From a bacterium (GTDB lineage: Bacteria; Actinomycetota; Acidimicrobiia; Spongiisociales; Spongiisociaceae): DNA of 64,000 bases. The notes beneath the pieces are model-generated. The model saw nothing but the letters and a program-made list of their open reading frames with translations, made no database searches and was not told the origin of the DNA. Position 1 is the first letter of the stretch. Each line of letters opens with the position of its first letter. Shown one piece after another: positions 1-64,000 of this stretch. The position numbers and the translations under genes were made by a program. The stretch spans positions 1 to 64,000 of the forward strand of contig JAPOQZ010000266.1 of assembly GCA_026710435.1 (NCBI GenBank). The letters are read 5' to 3'.

Positions 1-136
1 ACGGTCCGGTCGGTACCGAAAGCGGACCGTTGGCGCTTTGCGGTTACCTACAAGCATGCAACAGGCCTGTGACACAACCAACCCGTCGCATGACTGCACG
101 TCTTCCAAACACAACCGAACTAAAGACTCGGGACAC
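1..136 (+). repeat. Right part of an interspersed element, second copy at 47474-47609
   Basis: This segment is nearly identical to 47474-47609, with only a handful of mismatches. It ends in CTCGGGACAC followed by TA. The left part of this copy lies outside the window. The other copy has short imperfect terminal inverted repeats and flanking TA, so this is probably the end of a decayed TA-targeting insertion element. No coding region is recognisable in it. Confidence 0.7.
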
Positions 137-261
137 TAGGGAGCGATGACTGCAACGGTTGACGCGTGTATGTCAGTGGCCGCCGGCTTTCCTGGGTTCG
201 AACGGCCTATGGCCTTGTGGATGACGGCGGTCGTGTCCACCTCTCCGCGCACCCTCGTACC

Positions 262-543
262 TTATTGCTTGGTCAGGAAATCGACGCTGCGGTTGGCGAG
301 GAGCGGGCGGATCTGCTGAACGGCGATCTCGTCGAAGTGATCGGCGGCGATGTGGGCATCGACTGCTGCCTGGCCGGTGTACTGCTCCACCAGCACGAAC
401 CTGTTCGGGTTGTCGATGCTGCGGTAGACATCGAAGGCGATGCATCCCGGTTCGGTGAGCACCCTGGGCACGTAGCCTTCCAGTAGCTCAGCCACCTTGT
501 CCCCGTTGCCCTCCGAGACGTCGTACGTTGCGATGATGGTCAT
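262..543 (-). CDS. ABM-domain (antibiotic biosynthesis monooxygenase-like) small protein
   Basis: A 93-residue protein with the look of the dimeric ferredoxin-like ABM fold: N-terminal strand MTIIATYDV, a helix, then the central AFDVYRSIDNPNRFVLVEQY block. Such proteins are cofactor-free monooxygenases or small-molecule-binding proteins. The ORF track starts further upstream, but the ATG at 543 has a GGAAGGGAAC Shine-Dalgarno region and begins the domain, so I use it. It is the last gene of the monooxygenase operon on this strand, 55 nt after the DUF59 gene. The fold assignment is good; the substrate is unknown. Confidence 0.8.
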   Translation of the reverse strand: MTIIATYDVSEGNGDKVAELLEGYVPRVLTEPGCIAFDVYRSIDNPNRFVLVEQYTGQAAVDAHIAADHFDEIAVQQIRPLLANRSVDFLTKQ

Positions 544-598
544 CGTGATCGTTCCCTTCCGCTTCGCTGTCGTGTTCGAATCTGGATCCGGCGCACCC

Positions 599-919
599 TC
601 ACATCGATGCGAACCCGATCGAGCGGAGCTGCTTCCGGCCCTCCTCGGAGACTTGATCCGGACACCAGGGAGGGTCGAACACCCAGCTGACCTCGAAGTC
701 CTCGAGCACCCCCTCACCAACCAGTTCGTTCCTCATCTGGTCCTCGATGACCGATGTCAGTGGGCAGAAAGGGTTGGTCAGGGTCACGTCCAGCGACGCT
801 TGGCGGCCATCTACGTGAACTTCGCGAACGAAGCCGAGGTCGACGATGTTGACGCCGAGGTCGGGGTCGATCACCTTGCGCAGGGATTCGATGATGTGGC
901 TCTCGATGGCGTCCATCAC
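599..919 (-). CDS. DUF59/MIP18 family (PaaD/SufT-like) metal-sulfur cluster assembly factor
   Basis: A 106-residue protein with the family signature: an N-terminal helix leading to VIDPDLGVNIVDLGFV, then LTNPFCPLTSVIEDQM, where the Cys is the conserved reactive residue. Members help mature Fe-S or di-iron enzymes (PaaD acts on phenylacetyl-CoA oxygenase). Its place downstream of a Rieske protein and a di-iron oxygenase suggests maturation of those partners; that is inference. The GTG start at 919 overlaps the stop of the L22-like gene (GTGA), and an ATG follows at once at 916, so translation is coupled. Confidence 0.85.
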   Translation of the reverse strand: MMDAIESHIIESLRKVIDPDLGVNIVDLGFVREVHVDGRQASLDVTLTNPFCPLTSVIEDQMRNELVGEGVLEDFEVSWVFDPPWCPDQVSEEGRKQLRSIGFASM

Positions 920-1338
920 GTAACCTTCTTTCCGTCGTTCGCGGCACTGTCCTCGGGGTACGACTCGTCAGGAGTCGTATGCCAAGTGACCACGCGTAGC
1001 CTTATCTCTACCCGGGTGGTTGTAGTCGTGATCCAGTCGGCTATACCGTGGGCCATCCGCCGGAGCCGCGTGATCACATCCCCCTTCTCGACTGTCCACG
1101 TCCCGACCTCCATCTCGTGGCTCCGGATCCCGAACCGGGCGGCTTCGGCAAGTCCTTGCTCCAGTACCCGGGCCAGTGGTGCCGAAGCCAGACCGGGCCG
1201 GAACTTGAGAGCTCGGTGGGCTTCCTCGGCGTTCATGTTCTCCAGCCGCGCCAGGATACGCTTTGCTTCGTCCTGGTCGATCCGCACGTTGGTCTTGAGA
1301 GCGGTAACGGTCGGTTCGGGAAGCCCGGCACCGCTCAT
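916..1338 (-). CDS. Ribosomal protein uL22-like paralog in the monooxygenase operon
   Basis: A 140-residue protein that aligns through most of its length with bacterial ribosomal protein L22: an Arg-rich start, EEAHRALKF for the helix before the core, a central helix (LARVLEQGLAEA), a VEKGDVITRLRRMAHG segment matching the G-x-RxxPRAxGR motif, and a terminal beta strand ending in RVEIRLRV. It has an extra N-terminal lead and C-terminal tail. It is not in a ribosomal operon; it sits between an oxygenase reductase remnant and a DUF59 gene. The second Met (1338) is preferred because AGGAG lies 6 nt upstream, while it abuts the first ATG (1344). An orthologous pseudogene lies at 2335-2591. The role is unknown; RNA or partner binding is possible. 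Confidence 0.7.
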   Translation of the reverse strand: MSGAGLPEPTVTALKTNVRIDQDEAKRILARLENMNAEEAHRALKFRPGLASAPLARVLEQGLAEAARFGIRSHEMEVGTWTVEKGDVITRLRRMAHGIADWITTTTTRVEIRLRVVTWHTTPDESYPEDSAANDGKKVT

Positions 1339-1472
1339 CGCCATCTCCTGGGCTTAGCGAGGCGTCGGAGATCGGTGGATACGCCGATTTGCTGGGGCCA
1401 AACGGAGACTCCCGCCCCCGTCGGCTTGCGGGCGGCGAAGACATCACGGGGTCGGCCGATGGTCAGCACCGC
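1335..1472 (-). pseudogene. C-terminal remnant of a second ferredoxin reductase copy
   Basis: Translation in one frame gives AVLTIGRPRDVFAARK, a diverged stretch, then STDLRRLAKPRRWR and a stop. This matches the last ~45 residues of the intact reductase at 2588-3832 (AVLTIGRPRDIFAARK ... STDLRRIGRPRRRR). Nothing upstream of 1472 continues the match, so about 90% of the gene is missing. Its TGA overlaps the ATG at 1338 (ATGA), the same coupling as between the intact reductase and the L22 pseudogene. It is therefore one half of a duplicated reductase-L22 cassette. Confidence 0.8.
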
Positions 1473-1872
1473 TCCTAATCTTATCCGCTCCCGACCCCCC
1501 ACCGGACCTCTGGAAGGCGGAGAATGACCTTTCCTGGGGCGATCCCCCGATTACGTGGGGATCGAACTCGCCTGGTGTCCCGAGCCGGGATTCGGTGAAG
1601 ATTGCCGTGACTACCCGACCGCAGCGACCACCGGTCGAGACCGCGCGAATCGCCGGGTGGTCGCCCCCGGCGGGTCCCTCCCCCGGCCGCGCCCTCCCCG
1701 GCGCCTGAGCGCGTTCCGCCGTGTCGAGGAGGCCGGGACCTTGACCTCCGCCGGCGCCACGTTGGATCGCGACCCAAGGCCTGTTTCTTCACACGGTCCC
1801 CTGATGGTGGGGTTGAAGGAGATACGGTTCGGCGAGCCGCACGCGTGGGAACGATCTGGCGGATCGCTCACC
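1473..1872. other. Non-coding or decayed stretch, no gene recognised
   Basis: About 400 bases between the reductase remnant and the small membrane protein gene. All ORFs here have low-complexity Arg/Gly/Pro-rich translations typical of frame shadows in high-GC DNA. It probably holds decayed sequence left by the cassette duplication. I see no recognisable domain. Confidence 0.5.
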
Positions 1873-2094
1873 CTACTGGTTGAGGACCACCGTGATGATG
1901 AGGCCGCCGACAACGGTCACCCATCCGACCACCCAAAGCGTGTGTTGGTTGATACGGCGTTCCATCTCGCTGAAACGGCGTTCCATTTCGCCGAAGCGAC
2001 GCTCCAAGGCCGCCACGGCTCGCTCGATTTTCGATTCGAGGCGCGCCTCTACCGCCGCGTCCTTGGCGTCCACCAACGACTCGCTGACCGTCAT
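1873..2094 (-). CDS. Small coiled-coil single-pass membrane protein
   Basis: A 73-residue protein starting MTVSESLVDAKDAA, followed by a heptad-like charged helix with the repeat RRFGEMERRFSEMERR, and a single C-terminal transmembrane helix (VVGWVTVVGGLIITVVL). The start at 2094 is used because the paralog at 24920-25129 begins with the same SESLVDAKDEA block; the longer ORF adds a non-conserved Arg-rich lead. It is probably a tail-anchored membrane protein with a cytoplasmic coiled coil. The function is unknown, and its place inside the decayed part of the monooxygenase operon may be incidental. Confidence 0.65.
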   Translation of the reverse strand: MTVSESLVDAKDAAVEARLESKIERAVAALERRFGEMERRFSEMERRINQHTLWVVGWVTVVGGLIITVVLNQ

Positions 2095-2334
2095 CGCAGC
2101 CCCGCGATGGGAGCTGCGGAAGCGAGGTTGGCTACGAATGGCCATCTCGCCCGGGAAGCGAACCTGGTGTCGATCTTGTGCAATGCCCCGACGAGGTCAG
2201 CATGACTGCCGGCCTGGGGGTCACCCTCTGTCATCTCACCTTCCCCAAGTGCTGTGACCCAATCTAGTCGATATACAAAGGTCTGCCAACCTAAAATCAA
2301 TGGTTATCCGATGATAGAAGTCTTTAACCCTTGG

Positions 2335-2591
2335 TCACCCCTCGACAGCCAGGATCCGACCCGGAGTCTCGCCGGAGCGTATACCGAACCGGATCGACTG
2401 GGCGATCCCCTCTTCGAGAACCTGCGCGAGGGCACCGACACCGTTGTGGTCCGGAGCTTGAGAGCCCGGTGGGCCTGGTCGGTGGAGATGCCTTCGACCC
2501 GGGCGAGGATGCGCCGCGCCTCGCCCTAGTCGATGCGTTACTTGGCCTGGCTGGTAGTGACGGTCGGTTGCGGTGGCCGGGTTACGGTCAT
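2335..2591 (-). pseudogene. Decayed uL22-like gene, in-frame stops plus a frameshift
   Basis: The ATG at 2591 overlaps the reductase TGA (ATGA). The translation starts MTVTRPPQPTVTTSQAK, then meets TAA and TAG in frame, continues as GEARRILARVEG and QAHRALKLR, then shifts frame to give VGALAQVLEEGIAQSIRFGI before ending early at a TGA. These blocks match EAKRILARLEN, EAHRALKF and ARVLEQGLAEAARFGI of the intact gene at 916-1338. It is a clear pseudogene of the same family, in the ancestral position right after the reductase. Confidence 0.85.
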
Positions 2592-3832
2592 CGTCTTCTC
2601 CTCGGCCTGCCGATGCGGCGCAGATCCGTCGACAGGTCCTCCACCTGCTCCGCGGTGACCGCTGTGCCCGCCCTCATGAGTTTGCGGGCCGCGAATATGT
2701 CGCGGGGTCTGCCGATGGTCAGCACGGCCACGATCTTCTTGGTATCACCGTCGGCGTCCGACAGCTGGAACGCGGAAAACGCACGGTCCTCGATCGAGCC
2801 GCGTATCACGTGTCGGGCATGGGGGTCGAAGTGGCCTAGCGACTGGATGGTCAAGTCGTACTGGTCGGACCAGAACCAGTGGGGAGAATCATCCACGGCG
2901 TTCTCGCCGACGATGTTGCGGGCCACGACAGCGCCCTGCCTCATCGCGTTCTCATGATGCTCGACCCGCAGGTAGCCTCCGCCGGGCTGCTGTCCCGACG
3001 CCACGTCTCCGGCCGCGTACACATTGAGCACCGATGTCCGGCAGTGCCGGTCCACCCGGATTCCCCCTTCCACCTCGATGGCGGTTCGGTGTGCCAACTC
3101 GGTGTTGGGGATCATCCCTGCCGCTACCAGCAGCCACTCGCACTCCACACGACCCCGGTCGGTGGTCACGGCTAGGCCGTCCGGGGTCTCGACCACGCTC
3201 GTAACTCGCTCCCCCAGGCGCAGCGTGCAGCCCGCGTCACGATGGATTTCCGTTATTGCCCGGCCGTACCTCTCCCCCAGGGGAGCGCGCAGGCACTGCT
3301 CTTCCATCTCGATGATGGTGACTTCCACCCCCAGCCCGCGGGCGGTGGCCGCCACCTCGCAGCCGATGAACCCTCCCCCGAGCACCACCGCCCGGCTGCC
3401 GTCGCGCAGCCTGCGGGCCAGTTTCTCGGAGTCACCGCGGGTGCGCAGATGCAGTATCCGGTCCCCCTCGAAGCCCGGTAGCCTCCGGGCCCGGCCGCCG
3501 GTTGCCACCAGGAGATGGTGGTAGGGGATCGTCCCGGCGCCGACCGTCTCGATAGCCGAGCTATCCACGTCTATCGCTATGGCCCGGGTACCGAGGACCA
3601 GGTCGACGTCGTTGTCCCGGTACCACTCCTCGGCCCGGATGGTGGCGTCGCCCGAAGCCATCGATCCGGCGAGCACCTCCTTGGACAGAGGGGGACGCTC
3701 ATAGGGCGGCACGTCCTCCTCGGACACCAGCACGACTCGTCCGTCGAACCCGAGATGCCTCAGGTTCGACGCGGCTGCTGCCGAGGCCGTACCGCCACCC
3801 AGCAACACGACGGTCTCCGGGAGACCAGCCAT
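2588..3832 (-). CDS. FAD-dependent ferredoxin reductase (glutathione-reductase fold) of the monooxygenase
   Basis: A 414-residue NAD(P)H:ferredoxin reductase of the rhodocoxin/putidaredoxin reductase type. It has an N-terminal FAD motif (VVLLGGGTASAAAA), the PPYERPPLSKE block, a second Rossmann motif for NAD(P)H (AVVLGGGFIGCEVA, about residue 146), and the VYAAGDVAS FAD motif near residue 270. It should pass electrons from NAD(P)H to the Rieske ferredoxin encoded just upstream (one base between the genes). Classical TmoF is a plant-type 2Fe-2S/FNR reductase, so this is a replacement module. Its last codons overlap the L22 pseudogene. Confidence 0.9.
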   Translation of the reverse strand: MAGLPETVVLLGGGTASAAAASNLRHLGFDGRVVLVSEEDVPPYERPPLSKEVLAGSMASGDATIRAEEWYRDNDVDLVLGTRAIAIDVDSSAIETVGAGTIPYHHLLVATGGRARRLPGFEGDRILHLRTRGDSEKLARRLRDGSRAVVLGGGFIGCEVAATARGLGVEVTIIEMEEQCLRAPLGERYGRAITEIHRDAGCTLRLGERVTSVVETPDGLAVTTDRGRVECEWLLVAAGMIPNTELAHRTAIEVEGGIRVDRHCRTSVLNVYAAGDVASGQQPGGGYLRVEHHENAMRQGAVVARNIVGENAVDDSPHWFWSDQYDLTIQSLGHFDPHARHVIRGSIEDRAFSAFQLSDADGDTKKIVAVLTIGRPRDIFAARKLMRAGTAVTAEQVEDLSTDLRRIGRPRRRR

Positions 3833-3833
3833 G

Positions 3834-4154
3834 TCAGCTAGGCGGCGCTACACAGATGACACCATCCTCCACCTTGCACGGAACGGCGAACAGGGAACTG
3901 TCGGCCGGATTGATGCCCGCGCCGGTGACAGCGTTGAACTCCCACAGGTGGTTGGTGCAGGTCAGCACGTCGCCGTCCAGGTCCCCGTCCGAGAGCGGCC
4001 AAGCCTGGTGGGGGCAACGGTCACGGTAGGCCCGCACCTCTCCGTCCACGTTGACGAGGATCAGCTTGTGGCCACGTACCTCGACCCCTTCGAGGTCACC
4101 CTCCCAGAGGTCATCCAGCTCCATGGCCTCCAGCCACCGGGTTGGTTCGGCCAT
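3834..4154 (-). CDS. Rieske [2Fe-2S] ferredoxin of a T4MO-type monooxygenase (TmoC-like)
   Basis: A 106-residue Rieske protein with ligands C47-x-H49 (RCPHQAWPL) and C66-x2-H69 (CTNHLWEF), spaced as in toluene-4-monooxygenase ferredoxin. It carries electrons from the FAD reductase to the di-iron hydroxylase. The length matches TmoC. It follows the beta subunit by 7 nt and precedes the reductase, so the whole electron chain is encoded together. Confidence 0.93.
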   Translation of the reverse strand: MAEPTRWLEAMELDDLWEGDLEGVEVRGHKLILVNVDGEVRAYRDRCPHQAWPLSDGDLDGDVLTCTNHLWEFNAVTGAGINPADSSLFAVPCKVEDGVICVAPPS

Positions 4155-4161
4155 GGACCTC

Positions 4162-5196
4162 TCAACCAGTGCTCTGGAGGGCCGGCTCGCCCAGACCGGC
4201 TACAGCGAGAACCTGCTGCCTGGCCTCTGCAGCCTCGGCGGCTACCGTCTCGGCGTCGACGTCTCCGTTCGGCGCTCCGGCCAGAATGCCTCCCAGCGCG
4301 AGCGCGGCGGCGTCGGCTCTCGGCGCCCACTTCGCGATCCAGCTTTCAAAGGCAGGCTTGTTCTCCGCACGGCCTTCCACCGCCAGGCTCGCCACTGCGG
4401 ACGACCATCTGGCCCGCCGGGCGGAGTCCTCGTGCAGGTTCTGGCACAGCAGCCAGGTGAGGTCGTCGCCGTTGGCACGGGCTACGTCGCCCAGCTGACG
4501 GTTGAGAACGTCGTCCAGCGTGGGAGCGATAACCAGGTTGGCGGCGGTCAGCGCCTCGCCCCAGTCGTAGGCGATCAGCGCCCGCTCGAGAAGCTCTCGC
4601 GTCGGTTGCCATCCATCGTGGCCTTCCCAGACATCCCGTTCACCGGTGGCGAAACCTGCGTCGGGGTAGCCCAGTTGCAACTCCCGCGTGCGGATCGACA
4701 CCACTGTCACCCGCCGGAGCTGGTCCGCCATCGACAAGGATGCCGCATTGGTGATGTACGCCGTGGGCGACATGTGCGCCACGTAGGCCTGCAGCATCTG
4801 CAATGCATGGGCGGGGTACCGGATCGGCGTGTAGAACGTACGGAGTATCCCCACCCATCCGGGGGAGAGGGACTGGTCGTGGCCGATGTTCGAATAGCTG
4901 TCCATCAGACCGGCGACCTTCGTCTCCTGGGCGGCCTGCTTGGCCACGTACGCCCGGTACGTCAGCTGGTCCGGATCCCTGTACACCTCCCAGTCGTCGA
5001 GCTGGAGGGGCGAGTTGTCACGATAGGCCAGGAACCACAGGTTGCCCGGCGAGGACGGGTTCTGCTCCAACGGCGCCATCCTGTCCCGGCGAACCGTGTA
5101 GTTGGCGGCGTGGGCGCCGATCTCGTACTCGGTAGGCCGGCGGCGAATGTCGCCGAACTCGCTCCAAGTGCGCAGCTTCCGCTTCTTGGCGCTCAT
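4162..5196 (-). CDS. Di-iron monooxygenase hydroxylase beta subunit (TmoE-like)
   Basis: A 344-residue protein with the features of the non-catalytic beta subunit of group-2 soluble di-iron monooxygenases: an RKLRTWSEFGDIRRRPTEYE start, PWF-like core helices, and a LMDSYSNIGHDQSLSPGWVG region. It pairs with the alpha and gamma subunits in the (alpha-beta-gamma)2 hydroxylase. The ORF track begins upstream, but the ATG at 5196 begins the TmoE-like sequence and overlaps the effector gene stop as ATGA. The length is close to known TmoE proteins. Confidence 0.9.
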   Translation of the reverse strand: MSAKKRKLRTWSEFGDIRRRPTEYEIGAHAANYTVRRDRMAPLEQNPSSPGNLWFLAYRDNSPLQLDDWEVYRDPDQLTYRAYVAKQAAQETKVAGLMDSYSNIGHDQSLSPGWVGILRTFYTPIRYPAHALQMLQAYVAHMSPTAYITNAASLSMADQLRRVTVVSIRTRELQLGYPDAGFATGERDVWEGHDGWQPTRELLERALIAYDWGEALTAANLVIAPTLDDVLNRQLGDVARANGDDLTWLLCQNLHEDSARRARWSSAVASLAVEGRAENKPAFESWIAKWAPRADAAALALGGILAGAPNGDVDAETVAAEAAEARQQVLAVAGLGEPALQSTG

Positions 5197-5498
5197 GATG
5201 TGACGTCCTCCTCGGTCGCCCCGCCCAGCGACCAACTCGTCTGGTCGCTGCGGGAGGTATTGATACGTCCGGCGTTGGCGGTCAACAGGTTCTCCAGCGA
5301 CCGCAGCTGGTAGTCGGGTCCCAGATGGCGCTTGAGCGACTCGGCCGTCACCTTGAGGAAGGAGGACGCGTGGACGCGCACGTAGGCGCCCCGGTCGATC
5401 ACCTCGATCTCGCGACCCGGATTGTCGTCCTCGATGGCGCTGATGATCTCCTCGATCAGGTCGCTCATCCGCAGGATCGGCCCTACAGGATTATCCAT
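5193..5498 (-). CDS. Monooxygenase effector/coupling protein (MmoB/DmpM family, TmoD-like)
   Basis: A 101-residue cofactor-free regulatory protein. Visible blocks are VGPILRMSDLIEEIISAIED, an EVIDRGAYVRVHA strand and LGPDYQLRSLENLL, which match the MmoB/DmpM fold. It binds the hydroxylase near the di-iron site and tunes coupling and regiochemistry. It lies 10 nt after the gamma gene and overlaps the beta gene. The gene order alpha-gamma-effector-beta-Rieske-reductase differs from tmoABCDEF, where the Rieske gene comes third. Confidence 0.92.
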   Translation of the reverse strand: MDNPVGPILRMSDLIEEIISAIEDDNPGREIEVIDRGAYVRVHASSFLKVTAESLKRHLGPDYQLRSLENLLTANAGRINTSRSDQTSWSLGGATEEDVTS

Positions 5499-5508
5499 AT
5501 CGACCCTC

Positions 5509-5784
5509 CTACTCCACCCAATCGACGCGGATGTGGTCGAGCGGGCCTATGCCCGCATCGGCCACCGTCACGTCTTCGGGCACTATCCGGTTGTTGTGGA
5601 CGACCATCTTGGGCAGGCCACGGTCCCGCACTCGCACTCCCACCGTATGGTGGGCGACCGCCTCCGCCACCTCCGCCATGGTGTTGTTGGACATCACGGG
5701 GATGAGCAACTCGACGAAGTCGTCGGCGAAGATGGCGTTGAGCGGGACGAGTTGGGGTTCGGCGGAGGCGCCGTTGTCGCTCAT
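5509..5784 (-). CDS. Monooxygenase hydroxylase gamma subunit (TmoB-like)
   Basis: A 91-residue TmoB-family protein with a ubiquitin-like fold: strand LVPLNAIFADDFVELLIPV, the family block NTMAEVAEAVAHHTVG, and a C-terminal PLDHIRVDWVE strand. It is a structural subunit of the hydroxylase. It overlaps the end of the alpha gene by 4 nt. Small gamma subunits of this type occur in the toluene/alkene monooxygenase group and not in the methane group, supporting the subfamily call. Confidence 0.9.
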   Translation of the reverse strand: MSDNGASAEPQLVPLNAIFADDFVELLIPVMSNNTMAEVAEAVAHHTVGVRVRDRGLPKMVVHNNRIVPEDVTVADAGIGPLDHIRVDWVE

Positions 5785-7289
5785 CCACCCACCCCCGCGA
5801 CGACCGGCTCGGTCTTCGCGTAGGCCTCGGTCCAGTCGTAGGCGCCGGCGTCGTCACCCATGACGTCGGGCGTGAGTCCCATGTACCCGAGTATCCCGGG
5901 GACGTCCATCGGCTGGATCATTCCGGCGAGGAAACGCTCCACCACCGTCTTGCTGTTGAGAGCGTCCCGATCCTCCCACCAGATCTGGCGGCAGCCCTTG
6001 GTGCAGAAGTGGTACGTCACGCCGTTGTGCTTGAGCGAATGGTTGCGTACCCGCCACTTGCCGTCCCGTCCGTACGTTGCGTTGCAGGTCGGGAGGTGGC
6101 AGTAGTTGCACAGCCACGGGAGCGTCTCGGGTAGGGCACGGTGCATGTTTCCGGCGTTGATGTTCTCCGCCAGTAGCTTCCACTTGTCACCGTAGAGGAC
6201 ATCCCAGTTGGGATACTTCTCGATCAGCCACTCGCGGGACTCGGGCGATACCCCGACCGGCTTCCACCACAGGGTCGGGCGCCAGAACCACTCACCCATC
6301 TGCAGCGAGTGATGCCACACGTCGAGGCCCTCGATGAACTCGTCCCAGTACCAGGGGCGCTTGAGGCCGTAGTCCTGGATGGTGCGGACGAACTGGTCGA
6401 TGATCCACTCTTCCATGAACTCCCGGTAGCTGTACTTGCGGGACTCGACCGGGGTGTTGTAGTCCATCGACGGTCCGGTGAGGGCGGCGAAAGCCCGCGC
6501 AGAGAGCCAGAAGAACTTGTCGACCGTCCACTGCGCCCGCACCGGATCGTGCTCCACCAGGACCTCAAGTGTGGGTCCGCCCTGCTGCGAGTGGCGAGCC
6601 TCGTCGGTCTGGATCGAGGAGATCAGGTTGGCGAAGGCCACGTCACCGGCCTCGAGGGCGTCGGACGCCAGCGCCACGAACTGGATGTTGGTGAAGCCGG
6701 TCTCGAAGGCGAACGGAAGCTGGATGGCGATGTCCACCACGCTGCCACCGATCATCATGTTGTCGATCAGCGCCCGCAGAGCGATGGCTACCCAGTCGTT
6801 GGTGAGCAACGCCCTGTGAGCCCAATCGAACTGGGGATCGCGTTCCACCAACTCGTGGGCGAACGACAAGCTGAGCTGGCCGTGTCGGATCTCGTCGAGG
6901 GTGCCCATCACGGCCATGTTGCGCCACGCGGGGCTCAACCCGAAGCGGGCCATGCGGCTTTCCCCGTACACGGCTGCATACTCGACCAGGGCAATCCCGC
7001 CGAGGTGCATCTTGACCGACGACCTCCACGCCTCGTCCAACTGTTCGTACTGGTTCGACCGGCTCAGGGCGGCCTTCACCGCGTAGGCGGAGGTTTCCTT
7101 TTCGTCCTGGGTGGCGACGTATTCGGGGTAGGCGACCTTGTAGCTCTCCTCCCAGGCCGACCAAGCCTCACGGGGAACCTTGCCCGTTCCGCTCAGCCAG
7201 TCGGGGTAGACGGCTTCGTCGTCCACGTAACCGAGAGTCCAGTCGACATCCCGGACGATCCCTTGCCATTCTTCACGTCTAAGGGTCAT
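5781..7289 (-). CDS. Di-iron monooxygenase hydroxylase alpha subunit (TmoA-like, catalytic)
   Basis: A 502-residue catalytic subunit. The di-iron ligands are visible as E103, E133/H136 (DEIRH), E196 (FETGF) and E230/H233 (DEARH), each one residue offset from toluene-4-monooxygenase E104, E134/H137, E197, E231/H234. The active-site Thr is T200. A C-terminal Cys-rich YHS-like segment (CNYCHLPTCNATYG, HFCTKGCRQIWW) is present. Pocket positions equivalent to T4MO G103, Q141 and F176 are V102, S140 and I175, so the substrate range probably differs. It inserts O2 into an aromatic, alkene or terpenoid substrate. It is the fourth gene of the operon, 13 nt after a SnoaL-like gene. Confidence 0.95.
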   Translation of the reverse strand: MTLRREEWQGIVRDVDWTLGYVDDEAVYPDWLSGTGKVPREAWSAWEESYKVAYPEYVATQDEKETSAYAVKAALSRSNQYEQLDEAWRSSVKMHLGGIALVEYAAVYGESRMARFGLSPAWRNMAVMGTLDEIRHGQLSLSFAHELVERDPQFDWAHRALLTNDWVAIALRALIDNMMIGGSVVDIAIQLPFAFETGFTNIQFVALASDALEAGDVAFANLISSIQTDEARHSQQGGPTLEVLVEHDPVRAQWTVDKFFWLSARAFAALTGPSMDYNTPVESRKYSYREFMEEWIIDQFVRTIQDYGLKRPWYWDEFIEGLDVWHHSLQMGEWFWRPTLWWKPVGVSPESREWLIEKYPNWDVLYGDKWKLLAENINAGNMHRALPETLPWLCNYCHLPTCNATYGRDGKWRVRNHSLKHNGVTYHFCTKGCRQIWWEDRDALNSKTVVERFLAGMIQPMDVPGILGYMGLTPDVMGDDAGAYDWTEAYAKTEPVVAGVGG

Positions 7290-7302
7290 GGTTCCTCCTT
7301 CC

Positions 7303-7767
7303 TCAGTCGACTTCCATGTGGCCGAGTTGGCGATAGATGGAGGCGCTGTCCCAGTAGGCGGTCAGGCTCTCGATCTTGCCGCCGTCGTTGACATCGAAGA
7401 TGAACGCGTGGGGCTCCCAGTACTTCTTGCCCTGGGGGGCGATCGGTCCCCACGCCTTCTCCTGGCAGCCGCCGATGCTCACCACCGCAGCCACCTTCCC
7501 GTCGTCGGAGGCGGTGATGGAGTGGACCTCGTTGGTTAGGTCGGGGAAGGAGTTGATCAGTCCCTCCCAAATGGGCCGGCCGAGTGTGGCCACCTTCCCG
7601 TCGCCCCTGATGACCCTTTGCTTGGTCCATATCTCGAACGGGACGTACGAGAAGTCGGCGTTGTCGGTACAGAGATCTACCATCGACAGCGTGTCGTGTC
7701 GCCGGTAGGCATCGAAGAAGGCTTCAACCGTTGTGACGGGGTCCGCCTTCGTAGCAGTTGCAGTCAT
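7303..7767 (-). CDS. SnoaL/NTF2-like protein
   Basis: A 154-residue cone-shaped NTF2-like protein: helix VEAFFDAYRRHDTLSMVDL, acidic CTDNADFSYVPF loop, and terminal strands GGKIESLTAYWDSASIYRQLG. Such proteins act as polyketide-cyclase-like isomerases, hydrolases or binding proteins. It lies directly upstream of the alpha subunit gene, so it may act on the oxygenation product. The ATG at 7767 has a GGAAGGGAG ribosome site; the longer ORF is a read-back. A second SnoaL-like gene lies upstream. Confidence 0.82.
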   Translation of the reverse strand: MTATATKADPVTTVEAFFDAYRRHDTLSMVDLCTDNADFSYVPFEIWTKQRVIRGDGKVATLGRPIWEGLINSFPDLTNEVHSITASDDGKVAAVVSIGGCQEKAWGPIAPQGKKYWEPHAFIFDVNDGGKIESLTAYWDSASIYRQLGHMEVD

Positions 7768-7780
7768 GGGCACTCCCTTC

Positions 7781-8200
7781 CTAAATGATCGACACCGCGT
7801 CGAGGCGCTTGACCGCCAGCCTGCGGTAGAGAATGTTCTGATCCCAGAAGCCACGGATCGACGTGATACGTCCATCGGACGTACCGAGCATCCACACCTG
7901 GTCGAGATCGATGTGTTTTTCCTGGTTCACGACACCTAGATAGTCGGCCGCCTGCGTTCCCTCCATCTTCATCTCGGTTACGGCAGTTCCGTCGGTTCCA
8001 GTGAAGTGGTTCTTGGTCGTCAGTAGCAGATCCGGGAAGGCCATGACCGTGGCTGCGAAGAAGCCCCGGGCCTCCTCCTTGCCTCCGTTGACTTTGGCCG
8101 GAAGCAGGTTGATGGTGACGTCGTCGGAGACCAACTCCATCGCGCTATTGACATCGCCGGTACGGATCGCATCCCAGAAGTCAGCAGCTGGGTCGGACAT
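7781..8200 (-). CDS. SnoaL/NTF2-like protein, second copy
   Basis: A 139-residue NTF2-like protein: MSDPAADFWDAIRTGDVNSA, SDDVTINLLPAKVNGG, AFPDLLLTTKNHF, and a final GRITSIRGFWDQNILYRRLA segment resembling the end of its neighbour. The two probably arose by duplication or act as partners on related intermediates. The start at 8200 gives good spacing to GGGGG; ATG 8206 is an alternative. It sits 14 nt after the DJ-1-like gene and 13 nt before the next SnoaL gene, so it is in the same operon. Confidence 0.8.
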   Translation of the reverse strand: MSDPAADFWDAIRTGDVNSAMELVSDDVTINLLPAKVNGGKEEARGFFAATVMAFPDLLLTTKNHFTGTDGTAVTEMKMEGTQAADYLGVVNQEKHIDLDQVWMLGTSDGRITSIRGFWDQNILYRRLAVKRLDAVSII

Positions 8201-8214
8201 CGGCATCACCCCCG

Positions 8215-9234
8215 TCAGAGTACTTCCAGGCTCTTGAGCACCGCGTCCGCCACAGCGTCCGCGGAGCCCGGATTCTGGGCCGTGATCAGGTTGCGGTCGA
8301 CGACGACGTGGGACGCCCAGGCGTTGCGCCCGTCGTCGAACACGGCGCCCGCATTCCGCAGCGCGCTCTCCAAGTACCAGGAGAGGCCGTGCTGGCCGGG
8401 TCTGGTCTGGTCCTCCTCCTCGTCTGTGAACGACGTGACCCGGTAGCCGTCGAACAGCCACTGGCCGTCCATGTTGGCGGGTGCGGAGAGCAGGAAGGCG
8501 GGTCCGTGGCAGACCGAGGCGATCGCAGCTTGCTTTTCGTGCAGGATGGTGATCACACGGGTCACGTCGGGGTTGTCTGCCATATCGACCATCGGGCCAT
8601 GGCCGCCGGGAACGAAGACAGCGTCGAACTCGGCTATCTCCTCGTCGGTCATGGTCGACAGGTTTGTAGGCGTTAGGAAGCCCGAGATGGCGTCGAGGGC
8701 GTCCTTGACGCGTTGGGCTTCGTCGTTGCTTTCGGCGATCACCTCGGCCAAGGCAGTTTCGAGATCATCACGGACCACCGATTCCGGGAGGTCCTCGGCT
8801 TCCAGGGAGTCGAGGAACTGGTTGTCGTTGCGCCAGGAGTGGGCGGCGGCGCGTGATATCAGCTTGCGGGCTTCCATCGGATGCATGCCGGCCTCTTTGA
8901 GAAGGCCGAACACCCGCCGGGCCGAGATCATGCCCAGTTCGGTGAGATGGTGCAGGGTGAGGCGGATGTCATCCACATCGTGCGCAAAGGTCCGGGTGAT
9001 GCTATTCAGGAAGTCCTCGTCATCGTCCGGATAGTGGAAGATCTCCTCCAATCCATATGGATCGGCGTATGGCGAGCGTCCGTCTGGGGTTGCGACGAGC
9101 ACTTCGACCCCCGCCTCGACGAAGCGTTCGAAGGGAGTCAAGGCCTCGTCGGCAAAATACCCCGTTTCGTGCATGTTTCCGTTGGCGAGTTCCATCTCCC
9201 GCGCGCTTGAGACCAGGAACAGCAATCGTGGCAT
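8215..9234 (-). CDS. DJ-1/PfpI (class I glutamine amidotransferase-like) protein with a large insertion
   Basis: A 339-residue DJ-1/PfpI superfamily protein. The N-terminal Rossmann strand (RLLFLVSSA) and GYFADEALTPFERFVEAG match Hsp31/PfpI-like proteins. The nucleophile elbow ASVCHGPAFLL places Cys242 before His243, and EFDAVFVPGGHGPM is the usual preceding motif. Between residues ~62 and ~190 there is a helical insertion absent from common ~230-residue members. It could be a glyoxalase III, deglycase or chaperone-like enzyme that handles reactive carbonyls made by the operon; this is inference. It is the first gene of the monooxygenase operon. Confidence 0.85.
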   Translation of the reverse strand: MPRLLFLVSSAREMELANGNMHETGYFADEALTPFERFVEAGVEVLVATPDGRSPYADPYGLEEIFHYPDDDEDFLNSITRTFAHDVDDIRLTLHHLTELGMISARRVFGLLKEAGMHPMEARKLISRAAAHSWRNDNQFLDSLEAEDLPESVVRDDLETALAEVIAESNDEAQRVKDALDAISGFLTPTNLSTMTDEEIAEFDAVFVPGGHGPMVDMADNPDVTRVITILHEKQAAIASVCHGPAFLLSAPANMDGQWLFDGYRVTSFTDEEEDQTRPGQHGLSWYLESALRNAGAVFDDGRNAWASHVVVDRNLITAQNPGSADAVADAVLKSLEVL

Positions 9235-9513
9235 GGCAAGTCATCCTTTCCGCGTCGTTGCCGGTCCGGTTTCCACTACCCGCTATGCCAGACTGTCGAT
9301 GCCTCCACCGCGGCCCACTTCCACGGGTCTCCGGATCAAACCGACTCTGCCAGACACTATCAGACCGATTGGCCGATTGGGATTCGAATTCTCTCTGCTC
9401 GGCGACGTCGCCAGACTTCCGAGGGCCGGCCCACACCCTCAACGCCCAATCGCCCTCGACCGGGAAGCTCCAAGGCCTGACGCAACCACGTTCTCTGGGG
9501 TAGGGTCTGGCAC

Positions 9514-9897
9514 ATGAGACGATCGCTATCAACCCTGTTGTTTCTGTTGTTAGTCCTGATGGTTACCGCATGCGGCGGGGAGGATACAGAGGCATCCGTC
9601 GACCCGGAAGCGGAGAGGAGCCCCCTGGGTTCGGAGGAAGCCCAAGCCTCCTTCGAGGGTTTTCTCGACAGTCCGTTCATCAGTGATTCACAGGCAGCCT
9701 CGACCAGGGACATGGTGTGGAGCGCATGCGCCGCATTCGCTGAGGGGACCACCTGGCAGGAGTTCGAGGAACAGACAAAAGCCGATGCGGAAGCGCAGGG
9801 CACCCCGCTCAGCGCCCTGGAGTTGGCCGGCCTGCGCACGGCCGCCGGTCTGGGAATTCTGGCGTACTGTCCCGAGCACTCCGACAAGGGGCCCTGA
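9514..9897 (+). CDS. Small secreted lipoprotein
   Basis: A 127-residue protein with an RRSLS n-region, hydrophobic LFLLLVLMV core and lipobox VTAC at residue ~20, followed by an acidic linker. It should be lipid-anchored outside the membrane. The mature part has a helical region with two more Cys (SACAAF and AYCPE) that might pair. No enzyme motif is visible. Similar short lipoproteins of unknown function are common in Actinobacteria. Confidence 0.8.
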   Translation: MRRSLSTLLFLLLVLMVTACGGEDTEASVDPEAERSPLGSEEAQASFEGFLDSPFISDSQAASTRDMVWSACAAFAEGTTWQEFEEQTKADAEAQGTPLSALELAGLRTAAGLGILAYCPEHSDKGP

Positions 9898-9906
9898 CCT
9901 ACGTTC

Positions 9907-10215
9907 GTGCGTGTTGGGTGTCCGGCTGGAAGGGATCTGGCCAGCGTCGGCTTGGGCGATGCGGCTGCATTGCCGAAGGCGTTCTCCGCGCCCGACCACA
10001 CCCACCGCGCCGAGGAGACCGCCACGGTGCTCGAGGGTATCGGTTCCACCAGTATCGACGGAACGACCATCGATGTGGCGCAGAGGCCGGTGGTCGTGAC
10101 ACCGCCCCATGCGCACCATGTGACCATCGCGGGTCGGGATGGACCGATGGTGGTCTTCCGGATGTACGTGCCGGCCCGTAGCGAGCAGCGCTGGCTGGCA
10201 CAGAGTAGGGACTGA
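9907..10215 (+). CDS. Short cupin-like protein, possibly N-terminally truncated
   Basis: A 102-residue ORF starting at GTG 9 nt after the lipoprotein stop. Residues ~28-90 resemble a cupin barrel: DHTHRAEETATVLEGIG gives a HxH...E metal motif, and VVTPPHAHHVTIAG gives the second His region. The first cupin strands appear to be missing and the N-terminus is not typical, so it may be a fragment. It precedes an MBL-fold gene and is probably co-transcribed with it. Confidence 0.5.
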   Translation: MRVGCPAGRDLASVGLGDAAALPKAFSAPDHTHRAEETATVLEGIGSTSIDGTTIDVAQRPVVVTPPHAHHVTIAGRDGPMVVFRMYVPARSEQRWLAQSRD

Positions 10216-10234
10216 AGGTGGAGGAGAGGGTCGC

Positions 10235-11095
10235 GTGAGCAGGCTTTACATCGTCGGTGCCGGAACGCCGACGCCGACGCCGCAGCGATTCGGTACGGCC
10301 TATGTGGTCGATACCGGGTCTGATCTGGTGATGTTCGATTGCGGTCCGGCTGCCACCCACAAGCTGGTGAAGGCCGGCCTGTGGCCGACCCGCATCGATC
10401 ATCTCTTCTTTACCCACCACCACTTCGACCATGACGCCGACTATCCGTGCTTTCTCCTTTGCCGGTGGGACCAGAGCATCGGCCGGGAGGGCTTGCTCAC
10501 GGTGCGGGGACCCACTCTCACGGCCAGGATCACAGAAGGTCTCATCGGCGACGACGGGGTCTTCGCTCATGACTGGAAGGCCCGGGTCGGGGCGCCGGTG
10601 AGCCAGCGGGTGTTCGTGAACCGGGGCGGTGTGCTTCCGCGCCCGGCGCCCGTCGTGGATGCCGCCGATATCGGGCCCGGTATGGTCATCGAGGGTCCCG
10701 ACTGGTTGGTGCGGTCCACAGAGGCGGTACATGTACAGCCGTTCCTCGACTCTCTCGCATACCGGATCGAGACACCGACCGCGAGCATCGTCGTCACCGG
10801 GGATACGGAGCCGTGCAGCTCCGTGATCGAGCTTGCCAGGGGGGCGACCGCCCTGGTCAGCATGTGCTGGGATCACCAGGAGGCGATGCAGGAATGCGGT
10901 GAGGCTCCGGGGCAGACCGGGACGACCGGAGCGGCACGGATGGCCCATCGAGCGGGCGTGGAGAAACTCATCCTGGTCCATAGAGGGCCCGGTCTTGAGG
11001 GTGAAGAGTCCGAGGCGCGGGCCCGAGCCGATGTCGGGCGGATCTTCGCCGGCGAGGTGATCCTTGCCGACGAACTGGATGTGATAGACATCTGA
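10235..11095 (+). CDS. Metallo-beta-lactamase-fold hydrolase (RNase Z/arylsulfatase-like subgroup)
   Basis: A 286-residue MBL-fold enzyme. The HxHxDH dinuclear zinc motif is THHHFDHDADY, further ligands are in VVTGDTEPC (Asp) and LVHRGPG (terminal His). The start VSRLYIVGAGTPTPTP is that of the RNase Z-like branch, which includes phosphodiesterases and small-ester hydrolases. The GTG at 10235 is chosen because GGAGGAGAGG precedes it and the homologous strand begins there; the ORF track start is earlier. The substrate is unknown. Confidence 0.85.
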   Translation: MSRLYIVGAGTPTPTPQRFGTAYVVDTGSDLVMFDCGPAATHKLVKAGLWPTRIDHLFFTHHHFDHDADYPCFLLCRWDQSIGREGLLTVRGPTLTARITEGLIGDDGVFAHDWKARVGAPVSQRVFVNRGGVLPRPAPVVDAADIGPGMVIEGPDWLVRSTEAVHVQPFLDSLAYRIETPTASIVVTGDTEPCSSVIELARGATALVSMCWDHQEAMQECGEAPGQTGTTGAARMAHRAGVEKLILVHRGPGLEGEESEARARADVGRIFAGEVILADELDVIDI

Positions 11096-11376
11096 GCGGC
11101 AACCCTCGGACCGGCGATCTGTGGCAGCTTCCGGGCACGATCTGATCGAGCTTCCGAGTAGAGGAATCGAAGGGCCTCGCAACCGCAGGAATTTGCATAT
11201 GCCCACCCCGGCGTGGCGCTTCAAGCCGGCGGAGGCAAGATCGCCGGCGATGCCTCCCCTGGCCGACGCACCTGCCGACCGTGCTCTGCGAGAATTGATC
11301 CGCTCGATGGACCGGGCCACACCGGGAAAGGGGGAGCGTCGTATTCTCCGAGTGACGCTATCGAGGAGGAGTCGGT

Positions 11377-12663
11377 ATGGGCGACTATCCACAAGTCCAC
11401 GTTGCGAGGGCCGGGTCAATGCTCGTCGACGATACTGACGTCCCTCGCGCGAAGGGATTCCCACTCAGTGCCGGCGACGCGACCGGATGGTCGATCTTCG
11501 ACCGCGACATCCCGTACCCGATCGCCTTGATGTCCGAGTCGGCTCTCGATCACAACGGCGCGACAATGCGCGCGTTCTGCCTGCGCAATGGAGTTGACCT
11601 GGCGCCCCACGGCAAGACCACCATGTCGCCCGAGTTGTTCCGCCGCCAGATCGACGACGGGGTCTGGGCTATCACCGCCGCTACCACCTGGCAGGCCATG
11701 GTCATGCAGGAGTGCGGCGTTCCCAGGGTGCTGATCGCCAATGAGGTCGTGTCCCCCGGTGAGATCGAATGGTTGGCCGGGGCTCGGGGCGACGGGTTCG
11801 ACGTCATGTGCTACGTCGACTCGCTCGACGGAGTAGCCGTCTTCGACGAGGTCCTGGGCAGGTTGCAACCCGCCCGGCCGTTCCCGGTCCTGGTCGAGAT
11901 GGGAGTCCCCGCAGGACGGGCGGGCGTGAGAAGCATCGAGCAGGGCCTGGCGGTTGCGGGCGCGGCGGCCTCCTCCGTCCATCTTGCGTTAACGGGAGTA
12001 GCCGGTTTCGAAGGTCTCCTGGGAGCTAGGGGAGACCGGAGCGCCCTCCAGGTGGTCGACGATTTCCTTGATCAGATCGTTGATCTGGCCTGCGAGATTG
12101 CCCGGCGTGGCTGGTTCGAGCCCAGCCCCGACCTGATCCTCACCGCTGGCGGTAGCTTGTACTTCGACCGTGTGGTCTCACGGTTCTCCCGCGCGGAGTT
12201 GGGCGGGCCTTACCGGTTGGTTATCCGCAGCGGCTGCTACCTGACCCACGATGACGGTTCGGTGCATCGGTCTTCCCCTATGGGAGAGGCGAGTAGGACA
12301 GGATATCCCGAGCATCTGGTCCCTGCCATCGAGGTATGGGGAACGGTCCTTTCACGCCCGGAACCGACCAGGGCGATCGTGGGGGTGGGACGCCGCGATG
12401 TCTCCTTCGACGGGCTTCTGCCGGTTGCCAAGAGAGTTCGCGGGAGGGACCAGACGACGGTCGAGGTGGCGCCTCCGATGCGAACGGTGGCGCTCAACGA
12501 CCAGCATGCATTCATTGACCTGGAAGAAGATACGCCGCTGGCGGTGGGTGATCTCGTGGGGTTCGGCATCTCGCATCCGTGCACTACTTTCGACAAGTGG
12601 AGGGCGATCCCGATCGTGGGAGACGACTACCGGGTCGTCTCGGTCGCGCGGACCCTGTTCTGA
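11377..12663 (+). CDS. PLP-dependent D-threonine aldolase/D-serine deaminase-like enzyme (DSD1 family)
   Basis: A 428-residue alanine-racemase-fold protein. The PLP lysine lies in APHGKTTMSP and the C-terminal metal-binding motif is HPCTTFDKW, which together define the D-threonine aldolase/DSD1-like family. Such enzymes deaminate or cleave D-amino acids or beta-hydroxy D-amino acids, with PLP and a divalent metal. A ribosome site GAGGAG precedes the start. It is a single gene between an MBL hydrolase and a convergent OYE-type enzyme. Confidence 0.85.
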   Translation: MGDYPQVHVARAGSMLVDDTDVPRAKGFPLSAGDATGWSIFDRDIPYPIALMSESALDHNGATMRAFCLRNGVDLAPHGKTTMSPELFRRQIDDGVWAITAATTWQAMVMQECGVPRVLIANEVVSPGEIEWLAGARGDGFDVMCYVDSLDGVAVFDEVLGRLQPARPFPVLVEMGVPAGRAGVRSIEQGLAVAGAAASSVHLALTGVAGFEGLLGARGDRSALQVVDDFLDQIVDLACEIARRGWFEPSPDLILTAGGSLYFDRVVSRFSRAELGGPYRLVIRSGCYLTHDDGSVHRSSPMGEASRTGYPEHLVPAIEVWGTVLSRPEPTRAIVGVGRRDVSFDGLLPVAKRVRGRDQTTVEVAPPMRTVALNDQHAFIDLEEDTPLAVGDLVGFGISHPCTTFDKWRAIPIVGDDYRVVSVARTLF

Positions 12664-12911
12664 GTCGGGAGCACTTCCCGCAGATGTCACCAGCACCCCT
12701 CCTGATTGGGGTCCGCCACTCCGGCCCGGTTATCCGGGAGGATGTGGCTGTGGGCCGGTCGGCCGGTGAGTGCCCATTTGGCCGCGCAGGCGGAATCCGG
12801 ATGGTTCCGGAGCGGTTCGTAGGTCCCGATCGGGTGTCCGGTTGCGGGTATCCGAATCTCCTCCGACTCCGAGCGTGCCGGCAGTAGTCGGGCGGCCAAC
12901 CGAAGGCAGGC

Positions 12912-14951
12912 TCAGTCCCTCCAAGCCTCGAGTTCGCCTGCCCCGATGTGGCGTTCCTGCAGGGACCACTCCTCGCGTCCTGCCACGAAGCCCTCGTAGA
13001 TCGCATGGTCGAGCGAGCGGGGCGCGACACAGTCCCCGATCCGGTGGAGATGCTCGAGGTGGCCCTTCAACTCCCTGTACAGACCGTCGTCGGCGACGCG
13101 TCCCGTGATCAGCACCACAGCGGCTATTCCATCCAGTCTCTCAGCCTCGCCGGAGTAGAGGTTGCACGCGGTTACGGTGTCGTTGCCGATCTCCGAGACC
13201 CATGAGTTCAACCGGTAGCGAAGCCCCTTGGAGAAGAGGCGCTGGTACACGAAGCTCCGGTCGAGGGTGGTGACGGTGGCCGGGAACAGATCGGCATGGG
13301 GACTGATGAGTTCTACCTCCGCTCCCCGGTTCACCAGCACCTCGGTGGTCCCGGCCGCGTAGCGTGATCCGTCCCCGTCAAGCACCACCACCCGGCCGCC
13401 CGTGACATGGCCTTCCCCGAGGACCTCCCATGGGGTAACCACATGGGGTAGCTCTGCTCCGGGAATCCGGCGGGTCAGGGGAGCGGCATACGAGTAGCCG
13501 TCCCTCCCTGGCAGTGCTCCGGTGGCGATTACCACTCCATGGGGGTTCTCCTGCGCCACCAGCTCGGCCGTGGCTCGCACGCCGAGACGGACTTCCACCC
13601 CGAGTTTCTCCAGATGGTTATGGAGGTCCGTGACGATCCACCCGAAGGTTTCCCTGCCGGGTGTCTCCATGGCCAGGTTCACCTGCCCTCCCAGCCGATC
13701 CTCCGCTTCGAGCAGCAGGACCCTGTGTCCGGCGCGCCCAAGCCCTTCGGCTGCCTTCAGCCCGGCCGGACCCCCACCGACCACTAGCCAGCGGTGTGGG
13801 GCCGCGGTCAACTTCAGGCTCCGGGCGCCGAACTTCCCCTCGCGACCGGTAGCCGGGTTCACGGTGCATGCCACCGCGAGCCCCCGGAACACCCGCGATA
13901 TGCACCCCTGGTTGGCCCGGATGCAGCGGTAGACCTCGTTCTCGCGTCCTTCCCGGACCTTGTTCGGATACTCGGGGTCAGCGATCATCGTGCGGGTCAT
14001 CGCCACCATGTCCGCCTGGCCGGTCCTGACCATCTCCTCGGCCTGTGCCGGATCGTTGAGTCCCCCGATGGCGAACGTGACCAGCCCCGGTACCGCTGCC
14101 TTGATATCGGCCGCCATCGCCACCATGTGGCCGCTCGGGACATCCGAGGGGGCTATCTCCAAGCCCTTGTTGAAGCCGGCGGCGGACAGGCTCACGTAGT
14201 CGATGTATCCGCTGTCCCGGAGGGCGGTGACGATGGCGATCGTGTCGCTCACGTCATGGGCCCCTTCCAGGAAGTCGGTCATCCCGAGCCGGACACCCAC
14301 CACGTAGTCAGGGCCCACCGCTGACCGCACCGACTCGATGATCCTCATCGGGAGCCGGAGGCGGTTCTCCACCGGACCTCCGTACTCGTCCGTGCGGCGG
14401 TTGAACATCGAGGAGAGGAACTGGTGGATCAGGTAGCTGTGGGCGAAGTGGAGCTCCACCCCTTGGTAGCCCCCCGTACGGATGATCTCCGCCGAACTGC
14501 GGTAGGACTCGACCAACTCGTCCATTTCCTCCGGTTCCATCGCCTTGGCCATCTCCGATGGGTGCGGAGAGGGAATGGCCGACGCGCTCCACAACACGCG
14601 GGGGTCGTCGTTCGCGTCGCTGGGCATCATCATCCCCACATGGGCGAGTTGGCCGAAGATGACCGCCCCGTAGCCCTGGATCGCCGCGGTGAGCCGGCGA
14701 TCGTACGGGATTCCCTCGTGTAGGTAGGCGAGAGTGGCCCCGCGCTGCGCTCCGGTCGGGTGTACCGGCCGGCTCCCCGTGATCATGAGACCGACGCCGC
14801 CGGCCGCTCTGGCAACCTTGTAGTCGTAGTCTCTCTGCGAAACGAGGTTACGCACCGAATATGCTTTGCCGTGAGCAGTCTGCATGAGCCGGTTGCGAAC
14901 TGTCGCATTGCCGATATCGAGAGGGCTGAACAGGTGCGGGTATTGCGTCAC
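12912..14951 (-). CDS. Old-Yellow-Enzyme-type NADH:flavin oxidoreductase/2,4-dienoyl-CoA reductase-like, with a missing Fe-S ligand
   Basis: A 679-residue protein with an N-terminal FMN barrel (YPHLFSPLDIGNATVRNRL; HFAHSYLIHQFLS), an Fe-S linker and C-terminal FAD/NAD domains (LVVGGGPAGLKAAEGLG). The family uses NADPH, FAD, 4Fe-4S and FMN to reduce enoyl or dienoyl substrates or to demethylate amines. The cluster motif normally reads Cx2Cx3Cx11C; here it is CIRANQGC...AC, so the second Cys is Ala. The GTG at 14951 follows GGGAG with good spacing and is preferred to the track's TTG. It is a monocistronic gene divergent from the flavoprotein at 15032. Confidence 0.9.
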   Translation of the reverse strand: MTQYPHLFSPLDIGNATVRNRLMQTAHGKAYSVRNLVSQRDYDYKVARAAGGVGLMITGSRPVHPTGAQRGATLAYLHEGIPYDRRLTAAIQGYGAVIFGQLAHVGMMMPSDANDDPRVLWSASAIPSPHPSEMAKAMEPEEMDELVESYRSSAEIIRTGGYQGVELHFAHSYLIHQFLSSMFNRRTDEYGGPVENRLRLPMRIIESVRSAVGPDYVVGVRLGMTDFLEGAHDVSDTIAIVTALRDSGYIDYVSLSAAGFNKGLEIAPSDVPSGHMVAMAADIKAAVPGLVTFAIGGLNDPAQAEEMVRTGQADMVAMTRTMIADPEYPNKVREGRENEVYRCIRANQGCISRVFRGLAVACTVNPATGREGKFGARSLKLTAAPHRWLVVGGGPAGLKAAEGLGRAGHRVLLLEAEDRLGGQVNLAMETPGRETFGWIVTDLHNHLEKLGVEVRLGVRATAELVAQENPHGVVIATGALPGRDGYSYAAPLTRRIPGAELPHVVTPWEVLGEGHVTGGRVVVLDGDGSRYAAGTTEVLVNRGAEVELISPHADLFPATVTTLDRSFVYQRLFSKGLRYRLNSWVSEIGNDTVTACNLYSGEAERLDGIAAVVLITGRVADDGLYRELKGHLEHLHRIGDCVAPRSLDHAIYEGFVAGREEWSLQERHIGAGELEAWRD

Positions 14952-15031
14952 GAGAACTCCCAACGGGCCGCTGCGGCACCCGTCAAGTTAGCCGCCCCGC
15001 GGTGGGTCCGCCCGGTCCGGACTCCGGGATC

Positions 15032-16471
15032 ATGAGTGACCGCAGCCTCGCTTGCGACGTCTTGGTGGCAGGTTCCGGGATCGGGGGGATGAGCGCCGCC
15101 GTAGCGGCCGCCCAGGCGGGGGCCGACGTGCTGGTGGTCGAGAAGGACATGACGGTTGGAGGCAACGCCCGCTGGGCGGGAGGCTTTGATATCGAGTCGG
15201 ACAGCTTCGGCGGGATGCGTGACGGCAACCCGGAGGGCGATCCCGACCTGCAGAGGGCCTTGGTCCACGACTTCCCCGTGGCGCTCGACTGGTTGCGCTC
15301 CTTCGGAGTCAAGTTGGTGCCGGATCCCCTCAGCCCCGGTCGGTTCAACTACCACCCCCACCAGGGGTTGGGCGGCATTCGCATGTTCACCACTCTTCGT
15401 AGCCGCTTGGAGGCCGATGGTGGCCGCATCCTGCTCGGAACGGGGCTCGCGCACTTGCTTACAGGTGATCGCGGGGAGGTCGTTGGAGCAGTTTGTAGCG
15501 GAGACGGAGGTGTCCTCCGAGTCGAGGCGGGGGCAACCATCCTGGCGACCGGCAGCTTCAGCCGGAACACCGAGATGAAGGTCCGCTACTTCGGCGCGAC
15601 CGGCGACCGGACCAGCTACTACGGCTCGCGCCATCACGACGGGGACGGGATCCTTGCCGCGCTAGCCGTGGGGGCGTCGCTCAGCACCGGTGTATCGGTC
15701 AGTACCGGGGGGTGCGTATTCGCTCCGCCGTTCGAACCGCCGGATGACCTGCGCGAGTTCCTGGGAGGGGGGAGCGGGCTCTCTGAGGAGGAACGACGGA
15801 TGCCGGAGCCGGTTCCGTCAGGTGTACAGCGGCTCAGCCTCCGCCCGCCGATCTGGGGTGACGAGCCGTCGATCCTCGTGAACCTCGGCGGTGATCGGTA
15901 CGTCGACGAGTCCTCCCGATACACGGTGATCGGCTGGGCGACTACCGGCCAGCGGGAAGGTCTGGGTTTCTGCGTCTTCGACCACCCGCTGTACGTGGAG
16001 TTCGAGGAGACCATCGAGGTTGCCCGAGGTTGGGGTGCTCGGATAGTGCAAGCCGACACGGTGGAGGAGCTTGCAGCCCGGCTGGCAGCCTGGCGCGCAA
16101 CCCCGTCCTACAACGAAGGCGTCAACCCCCGACGGCTGGTGCGGACCCTCGCCGAGTACAACCTGGAGGCTCGGGGCGGTCGTCTCCACGAGTTGTGGCC
16201 ACCCCGTAGAGAAGGTGGCCGACCGATCAACCGACCCCCTTTCTACGCGGCGCCAGTCGTTCAGGGCGTGGTGGACCCGGCCGGAGGGTTGCGCATCGAC
16301 TCTGATGCCCGGGTCCTTGATCGGGGTGGAAGGCCCATCGAGGGACTGTTCGCGGCGGGTGCCGATGCCGGCCGCGCCTACACGAGGGAACACGGGGGCC
16401 TTGCCTTCGGTCTGATCTTCGGCCGCCGCGCCGGTGGGAACGCCGCACGCTCGAGCAGCGGAGGCGGTTGA
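15032..16471 (+). CDS. FAD-dependent fumarate-reductase/KstD-like flavoprotein
   Basis: A 479-residue flavoprotein with a dinucleotide motif (VLVAGSGIGGMSAAVAAAQ), GGNARWAGG after the first Rossmann fold, and a C-terminal GLFAAGADAGRAYTREHGGL FAD contact. The domain pattern is that of FAD_binding_2 proteins such as fumarate reductase, 3-ketosteroid dehydrogenase and tricarballylate dehydrogenase. It probably desaturates or reduces a carbonyl-activated C-C bond. The ATG at 15032 begins the domain. It resembles 36665-38080 in architecture. A strong hairpin follows. Confidence 0.85.
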   Translation: MSDRSLACDVLVAGSGIGGMSAAVAAAQAGADVLVVEKDMTVGGNARWAGGFDIESDSFGGMRDGNPEGDPDLQRALVHDFPVALDWLRSFGVKLVPDPLSPGRFNYHPHQGLGGIRMFTTLRSRLEADGGRILLGTGLAHLLTGDRGEVVGAVCSGDGGVLRVEAGATILATGSFSRNTEMKVRYFGATGDRTSYYGSRHHDGDGILAALAVGASLSTGVSVSTGGCVFAPPFEPPDDLREFLGGGSGLSEEERRMPEPVPSGVQRLSLRPPIWGDEPSILVNLGGDRYVDESSRYTVIGWATTGQREGLGFCVFDHPLYVEFEETIEVARGWGARIVQADTVEELAARLAAWRATPSYNEGVNPRRLVRTLAEYNLEARGGRLHELWPPRREGGRPINRPPFYAAPVVQGVVDPAGGLRIDSDARVLDRGGRPIEGLFAAGADAGRAYTREHGGLAFGLIFGRRAGGNAARSSSGGG

Positions 16472-16526
16472 CGAACACCGGCACGAGAGGCCGGGGTGAG
16501 ATGGTCTTGAAGATTGCGGTGACACG

Positions 16527-16560
16527 AGAGAGGCGGCCCCGCTCGGCGGGCCGCCTCTCT
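16527..16560 (+). terminator. Intrinsic-type hairpin terminator between convergent genes
   Basis: AGAGAGGCGGCCC pairs perfectly with GGGCCGCCTCTCT across an 8-nt loop, a 13-bp GC-rich stem followed by TCGTTTGGTCGTTT. It lies between the plus-strand flavoprotein gene and the minus-strand cupin gene and could serve both. Confidence 0.8.
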
Positions 16561-16589
16561 TCGTTTGGTCGTTTGTGCTTCCGGTGCCT

Positions 16590-17501
16590 TCAGCGCCCGT
16601 ACCCGTCCCATGGGCCGATCGAGCGTGAACGGTTGGGGATACCGGCAATCTCGGGTGCCTGCATCGGGTCGTCCGGGTCGTAGTTATCGGCGATTCCCTT
16701 GACGATGAAGTCGGGCTCGAGCGTCACCCAGTTGATCAGGTCCCCGTCGAGGCGGAAGATCCAGGTGGTGCCCTCTTCGTTGTCGGCGAGGAACGAACCA
16801 TGCTTGACCCGGGCGGGCCGCCAGAAGTAGACGCCGGGGGAGATTGGGCCGTAGTTGTAGGTCATGCTCCCCGACAGGCAGTAGGCCTCTTCGAACACCG
16901 GATGGTGCATTAGCCGCTCGTCACCCCAGCCGGCCGGAGCGTGGCATACGAAGGTGCGGAAGCCCTTGGTCTGGTAGTTGGGGTCCCAGTCGAAGAAAAG
17001 GTCCTTCTTCTGGAGGAACTGCTGCGTGAGTCCCCTTTCGGGCTTGTTCTGGATGAAGTCCATCTTCTCGGTGTGCATGATGGTGAGCTCACCAGGTTCT
17101 TCGGAGACCGTGTTACCGCCCTTGGGGACGAAATCGCTCTCGTCACGGTCGGAAATAGAGAAGCCCCAGTCGCCGTACTCGCGGAAAATCAGAACCTCGC
17201 TGCCCGACTCCACTCGCATGTGCGGGACTCGCAGGCCCGCCGGAGCCCGCCAGTATCCACCCGGCCCGAAGTCGGTGTCGCCCAAATGGACCCGACCCTC
17301 GAGGACGAACCACTCGGTGTCGGCGCTGTGATAACCGCCCGGGCGTCCCCAGTCGGATTCGAAGAAGACCTTGAAGGATCCTGCCCCGTTTTCCTCGTCG
17401 TAGGACAGGTTCTGTTGGCGTGCCCGACCCTCGCCGCGGGGGAGCTCGGGCGCATGCCAGATGAGGTCCCGCTGATGTACCATTTCGACGTGCGGTCGCA
17501 T
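16590..17501 (-). CDS. Bicupin-type protein (DUF4437-like)
   Basis: A 303-residue protein with two cupin-like barrels. The first has SADTEWFVLEGRVHLGDTDF and the second MHHPVFEEAYCLSGSMTYNYG with a later RPARVKHGSFLA, giving His/Glu metal sites. Cupins of this sort act as dioxygenases, isomerases or sensors of small acids. The ATG at 17501 has GAAGGAG 5 nt upstream. A relative with the same RPHxxxVH start lies at 26817-27581. Confidence 0.75.
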   Translation of the reverse strand: MRPHVEMVHQRDLIWHAPELPRGEGRARQQNLSYDEENGAGSFKVFFESDWGRPGGYHSADTEWFVLEGRVHLGDTDFGPGGYWRAPAGLRVPHMRVESGSEVLIFREYGDWGFSISDRDESDFVPKGGNTVSEEPGELTIMHTEKMDFIQNKPERGLTQQFLQKKDLFFDWDPNYQTKGFRTFVCHAPAGWGDERLMHHPVFEEAYCLSGSMTYNYGPISPGVYFWRPARVKHGSFLADNEEGTTWIFRLDGDLINWVTLEPDFIVKGIADNYDPDDPMQAPEIAGIPNRSRSIGPWDGYGR

Positions 17502-17617
17502 ATCCACTCCTTCTCGCACCTTGCAGGGCCGAGTTTCGATTGCCGGAGGTCAGGTGTCAAGCGCGTCTCCGAGAAGGGTCGGCTACGCGGCGCGATCGTC
17601 ATGGGAGAGGAGCCAGG

Positions 17618-17959
17618 GTGGGAATCACCGAGCTCACGGAGCAGATCCAGAGGTTTCTCGACTCGGTGCCGGAGAAGGACGATGTCCGGGCATTTTTGAG
17701 AGCGGTCGAACGCGTGTCGGACGTGGCGGTTCCGGTCTACGACGGGCCCGTGGAACTGCTGGTACCTCCGTCGGCAATCATCGGTAACGACGGATCGCCC
17801 ATCATCACCAAGGATGCCACCCGGGGCCAGTTGATCGATGCCGGAACCGGTTTCCGGACCAATGCGGAGAAGCTGATCTCCGAAGCGGGCCGGGCTATGT
17901 CAACCGCCATCACGCTCGAGCAGTTGGCCGACAGCCTCGCCCCCGGACGGCGCCGCTAG
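17618..17959 (+). CDS. Uncharacterised 113-residue protein
   Basis: A small protein starting at GTG with GGGAGAGGAG upstream. It has an N-terminal helix (ITELTEQIQRFLDSVPEKDDV), a central strand-rich part (VAVPVYDGPVELLVPPS), and a C-terminal helical segment. I recognise no family. Its TAG stop is formed at the edge of a MITE, whose other edge forms the stop of the convergent FAD oxidase gene. Confidence 0.6.
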   Translation: MGITELTEQIQRFLDSVPEKDDVRAFLRAVERVSDVAVPVYDGPVELLVPPSAIIGNDGSPIITKDATRGQLIDAGTGFRTNAEKLISEAGRAMSTAITLEQLADSLAPGRRR

Positions 17960-18059
17960 GTGGGTGCTGAACAATGACGATTGCTCGGGCCTGCCGCCCG
18001 CCAGCCCAGGCATTTTGCCGGCGGTTGGCAGGCCGCTGGTGGATTGCTCAGTACCCTCC
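17959..18059 (+). mobile_element. 101-bp TA-flanked MITE, copy 1
   Basis: A 101-bp element flanked by TA (17957-17958 and 18060-18061), with imperfect terminal inverted repeats GGTGGGTGCTGA / CAGTACCCTCC and an internal GGCAGGCC/GCCTGCC dyad. It belongs to a six-copy family in this window. It has no coding capacity and is probably mobilised in trans by a TA-targeting (IS630/mariner-like) transposase; that is inference. Confidence 0.85.
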
Positions 18060-19591
18060 TAGGTGCCCAGCACTCCAGGGTTCATTATCCCGTTCGGGTC
18101 GAGGGTTTGTTTCAGGGACCGGACGTAGTCCGAATAGGTGTCGGAGACGTGACCCGCGAAGTCGTAGTAGCGCCCGATCTGGAAGTTGACGCTGCCATGA
18201 TCCTGGTAGATCTGCGCCACATCGTTACGGAAGTCGGAGGCGACCCTTCTAGCCTCGTCGAAACGTCCCCTGCGGCGGGTTATGCCTTTGAACAGTGCTT
18301 TGACCGCCATTCCTGAAGGTACCTTGCCGAGCATCTTCACGTTGCGGGGATCGAGTACGTAGGCCCTGCGAAGCGGGTCGAGTTCGTCCGGCCACACGAT
18401 GTTCGTCTCGACAAGTATCTGTCCCTTGACGGCGCACATAAGGTGGTAGTGATACACGTGCTCGCGTTCGAAGGCCTCCGCGTAGGTCTCGGCCAGCTTG
18501 TCGACCTTCTCGGTCAGTTCCAGCACCGCCGCGAAAGGCACGATGCCATGCACCGGGGCCCACACCTCACCGTTGACCGTTACCAGCGAGGAGGCTATAC
18601 CACCCACGAAACCCATGTACGGTTCGTCTCGCCACTTGCCTGCCAGTTCACCGGCCAGTTCCCGACCACCGTGCTGTTTCACGATGTCACGGATAGCGTC
18701 GGAATTGGCCGCCACTACCCCCGCATCCGTTCCCTCCGTGGAGGCGTGCAAGACCTCGGTGGCGCCGGCGAGGAAGGTGTATCCGGCCTTTATAAGGGAG
18801 TCGAGCCGCTTGCTGGACAGGTAGAAGACCTCGGTCGCCAGTCTCGAATGGGCTATCTCCGCCATACCTGCCAGGAGATCGCCCAGAGTGGGGAAGTCGA
18901 AACTCATCGATTGGTGGCCGTGGGGCTCGGGAATCAACTCCAGAGTGGCTTCCGTCTTGACCCCGAACGCTCCGCAGTCCCCGACGAACATACCGGTCAG
19001 GTCCGGCCCGTAGTAGCGGAAGTGACGCCACCCGTCGACATGGGCGCCCGAGCCGGTCCTTATCGCCTCGCCGGTCGGGGTCACCACCTCCAATCCGAGG
19101 AGCGAGTCACCGACGGTGCCGTATTTGCCGGATCCGTACCAGACGACGTTATTAGATATGCATCCGCCCAGCGTCGAACCCTCACCGGACAGCGGACCCC
19201 AGAACGCCATGCGGAGGCCACTGTCCTTTAGTGCCTTGTGAAGCTCCAACCACGTGCAGCCGGTCTGGGCGGTGATCGACATCGAGTCGGTGTCGATCTC
19301 GGTGATCGTGTTGAGCCGCGACGTGTCGAGCAGGATCCCGCCCGGGGTGATCGGTGTGTATCCGAGCGTGTAGGAAAGACCCCCGCCCCGAGGGTATACG
19401 GGCAGGGCTTGGTCGTTGGCAAGACGGACGACAGCGGCCACTTCCCCGGTCGTGGACGGCTGGACGACGAGGTCGGCCGAAGCCACCTCTCGCAGGCTCA
19501 GGTCGGTTCCGTAGTACGCCAGATCCTTCTTGGCAGCCGACACGTACCGGTGCCCGACGATCTGCTTCAGGTCGCTTTCCAGTTGCTTCAC
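18059..19591 (-). CDS. FAD-linked oxidase (FAD_binding_4, glycolate oxidase/vanillyl-alcohol-oxidase-like)
   Basis: A 510-residue oxidase or dehydrogenase with the PP-loop FAD domain (LVVQPSTTGEVAAVVRLAN, YPRGGGLSYTLGYTP, GSTLGGCISNN) and a C-terminal cap domain. The family includes 4-cresol dehydrogenase, vanillyl-alcohol oxidase and glycolate oxidase subunit D, and oxidises hydroxyl or phenolic substrates. The last codons read into a TAG that is also the border of a MITE. The start is MKQLESDLKQIVG. Confidence 0.88.
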   Translation of the reverse strand: MKQLESDLKQIVGHRYVSAAKKDLAYYGTDLSLREVASADLVVQPSTTGEVAAVVRLANDQALPVYPRGGGLSYTLGYTPITPGGILLDTSRLNTITEIDTDSMSITAQTGCTWLELHKALKDSGLRMAFWGPLSGEGSTLGGCISNNVVWYGSGKYGTVGDSLLGLEVVTPTGEAIRTGSGAHVDGWRHFRYYGPDLTGMFVGDCGAFGVKTEATLELIPEPHGHQSMSFDFPTLGDLLAGMAEIAHSRLATEVFYLSSKRLDSLIKAGYTFLAGATEVLHASTEGTDAGVVAANSDAIRDIVKQHGGRELAGELAGKWRDEPYMGFVGGIASSLVTVNGEVWAPVHGIVPFAAVLELTEKVDKLAETYAEAFEREHVYHYHLMCAVKGQILVETNIVWPDELDPLRRAYVLDPRNVKMLGKVPSGMAVKALFKGITRRRGRFDEARRVASDFRNDVAQIYQDHGSVNFQIGRYYDFAGHVSDTYSDYVRSLKQTLDPNGIMNPGVLGT

Positions 19592-19650
19592 GACTCACCT
19601 CCCTCGGCGGGGTACCGGTTCCAATGAGACTACCGCCAACCGGGTGTCGA

Positions 19651-20577
19651 TCACCGTCCTAACAATTCGAAGGTCTCGGCCATCAGTTCCTCGTCCCATG
19701 CTCCGATGGCCTGGAGGTAGAACCGGCTGACACCCGCCTCGGCCAAGCGGGCCATCTGCTCCGCCACCTGGTCCGGGGTTCCGTGGGGTAGCGAGCACTC
19801 CGCGAAGCTGGCCTCCAGATCGTCGGGATCCATCCTCCGGTAGGCGGCGCCCTCCTCCAGCCTTTTCCGGTAGGTCGTCCGGTCCGACGCCACGATCGCG
19901 GTTCCCATCGCGCTTATCCGCACCGCTTCGGGCGAGCGCCCAGCGGCTACGGCGGCTTCCCTGGCCCGCTCGATCCGGATTTCGAGATCGTCGATCGGGA
20001 CCAGCAGGGCCAGGTTGTATTCGTCGGCGTAGGTCCCCCCCAGGTAAGGGGACCGCTTGGGGCCGAATCCCCCCACCATCAGCGGGAGATCCCCTGTCGG
20101 GGCCGGCTCGACAGGCTTCGCGTCAAGGTAGTAGTGCTTTCCCGAGAATCCGGGTGGGGCTTTGCCGAACGCGGCCCGCAGATAGCGAAGCGCCTCCTCC
20201 AAGCGTTCCCACCGCTCAGGCCAGGGCGGGTAGGGGATGCCGAATCGTCGGTGTTCCTCCTCCAGCCATCCGGTTCCCAAGCCCAGGGTGAAGCGACCGC
20301 CGGACATGTGGTCGATGGTCGCCGACTGCTTGGCGAGAACCGAGGGGTGACGGAAGGTGATCGGGCTGACGAGTACCACCAATTCGATGCGCTCGGTAGC
20401 TCGGGCGAGCCCGGCCAGGATGATAAGGGTGTCGTAGAGGCCAGCGTCCTTACCGGCCATGGTGTGCACCAGGTAGTGGTCCGCCCGAGCATACGCAGCC
20501 AAGCCCTGCTTCTCGGCCCATCGGGCCGCGGTGACCGCCAAGCTGTAATCACCGCCCACCTGTATTCCGAATTCCAT
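19651..20577 (-). CDS. LLM-class (luciferase-like) F420/FMN-dependent oxidoreductase
   Basis: A 308-residue TIM-barrel luciferase-like protein: MEFGIQVGGDY start, GGRFTLGLGTGWLEEE motif, and a C-terminal GTPDQVAEQMARLAEAG block. In Actinobacteria most such proteins use F420 as hydride carrier. It lies 59 nt after the FAD oxidase gene on the same strand and may be in the same operon. Confidence 0.88.
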   Translation of the reverse strand: MEFGIQVGGDYSLAVTAARWAEKQGLAAYARADHYLVHTMAGKDAGLYDTLIILAGLARATERIELVVLVSPITFRHPSVLAKQSATIDHMSGGRFTLGLGTGWLEEEHRRFGIPYPPWPERWERLEEALRYLRAAFGKAPPGFSGKHYYLDAKPVEPAPTGDLPLMVGGFGPKRSPYLGGTYADEYNLALLVPIDDLEIRIERAREAAVAAGRSPEAVRISAMGTAIVASDRTTYRKRLEEGAAYRRMDPDDLEASFAECSLPHGTPDQVAEQMARLAEAGVSRFYLQAIGAWDEELMAETFELLGR

Positions 20578-20884
20578 CCGACCCTCCGGCTGTGAGTCAT
20601 CAGCATCTGGGGGCTGATGCTACGGCAAAGGGAGAAGATCGGTTCCACCGACCGGTGGGGCAACCTCCATTCCTGTCATTCGGCGTCCTATTCGAGCGCA
20701 ACGCCGACACCTCTGCTAGGACCGCCTTGTACAGCAGCTCAATCGCAGTGGTGGCGTGGGCCGCAGAGTCCTCCCAGTCGCACTGCTCATCACACGCAAG
20801 GGCATGATGGGCTCGTGCGCTGCTACAGAGAGGCCGTGAACTCCTCGATCGTTTGGTCAGGTGACGAGACTCCTAGCCCTGATT

Positions 20885-21083
20885 CTTCATGCTTCCAGAC
20901 ACACCGACTGCAGCATGCCACATCAACCACATCATCGCGACCGGGCTGGGCTTCACCTAAGGGTGCAGGTCGCGCCGGGCCGATACGATACAATCGACGG
21001 GGCCGTTATCCCTGGTCAGAAGCAGATATCGACACGCCGTTCGCCCCAGTACAAACCCCCGCGTGAAAAATCGGGGCTAGCCG
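20885..21083 (+). repeat. ~200-bp interspersed repeat (family 2), copy A
   Basis: This copy contains the family core ATCCCTGGTCAGAAGC and ends in the hairpin CCCCGCGTGAAAAATCGGGG followed by CTAG. Other copies lie at 22893-23053 (-), 39745-39941, 49972-50163 (-) and 60667-60867. It sits in a 669-base gap between LLM and Fic genes. No transposase is present. It could be the terminal segment of a decayed IS or a structured non-coding element. Confidence 0.75.
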
Positions 21084-21246
21084 AATACCTCTGGCTGCTC
21101 AGCTCTCCTATTCGCTCAAGCAGCTTGGTCAAGGGAGAAGTGGCACGACAGGCGATGTCGATCCTGGCCTGCCAGTCCAACTACTAAATCTGTATCAACT
21201 AGTAGGCTTTGTGCATTGATCTGAGTTTCCTCGAAGCTTGAGCTAC

Positions 21247-22584
21247 CTAGATGTCCCGCGTGAGGATGTCGACGAGTAGATCGGACGGGTAGAACCAGAA
21301 CTGACGACCAACGGTGTGGTGTTCCAGGAACTCGCGGGACTCTAGGTCGAGCAGATCTACCCGAGCCGTCTGGTAGGTGACGTTGTGGCTCGCACGGTGG
21401 CTTTCTATCGTGTAAGAGCCGTCCGGGTGGCGGAGAGCATGGCTCAACAGAGCCAGTTGGCGGTGGTTGAGGCCGGGGACCTTCCGGAGGACATGCTCGA
21501 CCGAACGGAGTTCGTCCGTCTTGCGTTCGAGATAGGCGAACAGGTGATCTATCGCCTTGCACAGCACATCGAGTTGATGCAGCAGGAAGTAGGTGAAGTC
21601 CGCATCGTCGGTCTCCACGTAAAGGAAGGCTCGGCCGTACTGGGCCGGCGCCTTCCGCAGGAGAGGTGAGATGGAGATGAACTCGGCCAGCCAGTAGTCC
21701 TGGCGCAGCAGTGATCGGTAGAACAGGGCTCGGGCGGTCCTACCGTTTCCGTCAACGAACGGATGAACGTATGCCAGGTAGAAGTGCAGAGCGATGGCCC
21801 GGATAACGGGGTGTACGAACGGTTGCTCGCCGACCGTGTTGCTCCACTCGACCAGGTCGCTGAGCAGGTTGTCGAGTTCTTCTGCGGGTGGAGGGCGGTG
21901 GAATACGACGTCTGGATCGTGTGGGTGGCCGATGTCGACCCGCTTGTCTCCTGGCTGCTGGAACCGTCCTGCGTGATCGGGGTTGGCCAGAGTTCCCTCA
22001 GTCACCGTGCGGTGGAGATCCTTGACCATCTCGATCGACAGAGGGAGCGTCAGGTCCTGGGTGATCTGCTGCATGGTGAGGTAGTTGTTGACGACCATGC
22101 GCTCGGCCCGGGTGCGGGGTCTCCTGCGTGACCGAAGGAGGACCTTGGCCTCGCGTCTCGTGGTAGCAGCCCCCTCCAGAAGGCTCGATCCTATGGCCTC
22201 TTCCATCAGCGAGGTGACTACGTACCGGTCACGGGTGGCCGGGTTGGTGATCGCGTCCGGCGCCTCGACCCAACCGGCGGCATGCCGGTCGATCTTGTGG
22301 ATCATCTCCTGGGCTTCATCGGTGAGGATGTAGTCGAACCTCCGTCCGTTCACATCCGTGAACGGCAACTGCTTGCGTCCTGCGGCCCGCGCAACCTTGA
22401 GTGCAAGCCACCACTCCTCGACCGAGAGGCCATCGGGCGATGGACGCCACCGGAGTTCGTCCCAATGAAGGTAACGACCGCCAACCGTGGAAGCACCGAT
22501 GTGCTTCAGAACCGCCGAGGACCGCTCCGGGGGCAGTTGGGCGATCAGGGTCTGTACCGAAGGAGCGCTCTGAGGGACCTTCAC
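21247..22584 (-). CDS. Fic-domain AMP-transferase-type protein (class II, self-inhibited)
   Basis: A 445-residue Fic protein. The catalytic loop is HPFVDGNGRTAR (residues 274-285), matching HxFx(D/E)GNGRxxR, so it should transfer AMP (or another NMP) to target hydroxyls. An upstream inhibitory helix SSLLEG (133-138) fits (S/T)xxxE(G/N) of class II Fic proteins. The C-terminal ~100 residues look like a winged helix with a final segment for target or DNA recognition. The start is GTG with AGGAGG 10 nt upstream. The promoter region is markedly AT-rich. No partner antitoxin gene is next to it. Confidence 0.92.
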   Translation of the reverse strand: MKVPQSAPSVQTLIAQLPPERSSAVLKHIGASTVGGRYLHWDELRWRPSPDGLSVEEWWLALKVARAAGRKQLPFTDVNGRRFDYILTDEAQEMIHKIDRHAAGWVEAPDAITNPATRDRYVVTSLMEEAIGSSLLEGAATTRREAKVLLRSRRRPRTRAERMVVNNYLTMQQITQDLTLPLSIEMVKDLHRTVTEGTLANPDHAGRFQQPGDKRVDIGHPHDPDVVFHRPPPAEELDNLLSDLVEWSNTVGEQPFVHPVIRAIALHFYLAYVHPFVDGNGRTARALFYRSLLRQDYWLAEFISISPLLRKAPAQYGRAFLYVETDDADFTYFLLHQLDVLCKAIDHLFAYLERKTDELRSVEHVLRKVPGLNHRQLALLSHALRHPDGSYTIESHRASHNVTYQTARVDLLDLESREFLEHHTVGRQFWFYPSDLLVDILTRDI

Positions 22585-22690
22585 GTCTCTAGATCCTCCT
22601 GCATTTACTAATTACATCTAGTTTAGTAGACAGAGCACCCATGATCTACTTATTCTTTTCTATTAGTACTGTTTACCTAGTTGATCGTGG
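22585..22690 (-). promoter_or_regulatory. AT-rich upstream region of the Fic gene
   Basis: About 100 bases immediately upstream of the Fic start are strikingly AT-rich compared with the rest of the window (for example TTACTAATTACATCTAGT on the plus strand), including several CTAG/TAGT motifs. This probably holds the fic promoter and operator. I cannot assign -35 and -10 boxes with confidence. Confidence 0.4.
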
Positions 22691-22837
22691 TCGGTCTGCG
22701 TTGCGGGCGGCGCGCTCTGGACCGCCATCCACGCCTCTGGCTGCTTCCTGCCTCCTCAACGTACCCTGCGGGTACGCCTTCGTCGGCAAGTCCTTGCCAT
22801 AGACGCCGCTTGCGGCGCCATATCCCACCGCCGCCCC

Positions 22838-23053
22838 ACAGACCAACCACGGGAGCCGTGGTTCCAAACGACTGTGCGTAGCGTGAACCCGCCCTAGCCC
22901 CGACTTTTCGTGCGGGGGCTTGGACTGGGCGAGCAGTGGCGTGGGATATGAGCTTCTGACCAGGGACTACGGCCATCTCCACAGTCCCGTCTCGGCCCCC
23001 CGGCACTGGGGACCACCACATCATCGCAGCAACCCCCCACAAACAGGGCACCT
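22838..23053 (-). repeat. ~200-bp interspersed repeat (family 2), copy E with distal extension
   Basis: Read on the minus strand, 23053-22893 matches the family core (GTCCCTGGTCAGAAGCTC ... CCCCGCACGAAAAGTCGGGG), with a diverged first part. It continues into a distal part (22892-22838) containing GGGTTCACGCTACGCAC and CCGTGGTTGGTCTG. That distal part alone recurs at 28745-28800. This copy shows that the full element is longer than the hairpin-ended core. Confidence 0.7.
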
Positions 23054-23171
23054 TCAGTATGAGTGAATCAGGGCTAGTTTGTGGTCCGAGGGCTGTCGGA
23101 CTTCGAATGGTCTCGGGATCCGGCTCCTACAATCAGCTTCGGTCTTGAGGAAATCTCGACGGGAGGACCAC

Positions 23172-24044
23172 GTGCAGAGCGGTGCCGAACCACATCTCGC
23201 CCCTCGGCCGCTCGTGATCGACCCGTCGGTCAACTTCCGGCCCTCCACACGGCTCGGCCGGTACGGATACTTCGGGATGGACGACTCGGTCGGTGGGGGG
23301 AGCGCCGAGTTCTTCCTCGAGATGATGGAGGAAGGCGGGGTCGACATGGCCGGCATCATCGCCAACCGGGCGGCGGACGGCGTCGGCGGGGAGGAGATGG
23401 GCAACCATGTCGACCGGGTCTCTCCGCTGCTCGAGTCCCATCCCGACCGGTTCTTCGGATGGGTCGGAATCAATCCTCTCCTGGGAATGGAGACCATCCG
23501 CTACATCCGGTACGGCATCGAGACGCTGGGTTTCACAGGTGTTCATGTTTACCCGCATTGGTTCGGGCTCGACATCAACCATCGCCGCTACTACCCCGTC
23601 TACTCGTTGTGCGCCGAACTGGGTGTCCCTATTGCCATGCAGGTCGGAAGCCAGTCGATGCGGTCGAGGGCGAAGCTGGTGGCCACCCCGGAGATGGTCG
23701 ACGATGTGGCGTTCGACTTTCCCGAGTTGACCTTCGTGGCCATCCACAACGGTTGGCCCTACGAGCGGGAGACGGTCATGCTCGCCAAGAACTACGAGAA
23801 CGTGTACATCCTGGCCGACGGGCACCCGCCCCGCACGTGGCCGCCCGACATCATCGACTACATCACCGAGGCGCAGTGGTGGAACCGGGACGGGTCGCGG
23901 AAGGTCATGTGGGGCACCGACTGGCCGGTGCAGCGGATGAAGGAGTCGCTCGACGAGGTGCGAGGTCTGGGGCTCCCAGACGATGTGTACAGCAGGCTGG
24001 TCGGCGGCAACGCGGTGCAGATTCTTGGGCTGGGAGCGGGATAG
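23172..24044 (+). CDS. Amidohydrolase-2 family protein (ACMSD-like) lacking the usual N-terminal metal motif
   Basis: A 290-residue TIM-barrel amidohydrolase-like protein. Visible blocks are FFGWVGINPLLG, GFTGVHVYPHWFG, FVAIHNGWPYER and VMWGTDWPVQR, where the late Asp is the conserved catalytic Asp. The N-terminal strand reads VIDPSVNF, so the usual DxHxH metal pair is absent, which makes hydrolase or decarboxylase activity uncertain. The GTG at 23172 follows GGGAGG. It is coupled to the downstream SDR gene (TAGTG). Confidence 0.85.
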   Translation: MQSGAEPHLAPRPLVIDPSVNFRPSTRLGRYGYFGMDDSVGGGSAEFFLEMMEEGGVDMAGIIANRAADGVGGEEMGNHVDRVSPLLESHPDRFFGWVGINPLLGMETIRYIRYGIETLGFTGVHVYPHWFGLDINHRRYYPVYSLCAELGVPIAMQVGSQSMRSRAKLVATPEMVDDVAFDFPELTFVAIHNGWPYERETVMLAKNYENVYILADGHPPRTWPPDIIDYITEAQWWNRDGSRKVMWGTDWPVQRMKESLDEVRGLGLPDDVYSRLVGGNAVQILGLGAG

Positions 24045-24823
24045 TGGACCTCGGATTGGACGGGCGTGTTGTTGCCGTCGCGGGCGCCGGGATCGGCATC
24101 GGCAGGGCGGTGGCGCTAGAGGTAGCGCGGGGCGGGGCCGCGGTGGTGGTCGGCGCTCGGGATCGTGAGGCCTTGCTCGAAGTCACCGGTGCGGTACGAG
24201 CCTTGGGCGGCCAGGCTGGCGCAGCGGTCGGAGATCTCGCAACGGATCGGGGAGTGAACGAGTTGGCCCGGGCAGCGGTTGAAACCTTCGGGAGGCTGGA
24301 CGGTCTGGTCTGCTGCGTCGGATCGACTCCTCTCGGTGACTTCTCGGCTGTGACCGACGGCCAATGGCAGCAGGCCTTCGAGATGAAGATGCTGGCGACC
24401 ATCAGGGCGATCAGAGCGGCTCGCCCTCACCTGGCGCTGAGCGGTGACGGTCGGGTGGTGGTGATCACCGGTAACGCTTCCCGTGTTCGCTTTCCCTTCC
24501 TCCTCACGTCCACCGTCATGAACTCGGGGCTTGAGAGCCTGGTGTCGTCTCTGGCCGGCCAACTCGCCGGTGACGGGATCGCCATCAACGCGGTGTCGCC
24601 GGGTCCCGTCGACACGAGGCGGTACGAAGGGCTGGTCGAGGCGGTGGCGGTCCACGCGGACCTGGATCCGTCGTCGGCCCGCCGGAGTATCGAGGCCTCC
24701 ATCCCGACCGGGCGGATCAACCAGCCCGAAGAGGTGGCCCGCCTGGTCGCCTACCTCGTCTCACCCGCCGCGGCCTCGGTCACCGGGGCCACCTACGTGA
24801 TCGACGGCGGCCAGAGCTGTTGA
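24044..24823 (+). CDS. Short-chain dehydrogenase/reductase-like protein without the YxxxK pair
   Basis: A 259-residue Rossmann protein with a glycine motif (VAVAGAGIGIGRAVA), CCVGSTPLG in place of NNAG, and AINAVSPGPVDT near the C-terminus. Aligned with classical SDRs, the catalytic Tyr and Lys positions are Ser and Asn (in LTSTVMNSGLES) and the catalytic Ser position is Gly. It may be an enoyl-type or non-catalytic member. The start is GTG overlapping the amidohydrolase stop by one base. The two genes likely form one pathway unit. Confidence 0.85.
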   Translation: MDLGLDGRVVAVAGAGIGIGRAVALEVARGGAAVVVGARDREALLEVTGAVRALGGQAGAAVGDLATDRGVNELARAAVETFGRLDGLVCCVGSTPLGDFSAVTDGQWQQAFEMKMLATIRAIRAARPHLALSGDGRVVVITGNASRVRFPFLLTSTVMNSGLESLVSSLAGQLAGDGIAINAVSPGPVDTRRYEGLVEAVAVHADLDPSSARRSIEASIPTGRINQPEEVARLVAYLVSPAAASVTGATYVIDGGQSC

Positions 24824-24919
24824 TGCGGCGAGGAGTGCCGGCCAACTGCCGAAGCTCTGCATCCGGGAACAACGACACCAATCCGTCCGTGTGCCAGGTA
24901 GAACGCCTCCCACAAGACA

Positions 24920-25129
24920 TCACGGAAGCCGGGACAGAATGATGGACACGGCGACGGCCATCGCGCCCAGGAGAATGCTCCCGAGACCAAGGAGAATGCC
25001 CACAATCCACATGGTCTGGCGGAAGATCGTTTGCTCAACTCCCCGCAACGCCTCAGAGAGGTCACCTCGCACTTCTGCCTGGCGCGCTTCATCCTTGGCA
25101 TCCACTAGTGACTCGGAGACGACGACCAT
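24920..25129 (-). CDS. Small coiled-coil single-pass membrane protein (paralog of 1873-2094)
   Basis: A 69-residue protein: MVVVSESLVDAKDEARQAEV, a short charged helix (LSEALRGVEQTIFRQ), then one hydrophobic helix (MWIVGILLGLGSILLGAMAV). It shares the SESLVDAKDEA block and layout with the protein at 1873-2094, but with a shorter coiled coil. The ribosome site is GGGAGG. It is probably tail-anchored, and its function is unknown. Confidence 0.65.
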   Translation of the reverse strand: MVVVSESLVDAKDEARQAEVRGDLSEALRGVEQTIFRQTMWIVGILLGLGSILLGAMAVAVSIILSRLP

Positions 25130-25198
25130 CGCACCTCCCTCGGTATCTTTGACATGGATAGTCCGGTAGTTCAGTACAGAGAAGTTAACGATAGCTGT

Positions 25199-26743
25199 CT
25201 ATCCGGAGAAGAAGTGCTCCCGCAGGTTGCGCTTCAACACCTTCATGCCGGCGTTTCGAGGTAGCGCGTCGATCGTCTCGTAGCGTCGGGGGAGCTTGTA
25301 ACGGGCCAGCTGCGAGCGGCACAAACCGTCCAGTTGGTCCACCGGGAGTGGTTCCCCGGGGCGGGTGACGATCACCGCGGTTACCTGTTCGCCCCACCGC
25401 TCGGAGGGGAGCCCGATAACGGCGACGTCGAGGACCGCCGGGTGCCGCAGCAGCACTTCCTCGACATCTCGGGGGTAGATGTTGGCGCCGCCCGAGATGA
25501 TCATGTCCTTTTTGCGATCGACGATGTAGTAGTAGTTCTCGTCGTCGACCATCGCCAGGTCGCCGGCCGAGAAGAATCCGTCTTCGGTGGTCGACTCGGC
25601 AGTGGCTTCCGGATTCTTGTAGTACCCGTTCATCAGGTAGGGGGAGCGTGAGTACAGTTCGCCGATCTCTCCGGGACCCACCTGGTTCCCGTCTTCGTCC
25701 ACGACCCGCACCTCGGTCATGAACCACGCCGGACCTACGCACCTTTCCTTCCGCATGATGTCGGGTGGCCTCAGGTTGGTGACGATGGCCGCCTCGGTCG
25801 ATCCGTAGAGTTCGTGCAGACCGACATCGGGGAACATCCCGTGCACCCACTCCTTGAGCGCCTGCGGGAGGGGCGCGGCGTTGAAGTAGATCACTTCCAG
25901 AGAGGACGTATCGAAGGACGAGATGGTGTCCTCACCGAGGGAACGGACTATGGCTGCGTGGGTAGGAACGAGGAACACGCTGTGAGGTCGGTCCCGCTCG
26001 ATCATCGACAGCAGGCCTTCCGGATCGAAGGCCCGGAGCATGGAAACGGTGCCTCCCGTGTGAACCGCCGCGTATGCGAAGGCGAACCCCGCCCCGTGGT
26101 ACATGGGAGCCACCGCGATGGTGCGCCTTCCCGGCCCCAGGCCCCACTCCAGTGCGGTTGCGTAGAAGGTCAGGGTCCGGGAACGATGGCTGATGACCAC
26201 TCCCTTGGGATTCCCGGTCGTGCCGGACGTGTAGGCGATGGCGAAGGGATCGGTCTCCGCCACGGGGATCCGCGGGTCGGTGCTCCCCGTAGTCCGGAGG
26301 GCATCCTCGTAACTCGACCCGACCTGTTCCCCTCCCATCGACAGCACGATCGCCGGGTCCTGGGACTCGATCGCATCAGCGGCGCTGGGGGCCAGCGAGT
26401 CATCGAGGATAAGGGCCCGTGCATCCGAGTGGTCGAAGATGAAGTCGACCTCCGGCGCCGGGGACCGCGGGTTCAGGGGGATCATCACCATGCCCGCCTT
26501 GGCGATACCGGCTGCCACCTCGCAGTACTCGAGCCGGTTGCCGCTCAGGAAACCGACGTGGTCGCCGGGTCGGAGGCCGGCTCCGATCAGGACGTTGGCG
26601 ACTCGGTTGGACCGTTCATCGAGTTCGGCATACGTCTGGGCCCGGTCGCCGTCGATCACCGCGGTGGCGCTCGGTGTGGCGATCGCGAACTCACGGATAC
26701 CGTTAGCTATGTGGAGGTCCGCGCCTCTGGGAAGTATTGCCAT
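25199..26743 (-). CDS. AMP-forming acyl-CoA synthetase/ligase (ANL superfamily)
   Basis: A 514-residue adenylate-forming enzyme with P-loop YTSGTTGNPKGVVISH, core ELYGSTEAA, hinge YYIVDRKKDMI, and the C-terminal catalytic Lys region NAGMKVLKRNL. It activates a carboxylic acid to acyl-AMP then acyl-CoA; the acid is unknown. It is the last of three minus-strand genes (MBL hydrolase, cupin, ligase), so it may activate an acid made by that set. Confidence 0.92.
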   Translation of the reverse strand: MAILPRGADLHIANGIREFAIATPSATAVIDGDRAQTYAELDERSNRVANVLIGAGLRPGDHVGFLSGNRLEYCEVAAGIAKAGMVMIPLNPRSPAPEVDFIFDHSDARALILDDSLAPSAADAIESQDPAIVLSMGGEQVGSSYEDALRTTGSTDPRIPVAETDPFAIAYTSGTTGNPKGVVISHRSRTLTFYATALEWGLGPGRRTIAVAPMYHGAGFAFAYAAVHTGGTVSMLRAFDPEGLLSMIERDRPHSVFLVPTHAAIVRSLGEDTISSFDTSSLEVIYFNAAPLPQALKEWVHGMFPDVGLHELYGSTEAAIVTNLRPPDIMRKERCVGPAWFMTEVRVVDEDGNQVGPGEIGELYSRSPYLMNGYYKNPEATAESTTEDGFFSAGDLAMVDDENYYYIVDRKKDMIISGGANIYPRDVEEVLLRHPAVLDVAVIGLPSERWGEQVTAVIVTRPGEPLPVDQLDGLCRSQLARYKLPRRYETIDALPRNAGMKVLKRNLREHFFSG

Positions 26744-26816
26744 TTCACCTCACAGCGTCGTCAAAACAGACTACCGAAGCCGTGGTGTCATCCGAGTTGG
26801 CAGCGGGCTCGAAGCT

Positions 26817-27581
26817 TCACTGCGGTGGCGGGAGTTCGTATCCGTCCACAGGTTCGTAGGTGTTGCCGATCGGTCCCCGTACGATCACGAAGAACATGCA
26901 CCCGTCCACCGAGTGCATAGGTCCGTGCACGTCTTCGGGAGGGTGAGCCAGGTAGGCCCCCTCGGTCATCTTTCCGAACGTGGTGTCGATCGTTCCTTCC
27001 AGGATGTAGACCTCCTCCGAGAAGGTGTGCCATTCCGTGTATGGGCTGATCCATTGCGGCAGCAGGCCGTTGATGGATGCTCCCTGCTGGGCGCCGGGGT
27101 CGTTCCGCAGCGCTTTGCGGGAGGCCCCGGCCGGAAAGTCGTCGAACCGAGGCGACTCCCATGGGACCTTCCGGATGTCCACGTAGGACACGTCTCGTTC
27201 GGGCTGGAACATGGGGCCGGGCCGATCGGACGGATGCCAGTGGGGGGTCTCGGTGAATGAAGCGAAGACAACGGTGCCGGCGGCGGTGCGTATCGGCTCC
27301 CGGAGCTTCCCGGCCGGGTGGAAGGCGTAGCAGTGAGGGTGTAACGTCCGGTCGCCCCAGGTCATCTCGCCCTCGAGGTAGAAGAGGTCCTCGTCCGAAG
27401 AGTTGTAGCCGGTCTCACGCCGCTCGAAGCCAGGTGGAAACTCGACGATGGCCGTTACTCCACCGGTGTCAGCGTCCCGGCTGAGGGGCTTCATCCGGAC
27501 GGGCTTGTTGCCACCTGGCAGGTCCAGTTCTACCCAGGCGATGTCGTCGACGTGGATGAAGTCGATGTGCGGACGAGCCAT
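26817..27581 (-). CDS. Bicupin-type protein (DUF4437-like)
   Basis: A 254-residue protein with two cupin-like halves: SSDEDLFYLEGEMTWGDRTL and TEWHTFSEEVYILEGTIDT with HPPEDVHGPMHS. His and Glu residues in the second half could bind a metal. The first residues (ARPHIDFIHVDDIAW) resemble the cupin protein at 16590-17501. It lies between the ligase and an MBL-hydrolase gene on the same strand. The substrate is unknown. Confidence 0.78.
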   Translation of the reverse strand: MARPHIDFIHVDDIAWVELDLPGGNKPVRMKPLSRDADTGGVTAIVEFPPGFERRETGYNSSDEDLFYLEGEMTWGDRTLHPHCYAFHPAGKLREPIRTAAGTVVFASFTETPHWHPSDRPGPMFQPERDVSYVDIRKVPWESPRFDDFPAGASRKALRNDPGAQQGASINGLLPQWISPYTEWHTFSEEVYILEGTIDTTFGKMTEGAYLAHPPEDVHGPMHSVDGCMFFVIVRGPIGNTYEPVDGYELPPPQ

Positions 27582-27613
27582 AGTGGTTCCTTCCTCCTTA
27601 CTGGTGAGAAATC

Positions 27614-28462
27614 TCAGTTACCGGTGATGATGTACCCGAGGACTCGGTCCACGTTCTTAGGTACCCAGGCGTCGAATCCCGGCCAGGACCCGTACCGCGC
27701 ACGGAGTTCATCGGTCACTGTCAGACAGACGTTATCCCGGAAGCGCTCGGTCATGGCGATTCCGTCCTCGCCGGGCAGGGGATTCTGGCCGCCACCCCTG
27801 CGGAACGCGGCCTCGGTGCGCTCGACGAGGTCCTCGAAATACCTAAGGTAACCGGTGACCCACTCCGGATCTCCCGGCCCCCGGTGCCCACCCATCACCG
27901 TGGCGAATTCGAGTTCGGAAGCGGCCCGCAGGCTTCGAATGGTTCCCATGATGTCGGTGTCCGGGAGTTCCCGGTAAGGGGTCACGCCCGGTTCCACCAG
28001 ATCCACGAAGGTGAGCATCGGTCCTCCGGCGGTCGGGAAGACAAGCGCCGAATTGGTGCGGGAGTGGTTCGGGCCGAAGTGATGGAGCGAGACGCGATAG
28101 CTGTCGAACTCCAGCAGGTCGATGTCCTCGAGGTGGCGGGTCGGGGCCGGGATGTCCTCATCGCCGCGGTAGGCGAGCCAATCAGCCACAGAATGGTGGG
28201 CGATCACCTCCGCGTCCGGGGCCAGCACATCCGCGCCGGTTATGTGATCCCGATGGTCATGGCTGTACAGGATCCACCTGACCGGTTGGGAGGTGACCGT
28301 TCCGATCGCCTCCCGGTAGGCCCGGGCAGCCACCGGATCGATGGGGTCGGTGGCGATGACGCCGGCACCCGTGACCGCGAAGATGCTGGCGTAGAAGCCC
28401 GGGCGCCAGCGGAAGACGTGGGTTCCCTCACCAAGGTCTTCCACTGTCCAGATGTCGCCCAT
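27614..28462 (-). CDS. MBL-fold metallo-hydrolase
   Basis: A 282-residue metallo-beta-lactamase-fold protein. The zinc motif is YSHDHRDHITGAD (HxHxDH), a later His lies in FGPNHSRTN, and an MGGHRGPG His lies near residue ~205. The N-terminal strand is GTHVFRWRPGFYASIFAVT. A close paralog with the same layout and the same YLITGN C-terminus is at 55849-56706. It is upstream of the cupin and ligase genes. A MITE lies 12 nt upstream of its start. Confidence 0.87.
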   Translation of the reverse strand: MGDIWTVEDLGEGTHVFRWRPGFYASIFAVTGAGVIATDPIDPVAARAYREAIGTVTSQPVRWILYSHDHRDHITGADVLAPDAEVIAHHSVADWLAYRGDEDIPAPTRHLEDIDLLEFDSYRVSLHHFGPNHSRTNSALVFPTAGGPMLTFVDLVEPGVTPYRELPDTDIMGTIRSLRAASELEFATVMGGHRGPGDPEWVTGYLRYFEDLVERTEAAFRRGGGQNPLPGEDGIAMTERFRDNVCLTVTDELRARYGSWPGFDAWVPKNVDRVLGYIITGN

Positions 28463-28474
28463 CGGTGAATCCTA

Positions 28475-28575
28475 GGAGGGTGCTGACCAATGACGATTGC
28501 TCGGGCCTGCCGCCCGCCAGCCCAGGAATAATGCCGGCGGTTGCCAGGCCGCTGGTGGATTGCTCAGCACCCTCC
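28475..28575 (+). mobile_element. 101-bp TA-flanked MITE, copy 2
   Basis: The element is 101 bp, flanked by TA on both sides, and begins GGAGGGTGCTGA and ends CAGCACCCTCC, the best-matched termini in the family. It lies between divergent genes and probably within the promoter region of the MBL hydrolase at 27614-28462, so it may affect that gene's transcription. Confidence 0.88.
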
Positions 28576-28744
28576 TAGGACGCTCTGGAATCCTCCGATC
28601 CCCGGCTCGAATCACCGCGGTCTTCTGTGCTTGACTCCGTCACCGTCGAGCGAACCCACCGTTTGAGAGTGCTGCTTTAGATCCTGGGTACGCCTTTGAG
28701 AGTCGTGTTCCGAATAACTCAGTGTTCGGGCGACGGATCGCTTG

Positions 28745-28800
28745 CAGACCAACCACGGGAGCCGCGATACCAGCCGGCTGCGCATAGCGTGAACGCGCTC
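28745..28800 (-). repeat. Solo distal part of repeat family 2 (copy F)
   Basis: On the minus strand this reads CGTTCACGCTATGCGCAG and then CTCCCGTGGTTGGTCTG, matching the extension found beyond copy E at 22838-22890. The hairpin core is absent. It is a partial remnant in a 411-base gap that also holds MITE copy 2; nothing else is recognised there. Confidence 0.6.
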
Positions 28801-28873
28801 TTGTCTGGACCAGGTACAAACGGAGAGTCCCGCCTATACGGGTAGTGTCATCCGGAAGCGTCCGGGAGCCAGG

Positions 28874-29662
28874 ATGACCATTCGCCGCAGCATCGTCGAT
28901 ACCCCGCATGGCCAGCTTCATGTGCGGGCCATCGCCGGGGAGGGGCGGCCGCTGCTGCTCCTCCACCAGTCGCCCCGGAGCGGGCGCATGTTCGAACCGT
29001 TGATGGAGCGGGTCGGTCGCCCGTCCATGGCGCCGGACCGGATCGGCTACGGGTTCTCCGACCCGGGACCTACCGAACCGACTATCGAGACTTATGCCGA
29101 GTCCACCATGGCGGTAGTTGACACCGCCGGGTGGGACACCTTCGATGTCCTCGGTATCCACACCGGCTCCATGGAGGCGGTAGCTATCGGAATCGGCTGG
29201 CCGGAACGCGTGAACAGGGTAGCCATCGTGGCGGTGCCCGTGTTCAGCTCGGAGGAGGCCGCCGAGATCGCCTCCCTGTACGCCGAGCCCCGGGCGGTGC
29301 CGGTCGAGGACGGATCCCACCTGCTCGAGTACTGGCAGGCCCGGCTCGTCTGGAGGGACCCTCCCTACGACCTGGCCCACCTCCAGACCCTGACCGTGGA
29401 GGAACTCCTCATAGCCGATCGGGCTCACATCGCCTACCGGGCAGTGGTCGGTTGGCCGATGCAGGAGAAACTTACGCAGCTAGCGGCACCGCTGGTGGTC
29501 TTCGCTCCGCACGACGATCTGGTGGTCCAGACTGCGCACATGCGGGACCGGCTTCCGGGAGGAACGGTCTACTTGGACCTACCCCACATGGATATGGACA
29601 TCTTTCACCGCCATCCCGACGAGATGGCATCGCTGGTCAGGAAGTACCTACCTGCTCGTTAG
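28874..29662 (+). CDS. Alpha/beta-hydrolase-fold protein with a GxHTG elbow
   Basis: A 262-residue alpha/beta-hydrolase fold protein: DTPHGQLHVR start, LLLLHQSPRSG oxyanion region, and PDRIGYGFSD. The nucleophile elbow is GIHTGS (94-99), with His96 where Ser normally stands. A C-terminal LPHMDMDIFHRHP supplies candidate catalytic His. It resembles the second domain of 43310-44959 and both domains of 62448-64000, which share the HTG motif. It may be a lyase, esterase-like or cofactor-free enzyme; serine-hydrolase chemistry is unlikely. Confidence 0.85.
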   Translation: MTIRRSIVDTPHGQLHVRAIAGEGRPLLLLHQSPRSGRMFEPLMERVGRPSMAPDRIGYGFSDPGPTEPTIETYAESTMAVVDTAGWDTFDVLGIHTGSMEAVAIGIGWPERVNRVAIVAVPVFSSEEAAEIASLYAEPRAVPVEDGSHLLEYWQARLVWRDPPYDLAHLQTLTVEELLIADRAHIAYRAVVGWPMQEKLTQLAAPLVVFAPHDDLVVQTAHMRDRLPGGTVYLDLPHMDMDIFHRHPDEMASLVRKYLPAR

Positions 29663-29748
29663 CCGGGAAGTGCGCCGAGGTGCCGGTGGTAGTGGTTGTC
29701 GGCAACGAGATCGACGCGCGGACGCTACTGGCTCCCCCGTACCGTGCC

Positions 29749-30606
29749 CTATCGATCGATGCGCCACCACACGGTGCAGTGGTGCCCCACCCGGTCCCCG
29801 ACGTACATCCGGCCGTTCTCCTCGGTGACCTGGGACTCCAGGAGTGGCCGTAACTCGGGGCGTCGGGCGATGGGCAAGGTCACCCGCTGCCCGTAGAAGG
29901 CGATAATCTCATCCCAGTTCCGGAACCAGAGGGTTGAAGGTCGTTCCCACCGTTCCACATCCGGGCGGATACCGAGTTCCTCGATGATCACCTCCACCAG
30001 ATCATCGACCGAAGGGCCTCCCGGCCGGTCGACACCGTGAACAGCTGTGAAGAGAGGCGCTGTAACGACTCGGGGGTGACGCTGCGTCATCTCGATCACA
30101 ACGCCGCGCCGGGCGGTGTCGTTGAGAGCCCTGATGAAGGGGCCGATGCCCGGCACGTCGTAGACGACGTGGGCCGAGATGACAACATCTGCCTGCTCGA
30201 CGTCGGCCGCTGCTTCAGGCCATCGTCCCCGGACCAGCCTGGCGGCAACCCCCAGCCGGGCCGCGTCCTCCTCGAATCCGCCGGCCATTCCGTCATCGGG
30301 CTCCACTGCGGTGAGGTTGTAGCCCAACTCGGCCAGCGGGAGGGAGGCCCGTCCCCTCCCCGCTCCGACATCAAGCACGGAGCCATGGTCACCGAGCAAG
30401 TTCCGGGCGATATCGCGGGTGACCGGGGGTGGTGCAGAGCGAGCAACCGCGGACATGCGTTCCCAGATCCAGGGTTGCCAGCCGTAAGGTGATTCCTCCG
30501 CGGCATCGAGCAGGCTCCGGGGGATCGCCCACGCCTCCAACTCGGCCCGCCAGCGATCGGTGGCTCTCAACCCTGCACCTCCTGGCCGGATCCCGGCCGC
30601 GGGCAT
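29749..30606 (-). CDS. SAM-dependent class I methyltransferase
   Basis: A 285-residue protein with motif I VLDVGAGRGRASLPLAELG, motif II LTAVEPDDGM and ADVVISAHVVYDV as the post-II region, typical of class I methyltransferases. The acceptor is unknown. The ATG at 30606 is preceded by GAAGGTG; the longer ORF has a non-conserved lead. It is a single gene convergent with the alpha/beta hydrolase and upstream of the MFS gene. Confidence 0.85.
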   Translation of the reverse strand: MPAAGIRPGGAGLRATDRWRAELEAWAIPRSLLDAAEESPYGWQPWIWERMSAVARSAPPPVTRDIARNLLGDHGSVLDVGAGRGRASLPLAELGYNLTAVEPDDGMAGGFEEDAARLGVAARLVRGRWPEAAADVEQADVVISAHVVYDVPGIGPFIRALNDTARRGVVIEMTQRHPRVVTAPLFTAVHGVDRPGGPSVDDLVEVIIEELGIRPDVERWERPSTLWFRNWDEIIAFYGQRVTLPIARRPELRPLLESQVTEENGRMYVGDRVGHHCTVWWRIDR

Positions 30607-30747
30607 CCCGACACCTTCACTCGCTCCATTCGAGGACACTCTATCCGCTCTGCAGCGACCATGACCCGGTATCCGGATCGGGCGCCTGGTCTCGAGATCG
30701 ATGTACGCGGATCCGCTCCGGTCCACCGACCACCAACCGGTAACGGA

Positions 30748-32235
30748 TCACCGCCTGACGGCCGACCTGCGGATCAGGGGGAGGGCTATCACCACGCCGA
30801 GGGCGAAGAGGGCTGCAGCGATGAGCATCAGATCGCCGAAGGCGTCGGCGGAGGCCGAGCGGATCACATGCTCGACTTGGTCAGTCATCTCCCCGTCAAA
30901 GGTTGCAAAGCGGACCTGGGAGAGGTCGTATCCCGAGAGTTCCAGCCCCACGCGGGAGCGAAATTGGGTCGAGAACGTGGCCACGGTTCCGAATAGGGCT
31001 ACCGACACGGAGGCCCCCACCTGGCGCACCGCACTCAGGGAGGCGGTACCGGCCGAAGCGAACGTCGGGGGTACGCTGCTGACCACCGCAGTGCTCTCGG
31101 TGGAGAAGTGCCATCCGAGGCCGAGGCCGAACAGGGCGAGCGGAATGGTGATCATCATCGCCGAGGAGTCGGCGGTTGCCACGAGGCCCAGCCAGACGAG
31201 CGTCAGCGACATGAAGCCCATGCCCGCGACGAGGGGGCGAGCGAATCCGAGCCGGTCGCTCACCGAGCCGGCTATGTAGGGGCTGAAGATCATCGGTACG
31301 AAGACGATGGCGAGGATCACCGCTGCGGTCCAGGGGCTCATCGAGAGCAAGGCCTGCAGATAGAGGGTGATCAGGAAGAACACCCCGGTCACTGCGATGT
31401 TGACGAATACGCCTATTCTCAGCAGGGTTCCGAAGGATGATCCGGTGAACAGGGCCGGGTCGATCATCGGGTGGCTCGAACGTCGCTCCACCAAGACGAA
31501 CGCAACAATAGCCACGAGGGCCAACGCCAGGCTGCCCACGACGATCGGCGCTGTCAAGCCGCGCCTGCCTGCCTCGACGAAGCCGAAACTGAGGAAGAAG
31601 AGAGCCACGGTGGCGGTTGCTATCCCTGGGTAGTCGACCGTGGTCTGGCGCCGTACTCGGTCGTCGGGAACGACCCTGAACAGCCCGAGCGCCCCGACGA
31701 CGGTGAACGCGGCCGTGGTCCAGAAGATGGAGGGCCATGCCAGGTTCTCGACCAGCCAGCCTGCCATCAAAGGACCGGCGATCAGGGCGCCGGAGGAGAG
31801 TCCGATCCATATCCCGACCGCGCGGCCCCGCTCCCGCTCCGTGAAGACAACTCCGATGTTGGCGAGCGCATTCGGAAACAGCAGCGCCATGCCGAAGCCC
31901 TGCACCGCCCGTGCGCCGAGCAACGGTCCCACCGAGGGTGCGAAAGCCGCCGCGACCGTCCCCGCCAGGTAGAGCCAGTAACCGATGAGCATCGCGCGGC
32001 GCCGGCCGTACACGTCCCCCAGTGAAGCGCTCACCGGTAGCAGGGTGGCGTTGCCCAGTGCGAACATGACGGTGATCCACTGCAGGTCCGAGATGGACGC
32101 CCCCAGATCAGCCCCCATCGTGGGCAGCGCGACGATGACCATCGTGCCGTCGAGGTTCGGGATTGCCAGCGCGGGGAGGAGGGCTACGAGCACCCACCAC
32201 CGGTCGCGACCGGACGGAGTGGGCGGTGACACCAA
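30748..32235 (-). CDS. MFS drug/proton antiporter, DHA2 (14-TM) family
   Basis: A 495-residue membrane protein with about 14 hydrophobic helices. DHA2 signatures are visible: LDGTMVIVALPTMGADL in TM1, SLGDVYGRRRAML between TM2 and TM3, and RAVQGFGMALLFP in TM4. It would export hydrophobic or cationic compounds using the proton gradient. It may clear products of the catabolic genes around it. A MITE lies ~70 nt upstream of its start. Confidence 0.92.
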   Translation of the reverse strand: MVSPPTPSGRDRWWVLVALLPALAIPNLDGTMVIVALPTMGADLGASISDLQWITVMFALGNATLLPVSASLGDVYGRRRAMLIGYWLYLAGTVAAAFAPSVGPLLGARAVQGFGMALLFPNALANIGVVFTERERGRAVGIWIGLSSGALIAGPLMAGWLVENLAWPSIFWTTAAFTVVGALGLFRVVPDDRVRRQTTVDYPGIATATVALFFLSFGFVEAGRRGLTAPIVVGSLALALVAIVAFVLVERRSSHPMIDPALFTGSSFGTLLRIGVFVNIAVTGVFFLITLYLQALLSMSPWTAAVILAIVFVPMIFSPYIAGSVSDRLGFARPLVAGMGFMSLTLVWLGLVATADSSAMMITIPLALFGLGLGWHFSTESTAVVSSVPPTFASAGTASLSAVRQVGASVSVALFGTVATFSTQFRSRVGLELSGYDLSQVRFATFDGEMTDQVEHVIRSASADAFGDLMLIAAALFALGVVIALPLIRRSAVRR

Positions 32236-32306
32236 GGCACGTTACTACCTAGTAGCGGAGGCCGCGTGGCTGCGAGGGTGCTATCTTCCCGCGGGGCTCT
32301 TTTCTA

Positions 32307-32396
32307 GGAGGGTGCTGAGCAATCCACCAGCGGCCTGCCAAATGCCGGGGCTGGCGGGCGGCAGGTCCGAGCAATCGTCATTGTTCAGCACCGTCC
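32307..32396 (-). mobile_element. TA-flanked MITE, copy 3 (90 bp, internally shortened)
   Basis: It begins GGAGGGTGCTGAGC after TA and ends TTCAGCACCGTCC, with TT in place of the second TA. An internal deletion of about 11 bp relative to copy 6 removes part of the central dyad. It lies between the divergent MFS and membrane-protein genes, probably in their shared promoter region. Confidence 0.8.
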
Positions 32397-32443
32397 TTGG
32401 GGTCCGCGGTCGGAACATGACCGATGTCCGCTTGGAGGGTGAC

Positions 32444-33151
32444 GTGTTCGAACCTTACGCACTCCTGAAGACCCTGCATATCTTGCTGATCGCCACCTGG
32501 TTGGGGATGGACTTCGGCACCTTCATCTCCTACAAGAAGATGCGGGATCCGTCGCTCTCGATCGACACCCGCAAGCAGATGTATCGCGTGTTCGCGTTGA
32601 TCGACATGGGTCCTCGGTCCTCGCTGGTCCTGATGCTGACCCTCGGAGTAGCTCTCAGCCACATGGGTAGCTGGGCCTTCGCCGGTGCCGGAGGCCGCGC
32701 CTTCGCCATTGTCACGGCCATAGTCGGGATCCTCTGGGTGGCCGGACTGTGGCACCAGTACTGGGTCCATGAAGCTCTCCCCGACAATCCACGCCCGGAA
32801 CTTCACGTCAGGGCGCAAAAGGTATTCCGCCCCGTCGACATCTGGCTGAGGGTGGGGCTGGCCGGGGGACTGGCGGTCGCCGCGGTGGTCTCCCTCGCCG
32901 GTGCGGAAGGACCGATCTACGCCGACTGGCTGGCCTGGAAGCTCATCCTGTTCGCGGGAATCGTCATGTCGGGTGTGGGGATCAGGATGTTCCTACCTGC
33001 GGTCGCGTCAGCGGTGAAAGACATCTTCACCAAGGGATCGACGCCTGAGAGGGAGGCGGCGCTGACCGAGGGATCGAGGCGAACCGTCCGGTTCGTCTAC
33101 GCCATCTGGGTGCTGATCATCGCCATCACCTGGGTGGCGATCGCGGGGTAG
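32444..33151 (+). CDS. Integral membrane protein, four to five TM (DUF2269-like)
   Basis: A 235-residue protein with hydrophobic helices LLKTLHILLIATWLGMDFG, SLVLMLTLGVALSHMG, AIVTAIVGILWVAGLW, a GLAGGLAVAAVVSL helix, and a C-terminal FVYAIWVLIIAITWVAIAG. The early H and G in a first helix recall DUF2269 and CopD-like families. GTG 32444 is chosen because GGAGG lies 5 nt upstream; ATG 32417 is an alternative. The next gene starts 6 nt after its stop. The function is unknown. Confidence 0.72.
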   Translation: MFEPYALLKTLHILLIATWLGMDFGTFISYKKMRDPSLSIDTRKQMYRVFALIDMGPRSSLVLMLTLGVALSHMGSWAFAGAGGRAFAIVTAIVGILWVAGLWHQYWVHEALPDNPRPELHVRAQKVFRPVDIWLRVGLAGGLAVAAVVSLAGAEGPIYADWLAWKLILFAGIVMSGVGIRMFLPAVASAVKDIFTKGSTPEREAALTEGSRRTVRFVYAIWVLIIAITWVAIAG

Positions 33152-33157
33152 TCCGAA

Positions 33158-33589
33158 GTGAGCGAACTCAAGGAACGCCTCACTCGAGTCGTCGGCGTCT
33201 GGGAGGGTACCTACACGTCCGTGACCCCCACCGGAGAGTTGATCGAGCGGTACCGGAGCCGCCAGGAAACAAGTTTCGACGGCAACCGATGGCGGGAGCG
33301 CATCACCTACTTCCGGGACGGCCGGGAGCCCGAAACACACGATTTCGCCGGCCGCTTCGAGGATGGGTTGCTCCTGTTCGAGGACGACGACATCCTGGGC
33401 GACACCTACTTCGTGAGCGAAGACATCCTCGTGTTGCCGTACACCTGGAAGTCACGGCCCCACGAGAAGGTCGTCGAGACCGTCATCCTCGCGTCGGCGA
33501 CGCACAAGGCGCGGGTCTGGCAGGTGTTCTCGGATGAAGAGTTGGTAAGGGTCATGATCATCAGCGAGCACCTGGTCGCAGTTCCTTGA
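33158..33589 (+). CDS. Lipocalin-like small beta-barrel protein
   Basis: A 143-residue protein rich in alternating beta strands (GVWEGTYTSVTPTGEL, RYRSRQETSFDGNRWRERITYF, ILVLPYTWKSR). The pattern resembles DUF3598/nitrobindin-like lipocalin folds that carry small hydrophobic ligands. It begins with GTG 6 nt after the membrane protein gene, so the two are probably co-translated. The family call is weak. Confidence 0.55.
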   Translation: MSELKERLTRVVGVWEGTYTSVTPTGELIERYRSRQETSFDGNRWRERITYFRDGREPETHDFAGRFEDGLLLFEDDDILGDTYFVSEDILVLPYTWKSRPHEKVVETVILASATHKARVWQVFSDEELVRVMIISEHLVAVP

Positions 33590-33778
33590 CATCATACGGG
33601 TTCACGACATGGGGGTTCCCACGCAAGCTGTTCTCGGGTTGAGTAGAAGTATGCGGACCAACCTGGCTTCTGTGGGGTTCGCCATTGAGCGTAGTAACCG
33701 GTGTGACAGCTATCCAGAGCCTCTCTCATCGTTATGCACTGGGTGTTCCGCAGCAGCTAACACCGTGCCCCTACGCAT

Positions 33779-34663
33779 ATGCTCGGCTTCGTTCCGTCGC
33801 GAGTGACGCGACCGGAGCGGCCATACATCGATCTTATCCAAAGGCGGGCCCTGACGTTCGCCCTTCTAGACAACACACGCGATTGGCGCCAGCGGGCGGT
33901 ACATGAGATCGTACTACGAGACAGCGACCATGTGTACGCCTCGACGGTGTACCAGATAAGGCTACCGCTGGAAATAGTTCAAGTCTTCGCGCCCTCTGCG
34001 AGAGTGGGGGATCTGGCGAGGGTTCTTCTCCCGTTTACCGTCCGGCCGAACCAACTACTCCTGAACGTCGACTTCGAGGGGATAAAGGACAAGCCACCGG
34101 CGCTGCTGCTCCGTCGCGAGATTGCAAAGCTCCAGGCCGAGTACTTAGCTCACGTTGGCGGGCGGCCTCTCGACGACCAGCCGCTGGCCCAAGAACTGTG
34201 GGAGGCGGTGTCGTCATACACAACCTTCTCATGGTGGGAGCATCTCGGGCGTACGAAACCACCCGCTTGGCGGCGACTATGGCCCCGATACTTGGACTCG
34301 TGGCGTCAGCGTGCCCTCGTCGCCTACCTGAACGATTGGCTCGACTTCAAGATCAAACCGTGCCATGTCAGCGACTGGTTGCTCAGGATAGAGGACGCGC
34401 GTGTTGCGTTGGTTGAGGCATTAGGGGAGGGCGAGGACTCAGACTCAGCCGCGGAGTGCATCCTGCTGGCGATTCCGTTCATGCCTGTTCAGATCAAAGG
34501 AGTCGCTGACATCGATCGGAGAATCGACGCGTTCCGATCTGCTGTCATGGAGATGGATTCACGAACCCGTCAAGTCTTGGCGGAGTACGGACGCCGTTGG
34601 GAGGTATTCGTCGAATCGGTTGTGCCTGTCGGACAGGCCTGCTCACTAAGGCTGTCCGAGTAA
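33779..34663 (+). CDS. Uncharacterised 294-residue protein
   Basis: A soluble protein with an N-terminal region rich in strands (HVYASTVYQIRLPLEIVQVF) and a helical C-terminal half. No motif I recognise is present. Codon use looks less GC-biased than in the flanking catabolic genes, and with the next two ORFs it forms a small island between ordinary operons, suggesting acquisition by transfer. The ATG start at 33779 is the first in frame. Confidence 0.55.
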   Translation: MLGFVPSRVTRPERPYIDLIQRRALTFALLDNTRDWRQRAVHEIVLRDSDHVYASTVYQIRLPLEIVQVFAPSARVGDLARVLLPFTVRPNQLLLNVDFEGIKDKPPALLLRREIAKLQAEYLAHVGGRPLDDQPLAQELWEAVSSYTTFSWWEHLGRTKPPAWRRLWPRYLDSWRQRALVAYLNDWLDFKIKPCHVSDWLLRIEDARVALVEALGEGEDSDSAAECILLAIPFMPVQIKGVADIDRRIDAFRSAVMEMDSRTRQVLAEYGRRWEVFVESVVPVGQACSLRLSE

Positions 34664-34675
34664 CGTCCCTGGGTA

Positions 34676-35335
34676 GTGGCACCCTCGCCGACCACTCGGC
34701 AGGCGGTCATATTGCTCGGTACACAGTTCCGTGTCCCGATCCCGCGTTGGTTCCGAGTTTCGTCAACCATGAAGCAGGAGATTCCATTCGGCGATGCGGA
34801 GACTACGCATGTTGAGATCAGGGCTGCGGATCACAGCGTGGTGATAGACCGGCCACGCATCCAGATCATTGAATGGCCTCGCATCAGCAACCTCGATGGT
34901 ACACGTGTCGACTTTGCTGTCGCCGACGCTATTCGAGAGACTCCTGATGCCATCGCAATCTACGCCTCTACGCCCGATCGCCCGTACATTGCACGGATAA
35001 TTGTTCGAGCCAGAGTCCGCTGGGTGCATCGTCTCCTGGTTATGTGTCTGCTCTTGCTAACGACAGCTACTGCAGCGGTGACGGTTGTTCTTCCCGAGAG
35101 TGCCGATCTGGTTGCATCCCTGGCGCTCCTGGTGTTCCCACTCACCCTGGCTGGCACAGTTGCCCTCGGTCGCGAGACGACCTCATTAGCCGAACGGCTC
35201 CTCCGCTCAAGGAGGATCGGTCTACTGCTCAGTATTCTCGTCCTCTGGAGCCTGACCCTGCTCCGGCTGCTCTCAAAGGCGGGCGTGGAGTTCGCGGAGT
35301 CTTGGTGGCACGCGGTGAAACACCTAGCCGGATGA
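34676..35335 (+). CDS. Uncharacterised membrane protein, three C-terminal TM helices
   Basis: The ORF encodes 219 residues. The N-terminal half is soluble (VEIRAADHSVVIDRPRIQII). Then come helices VHRLLVMCLLLLTTATAAV, LVASLALLVFPLTLAGTVAL and IGLLLSILVLWSLTLLRLL. GTG 34676 is the track start, and ATG 34769 (MKQEIPFG) is equally possible because neither has a clear ribosome site. It follows the previous gene by 12 nt and may form a two-gene module with it. Confidence 0.5.
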   Translation: MAPSPTTRQAVILLGTQFRVPIPRWFRVSSTMKQEIPFGDAETTHVEIRAADHSVVIDRPRIQIIEWPRISNLDGTRVDFAVADAIRETPDAIAIYASTPDRPYIARIIVRARVRWVHRLLVMCLLLLTTATAAVTVVLPESADLVASLALLVFPLTLAGTVALGRETTSLAERLLRSRRIGLLLSILVLWSLTLLRLLSKAGVEFAESWWHAVKHLAG

Positions 35336-35386
35336 TACGGAAGCCGGTAACCTGGGCTGACAACGTTGCAAGGCAAAGGACACACC

Positions 35387-35557
35387 ATGGCCAAGAACGG
35401 AGCCAGGGGCGGCGGTCGGTATGGTGCCGTATCGCGTCGGAGCCAAGTTCAGAATCCGAAGACCGGGGGCTGGCCGAAGCGGGACACCTCGACGGGGCGC
35501 TTCGTGGCAACGAGGAAGTCCGGCGGACCCTTCAAGGGCGTACGCCGCGAGCGCTGA
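35387..35557 (+). CDS. Small basic Gly/Arg-rich protein
   Basis: A 56-residue protein: MAKNGARGGGRYGAVSRRSQ, NPKTGGWPKRDTSTGRF, GGPFKGVRRER. Short proteins with this NPKTGxWxKRD and GPFKGVRRE layout occur widely in bacteria and phages, without known function. An AAAGGA ribosome site precedes the ATG at 35387. Its high charge suggests nucleic-acid binding. Confidence 0.75.
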   Translation: MAKNGARGGGRYGAVSRRSQVQNPKTGGWPKRDTSTGRFVATRKSGGPFKGVRRER

Positions 35558-35667
35558 GCCATTGGGTAAACCTTCTCACCGAGCCGGCTTACCCATGCCT
35601 GCGGACCGGTCGGCGATAATGCTCGCTTGGCCGGTTTGGTCATCCCGCTCTCGGTACATCGCTGCAG

Positions 35668-36660
35668 GTGGAGTCAAGCCGGTGTAGTTGGGCGGACAGC
35701 TCGGGGAGTGGTCGTATTCTGTTTTCCGAAGTAAGGCTAGGAACGATCTCGGTGGCGGACCTGGAGAGGTCCCAGGACTTCTATCACGGCGCATTCGGTT
35801 ACCTGGCCAAGGGGACCGGTGTCCTGCGTGCTGAGGACGACGGCGGTCGGGTGGGGGAATCTTGGATGATGCCCGATGGCATGACAGCCCGCTTTGCGGT
35901 CGTCGGGCCGGCCCGCTGTGACAGTTGCCTGCTCCGCATCGTGGAGTTCGACGCGCCGGGTCAACCGATCTGGGATGACTTGCCGGCCGGGAAGGTGATA
36001 GGTCATTACGCGCTGAACATACGGGTTCCCGAGATCCACACCGGCTGGGAGCGGATCGTCGCTGCCGGGGGGCGGATCAAGTCACCCCCGACGCACTGGC
36101 ACCTGAGCGACGGCTCGGCCTGGGACTCCCAGATCTACGACCCCGATGGGATCCTGATCGATGCCTGGAGCGTGGAGGGGGAGATCGCGGAGAGGTTGGG
36201 AGCCGCGATGGATCCGGCCAGCGAGTTGCAGACCATGGCACTCCACGTGGGTGATGCGGTCCGTTCGAAGGAGTTCTATCTGGGGTTCGGATACGGCGTC
36301 CTGTACGACCAGCAAGTCAAAGGTCTGGAGGAGTTCTTCGGTGTGCCCGACGGTGTCGTCATGCACAACGTGAATCTGATCATGGAGCACACACCGGTCG
36401 GCAGGATGGAGATGAGCCAGTACCTCGGCCATCCGGGGATCGAGGTCAAGCCCCGGGCGGTTCCGCCGAACCACGGGATCCTGTCGGTCACCTTCGAGGC
36501 AGGCGATCTGCCGTCCGCTTCTGCCCATGTGGTCGACCTTGGCGCCGAGCCGATCGGGGGTCCGGCGACCTATGCAGTGCTCCCCTACGGACAGGTGGCG
36601 GCGTCCACCTTCTTCGGACCGGACGGCGAGATGGTCGAAATCTTCGAAAGGATCGGATAG
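35668..36660 (+). CDS. Two-domain VOC (glyoxalase/extradiol dioxygenase-like) protein
   Basis: A 330-residue protein with two paired beta-alpha-beta-beta-beta modules. The first is SEVRLGTISVADLERSQDFYHG and the second is MALHVGDAVRSKEFYLGFGYG. GHYALNIRV and FGPDGEMVEIFE supply candidate metal-ligand positions. It resembles 52194-53120 over its length. Such proteins are extradiol-type dioxygenases, lyases or epimerases. The GTG at 35668 lacks a strong ribosome site and the domain starts near residue 18, so the true start is uncertain. It is the first gene of an operon with a flavoprotein and an amidohydrolase. Confidence 0.8.
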   Translation: MESSRCSWADSSGSGRILFSEVRLGTISVADLERSQDFYHGAFGYLAKGTGVLRAEDDGGRVGESWMMPDGMTARFAVVGPARCDSCLLRIVEFDAPGQPIWDDLPAGKVIGHYALNIRVPEIHTGWERIVAAGGRIKSPPTHWHLSDGSAWDSQIYDPDGILIDAWSVEGEIAERLGAAMDPASELQTMALHVGDAVRSKEFYLGFGYGVLYDQQVKGLEEFFGVPDGVVMHNVNLIMEHTPVGRMEMSQYLGHPGIEVKPRAVPPNHGILSVTFEAGDLPSASAHVVDLGAEPIGGPATYAVLPYGQVAASTFFGPDGEMVEIFERIG

Positions 36661-36664
36661 GGAC

Positions 36665-38080
36665 ATGGCAACCGTATGGGATGCCGTTGTCGTAGGAGCC
36701 GGGACGGCAGGCCTGCCCGCCGCCATATTCGCTGCCCGTCGCGGGATGCGGGTACTCGCCGTGGAGAAGAGCCACCAGGTCGGCGGAACCCTTTACCTCT
36801 CGGGTGGCCACATGAGCGCGGCCGGGACCCGCCACCAGGAGCGTCACGGGGTGGAGGACTCCCCCGAGGAGCACTTCCGCGACGTCATGGCTTTTTCGGA
36901 AGGCAAGGCCAACCGGGACCTGGTCCGTCTCGCCACCGGCAACGCCGCGGGCACTATCGACTGGCTCGACGATCTGGGCTTCGACTTCTCGCCGGAGTGC
37001 CCCGCTCCGACCGTCCATTTCCACCACAACCCCTACTCCAAGGCACGCATGCACTGGGGAACGCGCGCCGGGTACTCGATCCTGGACCTGGTGGTCCCGG
37101 AGTTCGAGTCCGTGGTCGCCGACGGCTCGGTCGAGTTGGCGCTCAACACCAGCCTTGTTGGGCTGGACCGGAGGGGCAATCGGGCATGGGGCGTTCTGGT
37201 TGACGGGCCGGACGGCCGGACGGTACACACCGCTCGGGCGGTTGTTCTCACTGCCGGTGGCTATACGGCCAATCCCGAAATGTTCAGGGATCTGAGCAGC
37301 GGCCGGCTGGTTTCTCCCGGGCTGCTCACCGTGACCGGGGACGCTCACCGCATCGTCGCCGAGTTGGGTGGAAGCCTGCGCAACGGTCACCGCTGGCTGC
37401 CGACCTTCGGCGGTATCGAAGATCCGGATACACCGCATCGGGCTGTTCACACCGACTACTGGGCATCCCTCGCTCCCCAGGTCCGACCGCCCTGGGAGGT
37501 CTACGTGAACCGAGCCGGAAGGCGGTTCATGTCGGAGGAGGAGGGCGACGAGGTCACACGGGGTAGAGCCCTCCGAGCGCAGCCGGGTCAGGTCTTCTGG
37601 GTGGTGTTCGACGAGGCTGCCCTCGACCGCGCGCCACCCCTGCTCCCCGGCTGGGGTGCCGAAGGGGTCCGTTCCCGGGCCGGAGACTCCCCTCCACTGT
37701 TCAAGGGCGGATCGCTGGAGGACTTGGCGGCTGTGGCCGGGATCGATCCTGCCGGCCTCGTTGCGACCGTCTCGGCCTACAACGCAGCAATCGGTGGTGC
37801 GCCCGACGAGTTGGGGCGGAGGCACCTGCCCCTTGCCATCGAGACACCGCCTTTCTACGCGGTGGAGAACCATGCCACGACGCTGCGCACCCCGGCCGGC
37901 GCGACGGTCGACGCCGCTCTCCGGGTGCTCGACGCCAAGGGTCGTCCATTCGGCGGGCTGTACGCCGCGGGCGAGACTCTGGGTAGTGCGGTGTTCAGTG
38001 GTGGTGGAGCAGCGGCCGGGATGAGCATCACGCCGGCGATGACGTTCGGCCGGTTGCTGGGATCGAGCCTGATCTCGTAG
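36665..38080 (+). CDS. FAD-dependent KstD/fumarate-reductase-like flavoprotein
   Basis: A 471-residue protein with a dinucleotide-binding motif (DAVVVGAGTAGLPAAIFAAR), VGGTLYLSGGHMSA, AVVLTAGGYTANPEMF, and GLYAAGETLGSAVFSGGGAAAGMS at the C-terminus. This is the FAD_binding_2 family, comparable to 3-ketosteroid dehydrogenases, urocanate reductases and 15032-16471. It probably carries out an alpha,beta-dehydrogenation. It starts 4 nt after the VOC gene; an amidohydrolase follows after 25 nt. Confidence 0.85.
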   Translation: MATVWDAVVVGAGTAGLPAAIFAARRGMRVLAVEKSHQVGGTLYLSGGHMSAAGTRHQERHGVEDSPEEHFRDVMAFSEGKANRDLVRLATGNAAGTIDWLDDLGFDFSPECPAPTVHFHHNPYSKARMHWGTRAGYSILDLVVPEFESVVADGSVELALNTSLVGLDRRGNRAWGVLVDGPDGRTVHTARAVVLTAGGYTANPEMFRDLSSGRLVSPGLLTVTGDAHRIVAELGGSLRNGHRWLPTFGGIEDPDTPHRAVHTDYWASLAPQVRPPWEVYVNRAGRRFMSEEEGDEVTRGRALRAQPGQVFWVVFDEAALDRAPPLLPGWGAEGVRSRAGDSPPLFKGGSLEDLAAVAGIDPAGLVATVSAYNAAIGGAPDELGRRHLPLAIETPPFYAVENHATTLRTPAGATVDAALRVLDAKGRPFGGLYAAGETLGSAVFSGGGAAAGMSITPAMTFGRLLGSSLIS

Positions 38081-38105
38081 GTTTCTTTGATCGTAAGGAG
38101 TTCCA

Positions 38106-39251
38106 ATGCCTGAGAACGGACGCCGCGCTATCGACGCAGACTCCCATGTGGGTCTGGCGCTGGACACATGGGACCGCTTCCTCGATCCGAGCCTGAGGGA
38201 TCATCCCCGGCGCCCCCGCTTCGAGGAGGCCGACGGCATCCACTACTTCCTGGCGGACCGGTACCGGTGGCCGTCGCATACGGGACGGTTGCCGTACCGC
38301 ACCCCCTCCGGTTACGCGCCGGGTCCCCGGGGAGGCGTGGACGCCGACTACCGCATGGAGGACTTCATGGACCCCGAAGGAGTCGATCGGGGAATGCTCA
38401 TGCCGGGCCGGTTCATGTCGGCGGTTTCCTACTTCGAGGACATCGAGATCGGCAACGCCCAGGCCAGGGCCTACAACGACTGGCTGGCTGACTTCTGCAG
38501 CTCCCACCCGAACCGGCTGTTCGGGTTCGGGGTGATCAACGTGGCCGATCCATCCGGGGCGGTGGAGGAGATGCGCCGCTGCGTCCATGAACTGGGTTTT
38601 CCAGCCATCTACATGTCGCCTTCGGTGGTCGGACGGGATCCGGACGAGTACCGGGTCATGTCCGACGAGCACTTCTATCCCATGTACGAGGAAGCCGCCC
38701 GGCTCGACGTTCCGCTGTCGATCCACGCCTTCAGCGATCCCAACGTCGAAGGACATTCCCACAACTGGCCGAGATCCGGCTCCCTTCTTTGGAGCGACAT
38801 CGTCGGCTTCCCGTTCCAGGGCATGCAGGTGTTCGTCAACCTGGTGCTCGGCGGAGTGTGCGACGCCTTCCCCGAGACCAAGTTCGGGATCTTCGAATCG
38901 GGTCTCGGATGGATGCCGATGGTCATAGACCGCATCCACGAACGTCGGGAGAAGTTCACCGAACTGGTCAGGATGGCGGCTCCGGACATGGAACTCCTCC
39001 CCGAGGAGTACATCCAGCGCCAGATCTGGATGGGCTTCGAGCCCGAGGATCCGTTCCTACCTGACTTCATCAAATGGACGGGGGCGCCGGAGCGGACCCT
39101 ACTCTCGATCGACTACCCCCACCTCGACTACGAGCCCGGCCAGCTCGAGGGATTCCGCGCCCGAGGCGATGTGTCGGAGGACCACATCAGGCTGGCCGAG
39201 TGGGACAACTCCATCGAGTACTTCAAGTGGGAGGGAACAGCGGCCCGGTAG
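38106..39251 (+). CDS. Amidohydrolase-2 family protein
   Basis: A 381-residue TIM-barrel protein with the N-terminal AIDADSHVGLALDTWDRF, central FGFGVINVADPSGAVEEM, KFGIFESGLGWMPMVIDR and a late LLSIDYPHLDYEPGQLEG that carries the conserved Asp and His. Relatives include ACMSD and gamma-resorcylate decarboxylase, which break C-C bonds or hydrolyse rings. It has AAGGAG upstream. It is the last intact gene of this operon. Confidence 0.88.
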   Translation: MPENGRRAIDADSHVGLALDTWDRFLDPSLRDHPRRPRFEEADGIHYFLADRYRWPSHTGRLPYRTPSGYAPGPRGGVDADYRMEDFMDPEGVDRGMLMPGRFMSAVSYFEDIEIGNAQARAYNDWLADFCSSHPNRLFGFGVINVADPSGAVEEMRRCVHELGFPAIYMSPSVVGRDPDEYRVMSDEHFYPMYEEAARLDVPLSIHAFSDPNVEGHSHNWPRSGSLLWSDIVGFPFQGMQVFVNLVLGGVCDAFPETKFGIFESGLGWMPMVIDRIHERREKFTELVRMAAPDMELLPEEYIQRQIWMGFEPEDPFLPDFIKWTGAPERTLLSIDYPHLDYEPGQLEGFRARGDVSEDHIRLAEWDNSIEYFKWEGTAAR

Positions 39252-39290
39252 CGGTCGCGCGGATAGCATTCACCCGGTTGGAGGTAAGAG

Positions 39291-39682
39291 TTGTCCGTTC
39301 CAGTCCGGTTGACCGGGGTCACCAAACGCTATGGAAAGGCGAGGGGGGTCATAGACCTCGATCTGGAGGTGCGGGCAGGGGAGGTTTTCGGGTACGGGGC
39401 CTCTCTGCGGGGGTGGTGAGCTTTGTGGCCGCCGGGTCTTACCTGATCAACTCCCTGGGAGGCTTGGTGGAGGGATTGGAGACTTTGAGGCCCTTCTCTC
39501 CCTTTTACTACTCCGGCGCCTCCAATCCCCTTCGCAACGGTCTCGATGGTCGGCACGCTCTGGTACTGGCGGGGGCTGCGGTTCTCTTGCTCGGCCTAGC
39601 CGTGCTGGCCGTGCGCAGCCGCGACTTAGGGATTGGTGGGATACGACTGCCGGTACTTCGGGTCGGAAAGGCGTCCGGCTGA
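39291..39682 (+). pseudogene. Deletion fusion of an ABC transporter ATPase N-terminus and permease C-terminus
   Basis: A TTG with GGAGGTAAGAG upstream starts VRLTGVTKRYGKARGVIDL and AGEVFG, the first ~35 residues of an ABC ATPase, but the sequence leaves the family just before Walker A. From ~39400 a different frame gives FVAAGSYLINSLGG, SPFYYSGASNPLRNG and a final hydrophobic helix with AVRSRDLGI, the end of an ABC-2-type permease. A deletion has joined the two ends of a two-gene operon. It is non-functional. Confidence 0.75.
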
Positions 39683-39744
39683 GTACCTGGCCGGGGTCAC
39701 GGCGGACCGCTGAATCGCGCAGCCTCATCAAGTCTTCCTCACTC

Positions 39745-39941
39745 TTCCTGTTTCCAGGTAGACCCGTGGCAGCATGCACATCAACCACATCCATCGCGAC
39801 CGGGCCTGGCATCACCCCACGGGTGCAGGTCGCGCCGGGCCGCGAACGGACAATCGAGGGGGCCGGAATCCCTGGTCAGAAGCTCGTATCCCACCACCTC
39901 ATTCGCCCGGTGCAAACCCGTGGATGAAGAGTCGGGGCTAG
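39745..39941 (+). repeat. ~200-bp interspersed repeat (family 2), copy B
   Basis: It contains CATCAACCACATC, CGCGCCGGGCC, ATCCCTGGTCAGAAGCTC and ends in a weak hairpin around GATGAAGAGTCGGGGCTAG. It lies in the 326-base gap between the ABC remnant and the solute-binding protein gene, just before a strong terminator. Confidence 0.75.
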
Positions 39942-39953
39942 CAAACCAGCGCA

Positions 39954-39987
39954 AGAGAAGCGGCGCCTCGAAAGGCGCCGCTTCTCT
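39954..39987 (-). terminator. Strong hairpin terminator of the solute-binding protein gene
   Basis: AGAGAAGCGGCGCCT pairs perfectly with AGGCGCCGCTTCTCT around a CGAA tetraloop, a 15-bp stem. It is located 22 nt after the stop of the minus-strand gene at 40009-41727 and could also stop transcription from the plus strand. Confidence 0.85.
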
Positions 39988-40008
39988 CTCACATGGTGAG
40001 GTCTTCGT

Positions 40009-41727
40009 CTAGGCGAAGCTCCACTCCTGCTGGCGGACGTGGTTTACCTGTAGCAGGCCCTGGTCTATGCCCTGCAGGTTGTTGGCATGCGCCGCAATCA
40101 GCGGCGGGTACACCGGGGGGACCGATACGGCATCCTCGGCGACGAGCCGGTTGCCTTCCTTCCACAGCTCGATCTGGCGGTTCACGTCGTCGGTGGCGTC
40201 CACCTCGTCGAGGATCGCGTCGAGCCGGGGGTTGTTGTACTTATGGAAGTTCGCCGGGTCCTGCGAATGGTTGACCCCTAGGACCACCCATGGGGTGTTC
40301 CCCGCCGAGTAGCCCTCCTGGCTGGCTACCGAGATCACGTTGAACCCTCCGGTGACCCAGCGGTTCACCCATGGGCCGCTGTCCAGGATGACCAGGTTGG
40401 CCTTCAGGCCCGCTGCCAGCCAGTCGTTGGTCATGGCGACCATCGTGTCCCGGGTGAGGTTGTCGTTCTGGATCACGACGTCGAAGTCAATGACATCGTC
40501 CTCGCCGTAGCCTGCCTGGGAAAGGAGCGCGCGTGCCTGCTCGATGTCCGGATCGTCCGGGTAGGGCCGGTAGTCGGGGTCGTACCCCAGGGAGGCCGAG
40601 TGGAGAGGCCCGGAAGCCGTTACCGCTTTGCCCTGGAAGACCACGTCGTTGACCCGTCGCCGGTTCATCGAGAAGGCGATCGCCTGGCGGACCAGCAGGT
40701 TGTCCGTCGGTGGGTTCTCCACCTGCTCGAACCACAGGATGTCCACCGGTGCGTTGGCCACGAGGGTGGTCAGGTTTGCCTGAGCCTCCAAGACGGGCAA
40801 GTCGCTGAACCTCGGATCCCCTAGGTAATGGGACCGGCCACTGAGTAGGTTGACCAGGCGCGCTCCGGGATCGGGGACGAAGTTGAAGCGGATGTCCCTG
40901 ATGGCGGGCACATGCCCCGACCAGTGGTTCTCGTTGGCTGCCAACGTGGCGAACTGGCCGTCCACGAACTCGCTGAAGACGTAAGGGCCGGAACCCATGT
41001 GGCTGTCGTTGACCTCGAACCAGTCACGGTGCCGGATGTTGATCAGGGCCATCTTCGACAGCAGGAAGCTGTACGGCCGGTTCAGGTTGAAACGTACAGT
41101 CAGGTTGTCAACCGCTTCTATCGAGTCCACCGCACGCAGGTGGGAGCGCCAGATCCCGTTGTTCTGGACGAACGTATACAGATCCGCCACTGCCTGAGCG
41201 TCGAGAGCATCGCCGTTGTGGAACGTGACACCGTCCTTGATCGTTACCTCCACCGTGAGGTCGTCGATCTTGTTGGGCATGCCGGCTGCGAGCCGGGGGA
41301 CGATGTTGACGTTGCTGTCCCAGTCGTACAGCTTGTCCTCGACCATGTCCGCTATCCACTTCTGGTTCTGGATGTTCTGGACTGTCGAGTTGATGACCCT
41401 CGGTTGGATACCCATCTCGAAGATCAGCGTTGGCTGGACAGCGGCCGGGGCCTGGGACGTCGTCGTGGCCGGAGCCGCAGTCGTGGTGGTGGTCTCCGGA
41501 GCCGCGGCTGCCGCGGTCGTAGTGGTCGCGGCGGCCGTTGTGGCCGGAGCCGTTGTCGCGGGAGCCACCGTTGTCGTACCCGAGTCCGTACCGCAGGCGA
41601 CAAGCGTGAGGCCCGCCGCGCTTGCCCAGGCCGATGTCTTGAGGAAGTCGCGGCGGGACATCCCGAGGGCCCGCCGACCTTCCTCGATGACGGACTCCTG
41701 CCTCTCGCGTCTCTTACGCTCTGACAT
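40009..41727 (-). CDS. Family 5 (peptide/nickel-type) ABC solute-binding lipoprotein, Tat-exported
   Basis: A 572-residue extracytoplasmic binding protein. It has a twin-arginine motif SRRDFLK (24-30) followed by a lipobox LVAC (Cys45), so it is a Tat-exported lipoprotein. A Thr/Ala/Pro-rich linker (about 47-95) precedes the SBP_bac_5 domain (KLYDWDSNVNIVPRLAAG, VTFHNGDALDAQAVA, SYSFLL-type region). These proteins bind oligopeptides or other large ligands. No permease or ATPase gene is adjacent; the DppB/DppC-like pair lies at 56820-58726. Confidence 0.92.
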   Translation of the reverse strand: MSERKRRERQESVIEEGRRALGMSRRDFLKTSAWASAAGLTLVACGTDSGTTTVAPATTAPATTAAATTTTAAAAAPETTTTTAAPATTTSQAPAAVQPTLIFEMGIQPRVINSTVQNIQNQKWIADMVEDKLYDWDSNVNIVPRLAAGMPNKIDDLTVEVTIKDGVTFHNGDALDAQAVADLYTFVQNNGIWRSHLRAVDSIEAVDNLTVRFNLNRPYSFLLSKMALINIRHRDWFEVNDSHMGSGPYVFSEFVDGQFATLAANENHWSGHVPAIRDIRFNFVPDPGARLVNLLSGRSHYLGDPRFSDLPVLEAQANLTTLVANAPVDILWFEQVENPPTDNLLVRQAIAFSMNRRRVNDVVFQGKAVTASGPLHSASLGYDPDYRPYPDDPDIEQARALLSQAGYGEDDVIDFDVVIQNDNLTRDTMVAMTNDWLAAGLKANLVILDSGPWVNRWVTGGFNVISVASQEGYSAGNTPWVVLGVNHSQDPANFHKYNNPRLDAILDEVDATDDVNRQIELWKEGNRLVAEDAVSVPPVYPPLIAAHANNLQGIDQGLLQVNHVRQQEWSFA

Positions 41728-41935
41728 TGTGGACTGTCCCTCCTCCGCGCCGCCCGCGCGTCGCCAATACGACGGTCGCTGCGAATACTAACCCCTCCCC
41801 ATTTTGCGTGTACTGCCTGGCTGCGACGCATCGGGTGCCTACGGCTAGCGTTGGGTGTAGGAGCATCCGTGGGGTTGTTGTGGCCGGGGGTAAGTCCTCG
41901 CTCAGGCTGTGGCAACGGGCAGCAGGGAGGTCTCG

Positions 41936-42595
41936 GTGGATGTTTTCGACGTGATGCGAACCCAGCGAAGCGTCAAGCGGTTCCGCTCCGATCCGGTCGA
42001 TCGGGCGGACATAGAGGCGATGATCACCGCGGCGACCTGGGCGCCCAACGGCAGCAACCGCCAAGCGTGGGAATTCATCGTGGTCGACGATCCCGTCACG
42101 AAGAAGGCCTTGGCGGATGTCTACCGGGATGCCTGGAATCTGCTGTACGAGCAAAGGAGCACCCGGCGCAGTTTCCACGACCCGCGAACGGCTCCGGCCA
42201 AGATGATGAGCGACTCGCAACACCTCTGCGAGCATCTCGAGCAGGTGCCCGTTCTCATCCTCGTCTGCATGGACACCGACCGGAACCTGGTTTCCACCGA
42301 CGGCGTCATGCGGATGTACTGGGAGGAGGGAAACTACACATCCACCCTTCCCGGCGTCCAGAATCTGATGATCGCCGCCCGCGCCCTCGGCATCGGGACC
42401 TGCCTGACGACAGCCCTGAACGTGTTCGGCGAGAAGGCCAAGGACATACTCGGGCTTCCCGACGCGCTCCGCACCATAGCTCTCATCCCGGTGGGGTATC
42501 CGGAGGTCGACTTCAAGCCGGTCAACCGGATACCGGCCGAGGAATCGACACATTGGAACCGTTGGGGCCGACGTAGCCCCTCCGGGTCGGGGTAG
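41936..42595 (+). CDS. Nitroreductase-family FMN oxidoreductase
   Basis: A 219-residue protein with the nitroreductase fold: VMRTQRSVKRFRSDPV FMN-phosphate site, TWAPNGSNRQAWEFIVV, MIAARALGIGTCLTT, and a final PVGYPEVDFKPVNR. Members reduce nitro groups, quinones or enones with NAD(P)H. The GTG at 41936 follows GGGAGG. It starts an operon with a DUF3108-like gene, a tandem hydrolase and a VOC gene. Confidence 0.9.
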   Translation: MDVFDVMRTQRSVKRFRSDPVDRADIEAMITAATWAPNGSNRQAWEFIVVDDPVTKKALADVYRDAWNLLYEQRSTRRSFHDPRTAPAKMMSDSQHLCEHLEQVPVLILVCMDTDRNLVSTDGVMRMYWEEGNYTSTLPGVQNLMIAARALGIGTCLTTALNVFGEKAKDILGLPDALRTIALIPVGYPEVDFKPVNRIPAEESTHWNRWGRRSPSGSG

Positions 42596-42632
42596 GGTCG
42601 GCGAATCCGGACGCGGGGGAGGAGGACGGCTC

Positions 42633-43313
42633 GTGCGGCACAGGATGTACAGGGGACGGATCGACTACGTTCATCGTTCCGACGGGGAGATCGGCCGGGA
42701 GTGGTTCAGTGTGACCGTCCAGCCCAACGGGGACCGGACGTTGCGCGCCCACTGCGAGATGGACGATGTGGAACTACTGCGCGACGTCGTGCAGACTCTC
42801 GACGGCGACTGGCTTCTGGTGGACGTCTTCGTGAGGCTCACCCAGTATGGACGGTTCGTCGGGAGCGGCTGGTTCAACTTCGAGGATGACGGCATCCAGT
42901 GCGAGTCGGTCACCGCCGACGCCGGCCGCGTATCCCAGTGGGTTCCCACGGAGGGCCGGGTGCGGCTCTTTGCCAGCCACCCTCTGGCGGCGGACGGGAT
43001 GCAGTGCGCTGGTTACGACCATGGATCCGACGAGCGGATTCAGACCATCCGTCCCTGGGCCAATCCGTCTCCCCGGCCGGACGGAGCTTCGGGTCCCATC
43101 GCCGCGATCGGCAAGAAGGTAATCGAATATGTGGGGGAGGAGGAGATCACCGTCCCGGCCGGGACGTTCGAGACGCGGCACTACCTGCTCCATCCGTCCA
43201 GGCCCGAATGGACGCCGCTGGAGACGTGGGTCACCGGACCCGACTACGTATTCGTCAAGTTGAGCTGGGACGTTCTGGAAGCCGATTACGTCTTGGCGGA
43301 ACTGGAACTCTGA
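42633..43313 (+). CDS. Uncharacterised beta-rich protein (DUF3108-like)
   Basis: A 226-residue protein beginning with GTG after GGAGGAGGACGG. It is strand-rich (RIDYVHRSDGEIGREWFSV, VFVRLTQYGRFVGSGWFNF) with a late YVGEEEITVPAGTFETRHYLL block, the pattern of DUF3108-like lipid- or cofactor-associated barrels. Its CTGA end overlaps the likely start of the tandem hydrolase. The role is unknown. Confidence 0.6.
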   Translation: MRHRMYRGRIDYVHRSDGEIGREWFSVTVQPNGDRTLRAHCEMDDVELLRDVVQTLDGDWLLVDVFVRLTQYGRFVGSGWFNFEDDGIQCESVTADAGRVSQWVPTEGRVRLFASHPLAADGMQCAGYDHGSDERIQTIRPWANPSPRPDGASGPIAAIGKKVIEYVGEEEITVPAGTFETRHYLLHPSRPEWTPLETWVTGPDYVFVKLSWDVLEADYVLAELEL

Positions 43314-44959
43314 TCGCCGCGGAGGCGGTACGGCGCCGGTTCATCGACATCGGTGGGCGGCGGCTCCAGTACCGGATCGCCGGTGAAGGGCCGCCGGTGG
43401 TCGTGCTCCACGACGTACCCGGCTCATCGACCCAAGTGGCCGGCCTAGCGGCCGAGTTGGCCAGAACCAGACGGGTGTACGTTCCGGACGCACCCGGTCA
43501 CGGACTCTCATCCTCCACAGGCTCGGCCGAGGACCTGCCTGCCTTCTCCGAGTCGATCGTAGGGTTCGTCGAAGCTCTCGGTCTTGGCAGGGTCCCGCTG
43601 GTCGCCCCCGGCGTCGGGGGGCTCCTCGCGTTGACGGTGGCAGCCACCGACCCGGCGCGGTTCCCCGTCGTGGCCGACGACACCGTACTCACCTCCCGTG
43701 AGCGGCGGGTCCGGCTAGCGGAACACGGATACCCGTCTTTCTCCCCGCGTCTCGACGGCAGCCATCTTCCGGCGGCATGGCACTGGGCGCGAAGCCGCTT
43801 CATGTACCGGGCGCCTTCCGGTGGTACCGCCGAGGACCGGGTCCGGGCCGACCTTCCGTCTCCGGAATGGCTCAGTGACCTGGTGGTGGCGATCCTCCGG
43901 ACCGGAGACGGCTACGCGGACCTCGCCCGCCGGGCGCTGCTGCAGGATCCCGGTCCGGCGCTCCGGGCCTTGGAGGAAGGCGGCACGTTGCACGTGGCCG
44001 ACTTCGGTCCTCCGGAATCCCCTTCGGATGCTGTCCTGCAGGCGGTGGAAGCCGTCGGCGATCTCTCGCCCGCTCCCGCACTTCCGTCCCAACCCGGGTC
44101 ATTGCGCGGTTCCATCTCGCGGATGTTCGTCGACACCCCGCAGGGCCAACTGCATCTGAGACGATCGGGTAGCGGTGGTACGCCCCTGTTGATGATCCAC
44201 CAGTCGCCCGGTTCGGCCGAGAGTCTGGAGACCATGATCTCCTGCCTAGCATCCGACCGGCTCGTCCTGGCGCCCGACACGCTCGGAAACGGCCACTCGG
44301 ACAAACCTCCGGTGGACAGCGCCGACATCGGCTACTACTCCGACGTCTTGTCGGATGCCTTGAGCGAGCTGGGCATCGAAAGGGTCGACGTCTGGGGATC
44401 TCACACCGGAGCTCTCATCGCGATGGAGTTCGCCGTCCGGTATCCGGAACGGGTTCGGGCGGTCGGCATGGACGGGATCACGTTGTTCGATCCCGCCTTC
44501 GTCCGGGAGGCCCTCGCCAACTACTTCCCGCCTCTGGAGCCGGACATGCACGGGCTGCACCTCCTCCGAGCCTGGCTTATCCGTCTGGACATGTACCTGT
44601 ACTGGCCCTGGTACAACCACACCGCCGCGGGCTCCAACATACGACCGCTACCCGATGTCGCAGCTCTGAAACAGTGGGCCGACGACCTGCTGGCGAGCGG
44701 GCGCAGCTGGCGCGTTGCCTACCGGGCCGCCTTCGAGTACCAGACTCGGGACCGCCTCCCGCTGCTGGCCCGGCCGACCCTCCTGGCCACGTCGCCGGTC
44801 GATCCGCTCCGTTTCTACTCCCAGGAGGCGGCACGGATCAGCAGCGCCGTCACGCTGGCCGAATCGGAAGGCTACGCCACTCCGGAGGCCTCGCGGCGCA
44901 CCGCCGAGGTATACAGGGGTTTCTTCGACCGTCACGACGAACAGGAGTGCCATGTCTGA
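43310..44959 (+). CDS. Tandem alpha/beta-hydrolase didomain protein
   Basis: A ~549-residue protein with two alpha/beta-hydrolase folds. Domain 1 (to ~residue 260) has VVVLHDVPGSST and VYVPDAPGHGLSS, but an elbow APGVGGLL with Gly at the nucleophile position. Domain 2 begins MFVDTPQGQLHLR and has WGSHTGALIAMEFA, with His at that position. A like-built protein lies at 62448-64000 and a single-domain relative at 28874-29662. No ATG, GTG or TTG lies near the start of homology; CTG at 43310 overlapping the upstream stop (CTGA) is my best guess. Confidence 0.8.
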   Translation: MIAAEAVRRRFIDIGGRRLQYRIAGEGPPVVVLHDVPGSSTQVAGLAAELARTRRVYVPDAPGHGLSSSTGSAEDLPAFSESIVGFVEALGLGRVPLVAPGVGGLLALTVAATDPARFPVVADDTVLTSRERRVRLAEHGYPSFSPRLDGSHLPAAWHWARSRFMYRAPSGGTAEDRVRADLPSPEWLSDLVVAILRTGDGYADLARRALLQDPGPALRALEEGGTLHVADFGPPESPSDAVLQAVEAVGDLSPAPALPSQPGSLRGSISRMFVDTPQGQLHLRRSGSGGTPLLMIHQSPGSAESLETMISCLASDRLVLAPDTLGNGHSDKPPVDSADIGYYSDVLSDALSELGIERVDVWGSHTGALIAMEFAVRYPERVRAVGMDGITLFDPAFVREALANYFPPLEPDMHGLHLLRAWLIRLDMYLYWPWYNHTAAGSNIRPLPDVAALKQWADDLLASGRSWRVAYRAAFEYQTRDRLPLLARPTLLATSPVDPLRFYSQEAARISSAVTLAESEGYATPEASRRTAEVYRGFFDRHDEQECHV

Positions 44960-45944
44960 ACACGGAACCGCTCTCGGGGTCTCCGTATGCGGGGTCGACA
45001 ACCTCGAGGGATCGCTGGAGTACTACCGGGACCTGGTCGGCCTCGATGTCGTCGATAGGGGAACCTGGTCTGGTCGGGAGTTCGAGGATCACTGGCACCT
45101 GCCCGCCGGGAGTTCGGCCCGGACCGCCCTGCTCGGCTTCGGTGGCAGTCCTGTGGGCCGCGTACTGCTTCTCGAGTTCGACGCCTCCCAACGTCTGCGG
45201 GTACGGCCGCAGAAGGAGCGGGCCTTCTACGGGTTGTTCAACCTCAACTTCTACTGCTACGACATCCCGGCGGCGGTAGTGGAACTGAAGGAGCGCGGCT
45301 ACGACGTGTGGAGCGATCCGCTCACCTACGATGTCTCGGCCCAGGCCGGCCAACCCACCGAGGTCCTGTACGACGGGCCTGACGGGGTCATCATCAACCT
45401 CGTCCAGCCGGCTGGCGGGGGAGGGACCGCCGTGGGCGAGATGAAGGCTTACCTGGACTCTCACGGTGTCACGCAGCGGGGCTTCACAGAGGTGGCGACC
45501 TCGTCCCATCGGGTCAAGGACCGGGAGGCGGCTTTTGCCTTCCACCGCGATGTCCTCGGCCAGGACGTGTTCATAGACGCCACCCTCGGATCCGAGACCA
45601 GTAACCAACTGTGGGCCCTCCCGGACGAGGCTCGTACGAGGGCTACGTTCATGCGGGGTGCCCATCCGTTCGGCAAGGTCGTCCTGAGCCAACCCCTCAA
45701 CTACCGGCCACCCGACTTCGTCCCTCGCGCGGTCGCTCCCAACATCGGCTACCTGGCGATGGTGTTCCCGGTATCGGATCTCGGCACTGCTCTGGGTGCG
45801 GCCGACCTGGGTGACGACGGAGTAATAAACCCACCCGCGGAGATGCTGCTCCCAGGCGTGGGTAGGAGGGCCGTGGCCGCCATCAGGGCTCCCGGCAGTG
45901 GGGCACGCTACGAACTCATGGAGGACGAGGTCCCTCTGCCCTGA
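44952..45944 (+). CDS. Two-domain VOC (glyoxalase/dioxygenase-like) protein
   Basis: A 330-residue VOC protein: module 1 VSVCGVDNLEGSLEYYRDLVG and module 2 FTEVATSSHRVKDREAAFAFH, each with FNLNFYCYDI- or IGYLAMVFPV-like central strands. It overlaps the end of the tandem hydrolase gene by 8 nt, so it is coupled. It probably acts on a ring-fission or epoxide-derived intermediate of the same pathway. Metal ligands cannot be assigned with certainty. Confidence 0.85.
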   Translation: MSEHGTALGVSVCGVDNLEGSLEYYRDLVGLDVVDRGTWSGREFEDHWHLPAGSSARTALLGFGGSPVGRVLLLEFDASQRLRVRPQKERAFYGLFNLNFYCYDIPAAVVELKERGYDVWSDPLTYDVSAQAGQPTEVLYDGPDGVIINLVQPAGGGGTAVGEMKAYLDSHGVTQRGFTEVATSSHRVKDREAAFAFHRDVLGQDVFIDATLGSETSNQLWALPDEARTRATFMRGAHPFGKVVLSQPLNYRPPDFVPRAVAPNIGYLAMVFPVSDLGTALGAADLGDDGVINPPAEMLLPGVGRRAVAAIRAPGSGARYELMEDEVPLP

Positions 45945-46022
45945 GTCAACACAGCAACCGGAGAACGTCGGTTCATGGCGCATGCTTGGTCGCTGCGCCA
46001 CCGTAGCTGTACAGTCCATCTG

Positions 46023-47063
46023 GTGCGGGGCGCCATATACCGGGAGTTCAACGGGCCGATCACGGTGCAGGAATTGCCCGATCCGCTGCTGCCCGACGAC
46101 GGGGTACTGATCGAGGTGAGGGCTTCGGGGCTGTGCCGGAGCGATCTGTTCGCCTGGCACGGCCACGACCGCGACATCTCGTTGCCGCACGTACCAGGGC
46201 ACGAGTTCGCCGGAGTGGTCGCAGGAGTAGGTGCAGGCGTAGCGCGCTGGTCGGTGGGTGACCGGGTGACCGCACCTTTCTGCTGCGGTTGCGGCGCCTG
46301 CGACCAGTGCGACGCGGGTAACGAGCAGATCTGCGACAACTACTTCCAGCCCGGATTCACCCATTGGGGCGCCTTCGCCCGCCTTTGCGCAATCCCCCAC
46401 GCCGATACCAACCTGGCGGAACTCCCGGAGGAACTGTCGTTCGAGCATGGCGCCATCCTCGGCTGCCGCATGATCACCGCTTACCGGGCCCTTGTCGAGC
46501 GGGCCCGGCTTGTCTCGGGCGAGTGGCTGGCCGTCCACGGATGTGGAGGACTCGGACTGTGCATGGTGATGATCGGCGCGGCTGTCGGCGCCCGGGTGGT
46601 GGCTGTGGACATCGACGAGGACGCTCTGGCTCTGGCGAGGGCTGCGGGCGCGGTCTCGGCCGTCACCGCCGATCCCGACAACGGCCGGGCCACGGTGGGA
46701 GCGGTGCGCGACGCCACAGCCGGGGGCGCCCACGTGTCGGTCGATGCCCTGGGAAACGCCGAGGTGGCCGCCAACTCGATCCGGAGCCTGCGCAAGCAAG
46801 GACGCCATGTGCAGGCGGGGCTGGTGGCCCGGCGTGCGACGGCGCTACCGATCGCAACGGTCGTGGCCAAGGAGCTCGAAGTGCTCGGAACGAAGGGGAT
46901 GTCGGCTCGCCGTTACCCGGCCCTCATGGAGTTGATCCGAGCCTCGCGCATCGACCTGAGCCTCCTGGTCCAGCGGACTATGGGGCTTGGCGACCTGCCT
47001 GAGGCGTTCGAGGCCATGGAGCGCTTCGGTGGAAGCGGCGTCGCGGTTGTCAACGACTTCTGA
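46023..47063 (+). CDS. Zinc-dependent medium-chain alcohol dehydrogenase
   Basis: A 346-residue MDR protein. The catalytic zinc region is GLCRSDLFAWHGH with GHEFAG, and the structural zinc site is CGCGACDQCDAGNEQIC. The NAD motif is VHGCGGLGLCMVM, followed by VVAVDIDED. It should oxidise an alcohol to an aldehyde or ketone. The GTG at 46023 starts the family alignment; ATG 45975 has a better ribosome site (GGAGAA) and would add 16 residues. It follows the VOC gene and may belong to its operon. Confidence 0.9.
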   Translation: MRGAIYREFNGPITVQELPDPLLPDDGVLIEVRASGLCRSDLFAWHGHDRDISLPHVPGHEFAGVVAGVGAGVARWSVGDRVTAPFCCGCGACDQCDAGNEQICDNYFQPGFTHWGAFARLCAIPHADTNLAELPEELSFEHGAILGCRMITAYRALVERARLVSGEWLAVHGCGGLGLCMVMIGAAVGARVVAVDIDEDALALARAAGAVSAVTADPDNGRATVGAVRDATAGGAHVSVDALGNAEVAANSIRSLRKQGRHVQAGLVARRATALPIATVVAKELEVLGTKGMSARRYPALMELIRASRIDLSLLVQRTMGLGDLPEAFEAMERFGGSGVAVVNDF

Positions 47064-47173
47064 ACTTCAAGCAGGGGTCAGCGGAAAACCGACTCTCTGT
47101 CGACAGTACGGTCGTGCGGCCAGAGAGTTGTACTCGAGCATCTTCACCAGACCTGACATCGTCAGATTGTTTA

Positions 47174-47277
47174 TGGCAGGCTGCTGAACAACGACGATTG
47201 CTCGGGCCTTCCGCCTGCCGACCCAGGAGTCATTCCGACGATTGTCGTGCCGCTCGTGGATTGCGCAGTATTCCTCC
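47174..47277 (+). mobile_element. TA-flanked MITE, copy 4 (decayed)
   Basis: A diverged copy, about 104 bp, from TATGGCAGGCTGCTGAAC to CAGTATTCCTCC followed by TA. It retains GACGATTGCTCGGGCC and the right end. The second element at 47280-47609 begins directly after its right TA, so the two are nested or abutted. Confidence 0.75.
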
Positions 47278-47279
47278 TA

Positions 47280-47609
47280 GTGTCCTGTATCGGGAGTTCG
47301 CTGGAGATAGCCGCCTCCGCCTGACATGCACCGGTTCCGGGGGTGCCGAGACCGCGAAAACCGTCGAGGTGGTCTCCTCCGGCGGGCCCTCCCCCAACCG
47401 CCACCTCCTCGGCGTCGAACGCGTCCCGCCGTACCCTCTGCGAGGGGCTGGGTGGGCAAACATGAACCAAGTCACGGTCCGGTCGGTACCGGAAGCGGAC
47501 CGTTGGCGCTTTGCGGTTATCTACAAGCATGCAACAGGCCTGTGACACAACCATCCCGTCGCATGACTGCACGTCTTCTGGACACAACCGAACTAAAGAC
47601 TCGGGACAG
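47280..47609 (+). mobile_element. 330-bp TA-flanked element, near-duplicate of 1-136
   Basis: The ends are GTGTCCTGTATCGGG on the left and CGAACTAAAGACTCGGGACAG on the right, an imperfect terminal inverted repeat, with TA on both sides. Its last ~136 bp are almost identical to 1-136. A short ORF starting MNQVTVRSVPEADRWRF is the only coding hint and matches no family I know. It may be a decayed IS or a MITE of a different family. Together with copy 4 of the MITE it fills the 632-base gap after the dehydrogenase gene. Confidence 0.6.
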
Positions 47610-47695
47610 TAGGAGGGGTGCGCGGCTTGCGACGTTTGGACGGCTGGATGGCTGCGACCGGCGGCTTTCGGCGTTCTTCCTTTACGGGTGGACGT

Positions 47696-48655
47696 TCAGA
47701 CCGGGGGTGGGGAAGGGGTTCGGGAAGTGTGCTCGGCCGACAGCAGGGCTTTCCCGGAGGGGCTCATCAGGGCGGCCGCCACCCCTATGAGGGTTACCGC
47801 TCCGCCGCCGACATGGACCAGCGTCACAGTTTCTCCGAGGAAGAACCAGGCCATGGCTCCTGCCAGGAAGGGAAGGGCGAGGTTCATGAGCGGAGGTACG
47901 TTGGCCGGCACCCAGCGCAGGCTCCAAGTCAGCAGGATGGCGCCGAGGCCGCCCGGTATGACGACCAGGCCCAGGACGTAGAACATGTCGGTGCTCGTAA
48001 CTTGCCAGATGTCCTGGCGGGTGACGAGACAGAACAGCGACACGAACAGGGCGCTGACCAGGAGATAGCCCATCGTCAACGGCATGGTGTCCATCGTTCC
48101 CCTGGCCAGCTTCAGGGTTACGAACTGCAGCGAGTAGGCGATCACGGACACGACGCCCAGAGCGATACCGAATGGGTTGCCGTCCGCTCCGGTGGACCCC
48201 CCAAGGATCACCACGGACGAACCAAGAATCGCCACCAGCGTCCACAGTCGGAAGCGTATGCCTGGACGTTCCCCGAACAGCGGGATGGCCCACAGCGCGA
48301 TGAGGACCGGATTGAGCATGGTCAGCAGCGAGATGTCCGCAACGGACGTGAACTTGACCGCGATCATGAACATAGTGGTGGACACCGCATTGAAGAAACC
48401 CGCCCAAGCCGGGATCTTCCACTCCCGGCCGCCTGGCAGGGCGAGATCGAGACGCCCGGCTAGGGCGACCACTGCGAAGGTCACCGCGATCCCGATCCAG
48501 GAGCGCCAGAACGCGAACACCGGACCGCTCGTCGATGACGCTTGGACGAAGACCGGAGCGGTGCTGAAGGCGACCACCGACAGCCCGATCATTATCAGAG
48601 GTCGGCGCGTGCCGAGGTCACGCAGCCTTCGTGCTGCGGAGGGGGGGTTCAGCAC
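47696..48655 (-). CDS. DMT-superfamily (EamA-type) transporter
   Basis: About 319 residues with ten hydrophobic helices in two EamA repeats: PLIMIGLSVVAFSTAPVFVQ, AGFFNAVSTTMFMIAVKF, DISLLTMLNPVLIALWAIPLFGE, then a second set ending WFFLGETVTLVHVGGGAV. These proteins move metabolites or amino acids. The start is uncertain: GTG 48655 lies inside an inverted repeat, ATG 48592 would begin in TM1, and the track uses TTG 48745 at the MITE border. Confidence 0.85.
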   Translation of the reverse strand: MLNPPSAARRLRDLGTRRPLIMIGLSVVAFSTAPVFVQASSTSGPVFAFWRSWIGIAVTFAVVALAGRLDLALPGGREWKIPAWAGFFNAVSTTMFMIAVKFTSVADISLLTMLNPVLIALWAIPLFGERPGIRFRLWTLVAILGSSVVILGGSTGADGNPFGIALGVVSVIAYSLQFVTLKLARGTMDTMPLTMGYLLVSALFVSLFCLVTRQDIWQVTSTDMFYVLGLVVIPGGLGAILLTWSLRWVPANVPPLMNLALPFLAGAMAWFFLGETVTLVHVGGGAVTLIGVAAALMSPSGKALLSAEHTSRTPSPPPV

Positions 48656-48673
48656 TTCACTCGAGTGCTGAAC
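48647..48673. promoter_or_regulatory. Perfect 10-bp inverted repeat upstream of the DMT gene
   Basis: GTTCAGCACT pairs with AGTGCTGAAC across a 7-nt spacer. It could be an operator for the transporter gene. The arm sequence also resembles the inner side of the MITE ends (TTCAGCACC), and a MITE lies 73 nt away, so it may be a mobile-element scar. Confidence 0.4.
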
Positions 48674-48745
48674 ACGGTGCGGGGGTCGTTCTCCATTTCG
48701 CCCTCTCGGAGGGTGCGCGGATGGGCGGGCGCGACCTTCTCCCAA

Positions 48746-48844
48746 GGGGAGTGCCGAACAGTGACGATTGCTCGGGCCTGCCGCCCGCCGACCCAGGAAC
48801 CATGCCGGCGATGGCAGGCGCTGGTGGATTGCTCGGCACCCTCC
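48746..48844 (+). mobile_element. TA-flanked MITE, copy 5
   Basis: About 99 bp from GGGGAGTGCCGAACAG to CGGCACCCTCC followed by TA; the left TA has decayed to AA. It keeps the internal GACGATTGCTCGGGCC block. It lies upstream of the DMT gene, in its probable promoter region. The rest of the gap to 48976 shows no gene. Confidence 0.8.
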
Positions 48845-48976
48845 TAAACTCTACGCAGTCCGCATGTGAAACACCGCCGGATGTTTCTGAGTTGTCGCTA
48901 AGCGTCGCCGCCACCGTTGTTCCCGGGTGAGCAACACCCCTCAGCGCGCCCTCCACGAGCGCCTCGCCTGGCTCCA

Positions 48977-49933
48977 TCACAGGGGTTGGCGGATCTCGAA
49001 GCGTTCCTCGTTGGGTCCGGCCAGGATCGCGATCCTGTACCGATCACCTCCCACCGGCACTTCCGATGGGCCGGCGAGGATCTCGTCGGGGTTGGCCCGG
49101 TCCAGGACCTCGTCCAGGTCCGCCACATCGTGGGTATAGAGGGAGATTCCGAGGTTGCGGGGATGCATGCGACCTGTGAGCCGGCGTCCGGTGCCCTCGT
49201 AGAAGTGGACGAGGAGGTACTTGCCGCTCGGGTCCGGCGGTGCATTGAATACCAGGAAGTGCATAGGTGTGCCGGGAGGAGCTCCCACCAGTTCGTTGGC
49301 GACGTCGAGCAGGTCGTCGGCGACGTCGGCCGCGCTGCGGACATTCAATCCCAGCACCTCCCCGTAGAAACGTCTACTGGTGTCGGGATCGTCGCATATG
49401 ACCGAAACCGTGGCGATCTCGCTGTAGCGGGCGCCGGGTGGTTGAACCCGGTGCGAGCTGGCCGGGTGGTTGACCGCCACCATGAGCAGGAAGGGAACCC
49501 CGTCCGGGCCGGTGAACAGCAGTTCCTCCGTCTCGGTAGGTCCGATCACGTAGTGGATCGGTCGCGAACGGGGAGGGAAGCCGGCGGCGGTCATCTCGGC
49601 GATGGCCTCGGCCAGGTCATGGTTCGCGTAGAAGTCGATCGCCTTGGGACCCACGTCCACGGCCGCGTCCGGACCGTCAAGGTCATCTCGCACCCGCTGC
49701 GTGGCAGGCGGGTCGTGTTCCACCAACCGGAGGTGGCCACTCGGGTAGCCCTGATAGGAGAGGTGAGTGACCCGCGCTGTGGTCTCCGGGTCCAGACCCC
49801 AGAGGTCGAGGAGTGGGCGGCTTGCCTCCCACTGAGACTCGATGCGAAGGCCTACCACGTCACGGAACAGGCGTAGGGCTGCCCCGGTTTCGCTTACACC
49901 GATGGTCACTATCCGCAACGGTCCTACGGACAT
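48977..49933 (-). CDS. Two-domain VOC (glyoxalase/dioxygenase-like) protein
   Basis: A 318-residue VOC protein. Module 1 is RIVTIGVSETGAALRLFRDVVG and module 2 is IATVSVICDDPDTSRRFYGE, with LVHFYEGTGRRLTGRMHPRN and RIAILAGPNEERFEI as later strands. The ATG at 49933 has GGAAAGGA upstream; the longer ORF runs back through repeat family 2 and is not coding. The substrate is unknown. It is the third of four VOC proteins here. Confidence 0.85.
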   Translation of the reverse strand: MSVGPLRIVTIGVSETGAALRLFRDVVGLRIESQWEASRPLLDLWGLDPETTARVTHLSYQGYPSGHLRLVEHDPPATQRVRDDLDGPDAAVDVGPKAIDFYANHDLAEAIAEMTAAGFPPRSRPIHYVIGPTETEELLFTGPDGVPFLLMVAVNHPASSHRVQPPGARYSEIATVSVICDDPDTSRRFYGEVLGLNVRSAADVADDLLDVANELVGAPPGTPMHFLVFNAPPDPSGKYLLVHFYEGTGRRLTGRMHPRNLGISLYTHDVADLDEVLDRANPDEILAGPSEVPVGGDRYRIAILAGPNEERFEIRQPL

Positions 49934-49971
49934 GTCGCGTCCTTTCCGGAGGATAGGTTCGATCCTACTCC

Positions 49972-50163
49972 GAGCCCCGATTGTCCATCGGGGTTTGCAC
50001 CGGAGGAACGGGGTGTGGGATGTGAGCTTCTGGCGAGGGACTCCGGCCCCCTCGATAGTCTCGTTTCGGCCCGGTGCCACCTTCACCTGTTGAATGAAGC
50101 CCGGCCCGATCGCGATGGACTGGCTGATGCGGCATGTTGCCCCGGGCATGTCTGGAAACACGA
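49972..50163 (-). repeat. ~200-bp interspersed repeat (family 2), copy D
   Basis: On the minus strand it runs from CTTCGTGTTTCCAGACATGC through GTCCCTCGCCAGAAGCTC to the hairpin CCCCGATGGACAATCGGGG. It sits between the LLM gene and the VOC gene at 48977, directly after the LLM stop. Confidence 0.75.
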
Positions 50164-50167
50164 AGAT

Positions 50168-51187
50168 TCAGCGCTGGGTACCTGCCAGGATCGCCTCGCG
50201 GAGTTCGGCTCTCGCCACCGCGGCATCCTGCCGGGTCAGCCCGAAGGGTTCCGGCAGGTGCGAGTAGAAGTTTCCGCATCCCACGGGCACCACCTCGTCA
50301 ACCTCATCCACTGCCGCCAGATTCATCATGACCCGATCCGGCGTGCTGACCAGGATGAAGTCACGTACCAGATCGTCGGTCAGCAGCCGGGCCGCATCCT
50401 TCCAACGTCCGAGCCCCACGAGCCCGGCGAATTCGTCGCTCAGCTCCCGGCCCGCAGCTTCGGCGAGGCGCTCCTTGTACCAGGGCCTCGACATAGCCAC
50501 GGTGAGATCAGCACGCGCCAGGTGGAGTGCCCTCTCCTCGTCTGGATCCACGGAGACCACCATTCCCGTGCTGAGATGGAACGGCCGGGCCCGATCCCGG
50601 TTGACGCTGATAATGGATATCCGGTTCCGTAGGACGGGGCGGGCTGTCATGAGATGCAGGATCACGCCGTCGCTGTGGCGGGCCGCCCACCGGAGGGTCT
50701 TGGGACCCTGCGCTCCGATCACGACCGGGACCCGGTCCGCGCCGAGACCCAATCCCGGCGAAGCAGCGCGGTGGTGATCGGTCACTATCTCGACCGGTTC
50801 GCCGGCACGTCCCCGCAGCACGGCTAGGACGCACTCGGTGAAGCTGCGCAGGCGCGCCAGGGGAGGCCGGTATCCCACGCCATGGGAGTGTTCGTTCGTG
50901 GTCGGTGTTCCGATTCCCAGGCCGAGGACGAGCCTGCGTCCGAAACTTGCGATGCTCGCGGCCGCGAGTGCGGTCTGGAGGGGTGAGCGGGTGGGCAGCG
51001 CGACTCCGATCGAGAGCGGGACGTGCTCGGTGGCGGTCAAGGCCAGAGTGGCATCGACGAAGCCGTCCCGGCCCGGTACATCTGCCGACAGGATACTGCT
51101 GGATCGGCCAAGCTCGGCCCGTCGACAATCATCGAACCAGTCACGCGAAGACTCGGACAGCGCCCGGCAATAGGAGACATGTGCCAT
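50168..51187 (-). CDS. LLM-class F420-dependent oxidoreductase
   Basis: A 339-residue luciferase-like TIM barrel: ATEHVPLSIGVALPTRSPLQT, GRRLVLGLGIGTPTTNEHSHG, and VPVVIGAQGPKTLRWAARHSDG. These are typical of actinobacterial F420-dependent reductases. The ATG at 51187 is chosen; the ORF track runs back through non-coding DNA into a MITE. It is divergent from an Lrp-family regulator gene, a common arrangement for a regulated target, but that regulator is broken. Confidence 0.87.
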   Translation of the reverse strand: MAHVSYCRALSESSRDWFDDCRRAELGRSSSILSADVPGRDGFVDATLALTATEHVPLSIGVALPTRSPLQTALAAASIASFGRRLVLGLGIGTPTTNEHSHGVGYRPPLARLRSFTECVLAVLRGRAGEPVEIVTDHHRAASPGLGLGADRVPVVIGAQGPKTLRWAARHSDGVILHLMTARPVLRNRISIISVNRDRARPFHLSTGMVVSVDPDEERALHLARADLTVAMSRPWYKERLAEAAGRELSDEFAGLVGLGRWKDAARLLTDDLVRDFILVSTPDRVMMNLAAVDEVDEVVPVGCGNFYSHLPEPFGLTRQDAAVARAELREAILAGTQR

Positions 51188-51443
51188 TGGTGATCTCGTC
51201 TTCTCGTGGTCGGGCATGCGGAACAACACGTAAACGCCCGCGGAGTCCTGCTTGTTCCGACTATGGGAACCATAGCTAACGCCAGAGAATAACCAACGGA
51301 CACAAGGCGAGGTGATGATCCGATACGATAGGCAAAGGTTCGAGGATATCCCCCGACGATCCTGGAAATGATCGCCGTTTACAGACTTTTGAACTAGAAA
51401 CCTGTAAGAAGGTTGAAGCTGGTGGGGCAGAGTATCGATTCTC

Positions 51444-52050
51444 ATGCAATTGGACAACACGGATCTGGAGATTGTTCGCCTGCTAGGAGGGTGCTGAGCA
51501 ATCCACCAGCGGCCTGCCAACCGCCGGCATAATTCCTGGGCTGGCGGGCGGCAGGCCCGAGCAATCGTCATTGTTCAGCACCCTGCTAAGTGAAGACGGC
51601 CGGGCAAGTTACAGCGATATATCGAAATCCATCAGGGTTAGCGCGGGGACCGTTCGCAATCGAATCAACCACATGCGCTCAGCTGGCTTTCTCCATGTCA
51701 AGGGATGGCTCTATCCCTATCGTTCTGGGGTTGGCGTCCATGCGATCCTGCTGGTCAAGGTTCGATGCGGGCGGGTCGACGAGGCAATTTCGGCCCTCGT
51801 AGACCTCGACGAGACCGGCTACGTGGCGACTCCGGCAGGTTCCTGGGACGCAGTGGTCGACGTATTCTGTGACGATGTGGCGCATCTACGTCGGTTTATA
51901 CACGACAAGATTCAGAGGATCGATGGTGTCCTGGACTTCTCCACCCATCTCGTAACAGAGACCAAATACGAGTCGAGCGTCAACTTTCTCGGAATCTACT
52001 CTGACTCCAGGGGTGGAACTGCTCCGTCAGTGCCCCCAACCCGAGTCTGA
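51444..52050 (+). pseudogene. Lrp/AsnC-family regulator interrupted by a MITE
   Basis: ATG 51444 starts MQLDNTDLEIVRLL, the first helix of an Lrp/AsnC HTH domain. At codon 14 a 101-bp MITE is inserted. After it the frame resumes as SEDGRASYSDISKSIRVSAG, RNRINHMRSAGF, and a RAM-like effector domain (AILLVKVRCGRVDEAISAL). Element plus TA duplication adds 103 bp, so the frame is also shifted, and a TGA occurs inside the element. A TTG start at 51571 within the element could in principle give a truncated protein lacking the first helix. The ancestral role may have been control of the divergent LLM gene. Confidence 0.9.
51486..51586 (-). mobile_element. 101-bp TA-flanked MITE, copy 6, inserted in an Lrp gene
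   Basis: It runs from GGAGGGTGCTGAGC to TTCAGCACCCTGC, flanked by TA at 51484-51485 and 51587-51588. Removing 103 bp restores the reading frame exactly, which defines the element ends and a 2-bp TA duplication. It is the clearest evidence for the mobility of this family. Confidence 0.93.
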
Positions 52051-52193
52051 CCAGCGCGGGGCGGGACTACCTGCCTGTGGAGGCGCTGGCGACCGGGTAG
52101 CATGAGGTGCCGCGGAGGCGGTTTCCGACTGTCGCCGGCCCGGAGAGTCCGTCCTTCGCATCTTGGTCAGAATGGACATCCCGGGGAGTACCG

Positions 52194-53120
52194 ATGATCT
52201 CACCTATATCGGTTGCCACGATCGGGGTCAGCGACCTCGAGAGATCGGCCAGGTTCTACCGACACCTGCTGGATTGGGAGTTGGTGGCGGCAGGGGACGT
52301 GGACGGGCCCGATCTCGAGGCCCTATGGCGAATGCCCGCCGGCCTGCGTGGTCGGGCGGTGGTGATAGGTGCTCCCGGCACCGCCCTGGGTCGCGTCCGG
52401 CTCATCGAATGGGCGAAGCCGGGAGAGATGGTGCGCGATCCCGCCCGGAACCAGGACTTCGGGCACTACGCCCTCAACTTTCGGGTTGGCGATCTGGAGT
52501 CGGTCTGGGAACGCCTCGAGGAGATCGGGGGCAGCGCCAGGTCGAGGCCCAACACATGGGTGGTGGCTGAAGGTATCCTCGCCCATGACTCGCTGTGCTA
52601 CGACCCCGACCGCATTACATGTGACGTGTTCGAGCTTCCCGACGAGGGCCCACTCGGTCCTCTGGGCGATCGCCCGTCCAGCGAACTCCAGACGATGGCG
52701 ATCCGTCCGAGCGACATTGCTGCTTCAGTGGCGTTCTACCAGGGCTTGGGATATGAGGTTTGGTACGACCACAAGACCGACGGGATAGAGGGATTCCTCC
52801 ATCTCCCGGAGGGCACCACGCTCCACAATGTGAACTTCCACATGCCGCGGCAGAGCCGTAACGGGCGCGTCGAGCTGGCCGCTTACCTCGGGTTTCCCGG
52901 AGTGCCGACTTCGCATCTGGCGGTGCCTCCCAATATCGGCATCATGTCGATCACGTTCGAGAGCGATGACTTCGACCACGACGTGAGCCTCTTGGAGAAG
53001 GTGGGAGGCTTCCCGGTTGCTACTTCTGACGGGGTGGAGATCGTACCTTATGGGCCAACCAGGGTCGCCACGTACTTGGGACCCGACGGCGAGGCCATCG
53101 AATTGGTGGAGGTCGGATGA
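52194..53120 (+). CDS. Two-domain VOC (glyoxalase/dioxygenase-like) protein
   Basis: A 308-residue VOC protein: module 1 ISVATIGVSDLERSARFYRHL and module 2 TMAIRPSDIAASVAFYQGLG. GHYALNFRV and YLGPDGEAIELVEV carry candidate metal-ligand positions. It aligns end to end with 35668-36660. GGGGAG precedes the ATG at 52194. Its stop overlaps the start of the AhpD-like gene (ATGA), so the two proteins are made together. Confidence 0.87.
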   Translation: MISPISVATIGVSDLERSARFYRHLLDWELVAAGDVDGPDLEALWRMPAGLRGRAVVIGAPGTALGRVRLIEWAKPGEMVRDPARNQDFGHYALNFRVGDLESVWERLEEIGGSARSRPNTWVVAEGILAHDSLCYDPDRITCDVFELPDEGPLGPLGDRPSSELQTMAIRPSDIAASVAFYQGLGYEVWYDHKTDGIEGFLHLPEGTTLHNVNFHMPRQSRNGRVELAAYLGFPGVPTSHLAVPPNIGIMSITFESDDFDHDVSLLEKVGGFPVATSDGVEIVPYGPTRVATYLGPDGEAIELVEVG

Positions 53121-53695
53121 ACATACGTGGGATTCCATTCGAGGAGATGGACTCCTCGATGCGCCGCAGGGCTGAGGCGGCCGCAGAACTCAGCGGCGAC
53201 ATGCGGTTCATCCGGGCAATAGCAGCAGCTCCCCACATGGTCGACTTCTACTTCGGCGGCTTCTACGAAGATGTGTTCTTCGGTGGCGAGGTTCCGATCA
53301 TCACCAAGGAATTGGTCCGGCTGAGGCTCTCGAACCTGCACGGGTGTGCCTTCTGAAACCGCACCAATCCCGTCTCGGCGAGACGGAACGGAGTAAGCGA
53401 GGAACAGATCGAAGCAGTGGCTGGAGACATCCGATCTGGTCCCTTCACCGAGGCCGAGAAGGCGGCTCTGGCTCTAGCCACGGTCCTGTCCAACGCGGTT
53501 CAGGATGGGTTGGTGGATGAACAGCTGGCGGCCGAGTTGCACCGCCACTACACGGACGGCCAGATCATGGAACTGGCGATGGTGATCGCCATACTCACCG
53601 GCATGGCCCGCATGCTGTTTGCCTTCGACCTCGCGGATCGAGAGCAGGCTTGTCCGGTCGGTGGTTTGTCCGGGGGTCAGAGCAACGACAACTGA
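53117..53695 (+). CDS. AhpD/carboxymuconolactone-decarboxylase-like protein with in-frame TGA, candidate selenoprotein (CxxU)
   Basis: Reading through a single TGA (53354-53356) gives a 192-residue protein of the carboxymuconolactone decarboxylase/AhpD fold: KELVRLRLSNLHGCAF-[TGA]-NRTNPVSARRNGVSEEQIEAV, then a C-terminal helical domain. The TGA falls at residue 80, at the second Cys of the family's redox CxxC (C77-A-F-x80). Both sides are in the same frame and conserved in character. A hairpin suited to a bacterial SECIS follows at 53370-53386. The alternative is a TGC-to-TGA nonsense mutation. AhpD-like CxxU selenoproteins are known. The function would be thiol/selenol peroxidase or a related redox activity. 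It overlaps the VOC gene by 4 nt and the REase gene by 19 nt at its 3' end. Confidence 0.75.
53370..53386 (+). promoter_or_regulatory. SECIS-like hairpin 13 nt after the in-frame TGA
   Basis: CCGTCTC-GGC-GAGACGG is a perfect 7-bp stem with a GGC loop. The loop starts 21 nt after the TGA and has G at its first positions. Published models of bacterial SECIS elements ask for a short stem-loop inside the coding region with a G at the start of the apical loop about 16-37 nt downstream of UGA; this one fits. It does not by itself prove selenocysteine insertion. Confidence 0.6.
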
Positions 53696-54723
53696 CTCGA
53701 TGTTTCATCCACGCACCGGAGGGGAGAGTATCCGGGCGTGAGGGCGTGAGAGGTGTCGAGGTAGACCTTGGCCTCGGGCGCGCCGCTGAACCGGCCGTGA
53801 CTCCACCGCACCTCTACGTGCCCGTCCACACGCCGTGGTGTCCCAGAAGTCCTGTCCATGAGTTCGGCCCACCACCTGACTACGGGCTGTCCGGCGCTCG
53901 TATCGGGTTCTGCCTCGAATGCCCGGAACCCGTAACGCTGCCGGAAGTCCCATGGCGTACCGACCCGGAAGCGCACCGGCTGTCCGGCCGACGCCGTGCC
54001 CAGGATGAAGTAGGGCGCGGCTTGGAGGCGGAGCAGGCGCCACAGCATCTCCTCGCGCGCTAAACGGTCGGTGCCGAGAGCCCTCTGCCACCGGGTGGCA
54101 GACGCGCTAGAGACAGCCGCGCAGAACCGCCGGTAGGGACCGGCAATGTCAGGCGGCCACGTGCGTTCGAAGCGTCCCTTCAACCTGAGGCGGTCGGTAC
54201 TGGTGAGCCGATCGAGAGTTGACGGAAGATCGCCGCTGCCGAAGTGCTTCCGGCATGCGCGGTACAGCTCCTGGTATTCGGTTGGGGCCGCCTCAAGGTA
54301 CCAATCGGTCCCGTCCCCTCGGCGGTTGGCCAGCAGGCGGTCGAACAGGTGAGCGGGAGAGACGTTGTAGAGCACATTCGATCTGTATTTGCAGCTTATG
54401 AGGAAGACGTAGTCGACGCGGAGATCAACGGGGATCTGCTCGTAGCCAGGGGGATTCTGGTTTCCTTTCCATTCAACCCTTTCCGGCACCCGATCCTTCA
54501 ATCCGTCCGCTGACGACGCGAAGGCCCGACCGTTTTCCCAAGCGTCCTCGAACAGCTGGTGCTGTTCCCCAGCAGCCCGCGCATCCTTCAATTGGTTGAA
54601 GTGCCGTCCGGCGACGTTGAGCATCTCTCTCGGGCGCGCATCCAGGGCTTCGTCCAGGCACTCGATTCCAAGCATGGCCAGACCTGTAACGATCTCCGAT
54701 ATCTCGGTGCGGAGGCTGGCCAC
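53677..54723 (-). CDS. Type II restriction endonuclease-like protein
   Basis: A 348-residue protein with the probable PD-(D/E)xK core PVDLRVDYVFLISCKYRSN (Asp then SCK), an arrangement seen in restriction enzymes. It is encoded 79 nt after a DNA methyltransferase gene on the same strand, which is the main support for the role. The start is GTG 54723 with a weak ribosome site. The target sequence is unknown. Confidence 0.75.
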   Translation of the reverse strand: MASLRTEISEIVTGLAMLGIECLDEALDARPREMLNVAGRHFNQLKDARAAGEQHQLFEDAWENGRAFASSADGLKDRVPERVEWKGNQNPPGYEQIPVDLRVDYVFLISCKYRSNVLYNVSPAHLFDRLLANRRGDGTDWYLEAAPTEYQELYRACRKHFGSGDLPSTLDRLTSTDRLRLKGRFERTWPPDIAGPYRRFCAAVSSASATRWQRALGTDRLAREEMLWRLLRLQAAPYFILGTASAGQPVRFRVGTPWDFRQRYGFRAFEAEPDTSAGQPVVRWWAELMDRTSGTPRRVDGHVEVRWSHGRFSGAPEAKVYLDTSHALTPGYSPLRCVDETSSQLSLL

Positions 54724-54802
54724 AATCCGATCGGCCTACTGCGAGCGGTTCGGCCTGGCGCGCCCAAGCATTTCAGTAGGCGTGGATGCTGTCCTGCCCA
54801 TC

Positions 54803-55744
54803 TCAACCCTCACCAGTACCCGCCTGAGCTATCCGTGTCCTCGCCAGCTCCACGTAGGTCGGGTCGATGTCATAGCCCACCGCGCGGCGGTTGGCTTCGA
54901 CCGCCGCCACCAGGGTGGTACCGGAACCCATGAACGGGTCCAGCACCAGATCCTGTTCGTACGTGTACAACTGGATCAGGCGGGCTGGCAACTCCACCGG
55001 GAAAGGTGCCGGATGCCCGATCCTGCTCGCATGGGCGGGAGGAATCTCCCAGACATCCAGGGTCGCTTCCATGAACTCGTCCCGGCCGATCGTTGCCTTG
55101 TGGGGGAGTCCGTCCTCCCGGCGCCGGGCGGGAGACAGAGCACGATTGAACCGGCCCTTGCCGGCGATAACGACCCGTTCGGTGACGTCCCGCAAGACGG
55201 GGTTGGTCGGGCTGCGCCACGACCCCCAAGCGCAGGATCCGCTGGAGGCCTTGGCCTTGCGCCAGATGACCTCTCCGCGCAGCAGAAGACCCAGGTCGTC
55301 CTGGAGGATGCGGATCACATCGGCGCTGAGGCTGCGGTATGGCTTACGTCCCAGGTTGGCGACGTTGACCGCGATCCGTCCACCTGGCTCGAGAACCCGC
55401 AGGCACTCTCCGAAGACATCGCGAAGAAGGGTCAGATAGTCGACGTAGGATTCGGGAACCTGCCGGCCCGCCACTGCCTGCTCGTAGTCCTTCCCGACGA
55501 AGTACGGCGGTGAGGTCACGACCAGAGCGACGCTGTTGTCAGGGAGTTGCTCCATCTTCCGGCTATCGCCATGGATGGGCTGGGGCTGGTCGAACCCGTC
55601 GGCCGGCTTGACACGATCGTCGGTAGACAGCTCTGGTGGAGCGAACCGGGCGTAGAAGGCGGAGGCATCGTGACCCTCGCGCCGGCCCGCTCCGAAGCTC
55701 GATGTGGCTGTGCTCCTCCGAGAATCCTGTGTGTGGTGCGCCAC
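54803..55744 (-). CDS. DNA methyltransferase (N4-cytosine/N6-adenine type, beta class)
   Basis: A 313-residue methyltransferase. The catalytic motif IV TSPPY (77-81) comes before the SAM-binding motif DPFMGSGTT (~270-278), the order of the beta class. SPPY is frequent in N4-cytosine enzymes. It protects the host site cut by the neighbouring nuclease. GGGGAGGAG lies upstream of the GTG start. The N-terminal ~55 residues are non-conserved. Confidence 0.92.
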   Translation of the reverse strand: MAHHTQDSRRSTATSSFGAGRREGHDASAFYARFAPPELSTDDRVKPADGFDQPQPIHGDSRKMEQLPDNSVALVVTSPPYFVGKDYEQAVAGRQVPESYVDYLTLLRDVFGECLRVLEPGGRIAVNVANLGRKPYRSLSADVIRILQDDLGLLLRGEVIWRKAKASSGSCAWGSWRSPTNPVLRDVTERVVIAGKGRFNRALSPARRREDGLPHKATIGRDEFMEATLDVWEIPPAHASRIGHPAPFPVELPARLIQLYTYEQDLVLDPFMGSGTTLVAAVEANRRAVGYDIDPTYVELARTRIAQAGTGEG

Positions 55745-55848
55745 GTATCATCTCCTCCCCACACCGATCTTACATGCTTGTCATTAGCCAGGTTAGGTCC
55801 CGGGTGTGACAGGATGGACGGTCAGTGCCTGATCCCTCCTTGCGCCGG

Positions 55849-56706
55849 TCAATTGCCCGTTATCAGGTAGGAGAGGGTGCGGTTGGCATTCATCGGAGCC
55901 CACTGCTTGAAGCCGGGCCAGTGCCCGTAGCGGGGCCTGAGGCGTTCAGCCACACGGGCGCATGTCTCGTTGCGGACCCGCTCGGTCATCTGGACCCCGT
56001 CCTCGCCGGGTAGCGGCTTCTGCCCACCCATCGAGGCGAACTCCTGGGCGGAGATGTCGATGAGTTCGTGGAAGTAGGCCCGGTAGTCCTCGGCCCAGGA
56101 ACGTTCGCCCGGGCCGAGATGGCCGCCCATGACGATGTCGAACTGCTCCTCCTCGAGAGCGTCGAGGGTGGAGACTATCCCGGCCAGGTCCGAGTCGGCC
56201 AGGTCCCGATACGGGGCCACTCCCGGCTCGATGACGTCGGAGAACACCAGCAGCCTGCCCCCGTCGGTATCGGCGAACAGAGCGATGTTCGAGTCCGAGT
56301 GGTTGGGCCCGAAGTACTTGGTCCTGATGCTCACGCCGCCGAACACCAGAACCTCCTCGTCGGCGACCAGCCGGGTGGGGATTCGGATATCGCCTGCGGC
56401 CCTACGCACGATTCGCTCCGCTGCCTGGGGATGGGCGATCACTTCCGCGTCTTCGCTGAGTACACGGGCGCCGCAGGCGTGATCGCGATGGTCGTGGGTG
56501 TAGACGATGGCCACCACCGGCGCGTCGGTAACGGTTGAGATCGCGGTGCGGTAGGCCGAGGCGGCGTGGTCGTCGATCGGGTCCACGGCACACACACCAT
56601 CCGGCGTCACGAAGAAGGGACTGGAGTAGAACCCGGTCCGCCATCTGAAGACGTACACTCCGCCTCCGAGGTTGTCCACTTCCCAATCACGAGTTGTCGA
56701 CGTCAT
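55849..56706 (-). CDS. MBL-fold metallo-hydrolase (paralog of 27614-28462)
   Basis: A 285-residue metallo-beta-lactamase-fold protein: GVYVFRWRTGFYSSPFFVTP, zinc motif YTHDHRDHACGAR, a later His in FGPNHSDSN, and GGHLGPG. The C-terminus SYLITGN is shared with the paralog. The two are clearly duplicates and probably act on related ester or lactone substrates. It is divergent from the ABC permease genes. Confidence 0.88.
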   Translation of the reverse strand: MTSTTRDWEVDNLGGGVYVFRWRTGFYSSPFFVTPDGVCAVDPIDDHAASAYRTAISTVTDAPVVAIVYTHDHRDHACGARVLSEDAEVIAHPQAAERIVRRAAGDIRIPTRLVADEEVLVFGGVSIRTKYFGPNHSDSNIALFADTDGGRLLVFSDVIEPGVAPYRDLADSDLAGIVSTLDALEEEQFDIVMGGHLGPGERSWAEDYRAYFHELIDISAQEFASMGGQKPLPGEDGVQMTERVRNETCARVAERLRPRYGHWPGFKQWAPMNANRTLSYLITGN

Positions 56707-56819
56707 GATCCTTCCTCACTTTTCCCTCCCCGGTATGTACAGGGCGATGCCGGATGATGATAGGTTTAGCTGGCTCACCCGTTCGGAGCGACCGGCGGAC
56801 TCGTAAGAGGAGAGACCCA

Positions 56820-57791
56820 GTGACGTCATTCATCCTGCGAAGAGCGGTGGGCAGCGTGCTGGTGTTCTTCGCAGTGGCCATTCTCGTCTTCGCGATGATC
56901 CACCTCGCCCCCGGTGACATAGCTCAGCTCATGCTCGGAGTGAATCTCGACGCCACCATCATCGAGGAACTTGCCCAGGAACTCGGTCTGCGGCGACCCT
57001 TCATCGTCCAGTTCGGTTCCTATCTCGGTGACTTGCTGACAGGTGAGCTGGGGGAGTCGGCCTTCTCGAAGAGGCCCGTCTGGGAGATGCTCAAGGAGCG
57101 CGCGCCCGTCACCCTGGAACTCGGTCTGGTGACGGCGGCATTCGCCACGATCATCGCGCTGGTACTCGGTCTGATCGCTGCGGCCCTCCCCGGCAGTTTC
57201 CTTGACGGGCTGATACGCGTGGTGACCATCGTCGGGATCTCGATCCCCAACTTCTGGCTGGGCCTGGTCCTGATCATGGTGTTCGCCATCTACATCCCCG
57301 GGATCCTTCCGCCGGGCGGGTGGGTCGCCTTCACCCAGGACTGGGTTCTGAACCTCAAGAGTCTGGTGCTGCCCGGCCTCGTGCTCAGCGTCGGAACGGT
57401 CGCCGTGGTCGCCCGCACGTTGCGAGCCTCGATGCTCGACGCGCTCGAGCGCGACTACGTGATGTTTGCCCGTTCGATGGGGCTCAGGCGCCGCCGAGTG
57501 ATCGGGACCGTGGCCTTCCCTAACGCCATGCTGCCCACGACCACCGTGATCGGTCTCCTGGTCGGGTACCTGGTGAGTGGCTCCGTTATCGTCGAGACGG
57601 TGTTCACCATTCCCGGCGTCGGTCAGTTACTGGTCACCGCGTTGCGGACCCAGGACATCCCGGTGGCGATCGGAGCGACCATGTTCGTGGCTGCCCTGTT
57701 CCTGTTGATCAATCTGCTGGTCGACATCTCCTACGCAGTGCTGAACCCCAGAATCCGTGAACTGTACCTGCGGCGGGGAGCGGCCCGATGA
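56820..57791 (+). CDS. Peptide/nickel-type ABC permease (DppB-like)
   Basis: A 323-residue inner-membrane permease with six hydrophobic helices, an N-terminal FILRRAVGSVLVFFAVAILVF helix, and the EAA-like coupling loop YVMFARSMGLRRRRVIGTVAFPNA. It moves oligopeptides or related ligands with DppC, an ATPase and a binding protein. The GTG at 56820 has AAGAGGAGAG upstream. It overlaps the DppC-like gene by 4 nt. No ATPase gene follows. Confidence 0.93.
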   Translation: MTSFILRRAVGSVLVFFAVAILVFAMIHLAPGDIAQLMLGVNLDATIIEELAQELGLRRPFIVQFGSYLGDLLTGELGESAFSKRPVWEMLKERAPVTLELGLVTAAFATIIALVLGLIAAALPGSFLDGLIRVVTIVGISIPNFWLGLVLIMVFAIYIPGILPPGGWVAFTQDWVLNLKSLVLPGLVLSVGTVAVVARTLRASMLDALERDYVMFARSMGLRRRRVIGTVAFPNAMLPTTTVIGLLVGYLVSGSVIVETVFTIPGVGQLLVTALRTQDIPVAIGATMFVAALFLLINLLVDISYAVLNPRIRELYLRRGAAR

Positions 57792-58726
57792 CCTCGACCT
57801 CAGGCGGTGCGGCGGGCGCCGACCAGACGGTTGCCCACCGACCGCGAACCTTCCGGCGCTCCCTAACCCTGGCCTTCCAGACCCTCAACCACAATTGGCT
57901 CACCAGGGTCGGGGCGGTCCTGGGTTTTGCATACATCCTGTTCGCACTGGTGGGACCGGTCCTAACCCCCGATCCGCTCCAGCAGAGCAACGACATCCTG
58001 CAAGGCCCGAACGGGACGTACTTCTTTGGCACCGACCAATTGGGGAGGGACATGCTGTCGCGTGCCGCGGCAGGAGCTCGGGTGTCACTCCTGGTGGCGA
58101 TAGCGAGTGTGATCGTGGGGCTGCTGCTCGCAGTCCCGGCGGGAATGCTGGCCGGATTTCGCGGGGGGACCCTCCTGGACGAGATCATCATGAGGTCGGT
58201 GGACGTTCTACTGGCGCTGCCGCTGTTCGTGCTCGGCATGTTCGTCCTGGGCGTGTTCGGCACTGGCGATACGCAGATTGGTTTCCTGACCATCCCCGCT
58301 GCCTGGAAGGTAGTGGTGCTGATCGCCATCGCCGCGACACCCTTCTTTGCTCGCGTGGCGCGTGCCGCCACCCTGACCGAGGTCGAGGAGGACTACGTGG
58401 ACGCACTCCGGGTGGTAGGCGTGCCGCGCCGGGTGATTCTGTCCAAGGAGATACTCGTCAATGTCCTGCCGCCGGTGCTGGTGCAGGCCTTCCTCTGGAT
58501 TGCCATCGCCATCTTCGCAGAGGCGGCGCTCAGCTTCCTCGGTCTCGGGATCCAGGCGCCCCAACCCACCTTGGGCAACATTCTCTTCGACGCCACCAGC
58601 TACATGTTCGCCGGGGCGTGGTGGTTCTCAGTTCTTCCGGGTCTGGTGCTCCTAATGGCCACCGTCGCCTTCAACCTGGTGGGTGACGGCCTCAACGACC
58701 TACTGGATCCGCGTCTCCGGCAGTAG
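57788..58726 (+). CDS. Peptide/nickel-type ABC permease (DppC-like)
   Basis: A 312-residue permease with an N-terminal cytoplasmic lead, FGTDQLGRDMLSRAAAGARVSL, six TM helices, and the coupling loop DYVDALRVVGVPRRVILSKEIL. Its partner is the DppB-like protein. The binding protein at 40009-41727 could serve this channel, but the genes are 15 kb apart. The ATPase subunits must be encoded elsewhere. Confidence 0.93.
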   Translation: MTSTSGGAAGADQTVAHRPRTFRRSLTLAFQTLNHNWLTRVGAVLGFAYILFALVGPVLTPDPLQQSNDILQGPNGTYFFGTDQLGRDMLSRAAAGARVSLLVAIASVIVGLLLAVPAGMLAGFRGGTLLDEIIMRSVDVLLALPLFVLGMFVLGVFGTGDTQIGFLTIPAAWKVVVLIAIAATPFFARVARAATLTEVEEDYVDALRVVGVPRRVILSKEILVNVLPPVLVQAFLWIAIAIFAEAALSFLGLGIQAPQPTLGNILFDATSYMFAGAWWFSVLPGLVLLMATVAFNLVGDGLNDLLDPRLRQ

Positions 58727-58769
58727 CGGAAGATCCCTCCGCCAGGTGAGTCAATCAGGCCTGAACGGA

Positions 58770-60572
58770 TCAGACCGGCAGCCACTTGATAGTCATAAGG
58801 AATACGTAGATACCGATGATCGCGAGACCTATAACGACTGAGAGCACTCGTTCTATCTTGGGGCTCTGTTCCACGGTTCGCGCGGTATCGCGGAACAGAA
58901 CCGAACCGGTCTCTGTAATCAGAGGATCGTCACGTTCGGAGCGTTGGCCAAACAGATGAATAGTCATGAATACCACTACTGACGCGAGCAGCATCGATAC
59001 TACATCGTTCAGTAGCGCAGGCCATGCGGCGGCTTCGGTACGGGCGAACACCGCCATACCTGCCACGACGAGCGCCGAGATGACAATTACTACCAATTCA
59101 GCCATGTTTCGTCCACGCTGCTTGCTGTTTACTAGCGTGTCAAGGCTTGCTTGCAGGCGCGCGGTTTCGGAACGGTCCAATCCGGCAATTCCTATCTGAT
59201 GGCTTACGTATTCGTAGGCTTCGGTCAGTCTGGTGACGTCGTTGGTCGTGTTGATCGTACGAACACTCTTCAGCATCGTTGCGCGGTTCTCCTCGTCGGC
59301 CTGCAGTCCGACCAGTTTCCGATATAGCGCGTAGGTTTGCTGCTCTTCGTTGATCATATGGGCATTGAGGCGCGAGGTGCGGAACAACAGGATGAGAACG
59401 AACACAGTAGCGCCTGCACCCAACAATCCGTAGTAGTTGCCGAACACCGAAAACCATCCGTATTCGGGGATGTGGGTGAACCACTCATCACGCATATAGA
59501 CGATGAACCCGAAACCGAGCAGACTGAGGATGAGCCACCTAACATCGGCCCGTTCCTCGGATCGAAAGTTGATAAGGGCGTTCACCGCGATCACCGCAGT
59601 GGCACCGATCCAGAGGAAGTCGGTTCGGTAGACGGTCACAGTAGCGAAGGATCCCAACCATATCAGAGACAGAACCGGGCGAAGATACTGTATGACGTTC
59701 ACACCCAGGTGTTTAGTTTGCGGATTCGCGTAACGGAAAGCGATGTTTCCGAACGAACTGACTATCCCGGTAACAATTACCCAGATGACTGCAATCGATG
59801 CGAATCCGCCCAGATATATGCCCGGGCCGGTAAGTCCAGGAAAGAAGGTTAGGCCGACTATAAGACTGCCTAATATGCCAGCTACATTTGTTACTATCGA
59901 AACAGCAAGTATGCAGCCTAACTCATCCTTGGGATCGTCAGGTAATTCCGTCGTACCCTTGCATATACTATGGTACAAGGCCGTTCCCAACTTAAACCTA
60001 AAGGATATCCAGGAGAGACAGACGGCCGTAGATGCTGCCAACAAGAGACCCCATAGGAGCTTCCATCCACCCCCTTCAGTCGTTATACCACCGCTCTGTG
60101 ACAACGTGACAAGCGCAATACCAGCCATAGCTGTAGCTATCAACAGCCAATCCTGCACGACCATAGTCCGGTAGCGACTACGAGTATCATGCCGTTTCTG
60201 ATAAGCAACGAAGAGGATAAGCCATCCGCCGGTAATAACGGTTACTAAAGCAGTATCGAGAAATAGAGTGGCCCAAACAAAGAGTGCCCAAATGAAGCCG
60301 TTTAGCATTGCTGGCACACCATCACGTGTGGGAAGGCGCCGAACGATCCAAGTCCAGACGTCTCTACGTCTTATGAGGTCCGGGCAAGTCAACATTAGAT
60401 AGACGAACCAGACAATGGATATTATGAGGTGGAACCAGAATTGGAATACAAACGGGCCAACGGTTGTACCTACAAGTGCCACTACGAGCGGAACCCAAGA
60501 CATCAAGAATACTGAAACACCCATCCACGATGCCGCCCTTGTGTCCGGCTTCAGCCTCCTGATATCCATCAT
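58770..60572 (-). CDS. Large membrane protein: EamA-like N-terminal part with a C-terminal helical and two-TM extension
   Basis: A 600-residue protein with about ten N-terminal hydrophobic helices resembling the DMT/EamA fold. A soluble helical segment follows (INEEQQTYALYRKLVGLQADEENRATML), with further heptad-like stretches, and then two final helices (LVVIVISALVVAGMAVF; VVIGLAIIGIYVFLM). Base composition is visibly lower in GC than the flanking genes, suggesting acquisition. ATG 60572 has an AGAAGGGC site. The function is unknown; the C-terminal part is unusual for a plain transporter and may sense or oligomerise. Confidence 0.7.
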   Translation of the reverse strand: MMDIRRLKPDTRAASWMGVSVFLMSWVPLVVALVGTTVGPFVFQFWFHLIISIVWFVYLMLTCPDLIRRRDVWTWIVRRLPTRDGVPAMLNGFIWALFVWATLFLDTALVTVITGGWLILFVAYQKRHDTRSRYRTMVVQDWLLIATAMAGIALVTLSQSGGITTEGGGWKLLWGLLLAASTAVCLSWISFRFKLGTALYHSICKGTTELPDDPKDELGCILAVSIVTNVAGILGSLIVGLTFFPGLTGPGIYLGGFASIAVIWVIVTGIVSSFGNIAFRYANPQTKHLGVNVIQYLRPVLSLIWLGSFATVTVYRTDFLWIGATAVIAVNALINFRSEERADVRWLILSLLGFGFIVYMRDEWFTHIPEYGWFSVFGNYYGLLGAGATVFVLILLFRTSRLNAHMINEEQQTYALYRKLVGLQADEENRATMLKSVRTINTTNDVTRLTEAYEYVSHQIGIAGLDRSETARLQASLDTLVNSKQRGRNMAELVVIVISALVVAGMAVFARTEAAAWPALLNDVVSMLLASVVVFMTIHLFGQRSERDDPLITETGSVLFRDTARTVEQSPKIERVLSVVIGLAIIGIYVFLMTIKWLPV

Positions 60573-60666
60573 AAGGAGCCCTTCTGATTCCGTAGGGCCC
60601 GGCATCGTGGCCATACACAGAGCGTAGAATACATCTTGGGACGGGTCGATCTACGCATTAACCCTG

Positions 60667-60867
60667 ATGTTCATGTTTCCCGACATACCCACGGCAGCAT
60701 GCCACATCAACCACATCACCGCGGCCGGGCCGGGCTTTACCCGACGGGTGAAGGTCACGCCGGGCCGAGACGGGACTGTCGAAACGGCCGTTATCCCTGG
60801 TCAGAAGCTCATATCCCACACCCCGTTCGCCCCGGTAAAGCCCCCGCATGAAAAATCGGGGTTAATG
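60667..60867 (+). repeat. ~200-bp interspersed repeat (family 2), copy C
   Basis: It runs from TTCATGTTTCCCGACATACC through ATCCCTGGTCAGAAGCTCAT to the hairpin CCCCCGCATGAAAAATCGGGG. It lies in the 424-base gap between the large membrane protein and the MmgE/PrpD gene. This copy keeps an open reading frame (TPGRDGTVETAVIPGQKLIS), possibly remnant coding sequence. Confidence 0.75.
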
Positions 60868-60996
60868 GGTGCAAGAATGCACCTGGTTCGTACAACGGTG
60901 TCTAATACCCGTTATCAGCTTGGAAGCCGGTCGAATCAGGGAAGCCTCGGTCCATCGTGTGTTCTGATCGCCATCGCGAGAGTGCCCATTGAGTAT

Positions 60997-62322
60997 TCAA
61001 CTGAACCGCACGGCTAGTTCGGTTACGTCCTCGACATCTTCGAGGTTCCATAGGAGTTCGACGATCTCTCGGGCCTTGGCCGGACCGACGACCGGTACAG
61101 CCTGATCCAAGAACTTCCGTTCGCAATCGTCCCGGCTCATCGGTGCCAGTGGCGAACCGTGAAACCGGCTCCGGTGGATCGAGCGGGCGATGGTCCGACC
61201 TCGGGCCTTCACCTCCACCTCGTTCATCTCCGGGTCCTCGTGGGCGGCCACAGAGACGCGGGCGGCGATAGCGGCGCGTTCGGGCTCTCCCAGCCCGGCT
61301 GGATCAACCCACGCCTTTCCGGAGGGGATATCCAGGAGGATGCTGGCGAATGCCAGCGGGATGCTGCCCTGGGCCTCCCAGAAGGTCCGGGGGGACGGGT
61401 TGGCAAACGGTACGTAGATGTCCGGACCTCGGAACACCACCGCTTCCACCTCGTCGACCGCCAACTGCTCGCTTTCGATGATCCCGGCGAACAATTCGAG
61501 ACCGCCCTGGAAGCCCCAACTGCCCACCCTGGGCTTCATCGAGAGACGGTCATGAACGGAGAGGAAACGGTTCGCGGAGTCAAGCATCACCTCGGCCCGG
61601 TACTCGTCGCCGATGGTGGCTTCGATGATGCCCGGCAGGCCCCCGCCGGCCTCAGCTGCCAGCAGGACAGACTGGAGCCCTATCTGGCAGGCATGCAGGT
61701 GGGGACTCACCCGGTAGGCGTTCTCGTTACCCAGCCCGAACGTCACCTCCATGCGGGGAGGCATCGCGGTCACCCAGGCGAGGCCGATCGCCCTCTCGAC
61801 CGTCTCGAGGTCGAGTCCCAGCATCCGGGCTGCGACCACGGCGGTGTTGAAGTACAGGTGGCGGCGGGGATGTCCCCGGTAGACGCTGAAGACCCTCTCG
61901 GTAGCGGTGGCCGCGTCGAACACGCGGGTGTTGAGTTCGTAGCCGAGGGCGGTAGCGGTGATGACTTCCCGGCCGGACGCGCCGACCATCTCGCCCAAGG
62001 CCAGTGCCATCGCCGAGATCGGTGCGAACATGTGAACGCCCGGTCCCTGTTCCTCGAAGTCGGAGTCGGAAGCCATCTGGGAGTTGATGCCCGCGGCAAG
62101 GCCGGCCCCGACCCGGGCCCCGTCCCCGACGATCGTCGCCTGGGGAGGGCCACCTAGCGACCTGCCCAGCGCCGCGAACCGACGGTCGGCGATGTCGTAA
62201 CTGAAGAAGGTGATGGCCAGGTTGTCGAGGGTGGCGCGCTTGATGCTCTCAACCGACTCCGGTGGAATGTCGTCGATCGTGGTGGTGGCGATCTCTTCGG
62301 CGAATGTCCGCGATACCGGCAT
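60997..62322 (-). CDS. MmgE/PrpD-family protein (2-methylcitrate dehydratase-like)
   Basis: A 441-residue protein of the MmgE/PrpD fold: IKRATLDNLAITFFSYD, ATIVGDGARVGAGLAAGINSQ, SDFEEQGPGVHMFAPISAMAL, and VSVAAHEDPEMNEVEVKARG. The family includes 2-methylcitrate dehydratase, iminodisuccinate epimerase and cis-aconitate decarboxylase. The substrate cannot be told here. It follows a tandem alpha/beta hydrolase gene on the same strand, 125 nt downstream. Confidence 0.88.
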   Translation of the reverse strand: MPVSRTFAEEIATTTIDDIPPESVESIKRATLDNLAITFFSYDIADRRFAALGRSLGGPPQATIVGDGARVGAGLAAGINSQMASDSDFEEQGPGVHMFAPISAMALALGEMVGASGREVITATALGYELNTRVFDAATATERVFSVYRGHPRRHLYFNTAVVAARMLGLDLETVERAIGLAWVTAMPPRMEVTFGLGNENAYRVSPHLHACQIGLQSVLLAAEAGGGLPGIIEATIGDEYRAEVMLDSANRFLSVHDRLSMKPRVGSWGFQGGLELFAGIIESEQLAVDEVEAVVFRGPDIYVPFANPSPRTFWEAQGSIPLAFASILLDIPSGKAWVDPAGLGEPERAAIAARVSVAAHEDPEMNEVEVKARGRTIARSIHRSRFHGSPLAPMSRDDCERKFLDQAVPVVGPAKAREIVELLWNLEDVEDVTELAVRFS

Positions 62323-62447
62323 GGGAACCTCCTTGCAGTTGGAGAGCGTGATTCGGCTGGACAGTTGGCGGAGTGAACTCCATGGATGGCTTCCCCATCA
62401 CCGACCGGCGCGGAACCCGAGGGGGTGTGCGCTTCCCGGCGGCCTCC

Positions 62448-64000
62448 TCATGGAAGAGCGTCCTGCAGGAAGGCTCGGTACAGGGCGATCGTGCTCTCGG
62501 GTGACACCAACTCCCTGTACCGGCTGTGGATCGGGACGGCAAGGTCCTCCGTCTGCTCGATGCGGGCGGTTGGCAGGATCCGGGAAGCTGCTTCGAGGTG
62601 CACGATCCAGGGGTCGGTAGGCCGGGCACAGATGAGCATCTCGGCCTTGATGAGGGGCAGGCGCTCGGTGGTGGGATATTCCCAGAGGGCGACGAAGTTG
62701 TGGTGGTAGGTGCGCCCTCCTTTCAGGAACTCCACCAGGCTGTGATGGATGTCGGCCGCGGGAGCGAACCTGCCCACGCGTGTACCGGCGGCGGTCCGAG
62801 CGTAGAACGGCCACCACAGCAGCACGTCCCTCAGGTAGTTCCAGGCCCAGAGGAGGTGCGAACCGTCCCACGAGGGAACCATCGGCGGTTGGTAGTTGTC
62901 GATGAAGTCCTGGCTCTCGTCGGGTGTGTATATCGGGATGCCGTCCAGGATCAGGTGACGTACCAGGGAGGGCCTCTCGATCGCCAGTTGCATGCCGAGC
63001 ACCGCGCCGGTGTGGTTGCCGTACACGTCGTAGTCCTCGTGGCCCTCCGCATCGCACACTTCCCCCACCAGACGGGCTAGATCCGCCATATCAGGCTTCC
63101 CGGAGAACGGCGCCGAGTCCCCGTTCCCCGGTGTGTCCAGCGCCAGCGCCGGCCGGTCGGCGCCCATCGCCCGCATGAGAGGTTCGAGCGCCGCGCCGGA
63201 ACCGGGTGGCGATGCCTGCAGGAGCAGGAGGGGTCTCCCCTCGCCCGGGATGCGTCGCACGAGCATCTGCCCGGCCGAGGTGGCGACGTACCCCCGCTGG
63301 ACGGTCCCCGGATCGAGCGCCGCCCGGCGCGGTGGCGGGGCGTCGGGCAGGTCGGGATCCGCTAGAAATGACTGAACCAGGTCGGCCAGGTCGGCCAGGT
63401 CGGAGGTACGCCGCATCCTGATCTCGGCGTTCTCGACCCGATCCGGGAGGCGTCCCAGATGCTCCGCGAGCGGGTCGTCCGGACCCACCGTGATCATCGT
63501 CGGCACGGACAAGCGGGCGAGGGCCTCGGTTGGCTCGTAGCGGAAGGACGCATGGTAGAGCTGCCAGTAGAGAGGCCCGGCCCTCATCATGTCCAGGACC
63601 TTGTCGTGCAGCCCGCCGGCCGTGGGCATGTCGAGCACTCGCCGCGCCTCGGGGGTCCTCCGGTACCAGGGCCAGAACAGCAACATGTCGCGGCGCATCG
63701 CCCAGGTCCGTACCAGATGGGACCCGTCCCACTGCGGTTTAAGGGATGGCGCGTAGTTGGCCACCAGGTCGGTGCGCTCGTCCTCCGTATAGGCCGCGAG
63801 AGCATTGAGGATCACGCGGTTGACCCGTCTCGCATGCCGGTGGGCGAAGTCCAGAGCCAGGGTGGCGCCTGTATGCGATCCGTAGAGATCGACCCGGTCC
63901 AGCCCCATCCAATCGAGCGTCTTGGCCAGGGCGTCCGAGTAGTCGGCGCACGACGGAGCTGCGAGCCCGAGGCCCGCCGACTCGCCTGCTCCCGGGGTGT
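62448..64000 (-). CDS. Tandem alpha/beta-hydrolase protein, 5' end outside the window
   Basis: Residues after the window edge continue the frame upstream of the track start (GLAAPSCADYSDALAKTLDW), so the gene is cut by the window and the Met at 63908 is internal. Domain 1 has LYGSHTGATLALDFA; domain 2 begins VATSAGQMLVRRIPGEGRPL and has VYGNHTGAVLGMQLA. His replaces the nucleophile Ser in both. Domain 1 and 2 share the pattern QWDGSHLVRTWAMRRD / SWDGSHLLWAWNYLRD, evidence for internal duplication. It resembles 43310-44959. Confidence 0.85.
   Translation of the reverse strand, partial: TPGAGESAGLGLAAPSCADYSDALAKTLDWMGLDRVDLYGSHTGATLALDFAHRHARRVNRVILNALAAYTEDERTDLVANYAPSLKPQWDGSHLVRTWAMRRDMLLFWPWYRRTPEARRVLDMPTAGGLHDKVLDMMRAGPLYWQLYHASFRYEPTEALARLSVPTMITVGPDDPLAEHLGRLPDRVENAEIRMRRTSDLADLADLVQSFLADPDLPDAPPPRRAALDPGTVQRGYVATSAGQMLVRRIPGEGRPLLLLQASPPGSGAALEPLMRAMGADRPALALDTPGNGDSAPFSGKPDMADLARLVGEVCDAEGHEDYDVYGNHTGAVLGMQLAIERPSLVRHLILDGIPIYTPDESQDFIDNYQPPMVPSWDGSHLLWAWNYLRDVLLWWPFYARTAAGTRVGRFAPAADIHHSLVEFLKGGRTYHHNFVALWEYPTTERLPLIKAEMLICARPTDPWIVHLEAASRILPTARIEQTEDLAVPIHSRYRELVSPESTIALYRAFLQDALP

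Follow-up and report, generated by a model that had tools for sequence, protein, structure and literature searches.

Proteins of the alpha/beta-hydrolase fold superfamily are described in a 2024 review as using S-D/E-H, D-D/E-H and C-D-H triads or D/E-H dyads, with the histidine on the loop that follows strand beta8 (PMC11878206); the available portions of that review give the residue at the nucleophile elbow as Ser, Cys or Asp and do not mention an elbow His. The same portions describe dyad-only proteins, which are carboxy-lyase-like and have a D/E-H dyad without Ser, and triad-less proteins such as DUF3530, which are probably non-enzymatic (PMC11878206). The closest described systems to the protein reported here are the canonical Abhydrolase_1/6 enzymes (epoxide hydrolase, haloalkane and fluoroacetate dehalogenases, HsaD/BphD), with which each of its halves shares the core fold and the elbow and acid positions. 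These enzymes have Ser, Asp or Cys at the elbow and a catalytic His, whereas our protein consists of two fused domains with Gly or His at the elbow and belongs to a tandem family in which the catalytic His is mostly absent. Within a literature that largely leaves out subscription journals, a search for the GxHTG motif or an elbow His found no paper, and a search for an assay or a characterised member of the tandem GxHTG family also found none. This widespread family of fused twins, with its repeated loss of one site, is thus apparently undescribed, a term that is provisional because subscription journals lie mostly outside the literature searched.

Two fused alpha/beta-hydrolase domains

The gene lies in a window of 64,000 nucleotides (the whole stretch of DNA that was analysed) and has the following features.

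43310–44959, forward strand: tandem alpha/beta-hydrolase gene, 549 residues plus stop; start codon non-canonical, possibly CTG
43310–44083, forward strand: domain 1 (residues 1–258), with an elbow Gly, no post-beta7 Asp and the beta8 segment deleted
43610–43612, forward strand: codon of Gly101 at the nucleophile-elbow position of domain 1 (APGVGG)
44111–44956, forward strand: domain 2 (residues 268–549), the His-bearing half
44198–44215, forward strand: HQSPGS loop after beta3 of domain 2, at the oxyanion-hole position
44402–44404, forward strand: codon of His365 at the nucleophile-elbow position of domain 2 (GSHTGA)
44549–44563, forward strand: cap motif HGLHL (DGxHL...W in the family), also retained in degenerate halves
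44801–44803, forward strand: codon of Asp498, which immediately follows beta7 of domain 2 and in the family at large shows a strong association with the elbow His

On translation, positions 43310–44956 form a single uninterrupted frame of 549 residues with no internal stops. Pfam Abhydrolase_1 matches the halves separately (42.0 bits for domain 1 and 56.7 bits for domain 2, cut-off 25.8), and these matches, an AF2 model and Foldseek all place both halves in the fold superfamily. The AF2 model of the whole protein, with 93 aligned homologs as input (pLDDT 94.6, pTM 0.94), holds the two domains in one confident joint arrangement and puts G101 and H365 both at the end of beta5, just ahead of the next helix, which is the nucleophile elbow. 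The original prediction had read two fused hydrolase folds with Gly at the elbow of the first and His at that of the second and had proposed structure prediction as a check; the frame, the Pfam matches and this single confident model bear it out. A correction concerns the start: there is no ATG, GTG or TTG at the 5' end of domain 1 (window positions 43280–43345). Alignment of the start region has GAG in the window gene against ATG in a congener, and the start may lie at a CTG (43310) that overlaps the upstream gene's TGA.

That the fusion is an assembly artefact, with the domains being separate genes in homologs, is excluded by the congener's copy, which is 74% identical and begins with ATG, by the same protein type on Azospirillum plasmids, and by a survey of didomain homologs that recovered about 90 fused homologs across Actinomycetota, Chloroflexota and Pseudomonadota, in independent assemblies.

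Domain 1 is more degenerate than had been proposed. It has lost the post-beta7 acid position, where the congener also lacks an Asp, and beta8 is absent from it in the AF2 model; from the elbow to domain 2 there are 178 residues versus a family median of 201, a stretch about 20 residues shorter. The elbow residue, Gly in two genomes, is Asp in the Azospirillum homologs (AFDLA) and is therefore unconstrained within the subfamily. Nei-Gojobori dN/dS is 0.235 for domain 1 (dS 1.16) and 0.116 for domain 2 (dS 0.90), values that are approximate at such high dS. Since domain 1 is under purifying selection, it is a maintained pseudo-half and not decaying sequence, and its retention would fit the binding or scaffolding role suggested for it in the original prediction. 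As far as the review describes it, DUF3530 is alike in retaining the fold after loss of catalytic residues, but it stands alone, whereas the dead domain 1 is fused to a half with conserved site residues (PMC11878206).

Domain 2 and the elbow histidine

Neither half has Ser at the elbow (Gly101, His365) or the serine-hydrolase His on the post-beta8 loop, domain 1 having no beta8 and the corresponding loop of domain 2 reading LAESEGYATPEASRR, which contains no His. With His at the elbow and none on this loop, domain 2 is therefore not a serine hydrolase. The Asp nucleophile of epoxide hydrolases and haloalkane dehalogenases is likewise missing (elbow Gly or His); NCBIfam dehalogenase models reach at most 79 bits against cut-offs of at least 241, and the HsaD model for meta-cleavage C-C hydrolases (HsaD/BphD; NF045632) scores 77 bits against a cut-off of 400. 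Every NCBIfam match is far under its cut-off, and assignment to a known enzyme family by this route was rejected. Among the 50 Foldseek matches listed no PDB entry covers both domains (TM normalised to query at most 0.43), and the alignments listed include no solved relative with an elbow His.

Judged by its motifs, the His half is itself no canonical hydrolase but a member of a broad GxHTG group, a point that the original prediction missed: domain 2 has HxSPxS after beta3, the GxHTG elbow, the GxHL...W cap and the post-beta7 Asp, and in this group the elbow His is almost always accompanied by that Asp. The protein as a whole falls in the tandem GxHTG family as delimited in this analysis, having two fused domains, HxxPxS and GxHL...W in both, and, in one half or both, an elbow His together with the Asp. 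No member of this family has the canonical Ser, and most lack the canonical post-beta8 His. The latter is retained (GHGMMD type) in some relatives with a single domain or from the second fusion, so that an elbow His may or may not be accompanied by a His after beta8.

In the N-terminal halves of the tandem family, His and Asp are both present in 71, both missing in 21 and represented by His only in one, with none having Asp only; the corresponding numbers for C-terminal halves are 18, 38 and 1, with a further 36 having Asp only. The His-Asp association is strong by Fisher's test (p = 6e-20 for N-halves and 2e-4 for C-halves) with kinship ignored, and a phylogenetically independent test of His-Asp co-loss, with only four independent pairs, is not significant. 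About half of the degenerate C-halves retain the Asp. In His-type N-halves the His, Thr and Asp are 99–100% conserved.

Origin of the fusion and loss of the site

A homolog scan, limited to one genome for each species, identified 120 candidate stretches; 80 loci were retained, and nearly all of them encode tandem proteins. Alphaproteobacteria contribute 45 of these and Gammaproteobacteria 17, the remainder being from other Pseudomonadota, Actinomycetota, Chloroflexota and two loci of one MAG labelled Marinimicrobia, counts that represent a biased sample because only two seed motifs were used. Among 296 sampled genomes of the class, the window's own genome is the only carrier of the tandem family, and the congener is the sole other carrier met among relatives.

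In maximum-likelihood trees the main family separates into a clade of N-halves and a clade of C-halves, each of 27 rows (100/98 and 99/90, respectively), and therefore a single ancient fusion is indicated; when two single-domain proteins from plasmids are included, the N split is firm (99/99) and the C split weaker (63/73). The same trees rule out a swap of domain order in which domain 1 of the window protein would be homologous to the C-half of the others. The trees suggest that after the fusion it was mostly the C-half that lost the His site, the window protein being the rarer reverse case. A single loss of the His accounts for a large C-half clade (17 rows, 100/96), and on separate occasions N-halves lost it in three lineages or more: those of window type (elbow Gly or Asp), of GEQAG type and of GNATG/GAATG type. 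The reverse-polarity group comprises the window protein, the congener and the Azospirillum type (C-halves 100/97; N-halves 89/62), the Azospirillum protein being the sister of the window protein in the C-half tree (100/97). In two sub-lineages (GEQAG/GMWGG and G[NA]ATG/GRYSG) neither half retains the His, and elbow-His chemistry is thus not universal in the family. One-sided loss of the putative site, which the original prediction did not recognise as a family trait, recurs in the family, usually in the C-terminal half. Proteins with the site lost on the N side, on the C side, on both and on neither all exist, and the family constitutes a natural experiment on site loss in fused twins.

Gene neighbourhood

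Paralogs and recurrent partners of the gene are located in the window as follows.

28793–29662, forward strand: single-domain GxHTG paralog (GIHTG)
42633–43313, forward strand: upstream DUF3108/DUF6134-like half-barrel gene, a recurrent partner; its stop overlaps the hydrolase start
44952–45944, forward strand: downstream tandem VOC/glyoxalase gene, a recurrent partner; overlaps the hydrolase stop and lacks the usual His ligand positions
62448–64000, reverse strand: tandem hydrolase paralog whose halves both have an elbow His (GSHTG, GNHTG); runs beyond the window end

The last of these had been described as having the same build with His in both domains, as its sequence indeed reads; the gene extends about 190 bases beyond the window, within the same contig, which is 83 kb long. 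The gene order around the window protein is nitroreductase, DUF3108-like, tandem hydrolase, tandem VOC and Zn-alcohol dehydrogenase, and the congener repeats the first four. Eight of the nine tandem VOC genes in the assembly, and three of its four DUF3108-like genes, lie on two contigs with tandem hydrolases that make up 2.6% of the assembly. The DUF3108-like protein at 42633–43313 has no Pfam match; its predicted fold is a half-barrel similar to DUF1849 (6ntr; TM about 0.6), and among 397 sampled genomes of the phylum its gene is present in the window's genome only. The DUF3108/DUF6134-like family also recurs beside GxHTG hydrolases in several classes and on contigs C232 and C252 of this assembly (L104–L106).

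Four tandem VOC proteins are encoded in the window (35668–36657, 44952–45944, 48980–49933 and 52107–53120), all without the usual His ligand positions. The VOC partner was considered as an extradiol dioxygenase, for which there is no support; the usual His ligand positions are V/T or other residues, and because these ligands are missing the VOC proteins should not be called dioxygenases. An Illumina adapter suspected near 53115 from a CSSDL-like reading was ruled out, no adapter being present there.

In the sphingomonad plasmids pJE1 and pSA1 (L118, L121) VOC, single-domain GSHTG hydrolase and DUF3108-like genes are clustered and a tandem hydrolase gene lies a few genes from them, and pTomTYG65b (L122) has the same layout. 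Annotation places CoA-transferase, HMG-CoA-lyase and isopropylmalate-dehydratase genes nearby on pJE1 and pTomTYG65b; a literature search on pJE1 found no papers. The shared plasmid cluster is a putative catabolic pathway, as read from its gene content, and the neighbouring tandem VOC and DUF3108-like half-barrel genes suggest a catabolic module for the window gene also. The family occurs in genomes and plasmids of organisms rich in uncharacterised catabolic genes.

Proposed function

We somewhat favour a reading in which one ancient tandem fusion gave an intramolecular pseudo-dimer of two alpha/beta-hydrolase domains with a putative active site in domain 2, the only plausible one, formed by the elbow His H365 and the post-beta7 Asp D498 under the conserved cap. 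H365, polarised by D498, would take over from the Ser/His pair as general base or nucleophile, and the oxyanion loop is retained. Domain 1, having neither His/Asp nor the last strand, would be kept for a structural role, holding or capping domain 2 or aiding substrate binding, and the enzyme would work with the tandem VOC and DUF3108-like half-barrel proteins in the breakdown of an organic compound. The best reading is thus of a putative one-site enzyme with a scaffolding pseudo-half. The Asp kept by half of the degenerate C-halves, and the non-significant phylogenetic test of co-loss, count against it. The proposed site resembles the dyad-only proteins in having an acid-His pair without Ser; as far as the review states, the His of those proteins is on the post-beta8 loop, whereas domain 2 has its His at the elbow and the tandem family has mostly lost the loop His (PMC11878206). 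A conserved elbow His with the usual His gone would, if catalytic, be a different way of building a hydrolase-fold site.

The main rival, which we consider rather improbable, is that neither half is catalytic and that the elbow His and Asp line the binding pocket of a ligand-binding or scaffolding protein. It takes this position because two sub-lineages retain the fold and the tandem protein while dispensing with the elbow His in both halves, a counterpoint to any His-based site, and the family-wide absence of Ser and the lack of the loop His in most members are in keeping with it. The near-invariance of His, Thr and Asp in His-type N-halves and the joint disappearance of His and Asp from N-halves are however the pattern of an active site, and the catabolic gene setting also argues against a purely binding role. 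The constraint on domain 1, the fixed arrangement of the domains (pTM 0.94) and the GxHL...W motif kept in degenerate halves could instead reflect a composite active site to which domain 1 supplies residues for domain 2, with the reverse in homologs having a degenerate C-half; this is unlikely, as single-domain GxHTG proteins are encoded both in this genome and outside it, and a partner domain is therefore not always needed. That the gene is a decaying or mis-assembled fusion, whether pseudogene or artefact, is very improbable: it has no ATG, GTG or TTG start and genome contamination is estimated at 7.62%, but the congener copy with its ATG, the same build in Azospirillum, the fused homologs and dN/dS well under 1 in both halves all stand against it.

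A wider reading that contains the preferred one-site enzyme is offered tentatively, as plausible but doubtful: GxHTG proteins would belong to a conserved catabolic module with metal-less tandem VOC and DUF3108-like half-barrel proteins, the fused form being repeatedly a pseudo-enzyme in one half.

Further arrangements of the tandem genes

A second tandem fusion, independent of the first and with an elbow His in each half, is nested inside the single-domain clade in the tree; its proteins (L066, L083, L055, L082, L076) often have the post-beta8 His and are encoded beside a main-family tandem protein. The GEQAG/GMWGG tandem hydrolases (L041, L043, L046, L052, L056, L065 and L067; about positions 5950–7710) lie directly downstream of the same large gene, which encodes about 910–1040 residues and looks by eye like an aconitase gene. 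In L036, L039, L040 and L049 there are two consecutive tandem hydrolase genes, GNATG/GRYSG followed by GAATG/GRYSG (GRYAG in one), without an elbow His.
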